Assembly: GCA_020849275.1 (NCBI GenBank)
Contig: JADLGO010000038.1
Coordinates: 1-39,863 of the forward strand
DNA length: 39,863 nucleotides
Direction: 5' to 3'
Origin: Chthonomonadales bacterium
Lineage (GTDB): Bacteria > Armatimonadota > Chthonomonadetes > Chthonomonadales > CAJBBX01
Shown piece after piece: positions 1-39,863 of the stretch; the first letter of the stretch is position 1; each line of letters starts with the position of its first letter. The position numbers and the translations under genes were made by a program. The notes under the pieces are model-generated. The model did no database searches, had not been told where the DNA came from, and saw only the letters and a program-made list of their open reading frames with translations.

Positions 1-124
1 CCGCGTCTCGCTACCTACTGCGAGCAAGGGCGCGGGGGCAGTGGGGGCCGGAGCGCCGCTTACACCAACCACCCGCGGACATTATCGCTGAGCAATATGT
101 GGACATTATCGCTGAGCAGGAACA
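1..124 (+). repeat. Left copy of a 124-bp perfect terminal inverted repeat (IS end)
   Basis: Positions 1-124 are the exact reverse complement of 39740-39863, and identity stops abruptly at base 125. Read from the inside outward, the repeat begins TGTTCC. It is followed by two copies of an 18-base motif (TGCTCAGCGATAATGTCC on the minus strand, at 101-118 and 77-94) separated by six bases. A 5'-TG terminus with repeated internal binding sites is typical of IS21-family ends, but no transposase is inside the window, so the family is an inference. The element itself lies outside the contig. The identical ends may mean two flanking inverted copies or an assembly break at a multicopy repeat. Confidence 0.85.
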
Positions 125-331
125 GCGGTGTTGAGAGAAGTTCTGAGAAAAGGAGGGCGATGATCGGCAGCCGTTGACGCGAGAACACCGCGCGGCTGTT
201 CATCGGCCATGGGCAGCGGTGCGCAAGGGCGACAACTCGCGGCCCACGGAGTCCCTCGATCGCTCGGGTGGGTCGTCGGCCCTTGGCGCCGCGTGCGTCA
301 CAACCATCCATGCACATGGTACGCTAACCGA

Positions 332-359
332 GTGGCGACGTTAAGTAGACGTACGCCAC
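332..359 (-). terminator. Hairpin downstream of the four-gene pilin/thioredoxin unit
   Basis: GTGGCG at 332-337 pairs with CGCCAC at 354-359, and ACGT at 338-341 pairs with ACGT at 349-352 with one bulged base. This gives a ten-pair stem with a seven-base loop. It lies about 30 bases beyond the stop codon at 391 of the last minus-strand gene. There is no clear U-tract, so termination is inferred from position and structure only. Confidence 0.35.
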
Positions 360-390
360 CTATCGGCACGTCCGGAGGAGGGGAGACTCC

Positions 391-1005
391 TCAGCGTCCT
401 TCGGCGGCGAACTCACGCGCCCTCCGCTCGATCTGCTCCAGGCTGTGGTACTCGCCGCGCGGGTCCTGCATCCCGGTGACGCCATGGCGGCGGCAGAGTT
501 GCACGTAGGCCGCGCGGCCAGCCGACTCCGAGCCGGCACGCTGCCTGCAGTAGGAGTAGAAGAGGAAGGAGAGATGGAGCCGCCAGCCTCTGTCGAGCGA
601 GTCGGTGGCGGCCACGTACAGGGTCGGCCCGTCCGGGCGGGCGACGCCGGCCGCAGTGACGGGGAAGGTCGCGCGATCCGCCGGCATGTCCGGCGCGCGC
701 CGGACGGGGCTCGCGGCGACGCGCGGGCAGCAGTCGCGCCAGAGCGTCTCCCTCAGCATTGCGCTCACGCTCGCCTCGGTCAGGTTCAGCCGACGCAGCT
801 CCTCCGGGTCGGTCAGACGCAGAAGCTCGCGCGCGTCCAGGCGGTCGACCGCGGCCAGCGCCGTGCGCGACACGGCCTCTGGTGAGGGCGGCGCGAAGGC
901 GCGGTAGAGCGCGCCTCCGGCGAGGAGCACCACCGCGAGGACCGCCAGCCGCGTAAGGGCCTTTCGCCCCGAGGGTAACCACCGGACGGCGTTACCTCGA
1001 CCCAT
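391..1005 (-). CDS. Small membrane-anchored protein of unknown function
   Basis: 204 residues from the ATG at 1005, chosen because GGGGAGG stands just upstream; the open frame extends further but without coding character. Residues 18-37 form a single N-terminal hydrophobic segment, so the rest (38-204) is probably outside the membrane. It has four cysteines (Cys92, Cys93, Cys153, Cys171), which could form two disulfides. No family is recognised. It is the last gene of a four-gene minus-strand unit, 29 bases after the Cys-rich protein gene. Because the unit also encodes a thioredoxin-fold protein and a 12-cysteine secreted protein, a role in the same extracytoplasmic process is plausible but unproven. 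Confidence 0.7.
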   Translation of the reverse strand: MGRGNAVRWLPSGRKALTRLAVLAVVLLAGGALYRAFAPPSPEAVSRTALAAVDRLDARELLRLTDPEELRRLNLTEASVSAMLRETLWRDCCPRVAASPVRRAPDMPADRATFPVTAAGVARPDGPTLYVAATDSLDRGWRLHLSFLFYSYCRQRAGSESAGRAAYVQLCRRHGVTGMQDPRGEYHSLEQIERRAREFAAEGR

Positions 1006-1034
1006 GCCCGCACCTCCCCTCGCGTCCGGCGTCG

Positions 1035-1373
1035 TCAGTACTCGCAGAAGCCGTTGGACGTGTTGCAGGTGGCCCCCGGCTCCGGGTTGGGAGCGGCGAT
1101 GCACTCCGAGCAGTGGTCGGGGAGGCCCGGGCAGTCGTGATAGATCACCTTCTGCCGGTAGTAGCTGCAGCAGAGACTGACCCCGTTCATATAACAACAT
1201 GACCCGGGTTGGTCCTGGATCCTGTCCACATCGCATCCTGGCGGCGCCGGAGGGCAGGGGTTCCCGTGGCCGTCCGGGTCGCACCCCGGGCCGGCCAGCG
1301 CCACCTGGAGCGCGCAGCACCCGATGAGCATCACGTTGACGAGGACGTACAGACGTGATAGCCGGCGAGTCAT
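1035..1373 (-). CDS. Secreted protein with 12 cysteines
   Basis: 112 residues from the ATG at 1373, preceded by AAAGGAG; an upstream in-frame ATG at 1412 lacks a comparable site. Residues 1-27 are a signal peptide ending near ALQVALA. The mature part has 12 cysteines in about 85 residues, including two CC pairs, a C-x2-C, and Pro/Gly-rich spacers. This spacing fits a small disulfide-stabilised extracellular domain or a metal-binding peptide. There is no tryptophan, which argues against a methylamine dehydrogenase light-chain relative even though that family also has 12 cysteines. It sits 26 bases after the pseudopilin gene. The upstream thioredoxin-fold protein of the same unit may help it fold. 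No family was recognised. Confidence 0.75.
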   Translation of the reverse strand: MTRRLSRLYVLVNVMLIGCCALQVALAGPGCDPDGHGNPCPPAPPGCDVDRIQDQPGSCCYMNGVSLCCSYYRQKVIYHDCPGLPDHCSECIAAPNPEPGATCNTSNGFCEY

Positions 1374-1399
1374 CGAGGAAGCTCCTTTCTGGTAGGGGC

Positions 1400-1972
1400 T
1401 CACCAGTCCCACGGGCGGTAATCCTGGCCGTGCACCCGGACCATGTCGACGCTGCCTCCGAGCCTCAGGATGTTGAACCGAAAGATCTCCCAGCGCGGCG
1501 CGTGCCGCAGCGCGTCGATCGGCTCCGACGCAGCGTTGTGCGACTCACATCGCCGTAGCGGCAGCGCCGGTCCGCGTGCCGCCACGCCGTCGGCGAAGCG
1601 CTCCCCGCCGACGCTGTAGCCCACGTACGAGATGAACAGCCGGTCTCTTGGGTACGACCCGTGGTAGGAGGGGCAGAAGAGCACGTCGCGGCTATTGACA
1701 TAGGTCTCGAACAGGTTTGAGTTCTGTTCGTCGCTGGGCATGCCGAGATCATCGTGGTGGGCGCGGACACCGACCGTCGGCTCGGCGCCATCGTAGTCGG
1801 CCGCGTACATGGCGTAGGCCTGCCCGATCTGGCGCAGGTTCGAGGTGCAGACCGCCTCCCGCGACCGCTCTCGCACCGGCTCGAGCAGCGCGAGGATCAG
1901 CCCGGCTAGGACGCCGATGATGGCGACCACCAGGAGAACCTCGATCAGGGTGAAGGCGCGGCTTCTTTGCAT
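1400..1972 (-). CDS. Type IV-like pseudopilin (prepilin N-terminal methylation protein)
   Basis: 190 residues from the ATG at 1972, preceded by GGAGGG. The N-terminus has a short basic leader and then FTLIEVLLVVAIIGVLAG, the prepilin peptidase site and the hydrophobic helix that packs pilin and type II secretion filaments. Cleavage would fall between Ala6 and Phe7; the usual Gly at -1 is Ala. The helix is followed by SNLRQIGQAYAMYAADYD, the stretch typical of the DUF1559-like pseudopilins abundant in Planctomycetes, Verrucomicrobia and Armatimonadota. The C-terminal H-x9-DG tail of that family is degenerate here. The start overlaps the end of the thioredoxin-fold gene by 28 bases, implying translational coupling. 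Confidence 0.88.
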   Translation of the reverse strand: MQRSRAFTLIEVLLVVAIIGVLAGLILALLEPVRERSREAVCTSNLRQIGQAYAMYAADYDGAEPTVGVRAHHDDLGMPSDEQNSNLFETYVNSRDVLFCPSYHGSYPRDRLFISYVGYSVGGERFADGVAARGPALPLRRCESHNAASEPIDALRHAPRWEIFRFNILRLGGSVDMVRVHGQDYRPWDW

Positions 1973-2619
1973 CGGGCGCCCTCCGTGAGAGCCGCCAGGA
2001 AGCCCCGGTCCGTGAACGGTGAGTCGCCCGGGGTGCCGCGCGCCGCACAGCGCAGCTTCCAGGCCGGTGAGTAGAGGTAGGATCGGCCGGCCCAGAGGGC
2101 GTTGAGCCGGCGCTCGAGCCAGCCGTCGGGGTCCGTGACACACGGGGCGGTGACGCCGAGCCGGCGCAGGTAGCGCCTGGCGGCCGCCTCGGGCGCCGAG
2201 GTCAGGAGGATGAGAGACAGGCCGCGCGCGGCACACTGTCGCTGCCAGCCGGCCAGGTCGGCCTTGAGGCAACTGGCGCAATCGCCGATCGGAACGAGCA
2301 GGTAGCCGGCCCTGGCCGGTGCGGCTGCCCGGCGAACCGCCGCGCCGGTGGCGTCCGCCGGCAGGGGTGTTCCGGGGGCCGGGTCGTCGCGAAACCGCGA
2401 GGCGTGGTCGACGGCGGGCGCTCGGCGAGGACGAAGGATCGCCGCGCGCACCCGGGAGGCGAGCAACGGGTCGCGCGCGACGACGAAGGCGAGCAGGCTG
2501 ACCTCGAATAGCAGGAGCGCGGAGAGCGCGCGAACGCGGGCGCGGGCACCTTCGGAAGGGCTCCTGGCGTCCCGCCTCTCGACCGGGCTCCATATCGGGC
2601 CGTTCGCTGGGTCGCTCAT
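1945..2619 (-). CDS. Membrane-anchored thioredoxin-fold protein with CxxC
   Basis: 224 residues from the ATG at 2619. Residues 31-49 form one transmembrane helix, then a Pro/Ala-rich linker, then a thioredoxin-like domain from about residue 100. The strand-then-GDCASCL motif (Cys114-x2-Cys117) is the likely redox-active pair. It is followed by a conventional beta strand (SLILLTSAP) and a region ending with a lone Cys near the C-terminus. Length and layout resemble TlpA/MauD-like extracytoplasmic thiol oxidoreductases. I infer a role in disulfide formation or reduction for the Cys-rich proteins encoded next. It is first in its transcription unit, with a promoter candidate at 2690-2718. A catalytically inert peroxiredoxin-like fold is the alternative. 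Confidence 0.75.
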   Translation of the reverse strand: MSDPANGPIWSPVERRDARSPSEGARARVRALSALLLFEVSLLAFVVARDPLLASRVRAAILRPRRAPAVDHASRFRDDPAPGTPLPADATGAAVRRAAAPARAGYLLVPIGDCASCLKADLAGWQRQCAARGLSLILLTSAPEAAARRYLRRLGVTAPCVTDPDGWLERRLNALWAGRSYLYSPAWKLRCAARGTPGDSPFTDRGFLAALTEGARCKEAAPSP

Positions 2620-2689
2620 CACGCCCCCACGGCAACGCCCCCCGTCACGCCGGTACGACCCGGCTAGCGGGTCACTGCCGCTTGTCGGG

Positions 2690-2718
2690 AGTGTACGCGC
2701 AACTCCTGGAGGCCGCAA
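2690..2718 (-). promoter_or_regulatory. Sigma70-type promoter candidate for the 2619-391 unit
   Basis: On the minus strand, TTGCGG (2718-2713) is separated by exactly 17 bases from TACACT (2695-2690). Transcription would start near 2683, giving a leader of about 64 bases before the ATG at 2619. This is a fair match to the housekeeping consensus in otherwise G+C-rich sequence. Confidence 0.45.
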
Positions 2719-2865
2719 GGTAGACGGACGTACCCTCCAGTCGCCCCCGAAACAGGGCGCGGCGTCCGCTGGAACAGCCACGCTGCGCGCCGGGGAGGAG
2801 AGGCGGAGCGACACACGGAACCTGCCCGCGGCCGGGCCAGCCTGCCGGCCGGGAGGGCGCCCGGA

Positions 2866-4092
2866 ATGTGGAGACGCGTGGCGGCGATCGCCGGGCACGA
2901 GTACGTCACCAGCGTGCGGAGGCGGGAGTTCCTGCTGGTGACGCTGGGCCTGCCCGTGCTGATGCTGGTCTTCGGCGGCCTGAGCCTCCTCGCCACCACC
3001 GCCGCTACCGGTGCGTTCCGCAAGCCGGCTCTCCGGCGCGTGGGCATCGTGGACCCGGGCGGCCGGCTGAAGGCGCCTCGAGCCGGGGAACGCGAGGATG
3101 CGCGCATCTCGCTGGTCGCTTCCGCGGAGGAGGGGAAACGGCGGGTGCGGGAGGGCGGCCTATCGGCGCTCCTCGTGGTTGCGCCGGACTACGTGCGGAG
3201 CGGCAAGGTGACGGTCTACCGAAAGGAAGGCGGCTTGCTGAACCGTGGCGACCGCGTGCCGGTGGGCAGCATCCTGACCCGCGCGCTGCTCGCCGGCATG
3301 GGCACCGACCCGACGCTCGCCGCGCGGCTGGTGGAGCCCACCGGGGCAGGCGCCAGCGTCTACGTGCTCGATAAGCACGGCCGCTTCGTGCCGCGCGACG
3401 TCGGCCGCGAGGCCGCCGGGTTCGCGGTCCCGTACGGCTTCACCCTCCTGCTCACGACGGCCATCTTCTTCTCCGCCGCCTACCTCCTGCGCGGCGTGGC
3501 CGAGGAGAAGGAGAACCGCGTCATCGAGGTGATCCTGAGCAGCGTCACGGCGGACGAGCTCCTGGCCGGCAAGCTGTTGGGCCTGGCGGGCGTTGGCCTT
3601 ACGCAGATCGGGATCTGGACGGCGCTCGGCATCGCGCCGCTGGCGATGCAGTTCTCGCGCTACGTGCGGCTTCCGGCGCTGAGCCTGATCGAGGTGTTGC
3701 TCTTTTTCCTGCTCGGCTACGCCTTCTACGCCACCATCATGGCCGGCCTGGGCTCCCTCGGCACCTCGTACCGCGAGAGCCAGCAGATCGCAAGCAGCGT
3801 CTCGTTCGGCGCCTTCTTCCCCATGATCCTGATCCCCGCCCTCATCGAGTTCCCCAACGGCACGCTGGCGCGCGTACTCTCCGTGGTGCCGTTCACGGCC
3901 CCTACCACGATGGTGCTGCGCCTCACCGCGGCCGATGTGCCCGTGCTCGACATCGCGGTTTCGGCGCTGGTGCTTGCGCTGAGCACGTGGGCGGTGCTGC
4001 GCCTCTCGGCCCGCCTTTTTCGCTTCGGCCTGCTCATCTACGGCAAGCGCCCCACCTTCCGCGAGACGCTGCGCTGGCTGCGCAGCGCCTGA
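2866..4092 (+). CDS. ABC-2 type transporter permease (NatB/YhaP-like)
   Basis: 408 residues from the ATG at 2866, preceded by GGGAGGG. Residues about 20-45 form the first transmembrane helix. A large extracytoplasmic domain follows (about 50-180), then five or so helices from about 185 to 390. The phrase EEKENRVIEVILSSV followed by LLAGKLLGL is the cytoplasmic coupling region characteristic of NatB-like ABC-2 permeases, which export ions, small molecules or lipids. Such permeases are normally encoded just after their ATPase, but here the upstream neighbour is divergent and the downstream gene is prkA. The ATP-binding partner must therefore be encoded elsewhere. Substrate unknown. Confidence 0.88.
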   Translation: MWRRVAAIAGHEYVTSVRRREFLLVTLGLPVLMLVFGGLSLLATTAATGAFRKPALRRVGIVDPGGRLKAPRAGEREDARISLVASAEEGKRRVREGGLSALLVVAPDYVRSGKVTVYRKEGGLLNRGDRVPVGSILTRALLAGMGTDPTLAARLVEPTGAGASVYVLDKHGRFVPRDVGREAAGFAVPYGFTLLLTTAIFFSAAYLLRGVAEEKENRVIEVILSSVTADELLAGKLLGLAGVGLTQIGIWTALGIAPLAMQFSRYVRLPALSLIEVLLFFLLGYAFYATIMAGLGSLGTSYRESQQIASSVSFGAFFPMILIPALIEFPNGTLARVLSVVPFTAPTTMVLRLTAADVPVLDIAVSALVLALSTWAVLRLSARLFRFGLLIYGKRPTFRETLRWLRSA

Positions 4093-4427
4093 GCCCGACC
4101 CTCGCCGGGCGGAACCGCGGGCGCACTCGCCGCGTCTCCATGCGTATAGGTTAGGTAGGAGGCAGGCGTCTCCACACCTCCCACGAAGGAGCGAACACAC
4201 TAACGACCGGGGTGCCGGCCGCCGCGCCGGAGCGGTCTACCGGGGATCTTGACCGCGGCACGCGGAGCCACGCGGAACGTCCGTGCCGCGCCCGCGGCGC
4301 GGGCGGCGGACACAGTTGACGGTCCCGGTATCCTTGCGATGCCGGGGCCTTTTGGCTTCGCGGCACAACAGGGTTTGCGGCACATGCGCGGCGGGCGGCC
4401 CTTGTTCGCCGCAGAGGGTACGGACTC
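4093..4427. other. Intergenic region upstream of prkA
   Basis: 335 bases with no convincing gene. A seven-pair hairpin (CCGCGCC/GGCGCGG) lies near 4283-4299. A TTGACG hexamer is at 4316-4321 but has no fitting -10 box at 16-19 bases, so I do not call a housekeeping promoter; an alternative sigma factor would fit the stress role of prkA but is not shown. Confidence 0.4.
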
Positions 4428-6368
4428 ATGGATTCCATGAAGCCGAGCGACTTCCTGCGACAGGCGCAGGAGCAGCGGACGCACGAGCAGCACCTCAACT
4501 GGGAGGGTACGTTCGCCAACTATCTCGACGTGGTGGCCGGCACGCCCAATGTCGCCGCGCTCGCCCATGCCCGCATGCACGCCATGATCGTGGCGGCGGG
4601 CGTGGAGGAGCGCGACGGCGGCCGGCCCAAGGAGTATCGCTTCTTCCGCAACGACATCTTCGGCCTCGACCGAACGCTCCAGCAACTCGTCGATGAGTAC
4701 CTGAGCCCGGCCGCTCGCCGCCTCGACATCCGCAAGCGGATCCTCATGCTCGTCGGCCCCGTCGGCGGGGGCAAGTCCACCCTCGTCACGCTCCTCAAGC
4801 GCGGCCTGGAGAGCTATAGCCGGACGGACGAGGGGGCCATCTACGCCATCAAGGGCTGCCCCATGCACGAGGAGCCGCTCCACCTGATCCCGGAGAACCT
4901 GCGGGCCGACTTTCGCCGCCAGTTCGGAGTCTACATCGAGGGTGACCTCTGCCCGGTCTGCCGCTGGCGCCTCCAGCACGAGTTCGGCGCGCGAATCGAC
5001 GACGTTCCCGTGCACCGCGTCGTGCTCTCCGAGAAGCACCGCATCGGCATCGGGACCTTCAAGCCCGCAGACCCAAAGAGCCAGGACGTCGCCGAGCTAA
5101 CCGGCAGCGTGAACATCCAGGCCCTAACCGAGTACGGCACCGAGTCCGACCCGCGCGCCTACAACTTCGATGGTGAGCTCAACATCGCTAACCGCGGATG
5201 CATGGAGTTCATCGAGATGTTGAAGGCGGAGAAGCGCTTCCTCTACGAGCTCAACACCGTGGCCGGAGAGCAGACGATCAAGGCCTCCCGATTCGCGCTC
5301 ATCTACTGCGACGTGGCCGTTGTTGCGCACACGAACGAGTACGAGTATAATTCCTACTTCGGCAACAAAGAGAACGAGGCCATGATCGACCGGATCTTCG
5401 TCGTGAAGGTACCCTATAACCTTCAGGTGAGCGACGAGGTTCGGATCTATGAGAAGCTCATTGCCCAGAGCGAGGTACAGGACGATGGGATCGACTTGCG
5501 GCGCATGCACATCGCCCCCAACACGCTGCGCGTCGCCTCGATGTTCGCGGTCCTCTCGCGGCTAAAGCCCTCCAAGAAGGCCGGCCTATCGCTCATCACC
5601 AAGCTGAAGCTGTATGATGGCGAGAAGCAGGTGGGCGACTGGGATCAGAAGCACGTCCGCGAGCTGCACGACGAGTACTCGGATGAGGGGATGAGCGGAA
5701 TCTCGCCGCGGTTCATCATCAACCGCATCTCCAGCGCGCTCGTGCGCGGTGGCAAGAACTGCATCAACCCCATCGACGTGCTGCGCTCCCTGCGCGACGG
5801 CCTAGCCGAGTATACCGCCAACGAGGAGGAGCGCCGCAAGCTCCTTGGCTTCATCGACGAGGTGCGCAAGGAGTTCGACGAGACCGCCAAGAAGGAGATC
5901 CAGCGCGCCTTCGTCTACTCCTACGAGGAGTCGGCGCGCACACTGCTGGACAACTACCTGGACAACGTGGACGCCTCCTGCAACAAGACCCGCGTGCGCG
6001 ACCCCATCACGGGCGACGAGGTGGAGCCCGACGAGCGGCTGATGCGCTCCATCGAGGAGCAGATCGGCGTGACCGAGAACGCCAAGCGCGAGTTCCGGGA
6101 AGGCGTGATGCGCTCGGTGGCCTCGCTTGCCCGCCGCGGCCAGCCCTTCGGCATCGGCTCCGACGAGCGTCTGAAAGAGGCCATCGAGAAGAAGCTCTTC
6201 GCCGACCTCAAGGATGTCGTGAAGATCACCACGTCCACCAAGACGCCCGACGGCGAGCAGCTCAAGCGCATCAACGAGGTGGTGGACCGCCTGGTGCGCG
6301 AGCAGGCCTACTGCCCCGTTTGCGCCAACGACCTTCTGCGCTACGTGGGGACGCTGCTGAACCGGTAG
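4428..6368 (+). CDS. prkA: PrkA family serine protein kinase / AAA+ protein
   Basis: 646 residues, the usual length for PrkA (YeaG in E. coli). ATG 4428 has AGAGGG nine bases upstream; a second ATG at 4437 is possible. The AAA-type domain carries the Walker A motif GPVGGGKS (110-117). A probable metal site follows, Cys144-x2-His147 with Cys175-x2-Cys178, and another CPVC (629-632) sits near the C-terminus. The conserved 'VAHTNEYEYNSYFGNKENEAMIDR' region is present. Family members act in nitrogen starvation, stationary phase and sporulation signalling; both kinase and Lon-like protease activities have been reported. It is followed 50 bases later by yeaH, the standard pairing. The third common partner, spoVR, is not in the window. 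Confidence 0.96.
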   Translation: MDSMKPSDFLRQAQEQRTHEQHLNWEGTFANYLDVVAGTPNVAALAHARMHAMIVAAGVEERDGGRPKEYRFFRNDIFGLDRTLQQLVDEYLSPAARRLDIRKRILMLVGPVGGGKSTLVTLLKRGLESYSRTDEGAIYAIKGCPMHEEPLHLIPENLRADFRRQFGVYIEGDLCPVCRWRLQHEFGARIDDVPVHRVVLSEKHRIGIGTFKPADPKSQDVAELTGSVNIQALTEYGTESDPRAYNFDGELNIANRGCMEFIEMLKAEKRFLYELNTVAGEQTIKASRFALIYCDVAVVAHTNEYEYNSYFGNKENEAMIDRIFVVKVPYNLQVSDEVRIYEKLIAQSEVQDDGIDLRRMHIAPNTLRVASMFAVLSRLKPSKKAGLSLITKLKLYDGEKQVGDWDQKHVRELHDEYSDEGMSGISPRFIINRISSALVRGGKNCINPIDVLRSLRDGLAEYTANEEERRKLLGFIDEVRKEFDETAKKEIQRAFVYSYEESARTLLDNYLDNVDASCNKTRVRDPITGDEVEPDERLMRSIEEQIGVTENAKREFREGVMRSVASLARRGQPFGIGSDERLKEAIEKKLFADLKDVVKITTSTKTPDGEQLKRINEVVDRLVREQAYCPVCANDLLRYVGTLLNR

Positions 6369-6418
6369 CGGCCGCCCGCCCGCCCGGCGGCGCCCCCGGC
6401 GGGCACGGAGAGTGAGAG

Positions 6419-7585
6419 ATGTCCGCCCATTCGCTGAGCGACGACGCCTGGGACCTGCACCGCAGAGCCGAGCGCGACCGGCAGCGCCACAACGAGAAGG
6501 TCAAGGAGGCCATACGCCAGAACCTCGGCGACATCGTGAGCCAGCACGACATCATCACCGCCGACCGCGGCAAGGTGATCAAGGTCCCGGTGCGCGGGCT
6601 GGAGCTCCCGCGCATCCGCTTCGACCCGGGGGGCCGTGAGCGCGTGGGGCAGGGGCCGGGCGGCACCCGGCCCGGCGACGTGCTCGGCCGCGCCGGCGCG
6701 CGGCCGGGGCAGGGCGCCGACAAGGAGGCCGGGCACGAGCCCGGCGCCGACTTCTACGAGGCCGAGCTGACGCTGGAGGAGATCGCCGAGCTGGTGTTCG
6801 AGGACCTGCACCTGCCCAACCTGCGGGACAAGGGGGTCAGGCAGGTGGTGAGCGAGCAGGCCGAGTGGAACAGCATCGGCAAGCGTGGCCTGGCCGCCAA
6901 CCTGGACCGCAAGCGCACGCTGCTGGAGGCCTACAAGCGCAATGCGCGCGCCGGCGCGCCAGGATGGGAGGTGCGCCGCGAGGACGAGAGGTACCGAGTC
7001 TACGACCTCGTGACCGAGCCGCACCGCAACGCGGTCATCTTCGCCATGCGCGACGTCTCCGGCTCGATGGGCGAGTTCGAGGCCTACATCTGCCGCTCGT
7101 TCTACTTCTGGATGCTGCGCTTCCTGCGCACGCGCTACACCACGGCCGAGATCGTCTTCATCACGTGCCACACCGAGGCGCGGGAGGTGGAGGAGGCCGC
7201 CTTCTTCTCGCTCGGCGACTCCGGCGGCACGCGCATGTCGGAGGCCTACAAGCTCGCCATGCGGATCATCGACAAGCGGTACAATCCGCGCGAGTGGAAC
7301 ATCTACCCGTTCCTCTTCTCCGACGGCTACAACTGGGGCGACCCGGAGTGCGTCGACCTGGTGCGGAGCATGGCGGAGATCGCCAGCCTCGTGGGCTACG
7401 GCGAGATCGCCGACAACCTCTGGAGCCAGTCGACGGCGTTCGCCCCGCTCGGCCAGGCGTACCAGAGCGCTTTCGCCGGTGACCCGCGCGTGGTGCTGGT
7501 GCGGATCAATTCCAAGGAGGATGTCTGGCCCGCTCTGAAGCGCTTTTTCAGCAAGCACCCGGAGAGCGCGTCCGCCGACGCGTGA
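6419..7585 (+). CDS. yeaH: YeaH family protein (DUF444, VWA-like)
   Basis: 388 residues from the ATG at 6419, preceded by GGAGAG. The N-terminus is charged and helical; a Gly/Arg/Pro-rich stretch (about 75-105) links to a C-terminal von Willebrand A-like domain. In that domain DVSGSMG holds the MIDAS residues Asp212-x-Ser214-x-Ser216, and later SDGYNWGDPE supplies another metal ligand. In E. coli YeaH works with the kinase YeaG in the response to nitrogen starvation. The pair is transcribed together here with a 50-base gap. Next to the hairpin at 7614-7632 it appears to be the end of the unit. Confidence 0.95.
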   Translation: MSAHSLSDDAWDLHRRAERDRQRHNEKVKEAIRQNLGDIVSQHDIITADRGKVIKVPVRGLELPRIRFDPGGRERVGQGPGGTRPGDVLGRAGARPGQGADKEAGHEPGADFYEAELTLEEIAELVFEDLHLPNLRDKGVRQVVSEQAEWNSIGKRGLAANLDRKRTLLEAYKRNARAGAPGWEVRREDERYRVYDLVTEPHRNAVIFAMRDVSGSMGEFEAYICRSFYFWMLRFLRTRYTTAEIVFITCHTEAREVEEAAFFSLGDSGGTRMSEAYKLAMRIIDKRYNPREWNIYPFLFSDGYNWGDPECVDLVRSMAEIASLVGYGEIADNLWSQSTAFAPLGQAYQSAFAGDPRVVLVRINSKEDVWPALKRFFSKHPESASADA

Positions 7586-7613
7586 GCGGTGGCTCGGCCA
7601 GTGTGCCGCCGGC

Positions 7614-7632
7614 GGAGCGGGCCTGCCGCTCC
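7614..7632. terminator. Hairpin between convergent yeaH and MFS genes
   Basis: GGAGCGG (7614-7620) pairs with CCGCTCC (7626-7632) around a five-base loop, inside the 93-base gap between two convergent genes. No U-tract is present on either strand. Confidence 0.4.
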
Positions 7633-7678
7633 AGCTCCCACAGCTCGGCCAGGCCCCACGGGAGCACGCCGGCTACCC

Positions 7679-8935
7679 TCAGATGTGGGCGATCGGTGGG
7701 CTGGGGGGCTCATCCCACCGGGCGGGCTCCTTCACGAACAGGCTCGCCAGGAAGGCCACGCCCATCAGCCCGCCGGCGGCGTAGTAGGCCGAGTCGGTGC
7801 CGAAGCGCTGCAGTACCCAGGTGCCGAGGGGCGGGGCCACCATGCGCGCCAGGCTGCCCAGCCCCTGTTGCACACCGAGCACGCCGCCGCGCTCACCGTG
7901 GCGCGCCGCCTTCGACACCAGGCTGGAGAGCACCGGGTTCAGCATGGAGCTGCCCACGGCCAGCCCCGCGGCCAGGACCTTCAGCGCCGCGAGCGAGCCC
8001 GCCGCGCCGATCCCCACCAGCGACCCCGTGAGTAGGGCGGCCCCCATCCACATCAGCCAGCGTTCCGACACCACCTGCGCCAGGCCGCCCATCACCGCGC
8101 CCTGCGCGAGCACCGCCGTCACCCCCACGATCACGAAGACCGAGCCGGCGGTGGCCGCCGCCTGCTTCTCGACCATTGCGTGGGTCACGCCCGGCCCCAG
8201 CGCCGGCTCCACGAACCGCAGCAGGATGAGCCAGGTGAAGGTGGCCTCCATCATGGCGAACGCGAAGGTCGACACGGCGAACACGGCCAGCAGCTCGCCC
8301 AGGAGCGGCGTGCGAAAGGCGCTCGCGAAGCGGCGGGGCTCGATGAGCGTGAGGCGGCGCGCCGGCGCGGGCTCGCGCGCGCGAGCGAGCGACTCCGGGA
8401 GCGCGAAGTAGGACCAGACGAAGTTGAGCGCGGCCAGTCCGGCCACCACGTAGGCGGGCACGGCCAACCCGTAGAGCCGCCCGAGCCAGCCGCCGAGGGC
8501 GGGTCCGGCCGAGAAGCCGATGCCGAACGCCACCCCGATCATCGCCATGCCGCGCGCCCGCCGTTCCGGAGGCGTCACGTCCGCGATGTAGGCCTGGGCC
8601 GTAGGCAGGCTCGCCGCGGTCAGCACTCCGGCCGCGATGCGCGCCGCGAAGAGCACCCACAGCGCGCGCGCCAGGCCAAACAGCAGGAAGGCGAGCGCCG
8701 AGCCGATAAGACTGAGCAGAATGAAGGGCCGGCGCCCGTGCACGTCCGAGAGCCGCCCCCAGAGTGGCGCGAAGAGGAACTGCATGGCCGAGAAACTGGT
8801 GGCCAACCACCCCGCCACGACCGGCGTGCCTCCGAATTGCTCCACATAGAGCGGAAGCAGCGGCAGGATGATGCCAAAGCCGAGCAGGTCGATGAGGACC
8901 GTCGTGAAGAGGATGATGAGAGGAGACCGCCGCAT
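7679..8935 (-). CDS. MFS transporter, 12-TM drug:H+ antiporter type
   Basis: 418 residues from the ATG at 8935, where MRRSP precedes the first helix; the ribosome site is weak. Helices one and two bracket the major-facilitator motif A, seen as GRLSDVHGRRP between TM2 and TM3. A G-rich motif C-like stretch (GIGFSAGPALGGWLG) follows at TM5, as in TetA-like exporters of the DHA1 group. About 12 hydrophobic segments are visible with a charged central loop (AREPAPARR). It would export a small molecule by proton exchange; the substrate cannot be told. It is transcribed towards yeaH and divergently from aat. Confidence 0.92.
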   Translation of the reverse strand: MRRSPLIILFTTVLIDLLGFGIILPLLPLYVEQFGGTPVVAGWLATSFSAMQFLFAPLWGRLSDVHGRRPFILLSLIGSALAFLLFGLARALWVLFAARIAAGVLTAASLPTAQAYIADVTPPERRARGMAMIGVAFGIGFSAGPALGGWLGRLYGLAVPAYVVAGLAALNFVWSYFALPESLARAREPAPARRLTLIEPRRFASAFRTPLLGELLAVFAVSTFAFAMMEATFTWLILLRFVEPALGPGVTHAMVEKQAAATAGSVFVIVGVTAVLAQGAVMGGLAQVVSERWLMWMGAALLTGSLVGIGAAGSLAALKVLAAGLAVGSSMLNPVLSSLVSKAARHGERGGVLGVQQGLGSLARMVAPPLGTWVLQRFGTDSAYYAAGGLMGVAFLASLFVKEPARWDEPPSPPIAHI

Positions 8936-9115
8936 GGCCCAAATGCCCCACTTTCCGATCAGCGCTACGCGCGCCGCGACGCGCGGCAGCGAGCGAGTGG
9001 CGCGGTGCGGTGGCCAGGGCTCCCGGCGCAGCATGGCACGTGCGCGTCTCGGCGCGGTCCGCACGCCCGGTGCGTACGCTCCTAGTGTACCTGACGGGGC
9101 GCGGCGCGGTCTGGC

Positions 9116-9739
9116 GTGGCGAGGCGCGCCGTGAGCCGTCGCGTCCTCCTCTCCTTCACGCCCGAGGGCCTCGTGAGCGCCTACCGGGAGGCCGTCTTCC
9201 CAATGGCCGACTCGGTGACCGGCCGCCTCTACTGGATGCGGCCAGATCCCCGCGCCGTCATCCCGCTCGACGGGTTCCACATGTCGCGCTCGCTGGCCCG
9301 CGCCATCCGGCGCGGCCGCTTCGAGGTCCGCGTCGACACCGACTTTGAGGGGGTGATGCGCGGCTGCGCCGACCGCGCGGAGGGCACCTGGATCACCGAG
9401 GAGTTCGTCGCGGTGTATGGCGAGCTCCACCGGCGTGGCGCCGCCCACAGCGTGGAGGCATGGAGCGAGGGGCGGCTCGTCGGCGGTACCTACGGCCTGG
9501 CGCTCGGCGCCGCCTTCATGGCCGAGAGCATGTTTCACCGGGAGACGGACGCCTCCAAGGTGGCGCTCGCGGCGCTCGTCGCGCGGCTGCGGGAGCGGGG
9601 TTTCGCTCTTCTGGACGTGCAGTACCTAACGCCGCACCTGAGCAGCCTGGGGGCCGTCGAGATCCCGGGCGCGCTCTACTACGCGCTGCTTCGCGGCGCG
9701 CTGCGGCTGGAGCCGCGGTTCACCCACGAGGCGGGTTGA
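9116..9739 (+). CDS. aat: Leucyl/phenylalanyl-tRNA--protein transferase
   Basis: 207 residues. The enzyme moves Leu or Phe from aminoacyl-tRNA to proteins with N-terminal Arg or Lys, marking them for ClpS/ClpAP. Signature stretches are present in order: FPMAD, YWMRPDPRAVIPLD, GTWITEEFVAVYGELHRRG, AHSVEAWSEGRLVGGTYGLALG, AESMFHRETDASKVAL and HLSSLGAVEIPG. The first GTG is at 9116; a second GTG at 9131 has a better-spaced GGCGAGG and may be the true start (202 residues). It is divergent from the MFS gene, and its stop codon overlaps the promoter of the next gene. Confidence 0.93.
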   Translation: MARRAVSRRVLLSFTPEGLVSAYREAVFPMADSVTGRLYWMRPDPRAVIPLDGFHMSRSLARAIRRGRFEVRVDTDFEGVMRGCADRAEGTWITEEFVAVYGELHRRGAAHSVEAWSEGRLVGGTYGLALGAAFMAESMFHRETDASKVALAALVARLRERGFALLDVQYLTPHLSSLGAVEIPGALYYALLRGALRLEPRFTHEAG

Positions 9740-9764
9740 GAGCGCCCATCGCCCGTGGTAAACT
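9736..9764 (+). promoter_or_regulatory. Sigma70-type promoter for the di-iron protein gene
   Basis: TTGAGA at 9736-9741, a spacer of exactly 17 bases, then TAAACT at 9759-9764. The predicted start of transcription is near 9771, which leaves a 5' leader of under 40 bases to the ATG at 9809. The -35 box overlaps the stop codon of aat. This is the best promoter match in the window. Confidence 0.55.
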
Positions 9765-9808
9765 ACGCTCACAAAGGTCAGCAAATCATGACAGCAGAGG
9801 AGGCCGCG

Positions 9809-11197
9809 ATGCCCGACCCGCATGCCGCCGAGACGCGCGCGATCCCGCCGGCCAACCGCCCGACGGAGCGCCAGGCCGCGGCCGCACGCCGCGCCGCCTA
9901 TCCCTACCGCTTTCCGCCCGATCGGCGCGCGCTCGGCGGCAAGTTCACCGTGGAGGAGAACGCCCGCCGCCTGCTGCGCTTCTTTTACCTGGAGCGCCGG
10001 CTTTCGCAGGGCCTCGGCTCCTGGACGCTGAGCATCCCGGACTTCGAGGTCAAGGTCGAGACGGGCCGCCACATCTTTCAGCACATGGACGCCGCGCGCC
10101 GCCTGCGCGAGCGGCTCCACGAGCAGGAAATGCGCCTCGCCCCCATCGACGCCTTCCGCGACGAGGGGATCGACCTCTTCCTGGACGAGATGCTCTCCGC
10201 CGCCGACGCCCCGGAGCTTCTCGTCGGCGCCCACCTGGTGGCCGGCCGCGCGCTGGCGACCGCCTACCGCCACCACATCGACGACACCTGCCCGGTCTCC
10301 GACGCCCCCACGGTCCGCGTGCTGCGCCAGATCCTCGTCGACTACGAGCCGATGCTCGAGTGGGCGCAGGCCGCCGTCGCGGCCTACGTGGAGGGCGGCA
10401 TCGAGGAGGACCGGCTGGAGGGCTGGCGCTGGCACCTCTCGCGACTGCTCGCCCATATCGGAGACATCACCGGCGCCGATGAGCCCGCGCCGCGCCCACG
10501 GGCGCTGCGCATCGACGCGGTTCCCTACCGGCGCGGCGAGGTGCCGCTGCGAGACTCTCGCTTCGCCACCTTCCACAACACCGGCGACTACAACCTGGCC
10601 GATGGCGAGCCGCGCTACCCCGTGGGGACGTACGAGGACGGTAGGCTGCGGTTCGTTCGCACCCAGCGCGACGAGGTCGACGCCATCGAGGCGTTCGGCA
10701 CCTTTCTCTGGGACATCCGCTTCAAGGACTTCGACGCCGAGTACTACCTGGCGCGGATCACCTGGGACGAGGCGCGCCACACGGAGACCGGCCATCGCGC
10801 CCTGCAGACGCTCGGCTATGATCCGTACGAGCTCCCGAATCGCCTCACCAGCTCCACCTGCCGCGGACCGATGGAGCCCGCCTACGCGATGGCCGAGATC
10901 AACCTGTTCGGGGAGATCGGCGTGCTCAAGACGATTAACTCGCTGATCGACGAGGCTCGCGCCCGCGACGACTCCGTGCTGGCGCATATCAGCGACTTCA
11001 TCCGGGCGGACGAGCGCACGCACGTTCGCAATGGCCAGCACATCATCAAGGTGATGACCGACCTGGGGATGCAGGAGCTTGAGCAGCGCACGCGCGAGCT
11101 TTTCACCGAGTGCCTGGTGAGCCTGGGCGCCGTCAAGCCCGACGGCGACATCTTCACGCTCACGCGCGAGGACATCGAGAAGTACATCGGAGAGTGA
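9809..11197 (+). CDS. Ferritin-like di-iron protein of unknown function
   Basis: 462 residues from the ATG at 9809, chosen because AGGAGG stands five bases upstream; ATG 9788 is possible. The N-terminal half holds a helix with Glu84-x3-His88 and a long helical region. The C-terminal half shows a rubrerythrin/ferritin-like ligand set: Glu321-x2-His324 (in DEARHTETGH), Glu363 (in YAMAEINLFGE) and Glu402-x2-His405 (in RADERTH). A carboxylate from the preceding helix (near 'DAIEAFGTFLW') would complete the site. These motifs imply two antiparallel four-helix bundles or one bundle plus a helical partner, with a di-iron or di-manganese oxidase/oxygenase chemistry. It is not SpoVR. It has its own promoter and a hairpin downstream. 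Role unknown; oxidative or starvation stress is suggested by the prkA neighbourhood. Confidence 0.75.
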   Translation: MPDPHAAETRAIPPANRPTERQAAAARRAAYPYRFPPDRRALGGKFTVEENARRLLRFFYLERRLSQGLGSWTLSIPDFEVKVETGRHIFQHMDAARRLRERLHEQEMRLAPIDAFRDEGIDLFLDEMLSAADAPELLVGAHLVAGRALATAYRHHIDDTCPVSDAPTVRVLRQILVDYEPMLEWAQAAVAAYVEGGIEEDRLEGWRWHLSRLLAHIGDITGADEPAPRPRALRIDAVPYRRGEVPLRDSRFATFHNTGDYNLADGEPRYPVGTYEDGRLRFVRTQRDEVDAIEAFGTFLWDIRFKDFDAEYYLARITWDEARHTETGHRALQTLGYDPYELPNRLTSSTCRGPMEPAYAMAEINLFGEIGVLKTINSLIDEARARDDSVLAHISDFIRADERTHVRNGQHIIKVMTDLGMQELEQRTRELFTECLVSLGAVKPDGDIFTLTREDIEKYIGE

Positions 11198-11220
11198 GTC
11201 CGGTCCACGCCCGGAGGCAC

Positions 11221-11244
11221 GGCCGCGCCCTCGCACGCGCGGCC
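11221..11244. terminator. Bidirectional hairpin between convergent genes
   Basis: GGCCGCGC (11221-11228) pairs perfectly with GCGCGGCC (11237-11244) around an eight-base loop, placed in the 52-base gap between the di-iron gene and the convergent TOPRIM-like gene. Confidence 0.5.
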
Positions 11245-11249
11245 CTACC

Positions 11250-11864
11250 TCATGCTGTTTCGGTGCCGGATCCGAGCGCCGTCAGCCTGGCCCGACAGCG
11301 ACGCAGGCTGTCGGATCGGCACTCCGCCACTTCGGGACGCCAGTGGCGCGATGCGAACTCGATGAGGCGTCCGGCGTACGCCGGCCCCACCGCGATGCCA
11401 CTCTCGGGACGCGGGAGCATGTCGTGCCGGAGTGCGGTACGCCTGGAGCGCCGCACGAGCCGTAACATCTCGGCCTTCGGATCATCTACCTCGTCCGGCA
11501 GGCTCGGCACGGCCGACTGGTGGACCCCCAGGAAGGTTGCGAGCCTCTCGGCGTCCGCCAGAAGCCAGGCCTCAACGGCCCGAACTGCCACGCAAAGGCC
11601 CATGCCGGGCTCCCGATGGGGGAGCCATGTGGCAAGGAGGCGGGGCGCGCACTCGAGCTCCGTGTCGAGGTCGACGAGGACCACCCAGGGAGCGTGGCGA
11701 GCTGCCGCGTTGAAGGCACCGAGACGGGCGCGCAGGTAGGCCTTGCCGCGCGAGCCATGGCCCCGCATGAGCTCCAGATTGACCGATCCTGCCACGGCGC
11801 GCAGCACGGCCTCGTCGGTAGGGCCCTCCACCGCGAATGAGGCCGGGAGCCGTAACGCGCTCAC
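11250..11864 (-). CDS. TOPRIM-like protein (DUF4276/RloB-like) paired with AAA ATPase
   Basis: 204 residues from the GTG at 11864, whose GTGA overlaps the stop codon of the ATPase gene; this coupling decides the start over a longer open frame. The fold signature is that of TOPRIM-like nucleases: VEGPTDE (Glu13) after the first strand and LVDLDTE (Asp65 and Asp67) after the third. RGHGSRGK between them resembles the DUF4276/RloB group. Proteins of this kind are the effector or nuclease partners of OLD/RloA-like ATPases in phage defence. It has no membrane segment and would act in the cytoplasm with the product of the upstream gene. The exact family needs a profile search. Confidence 0.75.
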   Translation of the reverse strand: MSALRLPASFAVEGPTDEAVLRAVAGSVNLELMRGHGSRGKAYLRARLGAFNAAARHAPWVVLVDLDTELECAPRLLATWLPHREPGMGLCVAVRAVEAWLLADAERLATFLGVHQSAVPSLPDEVDDPKAEMLRLVRRSRRTALRHDMLPRPESGIAVGPAYAGRLIEFASRHWRPEVAECRSDSLRRCRARLTALGSGTETA

Positions 11865-13030
11865 CGGGGCGGCTCGAACAAGGCGAGCTGGGCGGCGTCG
11901 CGCGGGGCGACCTCCGGCAGCACCGCCTCGCCGAGCGGCATCCCGCCGCGAAGAAGGCGCGCGATGTCGGCCCTCGATGCGGCCGGCCCTACCGTCGATC
12001 CCTGGGGACCGGGCTCCACCAGCAGCACCTCGTTGAGGCCGATGCCGCTGTCGTTCAGCAACTCGGCCGAGTGCGTGCTGACGAGCACCTGCCGGCCGGT
12101 GCCCCGCTGCACGCGCGCGAACACCTGCGGGACGTGGCGCACGACCGCCGGATGGAGCGAGAGCTCCGGCTCCTCGAGGAGTAGCGGGCCGGTCCCGTCG
12201 AGGAGTGCCCAGAGCAGCCCAAGCAAGCGTAGCGTCCCGTCGGAGAACTGGTCCTCGCCCTGCCATCCCGCCCTGGGCCGCCAGTGCTCATACCGGCCAC
12301 GGATGTGGGGAGCGCCTCGGTCGTCGCGCTCCAACTCCAGCGCGACGAGCTGCGGGACGGCGACCTTGAGAGCGCTGAGGATCCGCTTCAGCCGCGACGC
12401 GCGGGTCTTCTCGTTCGTGCGGGCGATGCGCTCGAGGAGGTCGCCGCCGAACGGGTCTTCGGCGCGGCCAGCGGAGCGCTCGGGCTCCCTGACGAGATGG
12501 GGAACGACGTGCAGGTAACGCACCGAGGCGAGCAGGTCGGCCACGTCTCGAAACGGCAGGTTGGCGTTTATCTGCTCCAGAGAAGTCTGGCTGAGCCGGG
12601 CCGCGTCCTTCCCGTCGTCGGCATCGGGGCGCATCAGCAGCTCCTCGCCGTCGCGCACGACGCGCTCCCTTGCGAGCATGGGGCGCTGGCGGTTGTCCTG
12701 TGTGAAGGCGACCTCGTACTGCCAGCGGCGGCGGTTGGCCCCGTCGCCCAGCGAGACGGCGATGGCGACCTGCGGGTACCGGCGTGCCGCCAGGCAGCGG
12801 ATGCGCGACACGCCGCCGCGCCGACTCGCCGCGGCCTGAAGTCCGCCCCCAACCGCGACGATGTCGCGCAGGAAGCGGAAGGCGTCGAGCAGGTTCGACT
12901 TCCCGGCCGCGTTTGGCCCCACCAGGAACGCGCGCTCCGCCAGATCGACCTCGACGCGCTGGAAGTTGCGCCAGTTCTCAAGGCGCACTTCAGTGAAGCG
13001 CATGGGTGGCTCGGCGCGGCGGCTGGGCAT
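11861..13030 (-). CDS. AAA ATPase of the SMC/OLD-like (AAA_21) type
   Basis: 389 residues from the ATG at 13030, with AGGAG eight bases upstream; the family's usual beginning (MRFTEVRLENWRNF) is at residue 10. Walker A GPNAAGKS is at 38-45. The signature region FSDGTLRLLGLL comes before Walker B LLLEEPEL (283-290), and STHSAELL follows as the D-loop/H-switch region. The insert between the Walker motifs is helical, as in RecF/OLD-like ATPases without long coiled coils. It is translationally coupled to the TOPRIM-like gene, the arrangement of several two-gene defence systems (RloA/RloB, AbiL, PARIS types). I infer an anti-phage or DNA-repair role. Confidence 0.9.
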   Translation of the reverse strand: MPSRRAEPPMRFTEVRLENWRNFQRVEVDLAERAFLVGPNAAGKSNLLDAFRFLRDIVAVGGGLQAAASRRGGVSRIRCLAARRYPQVAIAVSLGDGANRRRWQYEVAFTQDNRQRPMLARERVVRDGEELLMRPDADDGKDAARLSQTSLEQINANLPFRDVADLLASVRYLHVVPHLVREPERSAGRAEDPFGGDLLERIARTNEKTRASRLKRILSALKVAVPQLVALELERDDRGAPHIRGRYEHWRPRAGWQGEDQFSDGTLRLLGLLWALLDGTGPLLLEEPELSLHPAVVRHVPQVFARVQRGTGRQVLVSTHSAELLNDSGIGLNEVLLVEPGPQGSTVGPAASRADIARLLRGGMPLGEAVLPEVAPRDAAQLALFEPPR

Positions 13031-13442
13031 CGTCGGGTCTCCTGCGAGGAGCGCTCGGGCGGCTTCGCGTCTTCGCTCGCTCACGGGATCGCTTACGACA
13101 CCCACGGGGCGCGCACCTGCTCAATACGGGATGGTGGGGGAGGATGCACGCGACCGAGCCGGGACGCGGGAGCGATGGCCGCGGCGCCGGGCGCGCGGAG
13201 CGGATCGGGCGGCGGACCGGGCCCGCCTGACCGCGGCCATCGCCCGCGCAAGGAGCGCGTGACGGACGCGGCCACGCATTGGATCGCGCAACGAACCTGG
13301 CTGCGCGCCCACCTTGCGCGCACAGGCAAGACGCCCGTTCGGGTTGGTCGGTTCCTGCCGCCGGTGGGGGGGCCGCCATGGCGGTGACGAGCCACCCGAT
13401 GGCGGCGTGGACGCAGGCGCGTGGCCGCCACGGGACCAGGCG
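13031..13442. other. Intergenic stretch upstream of the AAA ATPase
   Basis: 412 bases in which no reading frame keeps consistent coding character. It should hold the promoter for the ATPase pair (minus strand), but I see no convincing -35/-10 match. Around 13378-13437 the plus-strand frame beginning at the ATG 13378 looks coding for about 20 codons before the coding character moves to another frame (see the next entry). Confidence 0.3.
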
Positions 13443-13610
13443 ATGCTGGAGGGCCTGGCGCGGAGGGCGCGGGAGGTGCACGGCGAGACCGGCGCGGTCT
13501 GGGCCGCCGCGCAGGCCGTGCTCTCCGCATGGTGGACGGTGGAGGACCACGGCACCGGGTGGGAGCCGTCGCTCGCTTGCGCGGAGCTCCTGCTCGGCCT
13601 GCTGCGCTGA
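13443..13610 (+). CDS. Short hypothetical protein, possibly a frameshifted remnant
   Basis: 55 residues from the ATG at 13443. Nearly every codon ends in G or C, as in the real genes here, and the translation (for example AVWAAAQAVLSAWWTVEDHG) is not low complexity. The ribosome site is poor. The coding-like frame starting at ATG 13378, which has GGTGGGGGGG upstream, would flow into this one if one base shift were made near 13437. The pair may therefore be one gene of about 77 codons with a frameshift or sequencing error. No family is recognised. It lies 99 bases before the GH127-like gene on the same strand. Confidence 0.35.
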   Translation: MLEGLARRAREVHGETGAVWAAAQAVLSAWWTVEDHGTGWEPSLACAELLLGLLR

Positions 13611-13709
13611 TCGGCGCCGGCGCCCCGCCGGCGAGAGGCGATCCCCGTGCGGCGCCGAATAGTGCCTGGAGGCGCGCCGCGCCCCACACCACGCGGCAAG
13701 GAGCACGCG

Positions 13710-15377
13710 ATGCACGCGACGTTCAGCCTGGAGCGAGAGGCTCTGCCGTCGTACAACTACCTGGAGCGCCTGGTTGACCCCGGCACTGGTTTCACCTTCT
13801 TCGACGTCTTCCGGACCGACCCGGCCGAGGCCGCGCACGACTGGCCCGACTTCCTCGATGTGCCCGGCCGTTCCGCCGAGACGTGCGTGCTGCTGCGCCA
13901 CATGACCGGTCGGCCTCTCGCCACGGAGGATGACTACTTCGGCCGGCTCTACGCGCTCCAGGGCGACGATGGCCTCTTTCATCGTCCGGAGACCGCGATC
14001 ACGCGGGCCGGCGCGCCGCGCGAGGAGCAGGCGCTCGTGCTGGCCGCCCTCGTGGCGCGCGCCGCCGCCGACCGCGACGCCGGGGCCGAGCGGCGCGCCG
14101 CCCGCCTGGTGGACGCGATCGCCCTCGCGCCCGACGCGCCGGGATCGTTCTCCAGCATGCTGATCCGCCCGCTCGTGGGCGCGTGGTCGCTGCTCGGCCT
14201 GGAGGAGGCGCTGCGGACCGTCCGGCCCATCGCCGAGCGCACCGCCGGGCCGGAGGGGCTCTTCCGCCCGGACGGCAGCTTCGCCGGCCACGTCCACTCG
14301 CACCTCTACGCCGCGGCCGGCCTGGTGGAGCTCGCTCGCCTCACGGGCGACGCTGAGCTCCTGGAGCGCATGGAGCGCGTCTTCCGCGTCATGCGCGGGC
14401 GCTCGACCTCCTTCGGGTTCGTGCCCGAGCTCACGGAGCGTGACGACGACGTGGTGGGATGCGAGACCTGCTGCCTGATGGACTACCTCCACCTGGCGTT
14501 CGCCCTGGCGCGAGCGGGCCGCACGGAGTTGTACGACGACGCGGAGCGCGTCGTGCGCAACCACCTGGTGGAGAGTCGGGTCCGGTCGGGCGACTGGCTG
14601 GCGGAGCGCGAGGGCTCCCGCGACGAGCCGCTGCTGCGCCGGAGCGGCCTGCGCGAGGCGGTGGTGGGCGCCTACGCCGGCTGGAGCGCGCCAAACCACA
14701 TCCTCGCCTACGACGAGCATCTGCCTGCCACCTGGATCAAGGAGCCTGACCTCGCCGCGATCTACCTGGGCAAGGTGCGTGCCCTGCAGAACTGCTGCAG
14801 CCCCTCGGGGCCGAAGGCGCTCTACCTGGCCTGGCAGCACGCCGCGCGCGTGGAGGCCGGCACGCTGCGCGTCAACCTGCTGATGGACCGTGCGCTGCCC
14901 GAGGCGGAGGTGCGCTGCTTTGAGCCCTGGCAGGGGCGTGTGGAGGTGCGCCTGGAGGCCGCCCTGCGCGTCGCGGTGCGGGCGCCCGGCGGCGTCCGGC
15001 CAGCTGAGGTGCAGGCCGCCGTGAACCGCCGCCCGCTGCCGGTGCGCGACGAGGGCGGCTACGTGACGACGGCGGTGCTGCAGCCGGGCGACACGGCCGT
15101 GTTCCGCTACCCACTGCGCGAGCGCGAGGAGGGCGTGACGATCGGCAACACGGGCTTCCAGCAGTACGCCTACCGCGTGCGCTGGCGCGGGAGCACGGTC
15201 CTTGCGATGGAGGCCGGCGACAACGCGCAATGGGGCCGGTCGCACCTGATGGAGCGCCCGGTCCGCCTCTACTACGGCGCGGAGGGTCCGCACCCGCTCT
15301 ACCGTCGGGACCATCTGCTTCTCGCGCCGCCGGTGTGCGGCCCACTGCACCGCAGCGCGGGGCCGGAGGTGTGGTGA
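13710..15377 (+). CDS. GH127-like glycoside hydrolase (beta-L-arabinofuranosidase superfamily)
   Basis: 555 residues from the ATG at 13710, preceded by AAGGAG at six bases; no signal peptide, so cytoplasmic. The first 350 or so residues form an alpha/alpha barrel and the remainder beta-sandwich domains. The GH127 zinc-cysteine catalytic set is visible: Glu252 and Cys254 in GCETCC, and Cys362-Cys363 in QNCCSP. These correspond to Glu338, Cys340, Cys417 and Cys418 of bifidobacterial HypBA1, where the last-but-one cysteine is the nucleophile. Release of terminal L-arabinose or a related sugar from plant polymers is the family role; substrate here is inferred. The gene ends seven bases from the convergent NUDIX gene. 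Confidence 0.85.
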   Translation: MHATFSLEREALPSYNYLERLVDPGTGFTFFDVFRTDPAEAAHDWPDFLDVPGRSAETCVLLRHMTGRPLATEDDYFGRLYALQGDDGLFHRPETAITRAGAPREEQALVLAALVARAAADRDAGAERRAARLVDAIALAPDAPGSFSSMLIRPLVGAWSLLGLEEALRTVRPIAERTAGPEGLFRPDGSFAGHVHSHLYAAAGLVELARLTGDAELLERMERVFRVMRGRSTSFGFVPELTERDDDVVGCETCCLMDYLHLAFALARAGRTELYDDAERVVRNHLVESRVRSGDWLAEREGSRDEPLLRRSGLREAVVGAYAGWSAPNHILAYDEHLPATWIKEPDLAAIYLGKVRALQNCCSPSGPKALYLAWQHAARVEAGTLRVNLLMDRALPEAEVRCFEPWQGRVEVRLEAALRVAVRAPGGVRPAEVQAAVNRRPLPVRDEGGYVTTAVLQPGDTAVFRYPLREREEGVTIGNTGFQQYAYRVRWRGSTVLAMEAGDNAQWGRSHLMERPVRLYYGAEGPHPLYRRDHLLLAPPVCGPLHRSAGPEVW

Positions 15378-15384
15378 GCTCGGC

Positions 15385-15918
15385 TCAGGCTCGCGCGCTG
15401 CCGGCGTAGGCCCGCAGCGCCGCCCGCACCGACTCGAAGCCGACCTCGTCGTGGTCGATGGCTTCCGGCCGTAGCCAGGCGCACCCGGCGACCTCGTCGC
15501 GGTCCACGGCGGCGCTCGGGTCGGCCACGTCGCAAAGGAAAACGGAGTCGATGGTGTAGTAGAGCACGCCGGCGTAGTGGTAGCGGTTCGGAAACGAGGC
15601 CAGATAGGCATGGCGAGCGATGGCGATGCCGACTTCCTCGCGCACCTCGCGGACCAGGGCGGCCTCGAGCGTCTCCAGCGGGTCGACGAAGCCACCGGGC
15701 AGGTCGAGCAACCCGCGCGCGGGCTCCCGCCCGCGCCGGACCAGCAGGATCTCCCCGCCCGGACGACGCAGAATCGCCATCACGGCGGCGGCCGCGTTCT
15801 GGAAGTAGCGGAAACCACAGTCGGGGCAGGCGAACAGCTTCACCGTCGGCGACGAGCCCTTGCGGGACCCGCAGCGCGGGCAGTAGGTGAACGCGTCCAG
15901 CGGATGGGGCGATTCCAT
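15385..15918 (-). CDS. NUDIX hydrolase with N-terminal zinc ribbon
   Basis: 177 residues from the ATG at 15918, preceded by AGGAG. Cys13-x2-Cys16 and Cys31-x2-Cys34 form a rubredoxin-like zinc ribbon, as in NudC-type enzymes. The Nudix box runs from about residue 76 to 98: GGFVDPLETLEAALVREVREE with the catalytic REVREE part. The enzyme would hydrolyse a nucleoside diphosphate linked to another group (NADH, ADP-ribose or a capped RNA end). It is shorter than E. coli NudC (257 residues) and lacks its N-terminal domain, so it is better called a zinc-ribbon NUDIX hydrolase of unknown substrate. It is convergent with the GH127-like gene. Confidence 0.92.
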   Translation of the reverse strand: MESPHPLDAFTYCPRCGSRKGSSPTVKLFACPDCGFRYFQNAAAAVMAILRRPGGEILLVRRGREPARGLLDLPGGFVDPLETLEAALVREVREEVGIAIARHAYLASFPNRYHYAGVLYYTIDSVFLCDVADPSAAVDRDEVAGCAWLRPEAIDHDEVGFESVRAALRAYAGSARA

Positions 15919-16022
15919 GCGAGCTCCTGGGGCGCGCCGGCGCCAGGGCACGACCGTCAGCGGGCTCCCTCCCGGCGCGCTGCCCGTGGGCGGGCGACGC
16001 CGGATGGCGCGAGGAGGCCACC

Positions 16023-17267
16023 ATTACGTACATCGGTCGAGGCGCGGCCCTTGCGGTCCTCGCCGCCCTGCTCGCCGCGGCCGCGGGGCAGGATGCCGCC
16101 GCGCCGACGCCGCCACCGCGCTACGCGGCGCTGTATGCTTCGCTGGAAGAGCGCCTGGCCGCCTTCGAGCGGCGGCTGCCTGCCAGGTCCGGCGAAGGCG
16201 CTCCCCTGTTCGGCGCGGAGCTCCTGACGGCCAACGGCAACCGCGGCGACCCGCTGCTCGACGCCCGCGCGCTTCGGGGCGTGACGACGGAGATGGACCG
16301 CCTGAAAGCCCTCGGCGTGCAGGCGGTCACCGTGGCGGTGCCGTTCCCCATCCTCTACCTACCGTACCACGAGTCGCGCGGCAACGGTGGGGCGGCCGAG
16401 CGCTACGCCGCCTTCTACGGCCGCCTTCGCGACGAGGCCCGGGCTCGCGGCCTCAAGATCATCGCGGAGACCGGCGCGGTCTTCCCGAGCGCCGACTACT
16501 CGGGACCCGGCTGGCGCGGCGTCGCGGCGTACTACCGCGGCCTCTCGCCCGAGCGGTTCGTAGCCGGCTACGCGGCGAACGCCGCGCGGGCGGCCGAGAC
16601 GCTGCGCCCCGCGTTCATCAGCGTGGGAGCTGAGCCGGACACCGGAGCGCGCATCGTGCGGCAGCCGCTCGGCACGCCGGAGGCGTTCGCGGGGCTCGTG
16701 GGCGCTGCGGCGCGCGCCGTGAAGGCGCGCAAGCTGCCGGCGACCCGCGTGGGCGCGGGCGTGGGCTCGTGGCAGGCCGACTGGCAGGCCTACGTCCGCC
16801 GGATCCTGGCCGAGCCGATCGACTACGTCGACATCCACGTCTACCCGATCAACCGCGACTTCCTCCCACGCTGCCTGGAGATCGCCGCGATGGCGCGCGC
16901 GGCGGGCAGGCCGAGCGCCATCAGCGAGGCGTGGCTCCTGAAGGCCACCGACGCCGAGCTCGCGCACATCGACGCGGCCTCCGACTCAGCCGTCTTCTCC
17001 CGGGATGTCTACGCCTTCTGGGTGCCGCTCGATTCCCGGTTCCTGCGCGACCTGGTCCGCTTCGCGCGCTCCAAGAGGCTCTTGTTCCTCTCGCCCTTCT
17101 GGTCGAAGTGCTTCCACGCCTACCTGCCCTGGGACGAGGCGACGGACCGGCTGGCGCCGGGCGCGCGAAGCGCGGCCCACCTGCGACTCGTGGCGCGGGC
17201 GATCGCGGCCGGCCGCACGACGGCGACCGGCCGCGCCTACCGGGCGGCCATCACGCGCCGCCCCTGA
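16023..17267 (+). CDS. Secreted TIM-barrel-like protein, probable clan GH-A glycosidase; ATT start
   Basis: 414 residues if translation begins at ATT 16023. That codon is preceded at five bases by GAGGAGG and opens a signal peptide (ALAVLAALLAAAAGQDA), and the codons stay coding-like to the next start. There is no ATG, GTG or TTG in frame between 16023 and the GTG at 16281, which would give a 328-residue product without its leader. The mature protein has the layout of clan GH-A: a beta-4-like glutamate in FISVGAEPDTG, VDIHVYPIN, and a second glutamate in AISEAWLL as candidate acid/base and nucleophile. Sequence similarity to a named GH family was not established. A hairpin follows the stop. 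Confidence 0.78.
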   Translation: MTYIGRGAALAVLAALLAAAAGQDAAAPTPPPRYAALYASLEERLAAFERRLPARSGEGAPLFGAELLTANGNRGDPLLDARALRGVTTEMDRLKALGVQAVTVAVPFPILYLPYHESRGNGGAAERYAAFYGRLRDEARARGLKIIAETGAVFPSADYSGPGWRGVAAYYRGLSPERFVAGYAANAARAAETLRPAFISVGAEPDTGARIVRQPLGTPEAFAGLVGAAARAVKARKLPATRVGAGVGSWQADWQAYVRRILAEPIDYVDIHVYPINRDFLPRCLEIAAMARAAGRPSAISEAWLLKATDAELAHIDAASDSAVFSRDVYAFWVPLDSRFLRDLVRFARSKRLLFLSPFWSKCFHAYLPWDEATDRLAPGARSAAHLRLVARAIAAGRTTATGRAYRAAITRRP

Positions 17268-17282
17268 GCCGCGGGGCGGCTC
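17266..17282 (+). terminator. Hairpin at the stop codon of the GH-A-like gene
   Basis: GAGCCGC (17266-17272) pairs with GCGGCTC (17276-17282) around three G's, with the stem beginning within the stop codon. It lacks a U-run. The downstream bases 17288-17318 are rich in ACCACGGAGAC-type repeats, often seen between genes in this kind of genome. Confidence 0.45.
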
Positions 17283-17370
17283 GCACCAAGGAGGACGCGG
17301 AGACCACGGAGACGAGACGACGGTGGCGAGCCGGCAACGCCCGTGCCGACGAGCGCGGCCGGCTCCGTCG

Positions 17371-18489
17371 CTATTGCGGCGGCGGGATCGGCAGCTCCGG
17401 CCGCAGCGTCACGCGGATGGCGCCCGGATCTGCGCCGACCTGGACGCACAGGTCGCACAGCCGGGCCAGGATGTCCAGCGCGCTGCGGTTCAGTTCCACG
17501 TACAACGTCGTGCCGTTCCACGTGACCGCTCGTGGCGTTCGCATCGGCCCGGCAGCGTGCGAGGGCTTGGTGTTCAGGAAGTACGTTTGCCGCGCCCGCG
17601 GGGAGCCGAACGGCAGCGGCGGCAGGTTGCGCCTCGCAGCCAGCCACTCGATAACCGTCATCGCGACCTGAGCCCACGTGTTAACTTCGGCCGGCTCCGC
17701 GCCCGGAATCAGGATGGCGCTGGGTCGGCTGCCCGTAACGCTCGCAGCGGCCTCGCGGCGCAGGTAGTCGAGCGGGTAGCCCTCGTCAGGCGCGGGAGCG
17801 CTGCCGGTGTCGTCGGAGCTCGCGGGCCGAATCGTCTCGGGTTCGGGTGCGCGAGCGGCGGGCGCGGGAGGCGCGGCCACCAGGCCGGCGAGGCAGCACG
17901 CGACCACCGGCCTGGGCACCTCGGCGAGGCCGTCGACCTGGCGCAGGGCCGTCCATACGACCCGCACGGCATCGCTGTTCGCGTCCACGAACTGCGCCCG
18001 CAGCGCGGCCGACACGCGCACTTCGTCGGCGTACGCCGCCAGTCCACCGGATGTCACGCTCGCGCGCGACAGCGCATCCAGCAGGCCGCGGAACTCGGCA
18101 CTGTCGGCGAGAGGAACGCACGTCGCCAGCTTCCGCGCGGCCGTGCCCTGGACGCGGTTGTCGTAGAGCCGCCATTCCGCCCCGTTCGTGAGCACGACCC
18201 AGCGGCGCCCGTTCTGGTTGGCGTAGTTGATCGCCTGCTGTGCGTGGCGCTCATCCAGAGCGCTCGTCCAGGCCTTGGCCTCCAGGAACCAGGTGTGCGG
18301 CGTCTCGGGCAGCAGCGTGTAGTCGGGGAACTGGGAGTTCTGGTCGGCGATGCGCGACACGATCTCCCGGCGCTGATAGCCGGCCGCGAGCAGCAGGGGG
18401 TAGATGATCCACTCGCACGTGGTCGACTCGTTCGGAGGCGGTGGATCCGCGTCCGCCAGCGCCTGCGCGATCGCCTCCGCAATCGACAT
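17371..18489 (-). CDS. HsdR_N-type nuclease-domain protein
   Basis: 372 residues from the ATG at 18489, preceded by AAGGAGGAG. Residues about 20-130 match the type I restriction HsdR N-terminal fold: Glu21, Pro55-Asp56 (QFPDYTLL), then Glu70-x-Lys72 (FLEAKAW), and later YANQNGRRWVVLTNGAEWRLYDN. These are the PD-(D/E)xK residues. No helicase follows, unlike HsdR itself. A Pro/Ala-rich linker near 215-240 leads to a C-terminal domain of about 110 residues that I do not recognise. It is 91 bases after the GH42-like gene on the same strand. Possible roles are DNA defence or a stand-alone modified-DNA nuclease. Confidence 0.8.
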   Translation of the reverse strand: MSIAEAIAQALADADPPPPNESTTCEWIIYPLLLAAGYQRREIVSRIADQNSQFPDYTLLPETPHTWFLEAKAWTSALDERHAQQAINYANQNGRRWVVLTNGAEWRLYDNRVQGTAARKLATCVPLADSAEFRGLLDALSRASVTSGGLAAYADEVRVSAALRAQFVDANSDAVRVVWTALRQVDGLAEVPRPVVACCLAGLVAAPPAPAARAPEPETIRPASSDDTGSAPAPDEGYPLDYLRREAAASVTGSRPSAILIPGAEPAEVNTWAQVAMTVIEWLAARRNLPPLPFGSPRARQTYFLNTKPSHAAGPMRTPRAVTWNGTTLYVELNRSALDILARLCDLCVQVGADPGAIRVTLRPELPIPPPQ

Positions 18490-18580
18490 GGGCCGCTCCT
18501 CCTTGCGCATTGCGCTGATCCCCCGTTCGCCCGCGGCCAGCGCCGCTCCTCCCGGCACGCACCCTGAGCCGCGCGGCGGA

Positions 18581-21500
18581 TCAGCCCCTCCGGCGCAGGG
18601 CGAACAGCCGCGTCTGGCCGAGCGCGAACGGGCAAGGCATCTCCACGCCCTCGCCGCGCCAGCCGTCGAACAGGTCCGTGGCCTCCACCGCCTCCGGCCA
18701 TCGCAGCGTCACCGTTCCCGCCGCGGGGGCCGTCACCGCCGCCAGCCCGCGCGCGGCGTGGACGAAGCACTCCGCCGGCGCGTAGCAGTGCACGCCGGCC
18801 GACTCGACCCAGCGGCGCAGCAGCGGCGTTGATGCCACGGGCGCCCCGAACCACAGCAGTCGGCCGCCGGCGGCGAGCGGGCGTTCGGCGCCGGCCGCTT
18901 CGCCATCCGCGTAGCGCGGGAAGCCCGTCCCCTCCACGAAGGCGCGCGGACGCAGCGGAGGGAGCGTGGCCACCGTCGCGCCCGCGGCATCCAGCAGAGT
19001 CGTGCGCTCGCCGGGCTCGGCCCCCAGGCGAATCGGCAGGCCCAGCAGCCGCGCCGGCCCCTGCGGGTCCCAGCGCCCGACGCGGCGGTCCACCATGCCC
19101 ACCGGGCCGCACACCACCACGGTGCGCCCGCCACGCTCCAGTAGCTCGTGCAGCTTCCCCAGAGCCTCTGGCCGGGCGGCGGGCGCCCACGGCACCACCA
19201 CGAGCCGGATGCGCCGTGGGAGTCGGGCGGCGTCGGAGAGCAGCCACACGCCAACGGGCGCGCCGGACCGCCCGAGCGCCCGCAGCATGGCCTTGTTCGC
19301 CGCGGCGAGCACGGTGGACTCCGGCGGAGTCCACGCGAACGAGGCGTCGTCGACCAGGAACGCTATCTCCTCCACCGGCGCGCGATCGAGGTCGAGCGCG
19401 CGCGTCAGCGCGGCGGCCTGGCGGGCGAAGTCGGCCTGCAGGCCGGCGTCGTGGTGCCAGCTCGCCGCCAGCGAGAACTTCTGCGCCATGGCGCCGTGGA
19501 CGGCGTCGTTGGCGCACTCGCGGCGGTGCATCGAGATGGCGCCTTCGCGCGGGTTCGCGGGGTCGTAGAGCGTGTGCCAGAGGATGGGGTGCAGCCACGA
19601 AAACAGGTCGTTCTCGTTGCAGTAGAGCTTGTCGGCGGCCAGGATGCTCTCGGTGGCCGACACGTAGGGATTGTAGCCGGAGCCCAGGTCGCGGTAGTCG
19701 AGCAGCGGGATTCCGGCAAGCAGGTCCACATTGGGGTCATCGAGGATGCGGCGCAAGCCGAAGTGGCCTGAGAGCGCCTGCCGCGGCTCCCCCGCGAGCT
19801 GCACCACGTAGCCGTAGAAGGCGCCCACCAGACTGCGGCCGGCCGTCTCGTCCTTGACGACTCGGGCGAACCAGCCGATGGTCTCGGCGGTGCGCTCGTT
19901 CAGGTACTCGTGGTAGGATGCGGCCGCGCGGCCGTCGTCGTCGTCCGGGTAGACGTCGTGGCCGTGGCGAAGGCGGGCGGAGGCGGGCGGCACTGCAGCG
20001 CCGAGCCCGGCCGCCTGCGGGTGCCCGGCGACCCAGCGCGCGTAGTCGGCCCGAGCGACCTCGCCGTAGTCGGCCAGCATCCCGTCGTTGCAGCCCCAGG
20101 CAAACCACTCCTCGGTCACCTCGCACATGAGCCAGAAGCCGGCTAGCCTCGACGCCCACGGCTGCGCCTTGCAGTGGCGGATCAGGGCGCGCAGGGCGCG
20201 CTCCTGGTCGCGTCGCCAGGCCGCCGAGGCGATGGAGACGGCCGGCGTGCCCGTCTCCTCCCAGGCCACGGCGCCGGAATCCGTGGCGACGCGCGCCAGG
20301 TCGCCGGGGTGCGCCGCCGTCCAGAAGGCCGGCAGCGCCAGCGACACGCGCAGGCAGAGCGCCGCCCGCGGGTTGGCCTGAAGCGAGAAGGCGACGCGCT
20401 CGTCGACCTCACCGAAGTCGAACACGTCGGGCGCCACCCAGGTCGGCTCCGCCACGTTGTGGACGTGCCGGCCAGCGCTGACCGGCACGCAGAACACTGT
20501 GGCGCCGGACGCGCCGAACTCCGCCACGTTGCCCGGCTGGTAGTCGTAGGATGCATAGCCCTGCCAGGCGAAGGGCCGGCCATCCAGGAAGCACGCGGGT
20601 CGGCCGCGGTGGCGGCGACGGAGCGCGCGGGCCAGGCCGGGCCGGCGCTCGTTGCTCACGCGCAGCCTTCCCTCCGCGCCCGCTACGCGGTAGCCTCCCG
20701 CCACCAGGCCCGCCACGTAGTCGCCGGCAGGAAGATACCAGGGCACGGTCGCGCGGACGGCGCAGCCGCCGGTGGTGAGCGCCGCGCGCTCGGTCTCCGT
20801 CAGGCGCACCCGCCACAGCACGCGCTCGGCTCGCCGCACCTCCAGGTCGCACGCTCTTCCGGCCAGGTCACCCTCCGCCCGTGCGCGCAGGCTCACTGCG
20901 CCGCCCGCCGTCGCCGCACCGGGCACTTCCAGCGCGGCGCAGCGAAGGCTCTGCGCCGGCGCGTAGTGCACCGTGAAGGCGCGCAGCACGAGGTCGCAGG
21001 CCGTCTCCGCCGGAACGCCTTCCACTGCCAGCCTCTGCCCGAAGAAGGGGCAGCGGGGCGCGCGGACCGTTCGAGCGCCGTCGGCGGGGGCCGCGCCGGA
21101 CATCTCGAAGCGCAGCACACGATCCTCGCCTGGCCCCAGTCTCTGCGTGGGCCCGAGCCGCCACCCGATGGCCGTGCTCTCGCGCACGGGCTCCCAGGTG
21201 AGCTCGTCCAGCAGAAGGAAGAGGCCCACCGGAACGGCGCCCGCGTTGCGCACGCGCAGCGAAATGGCCGACGGCAGTTGCCGGATCTTCTCGCCGATGA
21301 CGAGCGAGGCGATGGCCGGCCGGCGGCTGCGCCAGCGCCACCGGCAGCCGCCGCCGGGCGCCGGCTCCAGCGCGGACTCGGAGTAGACCGCCGAGCGCGT
21401 GCGCGGATCGGGGGCGAGATGCACGCCCGCCAGCGTCTCGAACGCGCCGCGCACATCCTCGGCGGGGCGCGAGAACGCGTCGTCGGGATACGGCCCGAGC

Positions 21501-21613
21501 GCCGCGTCCCCGGCGGCCTCGGCCGGCAGGGCGCGCGACCGGCCCGCGGCGGCGAGCGCCGCCGTGCCGGCCGCGCCGCGGAGCAGGTTGCGGCGGGTCA
21601 AGGGTGCCTTCAA
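18581..21613 (-). CDS. Tat-exported GH42-like glycoside hydrolase
   Basis: 1010 residues from the TTG at 21613, preceded by AAAGGA; no ATG in frame fits, and the open frame upstream to 21685 lies in the gap region. The N-terminus LTRRNLLRGAAGTAALAAAG is a twin-arginine signal. An N-terminal beta-sandwich region (about 60-330) precedes a TIM-barrel-like domain (about 345-750) with GYASYDYQPGNVAEFG and FWLMCEVTEEWFAWG, where a glutamate sits in place of the GH42 acid/base Asn-Glu pair. The C-terminal part (about 750-960) resembles the trimerisation/GATase-like domain of GH42 enzymes. It is 25 bases from the histidine kinase gene upstream. Substrate unknown; secreted glycan hydrolysis is inferred. 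Confidence 0.75.
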   Translation of the reverse strand: MKAPLTRRNLLRGAAGTAALAAAGRSRALPAEAAGDAALGPYPDDAFSRPAEDVRGAFETLAGVHLAPDPRTRSAVYSESALEPAPGGGCRWRWRSRRPAIASLVIGEKIRQLPSAISLRVRNAGAVPVGLFLLLDELTWEPVRESTAIGWRLGPTQRLGPGEDRVLRFEMSGAAPADGARTVRAPRCPFFGQRLAVEGVPAETACDLVLRAFTVHYAPAQSLRCAALEVPGAATAGGAVSLRARAEGDLAGRACDLEVRRAERVLWRVRLTETERAALTTGGCAVRATVPWYLPAGDYVAGLVAGGYRVAGAEGRLRVSNERRPGLARALRRRHRGRPACFLDGRPFAWQGYASYDYQPGNVAEFGASGATVFCVPVSAGRHVHNVAEPTWVAPDVFDFGEVDERVAFSLQANPRAALCLRVSLALPAFWTAAHPGDLARVATDSGAVAWEETGTPAVSIASAAWRRDQERALRALIRHCKAQPWASRLAGFWLMCEVTEEWFAWGCNDGMLADYGEVARADYARWVAGHPQAAGLGAAVPPASARLRHGHDVYPDDDDGRAAASYHEYLNERTAETIGWFARVVKDETAGRSLVGAFYGYVVQLAGEPRQALSGHFGLRRILDDPNVDLLAGIPLLDYRDLGSGYNPYVSATESILAADKLYCNENDLFSWLHPILWHTLYDPANPREGAISMHRRECANDAVHGAMAQKFSLAASWHHDAGLQADFARQAAALTRALDLDRAPVEEIAFLVDDASFAWTPPESTVLAAANKAMLRALGRSGAPVGVWLLSDAARLPRRIRLVVVPWAPAARPEALGKLHELLERGGRTVVVCGPVGMVDRRVGRWDPQGPARLLGLPIRLGAEPGERTTLLDAAGATVATLPPLRPRAFVEGTGFPRYADGEAAGAERPLAAGGRLLWFGAPVASTPLLRRWVESAGVHCYAPAECFVHAARGLAAVTAPAAGTVTLRWPEAVEATDLFDGWRGEGVEMPCPFALGQTRLFALRRRG

Positions 21614-21638
21614 CGCGTTCCTTTCGAGGAGGCGCGAA

Positions 21639-23678
21639 CTAGGGTGGCTCGGAGCGCCCGAACAGGTCGCGCACCCTGCGGGCAAGCGCCGCTGGCGTGA
21701 ACGGCTTGGCGAGCAGGTCCCAGGGCCGCTCAGCGTCGGCGCTCTCCGCCTCTGTGTAGCCGCTCATCAGCAGTATACGCACCTCCGGCACGCGCTCCCG
21801 CACCGCGGCGGCGAGCTCTCGGCCATCCATGCCGGGCATCGCGATGTCGGTCAGCAGGAGGTCCACCGGGCTGCCCTCAGCATCGAGGAGCTTGAGCGCC
21901 TCGGCGCCGTCGCGCGCGGCCAGCACGCGGTAGCCCTGCGCTTCGAGCGCGACGCGAGCGACCTCGCGCACCATCGGCTCGTCCTCGGCCAGCAGGATCG
22001 TGGGCCGGTCCCCAGGCTCCGGCCGGGCGGCGGTGTGCACGACCGCCGTCGATTGCGCGGCGAGGTTCGGCAGATAGACCCGAAAGGTGCTGCCCGCGCC
22101 GGGCTCGCTGTCGACGCGAATGCAACCTCCCGCCTGCTCGACGATGCCCTGGCAGGTCGGGAGCCCCAGACCCCTGCCCGGAGAGACGCCCCGGGTGGTG
22201 AAGAACGGCTCGAAGATGCGCGCTCGAGTGGGTCCGTCCATGCCGTCGCCCGTATCGCTGACGGCCAGCAACACCCACGAGCCGGCGGGCGCGTCGCCAA
22301 CGCCCGAGGAGGTCAGCGTCCGCGTCTCCACGGTGAGCGTTCCGCCGTCGGGCATGGCGTCGCGCGCGTTAACCACCAGGTTGATGATCACCTGCTCCAT
22401 CTGCGCGCGGTCGACGCGGACGACGGGCTGGTGGGCGCTTGGGAGCAGGTGCAGGCGCACGGAATCGCCCGTGAGCGAGCGCAGCAGCTTTGCCATCGAC
22501 GCGAGGAGCGTGCGGAGGTCGAGGTCCTCGGGCTGCACCGACTGCTTACGGGCGAAGGCGAGAAGCTGACCGGTCAGCGCGGCGGCCCTCTCGGCGGCGC
22601 GCTCGATCTGGTCCAGGCACCCCAGGAGACCGGGCGTGAGGCCGGGCTCCGCGCGGGCCAGGTCGACGTTGCCCAACACGCCGGTGAGCAGGCTGTTGAA
22701 GTCGTGGGCGATGCCGCCGGCCAGCCGGCCAATGGCCTCCGCCATCCGTGCCTGGTGTGTCTGCGCCTCGAGCTGCTTGCGCTCGGTCACGTCGCGCACC
22801 AGCGCCTGCACGCGCCTTGCGCTCCCATAGCGGATCGGCTGCAGGACGACGTCGGCCTCGAAAGGCGTGCCGTCGAGGCGCTGATGGCGCCACTCCACGT
22901 GCCTGGGCTCGGCGGCGCTGAGGTTCTGGAGGCATGCCGCCGCCGCGCTCCCCGATTCCCGGCCGTCGGGCTGCACCGGCGGGGAGATCTCGGCGACGGT
23001 CCGGCCGATCAACTGCTCGCGCGTGGCGGCGAACACTAGCAGAGCGCGGTGGTTGCAGTCGGCGACGGTCACGCCATCCAGGATGACCACTGCGTCGCCC
23101 GCCGACTCGAAGAGGGCCCGGAAGCGCCCCTCGCTCTCACACAGCGCCTCCTGCGCGCGCCTGCGGACCGTGATGTCGCGCAGAACGCCGAACGCGCCAA
23201 CCATGGCGCCTTCGGCATCACGCACGGGGATGGACGAGTCCGAAAGCCAGAGCTCGCGTCCGGTCCGCGTGCGAACGCGGTACTCGGCCGACCAGGCGGG
23301 CAGATCGCCGGCCTCCATGCGCCGGGAGGCCTCGGCGCGGCTCAGGCCCTCGGCGCTTCCGAAGAGCACCACATCCTGGATGAGCGTCTGCCAGTCGACG
23401 GGCCGAATGCTGGCGGCGCCAATGTCGGTCAGCGCGCCGATGCGCTCGTCGATGAAGCGGTAGCACTCCGCAGTGTAGTCGTGGTAATAGACGACATCAC
23501 CGGTCTGAGCCGCCAGGCGCTCGTGGAGCCTGGCGCGCTCGGCAAGCGCGGACGCGTCCAGCTCGCCACAGGAGGCGGCGCCGCGGCCGCGCGTCAGGGC
23601 GCTACCCGAGCCCGCGCTGGATGGCAGCTTCCCGTCGGGCTCGGTTTGCTCATCGGCGGAGACCTCGTCCGTCAGCAT
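21639..23678 (-). CDS. Hybrid sensor histidine kinase with two PAS domains and a receiver
   Basis: 679 residues from the ATG at 23678, preceded by GGGAGGT. Domain order: PAS 1 (about 58-175, ending [12 protein letters not shown]), PAS 2 (about 183-300, ending [11 protein letters not shown]), HisKA with phospho-acceptor His325 ([11 protein letters not shown]), HATPase with N-box Asn437 and GRGLGLPT (501-508), and a C-terminal receiver (about 558-675) with Asp611 in [13 protein letters not shown] and Lys658. There is no transmembrane segment, so it senses an internal signal. It is transcribed before the GH42-like gene with a 25-base gap, which suggests co-expression. No separate response regulator is next to it; a phosphorelay to an unlinked partner is likely. 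Confidence 0.93.
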
Positions 23679-23799
23679 GGTGGCTACCTCCCGTCGCCAC
23701 GACCCGCGCGGGCAGGCCCGGCCCGAGGCCACCCCCATCACGCAGCCGCGAACCGGCGCATCGGGGCTGCGCTGACTTCCTATGCGCGCCTGCCCGGGG

Positions 23800-24348
23800 C
23801 TACCCGGCGTCCTCCGCCGGCGCGGCGGGCGTCTCCGACGGCGTCGTCAGCCAGCGCTCGTGCAGAAACACGAGCTGGCCGCCCTTGACGTCGACGGCCA
23901 GCGTGCCCGCGATGATCCCATCGAGCAGCGCGCGGTCCATCTCGTTGCGGGTGGTGCGCTCCTGAAGCTGCTCCCGCTGGGTCTGGAGCTGGCGCGCCGC
24001 CGCCGCGCGCGCGCGCGGCGACTTGGTGGCGCCGCGCGGCGCCCTGCGCCGCACGGACTCGCCGCGAATCGCCTCTGCTTCCGCGCGGGTCGTCTGGGCC
24101 CACGTCACGGCCGTCTGGAGATCGTCCTGCGTGGCGCCTGCCAGCCCGCGCGTCCGCAGGAGGGCCTCCACCACGGCGGCGGTGTCGCCCTTGCCGCGAG
24201 CGGCCGCCTTGCGGGCCTGCTTGGTTCCAGCGCCCGCGGCCCGCCTGCGCCGGGGCGCCGCCGACTCTTCGGCCTGCGCCGTCGGCTCCGGGGGCACCGC
24301 CGCCTCCGCGCCTGTGTCCAGAGCCGTCTCGGCCGCTCTTCTTCGCAT
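23800..24348 (-). CDS. Basic, low-complexity protein of unknown function
   Basis: 182 residues from the ATG at 24348, which has a weak ribosome site (GGAACG). Residues 1-65 are Ala/Arg/Pro-rich and disordered-looking. From about 66 the sequence becomes helical (DTAAVVEALLRTRGLAGATQ) and contains a polar stretch ERTTRNEMDRALLDGIIAGT, then a compact end FLHERWLTTPSE. No motif or family was recognised, and there is no signal peptide. The frame has the G/C-ending codon habit of its neighbours, supporting a real gene. It stands alone 121 bases before the histidine kinase gene. Confidence 0.5.
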   Translation of the reverse strand: MRRRAAETALDTGAEAAVPPEPTAQAEESAAPRRRRAAGAGTKQARKAAARGKGDTAAVVEALLRTRGLAGATQDDLQTAVTWAQTTRAEAEAIRGESVRRRAPRGATKSPRARAAAARQLQTQREQLQERTTRNEMDRALLDGIIAGTLAVDVKGGQLVFLHERWLTTPSETPAAPAEDAG

Positions 24349-25034
24349 GTTTCGTTCCGTTTCTGCGCCGCGCGCAAATCGTCCTGTCAGAAATCGATCG
24401 GCTCTGCGCTGGTTTCGGTGCGCCCGTGCCACCCATCCCGCGCCAGCGGCAGCCTCGCGCGCGAGCCCTCGCCGGGCAGGGTGCCGGGCAGCCATCCGGG
24501 TGCGCATCGGCATCGCCTCCATCGCTCCACGCGTCCGTTCGTCGCATCGTGAGGCCCCGCCACGCGCCTGTTGGACGCTCAACCGCGCGATCCCTCCCCG
24601 ACGGAGCGCCATCGCGGACCATCACTCGTCATGCGGGCCCACGGCGGCCGGACCGAGATCGTTAAACGGCTTGCTCATCGCACCGTCGCCGTCGCGGTTA
24701 CGTTCGGCCAGGGTGCGACCCCGTGAATGCTCGGCAGGGACGTCCGGAGGGCACCCGTGAAGGGGCGGGGCTCCGGCTTCACATGACGCGACCGGTCCCG
24801 CGATTCCCTTGGGGCCGGCGCCGCCTGTCCCGGAGGGGACGTTCGCGGTAGCGTTCGTGTCCAGCGATGCATCTGGAGCCCGCGCCGGGCGAGAGGGCGG
24901 CATGGCGCACGTGGGGTGATCGGTGAAGGCACGCCCGGCGAGCGCGGCCGGTGCGGCGGCCGGCCGGGCCGCTCTGCCCGCGCGCTCCGCGCTGGCCCGA
25001 CCCGGATGCCCGCACGCAGCGCGGAGCGCGCCGA
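24349..25034. other. 686-base intergenic region
   Basis: No frame in this stretch has a convincing start, ribosome site and coding character together; short frames on both strands translate to Pro/Arg-rich sequence typical of random G+C-rich DNA. Its right edge holds the hairpin at 24980-25031 that follows the giant beta-helix gene. I see no tRNA, IS or CRISPR repeat. Confidence 0.5.
24980..25031 (-). terminator. Fourteen-pair hairpin after the beta-helix gene
   Basis: GCGCGCTCCGCGCT (24980-24993) is the perfect reverse complement of AGCGCGGAGCGCGC (25018-25031), with a 24-base loop. It begins four bases beyond the stop codon of the 25035-28580 gene. No U-tract is present. Confidence 0.5.
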
Positions 25035-28000
25035 TCACCGCCCGCGCGCCGCGCGAAACCCGCCGAGATCCACGTCCTTGACCCGATTCTCCGACACCCG
25101 GTTGTCGCGCAACTCCGGCTGCGAGCCGGACTGGGTGGCGATGCCCACGCGGTTGCGCGTCACGGTATTGCGCTCCAGCACCGGGCGAGCGGAGCCGAGC
25201 ACCCCGATGCCATACTCATTGCCCGTGCAAATGTTGCCGCGCGAGGTGCCCGCGGAGTTGCCCGAGTAGGCGATGCCGCCTTCACGGTTGCTCTGGCAGA
25301 GGTTGGCGTCCAGTAGCGGCTGCGCCTTGCCGTCGAGCCCGATTCCGAAGGCGTTCTCGGCACAGGTGTTCGCCCTGGCAGTGCCCCCCAGCTCGCCCAT
25401 GTAGGCGATGCCGCACTCCTTGTTGCCCTGGCAGGTGTTGCCGTCCAGGATCGGCTGGGCCCGGTCAGCCACGTAGATTCCCTGCATCTCGTTGGCCAGG
25501 CAGCGGTTCGCGCGCGCCGTTCCTGCCGAGGCGCCGCCGTAGGCGATGCCGGCCTCTTTGTTCTCGCGACACTCGTTCGTCTCCAGGGTCGGCTGGGCCC
25601 GATCCGCCACCGAGATGCCCACCCTCCCTCCGCTGCACGTGTTCCCGCGCGCCACGCCGGCCGCATCGGCCGTGTAAGCCAGGCCGAAGTCCTTGTTGCC
25701 CTCGCACCGGTTGCCCTCCAGCGTGGGCTGTGCCCGGTCGGTCACGCTGATACCGAAGCGGTCGTTGCCGCCGCACGTGTTGCCGCTCGCAATGCCGGCG
25801 CACTCGCCCGCGTAGGACAGGCCGGACTGCTTGTTCCCCTGGCAGAGGTTGGCGTCCAGTTTCGGCGCGGCTCGGTCGGCCAGGGCGATGCCCTGCTTGC
25901 CGTTGCCGGTGCAGCGGTTCCCGTGTGCCGTGCCGGCGGCCGTCGATGCGTAGGCGATTCCGGCCTGCCGGTTGCTCTGGCAGAGGTTGGCGACAAGCTC
26001 GGGGGCGGCCGCCTGGTCGACGCTGATGCCGACCTCGGCGCCGGTGCAGGTGTTGCCGCGGGCGAGGCCGGCCGAGTCGCCGAAGTAGGCGATGCCGGCT
26101 TGCTGATTGGAGTCGCACACGTTCTCCTGAAGCAGCGGCTGCGCCCTCTTGTCCACGCCGATGCCGAAGCGGTTGGCCGAGCACCGGTTGGCTGTAGCCG
26201 TGCCGGCGGCGCCGCCCACATAGGCGATGCCGCACTCCTTGTTGCCCTGGCTGGTGTTTGTGTCGAGGGTGGGTCGGGCCTGGTCGCCCACCTGAATGCC
26301 CTGTCGGTCGTTCTGGGCGCAGGTGTTGCGCCGAGCCGTGCCGGCCGACTCGCCCAGGAAGGCGATCCCATCGCCCCGGTTCATGGAGCAGGTGTTGTCC
26401 TCCACCGCCGGTTGCGCCTTCTCGTCCACGCGGATTCCCTGCTTGCCGCTGCCGCTGCAGGTGTTGCCACGAGCGGCGCCGCTGGCCTCTCCGAGGAACA
26501 CGACCCCGCACTCCTTGTTGTCGCGGCAGATGTTGGTGTCGAGCATGGGCCGCGCCTTCTGGTCTACGTAGATCCCGTTGCTCTCGTTTCCGGTCACGGT
26601 GTTGCCCCGGGCGGTGCCCGTCGATTCGCCGACGAACACGATTCCCTCCTGGCGGTTGGCCTGCACCGTGTTGGCCTCGAGGCTGGGATGCGAGGCGCGG
26701 TCGGCGTAGAAGCCGTGGCGCTCGTTCTGCGTGCAGGTGTTGTCTCGCGCCGTGCCGGCCGACTCGCCGAAGTAGGCGATGCCGCACTCCTTGTTGGCCT
26801 GGCAGATGTTGGTCTCGAGCGACGGGCGAGCCTGCTGATCGACGTAGATGCCCTGGCGCTGGTTGCCGGCGCAGGTGTTCTTGCGGGCGACGGCGGCCGC
26901 CTTGCCCACAAGGCCGATGCCCGAAGAGCGGTTGTCGCGGCAGGTGTTGCCCTCCAGCGTGGGCGTCGCGCTCTCGTCAACCTCGATTCCGTGCCCCTGG
27001 TTGGCGGTGCACACGTTGGCGCGCGCGGTGCCCCCGGCCTCGCCGAAGTAGCCGATACCGTCGCCGCGGTTGTTCTGGCAGGTATTGCCCTCGAGCACGG
27101 GCGCCGCCTTGCCGTCCACGTAGAAGCCGTTGTTCTGGCTGGCCGAACACGTGTTGCCTCTGGCCAGCCCCGCGGACGCGCCGTAGTAGGCGATGCCCGA
27201 GTAGAGGTTGCGGACGCAGGTGTTCGTGTCCAGCACGGGTTGCGCGGTGCCGTCGAGCCGGATCCCATCCTCGCGGTTGTCCTGGCAGGTGTTGCCCTTC
27301 GCCGTGCCGCGCGAGTCGCCGGCATAGACGATCCCCGCCACCTCGTTGCCGGCGCAGGTGTTCGTCTCCAGGTCGGCGCGCGCCTGCTGCTCCGCCGTCA
27401 CGCCGGTCCAGATATTCCGCTGGCAGGTGTTGGCGCGGGCCGTCACGCGCGCGCGGCCGGCCACGTAGAGCCCGGTCAGGTTCCCCGTCGCGCTCGACTC
27501 CTCGACGGTGGCGGTCGTGTCGCCGACGATGGCGAGGCCGTGCCCCACGCGCCAGGCGCCGAAGATCGTGTCGGCGCCACCGCCCTCGAAGGAGCAGGCG
27601 CGGACCTGCGCCTCGCCCCCGGCCACGCAGACCACGGTCGCGCCGCGCTGGCCGGAGTGGACGAAGGCAATGCCGGAGGCGGAGAAGGCGCCGTTGCCCA
27701 TGAACTGCAGGCCGCAGGGCCATCCCATCAGCACGATGCGCGTGCGGTCGCGTCCCGCGCCAACGAGTTTCACCCCCTTCCAGAGGAAGACGGGCCGCGG
27801 CAGCCGGTACTCGCCGGCCTCCAGGCGCACCGTGGCGTCTGGAGCGGCGCGCTCGAGCGCGGCGGCCAGGTCGGCTCCCGCGCGCAACAGCAGATCGCGG
27901 TCGCCCGCGGGGGTGCGCGGGAGAGCCGGCGGCGGCGCGCGCACTCCCTGCTTCTCCAGAAAGGCGTGGACCGCCGCCAGCGGCGCGACGGGCACGGTGC

Positions 28001-28580
28001 CGGCCAGGTCGCCCGTGCCGCGCACCACGCCGACCAGGTCGCCGCGCACGTCCAGCACCGGCGCGCCGGGGCCCGGCGCGATCCCCTTCTCGCCCGTCAG
28101 CACGCCGCGCGCGGAGTCCAGCCGCGAGTAGAAGACGCCGCAGTTGCCGTTCGCCACGCCCTGCATCCCGCTCAACGCCACCACGCGATCGGCCTCGGTG
28201 CGCCCTGCCGCCGGCAGCGCGCGCCGGTCGCGCAGGTGCGTCTCCACCAGCGCCAGGCCGGCGTGCTCGTCCACGGCGCGCACCGTGCCCGGCGTCTCGG
28301 CGCCGTCGCCGAGCACCACGGTCAACTCCTTCGCTTCCTGCACGGCCGAGCCGGTGGTCAGGACAAGCCCGGAGGGAGAGACGAAGAAGCCGGTGGAGAA
28401 GCGGTGCTCCGGGCCTTGCTGGCCGTCGACGACGGCGACGACCGTGACGATGGCCTGGTGGCTCTGTAGCACGACGCGCGGCCAGTCGGTGGCGTCCTGT
28501 CCCGCGAGTTGGCCGGCGGCCAGGAACAGTGCCGCGGCGACGGTGACGAGCAAGGCCGGCCGCGGGCGAGGCGATGTCAT
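25035..28580 (-). CDS. Secreted HtrA-like pseudoprotease fused to a giant right-handed beta-helix
   Basis: 1181 residues from the ATG at 28580. Residues 1-27 are a signal peptide. Residues about 36-210 follow the trypsin/HtrA pattern (GFFVSPSGLVLTTGSAV; DEHAGLALVE; PGPGAPVLDVRGDLVGV), but the His, Asp and Ser positions are replaced: TTGSAV instead of TNNHVV, AGLAL instead of TDLAV, and PGAP instead of NSGGP. It is thus probably inactive as a protease. A starter region (about 230-368) leads into about 35 coils of 22-23 residues (369-1167). Each coil ends in an Asn-x-Cys type motif (Asn in all, Cys in 30) and begins with a Gly-Ile pair. Two coil types alternate (GIYVDQKA.. and GIAYFGES..). Likely a cell-surface binding or glycan-handling protein; enzymatic activity is uncertain. 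Confidence 0.88.
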   Translation of the reverse strand: MTSPRPRPALLVTVAAALFLAAGQLAGQDATDWPRVVLQSHQAIVTVVAVVDGQQGPEHRFSTGFFVSPSGLVLTTGSAVQEAKELTVVLGDGAETPGTVRAVDEHAGLALVETHLRDRRALPAAGRTEADRVVALSGMQGVANGNCGVFYSRLDSARGVLTGEKGIAPGPGAPVLDVRGDLVGVVRGTGDLAGTVPVAPLAAVHAFLEKQGVRAPPPALPRTPAGDRDLLLRAGADLAAALERAAPDATVRLEAGEYRLPRPVFLWKGVKLVGAGRDRTRIVLMGWPCGLQFMGNGAFSASGIAFVHSGQRGATVVCVAGGEAQVRACSFEGGGADTIFGAWRVGHGLAIVGDTTATVEESSATGNLTGLYVAGRARVTARANTCQRNIWTGVTAEQQARADLETNTCAGNEVAGIVYAGDSRGTAKGNTCQDNREDGIRLDGTAQPVLDTNTCVRNLYSGIAYYGASAGLARGNTCSASQNNGFYVDGKAAPVLEGNTCQNNRGDGIGYFGEAGGTARANVCTANQGHGIEVDESATPTLEGNTCRDNRSSGIGLVGKAAAVARKNTCAGNQRQGIYVDQQARPSLETNICQANKECGIAYFGESAGTARDNTCTQNERHGFYADRASHPSLEANTVQANRQEGIVFVGESTGTARGNTVTGNESNGIYVDQKARPMLDTNICRDNKECGVVFLGEASGAARGNTCSGSGKQGIRVDEKAQPAVEDNTCSMNRGDGIAFLGESAGTARRNTCAQNDRQGIQVGDQARPTLDTNTSQGNKECGIAYVGGAAGTATANRCSANRFGIGVDKRAQPLLQENVCDSNQQAGIAYFGDSAGLARGNTCTGAEVGISVDQAAAPELVANLCQSNRQAGIAYASTAAGTAHGNRCTGNGKQGIALADRAAPKLDANLCQGNKQSGLSYAGECAGIASGNTCGGNDRFGISVTDRAQPTLEGNRCEGNKDFGLAYTADAAGVARGNTCSGGRVGISVADRAQPTLETNECRENKEAGIAYGGASAGTARANRCLANEMQGIYVADRAQPILDGNTCQGNKECGIAYMGELGGTARANTCAENAFGIGLDGKAQPLLDANLCQSNREGGIAYSGNSAGTSRGNICTGNEYGIGVLGSARPVLERNTVTRNRVGIATQSGSQPELRDNRVSENRVKDVDLGGFRAARGR
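25083..27476 (-). repeat. Tandem coil repeat, about 35 units of 66-69 bp (138-bp alternating super-repeat)
   Basis: Inside the giant beta-helix gene, the coding sequence repeats every 66-69 bases, and every second coil is more alike, giving a roughly 138-base super-repeat. The coils are diverged rather than identical, so the array is old, but ten-to-fifteen-base identical patches (around the ACCTGCCAGAGC-type NTCQ codons) occur. Such arrays can expand or contract by recombination. Confidence 0.85.
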
Positions 28581-28891
28581 CGAAGCGAACCCCCGCGATG
28601 TGCGTGCGCGCGAAGCGCCGATCCGAATACGGATGCCGGTCGCCCGCGCGCACCGCCTCATTCGACCCGGCCTCGCCGCGCACCTGCCCGGGCCGGCCCG
28701 GCGCACGCCGGAAGTCGCCGCGTCGACCCGCGCGCCGAGCGCCGTCCGCCCTCGTCCACGTCGGCCCCGGCCATCCTGTGCTCCGGCACGCGCACACGCT
28801 CGGCCACACGGGTGACGCGCGAGGAGGGCCGCGGCGCACCCTGGCGCCGCGGCCCTCCTCTGGCCCCTGCTCTCGTTGCGGCGGACCGCCC
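28581..28891. other. Intergenic region between the beta-helix gene and the lipoprotein gene
   Basis: 311 bases with no gene. It contains the strong hairpin at 28821-28860 that ends the pilin/lipoprotein unit. The remainder, 28581-28820, should carry the promoter and leader of the beta-helix gene, but I see no good -35/-10 pair. Confidence 0.4.
28821..28860 (-). terminator. Seventeen-pair perfect hairpin after the lipoprotein gene
   Basis: GAGGAGGGCCGCGGCGC (28821-28837) is the exact complement of the sequence at 28844-28860, around a six-base loop. It lies 31 bases past the lipoprotein stop at 28892. It is the strongest hairpin in the window; there is no U-run after it. Confidence 0.6.
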
Positions 28892-29116
28892 TCAGCGGCC
28901 CGCGCCCGGTCGGGCGGCGGGGCCGCCGCCCATCGTGGTGCGGGCCGCCGGGCCCGGCAGGTTCTTGCGCACCGTGATCGGTGGGGTGCGCGGCGCGTTG
29001 GCCGAGGGCGGCGGCGCGGCGTCCTCCAGCGGATCCTTCCTCGAGCACCCGCTCAGCAGGCACGCCGCGGCCGCCAGGGCGCACGCCAGTCCGCGAGCAC
29101 GCCTCTGGCTTCTCAC
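28892..29116 (-). CDS. Small lipoprotein, coupled to the pseudopilin gene
   Basis: 74 residues from the GTG at 29116, whose GTGA overlaps the pilin stop codon; a GTG at 29128 is a second choice. The sequence opens with a basic run, then [12 protein letters not shown], a lipobox whose Cys would be lipidated after signal peptidase II cleavage. The mature tail is short and Pro/Ala-rich without a fold signature. Its tight coupling to the pseudopilin suggests that the two act together at the cell surface. No family is recognised. Confidence 0.7.
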
Positions 29117-29946
29117 TGAAGGTCCCACAGGTACTGTGAACGGTCGCTGATGACGATGTCGGTGTTGGCCATCCCCTTCACCCAGTTGGTGCCCGCCGCC
29201 AGCGCGCCGGCCTTCATGTACTTGGAGTGGCCATCGCAGAACGCCACGTTCGTGCCCTCGTTGTGGCGGATGGCCACGGGGCCGGTGTACGTGGGGTTGC
29301 TGGCGAAGTTCAGGTCGTCACCGTAAGAGCCCGCACCCCAGCCGCCGTTGGACCAGGTGCAGTCATCCGGAGCCCACAGGGCCGCCGGGCTGTCCACCAC
29401 GTGCGAGGTGTACCAACCCGCGCTGTCGCCGACGTACTTGGAGTCGGTCAGCAGGACGGTGCCGGCGGGCGAGTTGATGGCCGCATTGGTGACGGGATAG
29501 CCGCCGGGCAGCCAGACGGAGCAATCGGACTGATTGAGGTAGTTCCAGTTGTAGCCGTAGGCGGGCCACCTCATCCAGTTGTACCACCACTTGATGTTGG
29601 CCTGCGAGCCGTTCCAGATGCCGAACGGGTCCGTGCCATCGGATGGGCAGCGCAGGATCGGCCAGTTCTTGGTGTAGGGCTGGATCAGCTCGGGCCAGTA
29701 GCGCTGGTCATCCGGAAAGGCGGCGGCGCTCGTCCAGGCGTGCGGGGCCACGACCTCGTCGTAGTCCTGCCAGTACATCAGGTGGCCGAGCGCGATCTGC
29801 TTGGTGTTGGAGAGGCAACTGGTGGTGCGCGCCTTCTCGCGCGCGGAGGCGAAAACAGGGAACAGGATGGCAGCGAGAATCGCGATGATCGCGATAACGA
29901 CCAGAAGCTCGATCAGGGTGAACGCGCTCCCTTGCTTGCGACACAT
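29113..29946 (-). CDS. Type IV-like pseudopilin, H-x9-DG family
   Basis: 277 residues from the ATG at 29946, preceded by AAAGGA nine bases upstream. The prepilin leader MCRKQGSA ends before [20 protein letters not shown], the processing site and filament helix; the residue at -1 is Ala. The typical continuation [30 protein letters not shown] appears as [16 protein letters not shown]. The C-terminal tail [16 protein letters not shown] is a full H-x9-DG motif. Trp- and Tyr-rich loops between make it a typical globular pseudopilin. Such proteins occur in large paralogous sets in Planctomycetes/Armatimonadota genomes; their filament is not characterised. A -10-like element is at 30054-30062. Confidence 0.92.
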
Positions 29947-30053
29947 ACCGAGTAGTCCTTTCAACCGAGATGGCCGGGCGCGGCCTCGTCTGACCAGGGG
30001 TCGCGAGCGCGCCCGCACGCAGACGCGAGCGGGCGGCATGCACCGGTGGAGGC

Positions 30054-30062
30054 AGTATACCA
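30054..30062 (-). promoter_or_regulatory. Extended -10 promoter candidate for the pseudopilin
   Basis: On the minus strand TGG directly precedes TATACT (30062-30054), an extended -10 element. No good -35 hexamer exists at 16-18 bases. The start would be near 30047, giving a leader of about 100 bases before the ATG at 29946. The divergent plus-strand gene starts at 30236. Confidence 0.35.
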
Positions 30063-30235
30063 TACGTCTGGCCATGCTGCGCATCGGGCCGCGCGCCCGC
30101 GCGCCCGCCGGGGCCGCCCCGGGTACGGCGGCGGCCAGCGCCGGGAGGCGAACGGGGCTCGGATCGCGAAGAGAGTACGTGGCTCGCCGGGCGCCGGGTA
30201 ACGACGCCCGGCGCGCCGAAAGGGGACGCACGACC

Positions 30236-31108
30236 ATGCCCGACAGCCCGCTGCTGGAGCGCGCGGCCGATTTCATCTGGCGCAACGCGCGCCTGCTCGA
30301 CCGGCATCTGTTCGCCTACCTCTACCGTGACGGTCCGCGCGAGGGCGTCCTCGACGCCCTGCACGCCTACCACAACGGGGACGGCGGCTTCGGCCACGCC
30401 CTCGAGCCGGACAAGCGCACGCCGGCCAGCCAGCCCATCGACGTCCAGATCGCCTTCGAGGTGATGGACGTCGTCGGGATCGATGCCACGATGGCGGGCC
30501 AGGCGTGCGATTTTCTGGCCTCCGTGGGGGAGCCGGACGGCTCAGTGGCCTGCGTGCTGCCCGGCGTCAACCGTTACCCGCACGCGCCGTGGTGGCAGCT
30601 CCAGGGCGAGCCCAGGGGCGGCATCAACCCGACCGGAGCGATCGCCGGCCTGCTGCTCAAGCAGCGCTTCGACCATCGGTGGCTGCGCTCCGCCACCGCC
30701 TACTCGTGGAGCGTGTGCGAGGGGTCCGACACCGTGGAGCCGCACGACCTCGCCTGCATACTCACGTTCCTGCAGAACGCGCCGGACCGTCCGCGTGCCC
30801 TGCGCGCGTTCGAGCGCGTGTCGCGGAACATGCTCGGCGCCGGCGTGGTGGGGATGGACCCGGCGGCGTCTGGATACGTGAAGAAGCTGCTGGAGTGGGC
30901 GCCCACGCCGGAAAGCCTCTGCCGCCCGCTCTTCACGCGGGAGGCGGTGGACGCGCACCTCGCGGCGCTCGCCGCCGCCCAATGCGATGACGGCGGCTGG
31001 CCCATCACCTGGCCGGCGCTGAGCCCGGCATGCGAGCTTGAGTGGCGTGGGCACATGACGATCCGGGCGCTGCGCACGCTCGACGCGTATGGCCGGCTGG
31101 ACCGCTGA
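30236..31108 (+). CDS. Alpha/alpha-toroid (prenyltransferase/squalene-oxidase-like repeat) protein
   Basis: 290 residues from the ATG at 30236, preceded by AAAGGGG. Two QW-like motifs are visible: [15 protein letters not shown] near residue 43 and [13 protein letters not shown] near residue 250. Between them are paired helices, as in the alpha/alpha toroid fold of squalene-hopene cyclase and complement-like repeat proteins. The catalytic Asp-rich motif of cyclases is not seen, so it is not called a cyclase. No signal peptide. It is followed 13 bases later by the ThuA-like gene, probably the same transcript. Confidence 0.75.
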
Positions 31109-31121
31109 AGGGAGGGGCGCC

Positions 31122-31895
31122 ATGCTCGCCTTGATGCCGGCCGTGCTCGCCGCGCTCGCCGGCCTTGCGGTCGGCCTCGCGCCGGCCCGGCCGCTCCGCG
31201 CGCTCCTCGTCGCCGACGAGTTGCCCGCGATGGAGCGCCTGGCCGCGCGGCTCGGCGCCCTGGAGGGCGTCGAATGCAGCCTGACGCGCCCGGGGGCCAT
31301 GGGGGCCGACCTCGGCGGCTACGACGCGGTCGCCGTCTACATCCACGGCGTCCTCTCGCCGGCCGCCGAGGCCGCGTTCATTCGCTACGCCGAGGCCGGC
31401 GGCACACTCGTGCTGCTCCATCATTCCATCAGCTCCGGCAAGCGCGCCAATCGCGACTGGTTTCGCTTCCTTGGCGTGACGCTGCCGGAGGAAGGGCCGG
31501 GCCGCTACCGGTGGATCGAGGGCGTCACGCTCGAGGTGGTGAACCTGGCGCCGGGCCACCCAATCCCGTCGCGCGGGGTGCGCTACCCGGAACGCATACC
31601 GTTCGCCCGCGCCGCCCGGCCGGAGCGCCGACTGCCCGGGTTCCGGCTCCATGACTCGGAGGTCTATCTGAACCACGTGCTGACGGGACCGCGGACGCCG
31701 CTGCTCGGACTGCGCTGGACGGACCCGCGGTCGGGCGAAACCCTCATGCAGGAGACGGCGGGGTGGGTACGCGCGGCGGGCCGCGGGCACGTGGTTTACC
31801 TGATGCCCGGCCACAACGCCCGCGAGTTCGACGATCCCACCTACGCGCGCATCGTGGCGAACGCCGTGGTCTGGAGGCCGACCCGAGGCGAGTGA
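31122..31895 (+). CDS. ThuA-like domain protein
   Basis: 257 residues from the ATG at 31122, preceded by GGGAGGGG. A hydrophobic leader (1-28) may export it. The core has the flavodoxin/glutamine-amidotransferase-like fold of ThuA (trehalose utilisation) proteins: RALLVADE first strand, YDAVAVYIHG, GGTLVLLHHSIS after the second, and HVVYLMPGHNAREFD near the C-terminus. ThuA-like proteins are common next to secreted glycan enzymes and Gfo/Idh oxidoreductases in these phyla; their function is mostly unknown. The gene is second in a two-gene unit and convergent with the YddG-like exporter. Confidence 0.82.
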   Translation: MLALMPAVLAALAGLAVGLAPARPLRALLVADELPAMERLAARLGALEGVECSLTRPGAMGADLGGYDAVAVYIHGVLSPAAEAAFIRYAEAGGTLVLLHHSISSGKRANRDWFRFLGVTLPEEGPGRYRWIEGVTLEVVNLAPGHPIPSRGVRYPERIPFARAARPERRLPGFRLHDSEVYLNHVLTGPRTPLLGLRWTDPRSGETLMQETAGWVRAAGRGHVVYLMPGHNAREFDDPTYARIVANAVVWRPTRGE

Positions 31896-31907
31896 GGCGC
31901 GGCGGGC

Positions 31908-32846
31908 TCAGGCCGGTGTGCGCGCGCCCCTCGCCACGACGGCTCCGAGCGTGATGAGCGCGGCGCCCGGAAGAAGGCCGGGACTGAGAGCCTGCCGATA
32001 GGCGAGGCCGATCAGCACCGCGGAGACGACCGGGATAGAGAAGGAGAGCGTGGCGGCCAGGTGCGGCGGCGCCTGCTTGACGCCGATCTCCCACCAGTAG
32101 TAGCCGAGCCCGACCGGGCCGACGCCGCAGAAGAGCACCCAGAAGACGGCGGCCGGAGTGAGGTGCGGCGCCGCCGCCCACTCTCCCCGCGCCATCCCGA
32201 CCGTCGCGGCGAGCGCCGCGCAGAGCGCGAACTGTGCCGTCGACCCGTTGTGCTCCTCCGGCACGCGCCAGCGGCGCAGCAGCACCGAGTAGAGCGCCCA
32301 CAGGCAGGCGCCCGCCAGCGCCATAGCGTGCGGCAGGAGGTCGGCGGGCGGCCGCGCGAACGTGTCTACCCCGCGCACGGCGGCGACGCCCGCCAACCCG
32401 AGCGCCGCGCCCAGCAGCGCCCGTCCGAGTGGCGGCCGGTCCGGCAACAGCAGGCAGGCAAAGAGGACCATCAGCACGGGCCAGAGATAGTTGACGAGCG
32501 CCACCTGGGCCAGGTCGCGCTCGGTGGCCACGCCGACGGCCAGCACCAGCAGGACGGTGTAGACGGCGATGCCGAGGAACCCGGCGGCCCAAACGCGCGG
32601 CGGCATCGACACCAGCCCCGCCAGGGGCCGTTGGCGGGCACGGTGAAGCGCTGCGCCCACCGCCACGCCCACCAGGCTGACGAGGGTCGTGTAGACCATC
32701 GGGCCGAGCGCGCGCGACCCGGCGGCGAAGCAGAGGCCCGTGAAGCACCAGAGGCCGATGGCCCCGGCCGCGAACCACAGGCCCCGCCGCGCGGCCGCTG
32801 GCGCGCGCGCCTCGGGCAGATGCGCCGGCGCGCCGGCCGGCCTCAT
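31908..32846 (-). CDS. EamA/DMT transporter, YddG-like aromatic amino-acid exporter
   Basis: 312 residues from the ATG at 32846, which overlaps the stop of the Gfo/Idh gene as ATGA; this sets the start. About ten hydrophobic helices form two EamA halves. VALVNYLWPVLMVLFACLLL and GLGYYWWEIGVKQ resemble E. coli YddG (MVNYLWPSLTILFA and AYAAWNVGILHG) at the same places. The role inferred is export of aromatic amino acids or similar compounds. It ends the five-gene minus-strand unit. Confidence 0.85.
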   Translation of the reverse strand: MRPAGAPAHLPEARAPAAARRGLWFAAGAIGLWCFTGLCFAAGSRALGPMVYTTLVSLVGVAVGAALHRARQRPLAGLVSMPPRVWAAGFLGIAVYTVLLVLAVGVATERDLAQVALVNYLWPVLMVLFACLLLPDRPPLGRALLGAALGLAGVAAVRGVDTFARPPADLLPHAMALAGACLWALYSVLLRRWRVPEEHNGSTAQFALCAALAATVGMARGEWAAAPHLTPAAVFWVLFCGVGPVGLGYYWWEIGVKQAPPHLAATLSFSIPVVSAVLIGLAYRQALSPGLLPGAALITLGAVVARGARTPA

Positions 32847-33883
32847 CCTCGCCGCATCAGCTCGGGCAGGTCCACCGGGCGCCCGCCGCGCTTCGCCGAG
32901 AGCAGCGCGGCGTAGTGGATGGCCGTTTTCTCCAGCAGCACGGCGCGAGGCACCGGCTCCTCCCCGGTCCGGAAGAAGGCGGCCATGTGATGGAGGAGCG
33001 CGTCGTAGCTCACCTCGAAGCGCACCTCCTCGCTCTCGTTCTCCAGGCCAAAGACCTTCAGGCGGAAGCCGTACCATCGCGCGCCTGGGCCCACCATCTC
33101 GAGCGCTCCGCGCGCCCCGGCGGCGGCGGCTTGCGGCCCATAGCGCAGGTAGAGCATGACCGGCCCGGCCGCCAGGCGCGGCTCCTCCGGCCGCGTTTCC
33201 AGCGACACGGCCTGTACCGCCGAAACGCCCGGCCCGAGGACGCTGACCAGCGCGGCGATGGCGTGGGGCAGATAGAAGACAAGATGCTCACTTGGCCCGA
33301 CGACGTTGAAGAGACGGATCGGCCCCAGGCCGGGCAGCGCCGCGCGCGCCGCGTCGCCGGCGGCGGTGTGGTAGAGCGCCGAGGCGGAGTAGACGCGGGC
33401 GCTGTGCCGCGCGGCCAGGTCAAGGATGGCGCGCGCGTCGGCCACGCTACCGGCGAACGGCCGATTGAGGAAGACGCGGCGCCCGGCCTCCAGAAACGGC
33501 CGCGCCAGCGCCAGGTAGCGGTCCGGCATCAAGTCGGTGATCAGGACGCCGTCCACGTCGTCGCCGGCCGCGCGCGGATCGGCCACGACCTGGGCCCCCG
33601 TGGCGCGCGCCACCTGCTCGGCCGCCTGGGGCAGCGCGTCCCACACGCGAGTCGGGCGCATGCCGAAGCGCGCTCCATCCGGCGCGGTCAGCATCTCCGC
33701 CCACACCTTGCCGTGGGTGCCCTCGCTACAGCCAACGATGCCCAGTTTCAGCGGCGGCGCCGCGTCCGTTCCGCCGTCCATGCGCTCTCCTCCGAGCGCG
33801 GCGTCGGCGACGACCAGCACCCCCGCAGCGCCCACCACCGCCTGCCGACGCGACAGGCCGCCAGCCCTCGCTCCGCGTTCCAT
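32843..33883 (-). CDS. Gfo/Idh-like protein with altered catalytic motif
   Basis: 346 residues from the ATG at 33883, preceded by GGGAG. The N-terminus has a Tat-like leader (LSRRQAVVGAAGVLVV). A Rossmann-like start follows (LKLGIVGCSEGTHGK), but its glycine pattern departs from GxGxxG. In place of the EKP motif with the catalytic lysine is FLNRPFAG (Asn140-Arg141-Pro142). The C-terminal alpha/beta domain is otherwise typical. It may be an NAD(P)-dependent sugar oxidoreductase that works without the lysine, or a substrate-binding relative. It sits 16 bases after the esterase gene in the same unit and overlaps the exporter gene by four bases. Confidence 0.82.
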   Translation of the reverse strand: MERGARAGGLSRRQAVVGAAGVLVVADAALGGERMDGGTDAAPPLKLGIVGCSEGTHGKVWAEMLTAPDGARFGMRPTRVWDALPQAAEQVARATGAQVVADPRAAGDDVDGVLITDLMPDRYLALARPFLEAGRRVFLNRPFAGSVADARAILDLAARHSARVYSASALYHTAAGDAARAALPGLGPIRLFNVVGPSEHLVFYLPHAIAALVSVLGPGVSAVQAVSLETRPEEPRLAAGPVMLYLRYGPQAAAAGARGALEMVGPGARWYGFRLKVFGLENESEEVRFEVSYDALLHHMAAFFRTGEEPVPRAVLLEKTAIHYAALLSAKRGGRPVDLPELMRRG

Positions 33884-33899
33884 CGCGCTCCCGCCCTCG

Positions 33900-34673
33900 C
33901 TACGAGCCTGGCGCCGGCGCCGCCGCGCCGGACGGCGCGCGGCGGCGGTGCCCGAGCAGCCACTCATAGAGGGCCGGGTCGTCGTAGGCCATCGTCCAGG
34001 AGTCGTGGCCGGCATCCGGGTAGACGGTCAGCTTAACCTCCGACGCGCCCGCCGCCTTCAGCGCCGCCACCATCTCCTCGGACTGCTGGAGCGGCACCAC
34101 GGTGTCCTTGCCGCCGTGGAACACCCAGGCCGGAACGCCGCGGATTCGGGCGGCGCGGCGCGTGTCGCCGCCGCCGCAGATCGGCGCGATCGCAGCGAAG
34201 CGGTCCGGATACGCCATCGCCATCGCCCATGTGCCGTACCCGCCCATGCTCAGGCCGGTGACGTAGACGCGGTCCGGGTCCACCCGATAGCGCTGGCGCA
34301 CGTCGTCCAGCAGGGCGCCGAGCGTGTCGGTCGACCAGCGGGCGTCCTCAGGGCACTGCGGCGAAACCAGGATGAAGGGGAACTCCTTGCCGGCGGCGAC
34401 CAGCCTGGGCGGGCCGTGCGCCTTCACCTTCTCCAGGTCGCTCCCGCGCTCGCCCGCACCGTGGAGGAAGAGCACGAGCGGCCAGCGCTTCGCCGCGTCA
34501 GCCTCGTAGCCCTCCGGCAGGTAGAGCAGGTACCGCGCGGTGACGGTGATGGTGATCCGCTTGTTGAGCTCACAGGGTTGCTGTTCGCCGGGCTTGGGCT
34601 CGGCGTCGGCGCCGCCGGCCGCGCCGAGCGCGGCCGTCGCAAGGACGCCCGCGCAGAGGACCATCTTCATCAT
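33900..34673 (-). CDS. Secreted alpha/beta-hydrolase (prolyl-oligopeptidase/dienelactone-hydrolase-like esterase)
   Basis: 257 residues. ATG 34673 and 34670 both stand after AAGGAG. Residues 1-24 are a signal peptide (LCAGVLATAALGAAGGADA). The alpha/beta-hydrolase core shows FLHGAGERGSD (oxyanion region), the nucleophile elbow GLSMGGYG with Ser142, Asp190 in FHGGKDTVVP, and His223 in DAGHDSW. This is the complete catalytic triad of feruloyl/acetyl-xylan esterase and phospholipase-like enzymes. Removing acyl groups from plant polysaccharides would fit the beta-helix protein encoded three genes upstream. The exact substrate is unknown. Confidence 0.9.
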   Translation of the reverse strand: MMKMVLCAGVLATAALGAAGGADAEPKPGEQQPCELNKRITITVTARYLLYLPEGYEADAAKRWPLVLFLHGAGERGSDLEKVKAHGPPRLVAAGKEFPFILVSPQCPEDARWSTDTLGALLDDVRQRYRVDPDRVYVTGLSMGGYGTWAMAMAYPDRFAAIAPICGGGDTRRAARIRGVPAWVFHGGKDTVVPLQQSEEMVAALKAAGASEVKLTVYPDAGHDSWTMAYDDPALYEWLLGHRRRAPSGAAAPAPGS

Positions 34674-34788
34674 GTTGCTCCTTGCCTCGCGCCGGTGTGG
34701 ACCGGCGCGCCCTGGCGGCCCGCGCCGTCCGCTTCGATTCGCGGCGGCCAGCTCGCCTTCCTCCCGACGGGCCGGGCGGCGCGGCCGG

Positions 34789-36864
34789 TCAGATGTAGAA
34801 GGTGTAGGTCTGCACCCCGAGCACGCCGCGAATGAAGCTCCACATCCCGCCCACGGCGAACTCCCCCAGCACTAGGCCGACGAACAGGGGCAGCGCCGCG
34901 CGGTAGCCCTTCAGCCCCCACCAGCGCAGCGTGGCCGCCTTCACGGCCCAACTCAGCATCACCGGCAGCCAGATGTAGTCGAGCCCGAACGACATGCCGA
35001 GCGCGTAGCCTGCCGGGTGGAACGGGAACGCATGGAACGCGACGGCGAGCCGAGCGAGCCCAAAGACCACCATCGCGCCAATGGCGACGGCGAAGAGGCC
35101 CGCCCGGTTCGGCTGCGCGGGCGTGCTCAGCCAGGCGGAGAGCTGGTTGAAGTGCTCCGCCGCGAACGCGGACCCGGGGGCGGCCGGGTGGACGGCGGTG
35201 GCGTACGTGCGGCCGTAGGAGATGTGCAGCATCGCCCAGAACGCGGCGAGCACGCCTACGACGCCCGCCAGCGCCAGGCCGCCGGCCATCACGCGAATCG
35301 GCAGGCCGCTCTGTGAGGCGCCCTTGAGGCTCTCGGCCTGCTGCGGCATGAGCAGCCCGCGGTGCATCCGGTTCTGGAAGTGCAGCAGGGAGAAGAGCGC
35401 CAGGTTCTTCGGCCCGAGCGCCACCGTGCCGAGCGCCATCACCACCATGTAGCTCGTGCCCACCCAGCCGATCTCGTGGGTCGGCGGCCCCACCTCGGCG
35501 CGCGCCCGGGCGGCCGCACCGCAGAAGAGGAGATAGAGCACCACGTAGGCCACGGCGAGCGCCGGCGACATGCCGGCGCGCAGCAGGAAGCCGACCATGA
35601 CGGCCACGCAGAGGCCGAGCGCGAGCAGCGTGAAGCGATAGCTCAGGTCGCCCGTCCGCGGCGCCGCGCCGGTCCAGGCCGCGCGGAGCGCCTCGCGCAG
35701 GTAGCCGCGGCTGAACCAGAGCGCGCCCACGAACAGGGCGATCCATGCGCCGTAGGACTGCTCGCGAAGGTACGGGTACCAGGGGTCGGCGTCGGCATAG
35801 CCCCGGGCGGCGCAGTAGATCTGCTGCGCCTTGCGGGCGAAGAAGAAGAACCAGCACGAGAACGACAGGTTGGTGGGCATCAGGAAGCTCAGCCCGATCG
35901 CGAAGGGGTAGAAGGAGATCGGCAGCCAGCCGAGCGCGTTCCACGGCGGGTAGGGCGCGAAGAAGGGGCCGATGTCCTGCACCTTCAGCGGCACGGAGGG
36001 AAGCGCGGGGAAGAACTGGTGTAGCCCATTGAGCATGTCGAGCGCGGCGGACGCGCCGAAGCCGCCCCAGAACAGGGGGGAGCGGAAGACGCGGTTGGCG
36101 CCGCCTCCCTCCGTGATCAGGAGCGGGATCTGCACGATCGGGTAGGAGAGCCGCTCGTTCTCCACCCAGTGGCGGCGCAGCAGGAGCGAGAGCGAGAGCG
36201 TGGCGCCCAGCGTGGCGATCAGGAAGACGCTCCACGCGGCGATCGGCGGCAGCCACGCGCGAAGGTGCTCCCAGGTGTAGAGCGAGGAGTGCCCCAGCTC
36301 GTAGGCACGCACCGGGTCGCTGATCTCCGTCATGGCGAGCCAGCGCGGCAGCAGTGGGGCGATCGTGTTGGCCCAGTTGTTGCCCGGGTTGCCAAAGTAG
36401 GCGACGTGGGGGATGGTCGGCACGAGCATCTGCATGTAGTCGTGCCCGACCAGGCTGGAGCCGGTGGCCACCATCCCGTAGACCACGATCATCTCCTGCC
36501 GGCTGAGCGCGCGGCGAGCGAACCACTGTCGCGCGAGCGCGTTCAGGAGCAGGAGCACCATCAGCGTGAAGACCACGTTGTAGAACAGCGACATGCACGT
36601 GGGGAAGCCGGAGTAGTCCAGCGCCTCGGTGCGGGCGATCCAGAGGCTGTTTGGCGGGATGAGGGCCGCGCCAAGGAGCAGGACCCACCGCCGGAAGCGC
36701 TCCGGAGGCGCGCTCCCCGGGCGCGGCGCGGCCGACGGGCTGCCGCCGGGCTCCGGGCCGGGCTCGGCGCTGCCGGCGGGCGTGCCCGCCCGCTCCCTCG
36801 CGGCCGGCGCCGCCGAGAGTGGGCCAGCGCTCCGTGCCGGGCCCGTTGGGCGCGCGCGGCGCAT
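34789..36864 (-). CDS. DUF6785/DUF6784-type multi-pass membrane protein
   Basis: 691 residues from the ATG at 36864, two bases after the beta-helix gene. The first 55 residues are a Pro/Ala-rich cytoplasmic tail. After that about 14 hydrophobic segments are visible, with soluble loops carrying GHDYMQMLVPTIPHVAYFGN, RRHWVENERLSYPIVQIPL and LLMPQQAESLKG. Length, repeated Trp/Tyr-rich loops and these phrases match the DUF6785 group seen in Armatimonadota and Planctomycetes, which looks like an oligopeptide-transporter relative. I infer transport of glycan or peptide breakdown products, without direct evidence. It overlaps no other gene. Confidence 0.8.
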   Translation of the reverse strand: MRRARPTGPARSAGPLSAAPAARERAGTPAGSAEPGPEPGGSPSAAPRPGSAPPERFRRWVLLLGAALIPPNSLWIARTEALDYSGFPTCMSLFYNVVFTLMVLLLLNALARQWFARRALSRQEMIVVYGMVATGSSLVGHDYMQMLVPTIPHVAYFGNPGNNWANTIAPLLPRWLAMTEISDPVRAYELGHSSLYTWEHLRAWLPPIAAWSVFLIATLGATLSLSLLLRRHWVENERLSYPIVQIPLLITEGGGANRVFRSPLFWGGFGASAALDMLNGLHQFFPALPSVPLKVQDIGPFFAPYPPWNALGWLPISFYPFAIGLSFLMPTNLSFSCWFFFFARKAQQIYCAARGYADADPWYPYLREQSYGAWIALFVGALWFSRGYLREALRAAWTGAAPRTGDLSYRFTLLALGLCVAVMVGFLLRAGMSPALAVAYVVLYLLFCGAAARARAEVGPPTHEIGWVGTSYMVVMALGTVALGPKNLALFSLLHFQNRMHRGLLMPQQAESLKGASQSGLPIRVMAGGLALAGVVGVLAAFWAMLHISYGRTYATAVHPAAPGSAFAAEHFNQLSAWLSTPAQPNRAGLFAVAIGAMVVFGLARLAVAFHAFPFHPAGYALGMSFGLDYIWLPVMLSWAVKAATLRWWGLKGYRAALPLFVGLVLGEFAVGGMWSFIRGVLGVQTYTFYI

Positions 36865-36866
36865 GG

Positions 36867-39575
36867 TCAGCGCGCGTTCGAGAGCGCCAGGTCGTCCAGG
36901 TAGAACACCGTCCGATCCGTCGCCATGCTGCTGAAACCCAGCCAGGTGAGTATGTGGAAGTCCGGGCTACCGTTGGGCAGGCCGGCGAACCGGCGCGTCT
37001 CCTGCCCCGGCAGCGTGACCGCAAGGTCCCAGGCGCGCGCGCGATCGCCGAGGGCCGCCCGCACCTCGAATCGAACCCACTCCCGCTCCGGCACCTCCAT
37101 CAACGCGCGGCCCGCGGCCGAGAGCACCCCGCCCCGAACCGCAAGGGTGGGCCCGACCCGGTAGGGCGGTTGGCGCCAGTCGCGCCACTCGTGGTACATG
37201 TCTACCCCCGGCTCCAGGCGCATCGCGAAGCGAAATGCGGTGACGCCGGAGCGGTGGTTCGGGGAGAGGACCAGGTGCGGGTTGAACGCGTGTTGCAGCC
37301 CCGGCGCGTCCTCGATCTTCAAGCTGCGCTCGCCGGAGGCGGCCGTGTCGTTGGTCACGACGATGGCGTCGCCCTTTCCCTCGACGTTGCTGTCGCCTTC
37401 CGGCGATGGCTGCCCGACCGCGACATGCTCGAAGTCGAGGGAGATGGCGAGCGGCGGCGGGGGCGGCGGCTCGGGCGCGAACGCGACCGCGGGGTAGGTG
37501 ACGCTCGCGGCGAGGGCGCGCCAGCGAGCGGGGCCGTAGACGCCCGCGCGCATGTAGTCGAAGGGCCGAAAGCCGATGCGCGCGGCCGGCGAGCCCGGCT
37601 TCAGGCGAAAGTCGCCGCGAGCCGGGTCGACGAAGAGCGGGTCGGCCACGAGGGAGCCCTCGTCCTTGCCCGTGGCCTGCCAGGCAGCCAGGTCCTTGCC
37701 CTCGAACCGCGCCGGCATGCCAGAGGCGTTCCAGTAGAGGTTGTGGTCGAGCTTCACGTTGGAGTCGCCCCATGATCCACTGAAGAGGTCGCCTTCCTTC
37801 CAGTAGACGAGGTTGTGGTGGAAGGTGAAGGAGACGTGCTCCTCCACGCGCGAGCGCTGGAGCTGGCCATCCATGCTGAAGGCCAGGACGTTGTTGCGCA
37901 CGTCGTTCTCACGCCCGTAGTGCTGGTGGTAGGTGCCGGTCTTCGCGTTGTAGACCAGGTTGTTTTCGAGCACGATGTGGGTGCTGCCCTCGTCGTTGTA
38001 GAGCCCCCAGCCTCCGCGGCCGTAGCGGTCGTACGAGTAGACGTCGTGAATGCGGTTGTTGCTGACAGTGGTGCCGTCGGAGATTCCGAGCGTGTAGACG
38101 CCGCCCATATCGCTCAGAACGCCCTGGCCGATGTGGTGGATGTGGTTGAAGTCAATCGTATTGCGCTGCGCCAGACTCGGTCCGTAGCCCCAGGTCCAGC
38201 CCACGGAGACGCCCGTGTAGAAGAGGTCGCTGATGTCGTTGTGGGTGACGCGGTTGTCGCCGCTCTGTCCGATCCACACGCCGATGCAGCCGGGGAAGAT
38301 GCGCCCGCCGCCGCGGATTATGTTGTTATCGACGACGATCCGGGCGGTTCGGTCCCGGCCGTCCGGCCGGATCACGCCCTCGCCGATCCGCACACCGCCG
38401 GCCCCCAGATCGTGCAGGTAGCTCCGCGTCACGGAGCAGTCGGCGCACCCCCGCCGGAACCAGACCCCATAGATCCCCGTGTGCGCGATCTCGCAGCGGT
38501 CCAGCGAGACGTGCGCGGCGTGGTCGGCCATGACGACGGCCGGCACGGTGAAGGCCGCCTGGGAGTCGCCGTGCGCGCCTGCGGGCAGCACGTACTGGCT
38601 GTGGCGAAAGGCGAGCCCGCGAAGCGTCACGTGCTCCACCTTCCGGGTAGGAGTGCCCTCGAAGCGAACGAACGCCTCCGCCACGGGCGCGACTACCCGC
38701 GCCTTGCGCAGGTCCTGGCCCGGCCGCGGCATGTAGGAGAGCGTGCCGTCGCGCGCGAGGAACCACTCGCCGGGCTCGTCCAGCGCGGCGCGCAGGTTCT
38801 CCAGGTGATAGCGCTGCTGCGGCGCCCACTGCATCAGGGCCCAGGGCGCGCCGGCGCCCGCCCCGATGACCGCGCTGGCGCTCCAGTCGACTCCGGCCAC
38901 GTGATGCCGGCTGACCTCCCATGAGTGGTAGGCCTGGAAGACGACGTCGTGCAGCTCCTCGACGGGAAGGCCCCGCAGGAGGGCGATGTCGCGCGGCCGG
39001 GCGCGAAAGGCGCGGCCACGCAGGTCGGCGTCCTGGCCGGTCTCGGGGTCGATGCCGGACGGATAGCGGCCCTGCATGTAGTAGGTGAAGCGATTGGGCG
39101 TGCGGGCGCGCACGGCCCGCGCGCCGTCGACCCAGAGCTGCTCGAAGGTCCGGCGCCCCGCAGCCGCCTCGGGCACGCGGGTTGTCCAGGTACCGCCGGG
39201 CCCCGGCCGGAACCCGACGATCCGGCGCCCGCCCGTGAAGACGGGCGCGGCGCCGGGCGCCGCCTCGTAGACGACGGGCGCCGCCGCCGTGCCTCCGTCC
39301 CGTGGCTCAAGTACGAGGGCGATGTCGACCGGGTACTCGCCGCCGGCCACCACGACGCGCACGGCGTCACGCGCCCGGCCCTGCGCGCGCAGTCGCCGTA
39401 CGGCGTCCCGGGCGCCGCGCAGCGTGGCGACGGGGCCATCGCCGCCTCCGGGCCGCTTGCGCGTGCCGGACCAAAGGTCCTTGCCGACAGGTGACACGTA
39501 GACGGTCGTGGCCCCTACCGCCGTCGGGAGCGCGACGAGGGCAAGTGCGGCGAGTAGCCATGTGGAGCGATCCAT
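36867..39575 (-). CDS. Secreted right-handed parallel beta-helix protein
   Basis: 902 residues from the ATG at 39575, preceded by GGAGG at eight bases. Residues 1-22 are a signal peptide; mature protein begins near [15 protein letters not shown], the typical opening of secreted pectate-lyase-like and GH120-like helices. Beta-helix coils run to about 640 (for example [20 protein letters not shown] and [14 protein letters not shown]), followed by [17 protein letters not shown] run of prolines near residue 700 links to a C-terminal beta-sandwich domain (about 705-902) ending [11 protein letters not shown]. It is likely a polysaccharide lyase or glycosidase of unknown specificity. It leads the five-gene minus-strand unit that ends at 31908. 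Confidence 0.88.
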
Positions 39576-39739
39576 GGGGCCGGCCTCCAGGGAAGGATGA
39601 TCGCTCGGCTATTCGCCGCGGGTCGCCGGCGCGCCTTCAGAGAGGGCCGCGGTGGCTCACCGCGCCCTGGGCGCGCCCTTCCCCCGGGCGATCCTCCTCA
39701 CGCCACGCGAACAAGCGCACGTCGGTACCGCATTCGCTA

Positions 39740-39863
39740 TGTTCCTGCTCAGCGATAATGTCCACATATTGCTCAGCGATAATGTCCGCGGGTGGTTGGT
39801 GTAAGCGGCGCTCCGGCCCCCACTGCCCCCGCGCCCTTGCTCGCAGTAGGTAGCGAGACGCGG
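39740..39863 (-). repeat. Right copy of the 124-bp perfect terminal inverted repeat (IS end)
   Basis: Exact reverse complement of 1-124. The element begins with TGTTCC at 39740-39745, then the 18-base motif TGCTCAGCGATAATGTCC at 39746-39763 and again at 39770-39787. The remainder of the repeat runs to the last base of the contig, which is cut within the element. The 164 bases between this repeat and the start of the beta-helix gene at 39575 contain no gene and no clear promoter. Confidence 0.85.

Follow-up and report, generated by a model that had tools for sequence, protein, structure and literature searches.

What could occupy four neighboring genes that encode a thioredoxin-like protein, a pseudopilin, a small secreted protein crowded with cysteines, and a membrane protein? 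This question is raised by a locus in the window, by which we mean the whole stretch of DNA analyzed here, 39,863 nucleotides that make up an entire contig (C38) of a 4.8 Mb, 99.9% complete Armatimonadota genome of the order Chthonomonadales. An earlier note on this DNA had proposed that a dedicated oxidoreductase folds a disulfide-rich component of a pseudopilin-related structure.

Layout of the unit and its surroundings

The four open reading frames all lie on the minus strand and are closely packed, with a 28-base overlap between genes 1 and 2 and gaps of 26 bases (genes 2/3) and 29 bases (genes 3/4), and their coordinates bear out the order of products as first described—thioredoxin-like protein, pilin, Cys-rich protein, and membrane protein (Table 1). 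The start of the window is also a contig end. The flanking signals proposed in the earlier note held up only in part. Its promoter TTGCGG-N17-TACACT is exactly present but matches the sigma-70 consensus at just 7 of 12 positions, it scores under the threshold of a promoter scan, and the pattern with up to 3 mismatches allowed fits no more often than chance would predict. Similarly, hairpins do lie behind the unit, but a terminator scan found no terminator-like site. As evidence that the unit stands on its own, both signals were therefore rejected.

Table 1. Positions of the four genes and of the proposed flanking signals in the window.
Feature	Position	Strand	Basis
Gene 1, membrane-anchored thioredoxin-fold protein (by homology), 224 aa	1945..2619	minus	Redoxin/AhpC-TSA_2 homology, CxxC C114-C117
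Gene 2, short pseudopilin of cassette-specific clade, 190 aa	1400..1972	minus	Prepilin motif, tree
Gene 3, Sec-type secreted Cys-rich protein, 112 aa	1035..1373	minus	Signal peptide, 12 mature Cys
Gene 4, single-TM protein with probable extracytoplasmic NTF2-like domain, 204 aa	391..1005	minus	AlphaFold model, structure alignments
Proposed promoter TTGCGG-N17-TACACT	2690..2718	minus	Exact match present, weak
Hairpins at 3' end of unit, without U-tract	330..399	minus	z -2.5

Two further features of the window are recorded here in their own right. A short direct repeat, GGACATTATCGCTGAGCA, occupies positions 77-119 at the contig end beside the unit. Elsewhere (25035-28553, minus strand), a protein of 1172 amino acids combines a trypsin-like domain with right-handed beta-helix repeats, and its 39 cysteines, one per ~23 residues in these repeats, form a cysteine ladder.

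Recurrence in the home genome and across the Armatimonadota

The unit in the window represents one of several copies of a cassette conserved in the Armatimonadota. Searching the home genome with gene 4 revealed homologs on four other contigs (C42, C50, C60, and C54), so that three complete cassettes (C38, C50, and C60) stand beside two sets cut by contig ends, one with a pilin, a Cys-rich protein, and two membrane proteins in tandem (C54) and one with a Cys-rich protein and a membrane protein (C42). Three of these five copies are close to contig ends. At C50 and C60 as well as in several relatives, the thioredoxin-like gene shares 4 bases with the pilin gene, an arrangement that is often found (e.g., L049, L050, L057, L059, L061, and L065).

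A profile of 12 thioredoxin-like proteins from Chthonomonadales found matches in 40 of 291 Armatimonadota genomes and a wider profile of 26 rows in 96 of 291, the weakest matches of the latter probably being ordinary thioredoxin-fold proteins; a contig scan with a 4-row alignment retrieved 3 loci only, all in metagenome-assembled genomes close to the home genome. Reading the neighborhoods around the best profile matches yielded 89 thioredoxin loci in 60 genomes. A pilin and a Cys-rich gene are present at 59 of these loci and all four genes at 48, with the membrane protein family widened by iterated profiles and the Cys-rich gene of L104, L198, and L063 credited under an earlier criterion. The complete sets are distributed over 41 genomes, 30 genera, and 9 families of the 291 genomes surveyed. 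Another genome of the home genome's own family, G005, carries a cassette, too. Conservation of the four-gene order, which the earlier note had named as decisive, is clear: 45 of the 48 complete sets follow the order of the window, the exceptions being L059 (membrane protein first) and L105 and L163 (Cys-rich gene before the pilin). Since the thioredoxin search used no information on neighbors, this conserved neighborhood is an independent result.

Controls point the same way. Secreted Cys-rich open reading frames (at least 8 Cys, at most 1300 bases from the thioredoxin gene) lie downstream of it at 54 of 83 loci versus upstream at 2 of 79, and on the opposite strand at 3 of 83 and 1 of 79, respectively. 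None of 30 non-cassette pilins of the home genome has a thioredoxin-like, NTF2-like, or sense-strand Cys-rich neighbor. Cassette remnants with frameshifts or stops occur in four genomes (G015, G008, G005, and G017), which indicates that cassettes are gained and lost. In the single-contig genome G015 (about 3.44 Mb), the thioredoxin frame of locus L099 is broken and the pilin is retained, and we found no Cys-rich or membrane protein gene there.

The four proteins

The product of gene 1 has one N-terminal transmembrane segment at about residues 28-48 and a CASC motif of the CxxC type. The window protein itself (P0001) reaches thioredoxin-fold families in Pfam only below threshold. In the 12-member alignment of its family (A1), Redoxin matches 5 of 12 members (best 3.1e-06) and AhpC-TSA_2 matches at 1.6e-06, and it is through homology with these relatives that we assign the protein to the thioredoxin fold. 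Both cysteines of the motif, whose absence in homologs would have refuted the idea of the earlier note, are retained in 12 of 12 homologs in the order and in 43 of the 48 complete sets phylum-wide. Among 91 thioredoxin-like homologs, however, only 66 have the full CxxC, 14 keep the second cysteine only, 4 the first only, and 7 neither, though a few deficient entries are truncated open reading frames. Loss is mostly confined to families f29 and f6 plus parts of f1 and f25, and it affects 5 of 11 sets without the membrane protein versus 5 of 48 with it (Fisher p 0.014, confounded by ancestry). At L105, L106, L110, L115, L153, L160, and L163, the first cysteine is gone, mostly with the second kept, and the Cys-rich gene still adjoins. 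A second, TlpA-like redoxin frame (FFCGCGAC) lies immediately upstream of one cassette (L100:422-742, G062).

The position of the cis-proline, as placed by alignment, is occupied by glycine in the window protein and by glycine or valine at all 14 A1-type loci (Chthonomonadales families f1, f2, and f3), whereas most other families keep proline. This is unusual for a working oxidoreductase. With the position placed by alignment only, we speak of a thioredoxin fold and not of an active oxidoreductase. In DsbA and thioredoxin, changes of the cis-proline have led to stabilized mixed disulfides or metal binding. The interpretation in the earlier note is supported in part: judging from their sequences, most cassettes could plausibly use a dedicated dithiol oxidoreductase to fold a pseudopilin-linked Cys-rich component, but the missing CxxC in part of the homologs means that this mechanism is not universal.

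The second product is a pseudopilin by its N-terminal motif: it carries a class III signal, matches N_methyl (PF07963) at 8.8e-07 with 28.7 bits against a cut-off of 21.2, and passes the TIGR02532 cut-off, too. Its cysteines are Cys42, Cys100, and Cys142, the first two at positions common to cassette pilins and other pilins of the home genome. Cassette pilins are short (median 191 amino acids, versus about 260 for most others), and a tree places 47 of them, drawn from the whole phylum, apart from 31 other home-genome pilins with no exception (SH-like support 0.836), arguing for an old, dedicated clade. A comparison of the cassette pilin with plasmids gave no match. The home genome has 84 N_methyl matches in total, and 79 pseudopilins have been reported for Fimbriimonas ginsengisoli (PMC4072686).

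The third product, whose mature part keeps 12 cysteines after loss of a signal peptide that holds 2 more (14 in total), is confirmed as a small secreted 12-Cys protein. Its family has no match in Pfam or NCBIfam and is thus undescribed in the libraries searched. Membership in the MauA family was rejected, as 11 cassette Cys-rich proteins gave no match to it in Pfam (up to E 10 for the window protein and E 1 for the ten others). Within Chthonomonadales, these proteins share a frame of C-C-C-C, then CC plus an aromatic residue, and then about four further cysteines. The number of mature cysteines ranges from 6 to 17 and is even in 48 of 58 proteins (p=4.5e-7) or, after removal of similar sequences, in 45 of 55 (p 2e-6), p values that are optimistic because related sequences are not fully independent. 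The rule used to cut the signal peptide misplaces several cuts and so creates odd counts, and it scored the window protein at 14 instead of 12. Fixing a crude cut at residue 24-28 reduces the even excess (38-40 of 55) and fixing it at residue 30 abolishes it (32 of 55), as would be expected if genuine cysteines that follow short signal peptides are lost. Counts that stay even and change in twos are what paired disulfides predict, supporting a disulfide protein. From linkage only, we infer the rest of the original proposal, in which the Cys-rich protein is a substrate of the thioredoxin-like protein and a component of a pilus-like structure. An AlphaFold model of the Cys-rich protein was poor (pLDDT 60 from a 3-row alignment), and we assign no fold to it. 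As sole query, the Cys-rich protein returned only weak matches, so linkage was shown via the thioredoxin-like and membrane proteins.

For gene 4, the AlphaFold model (5-row alignment) reached pLDDT 78 and pTM 0.72. The best Foldseek match of its soluble part was 3gwr, weak at E 0.06, and VIA-align gave scores in the middling range (Z 6-8, top 8.1) to the N-terminal domains of PBP2a/PBP3, CaMKII-AD, and ketosteroid-isomerase-like folds. These matches agree with an NTF2-like domain but do not settle it, and we describe the protein as a membrane anchor with a probable NTF2-like domain. Tandem or Cys-less NTF2-like copies were observed at L051:2877-4087, L056:4039-4753, and L057:7500-8213, some of them beside broken frames.

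What the cassette may do and how it relates to known systems

The recurrence of the four genes suggests a dedicated, undescribed machine that makes and displays or exports disulfide-knotted proteins. With slightly better than even confidence, we favor a cassette for the production and handling of a small secreted protein rich in disulfides, in which a folding and pseudopilus module serves a fast-evolving passenger. The Sec pathway would export the Cys-rich protein, and the membrane-tethered thioredoxin-like protein would form or reshuffle its disulfides outside the cytoplasm. This candidate catalyst would be translated just ahead of the pilin and be coupled to it. The dedicated short pilin would enter a type II secretion or type IV pilus machinery and carry, display, or export the folded Cys-rich protein, and the NTF2-like protein, tethered to the membrane, may hold or guide one of the partners there. 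The home genome has both an oxidative route and a secretin-based export engine, since it encodes one VKOR (oxidizing), one DsbD_TM-type protein (reducing), and 3 secretins besides the prepilin motifs. We infer which product acts on which, in what direction the thiol chemistry runs, and whether the Cys-rich protein is displayed or released, all of which go beyond linkage and conservation. Our preferred explanation is weakened by the incomplete CxxC of about one in four thioredoxin-like homologs, by those CxxC-deficient loci that still have a Cys-rich gene beside them, by the glycine or valine in place of the cis-proline in the home order, and by the poor AlphaFold model of the Cys-rich protein. 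Much more tentatively, these cassettes may together form a phylum-wide pseudopilus system with interchangeable passengers, each cassette supplying a pseudopilin, a disulfide catalyst, and a membrane holder of its own for a hypervariable protein knotted by disulfides, which would be loaded onto a shared type II/type IV pilus engine, unlike the secretion systems described so far.

Evolutionary distances help to weigh other explanations. Across 26 complete sets, the thioredoxin-like protein, the pilin, and the membrane protein show co-varying distances (rank r 0.36-0.41, p 0.001), and the distances of Cys-rich and thioredoxin-like proteins co-vary weakly (0.22, p 0.001). It is unlikely, though worth considering, that the Cys-rich protein is a permanent cap or tip subunit of a cassette-pilin pseudopilus for surface attachment, folded by the thioredoxin-like protein. 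The pilin and Cys-rich genes adjoin even where others vary, as in the tandem pilin-Cys pairs of L065 and L106, and the third cysteine, C142, is found in 14 of 16 cassette pilins versus 7 of 34 others, but there is hardly any co-variation between the distances of the two proteins (r 0.13, p 0.055) and the pilin does not adjoin the Cys-rich gene in L105 and L163.

We consider it quite improbable that the Cys-rich protein is a defensin-like antagonist of neighboring bacteria, exported and folded by the pilin and the thioredoxin-like protein, with the NTF2-like protein providing immunity. A small, secreted, and fast-diverging protein (mean identity within the order 0.22, versus 0.38 for the pilin) would fit this role, as would extra copies of the membrane protein like the tandem pair at C54 or those without a Cys-rich gene at L056 and in the second L057 set. 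However, the membrane protein is undetectable in several cassettes (L101, L115, L153, and L160), and its distances do not co-vary with those of the Cys-rich protein as partners should (rank r 0.04, p 0.28), a test that is weakened by saturation of the Cys-rich distances. Taken together, the co-variation results are a mild argument against a toxin and its immunity protein and in favor of a conserved machine that handles a rapidly changing passenger.

The chance is slim that the thioredoxin-fold protein is a metal or redox sensor or carrier instead of a folding catalyst, with the Cys-rich protein binding metal. The home order without cis-proline, the second CxxC cysteine that stays when the first is lost, and the general ability of Cys-rich proteins to bind metal agree with such a function, but a signal peptide together with even cysteine counts fits paired disulfides, and the genome encodes VKOR. 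Finally, chance proximity of four genes without a joint role is refuted by conservation over 9 families and by the controls on Cys-rich gene placement, pilin neighbors, and the pilin tree.

Returning to the preferred reading of a passenger and its handling machine, the cassette assigns defined partners and a job that can be tested to one pilin clade of the Armatimonadota, a phylum with very many pseudopilins without known roles. A new bacterial family of small secreted proteins rich in disulfides is introduced as well, whose candidate folding catalyst is genetically linked and which may be a source of stable knotted scaffolds. Cassette thioredoxins that lost the first cysteine or the cis-proline offer a natural series on how this fold works or is being retired.

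We found no description of the cassette in the literature within reach of our search, which did not extend to the full texts of most subscription journals. One close parallel is MauD/MauE, where a membrane-linked thioredoxin-like protein is needed for the methylamine dehydrogenase light chain MauA, a small protein of the periplasm whose 12 cysteines form 6 disulfides. Both systems place a thioredoxin-like gene near a small 12-Cys protein, but the cassette has no MauA match, MauE, or dehydrogenase large chain and instead includes a pilin and an NTF2-like protein. DsbL/DsbI is a disulfide catalyst dedicated to a neighboring arylsulfate sulfotransferase, similar to the candidate catalyst gene beside a putative substrate gene that linkage and even cysteine counts suggest for the cassette, though it consists of DsbA/DsbB-type proteins and has no pilin. 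In type II secretion, DsbA-dependent cargo gains its disulfides before crossing the outer membrane, and its pseudopilins share the class III signal with the cassette pilin, but the cassette joins pilin, oxidoreductase-like protein, and putative cargo in a small unit repeated in the genome. The abundant DUF1559-type and prepilin-type pilins of the Armatimonadota share the N-terminal methylation motif and the Cys42 and Cys100 positions with cassette pilins, which are shorter and form their own clade. The unit is new as a combination, built from parts that are known folds except for the Cys-rich family.
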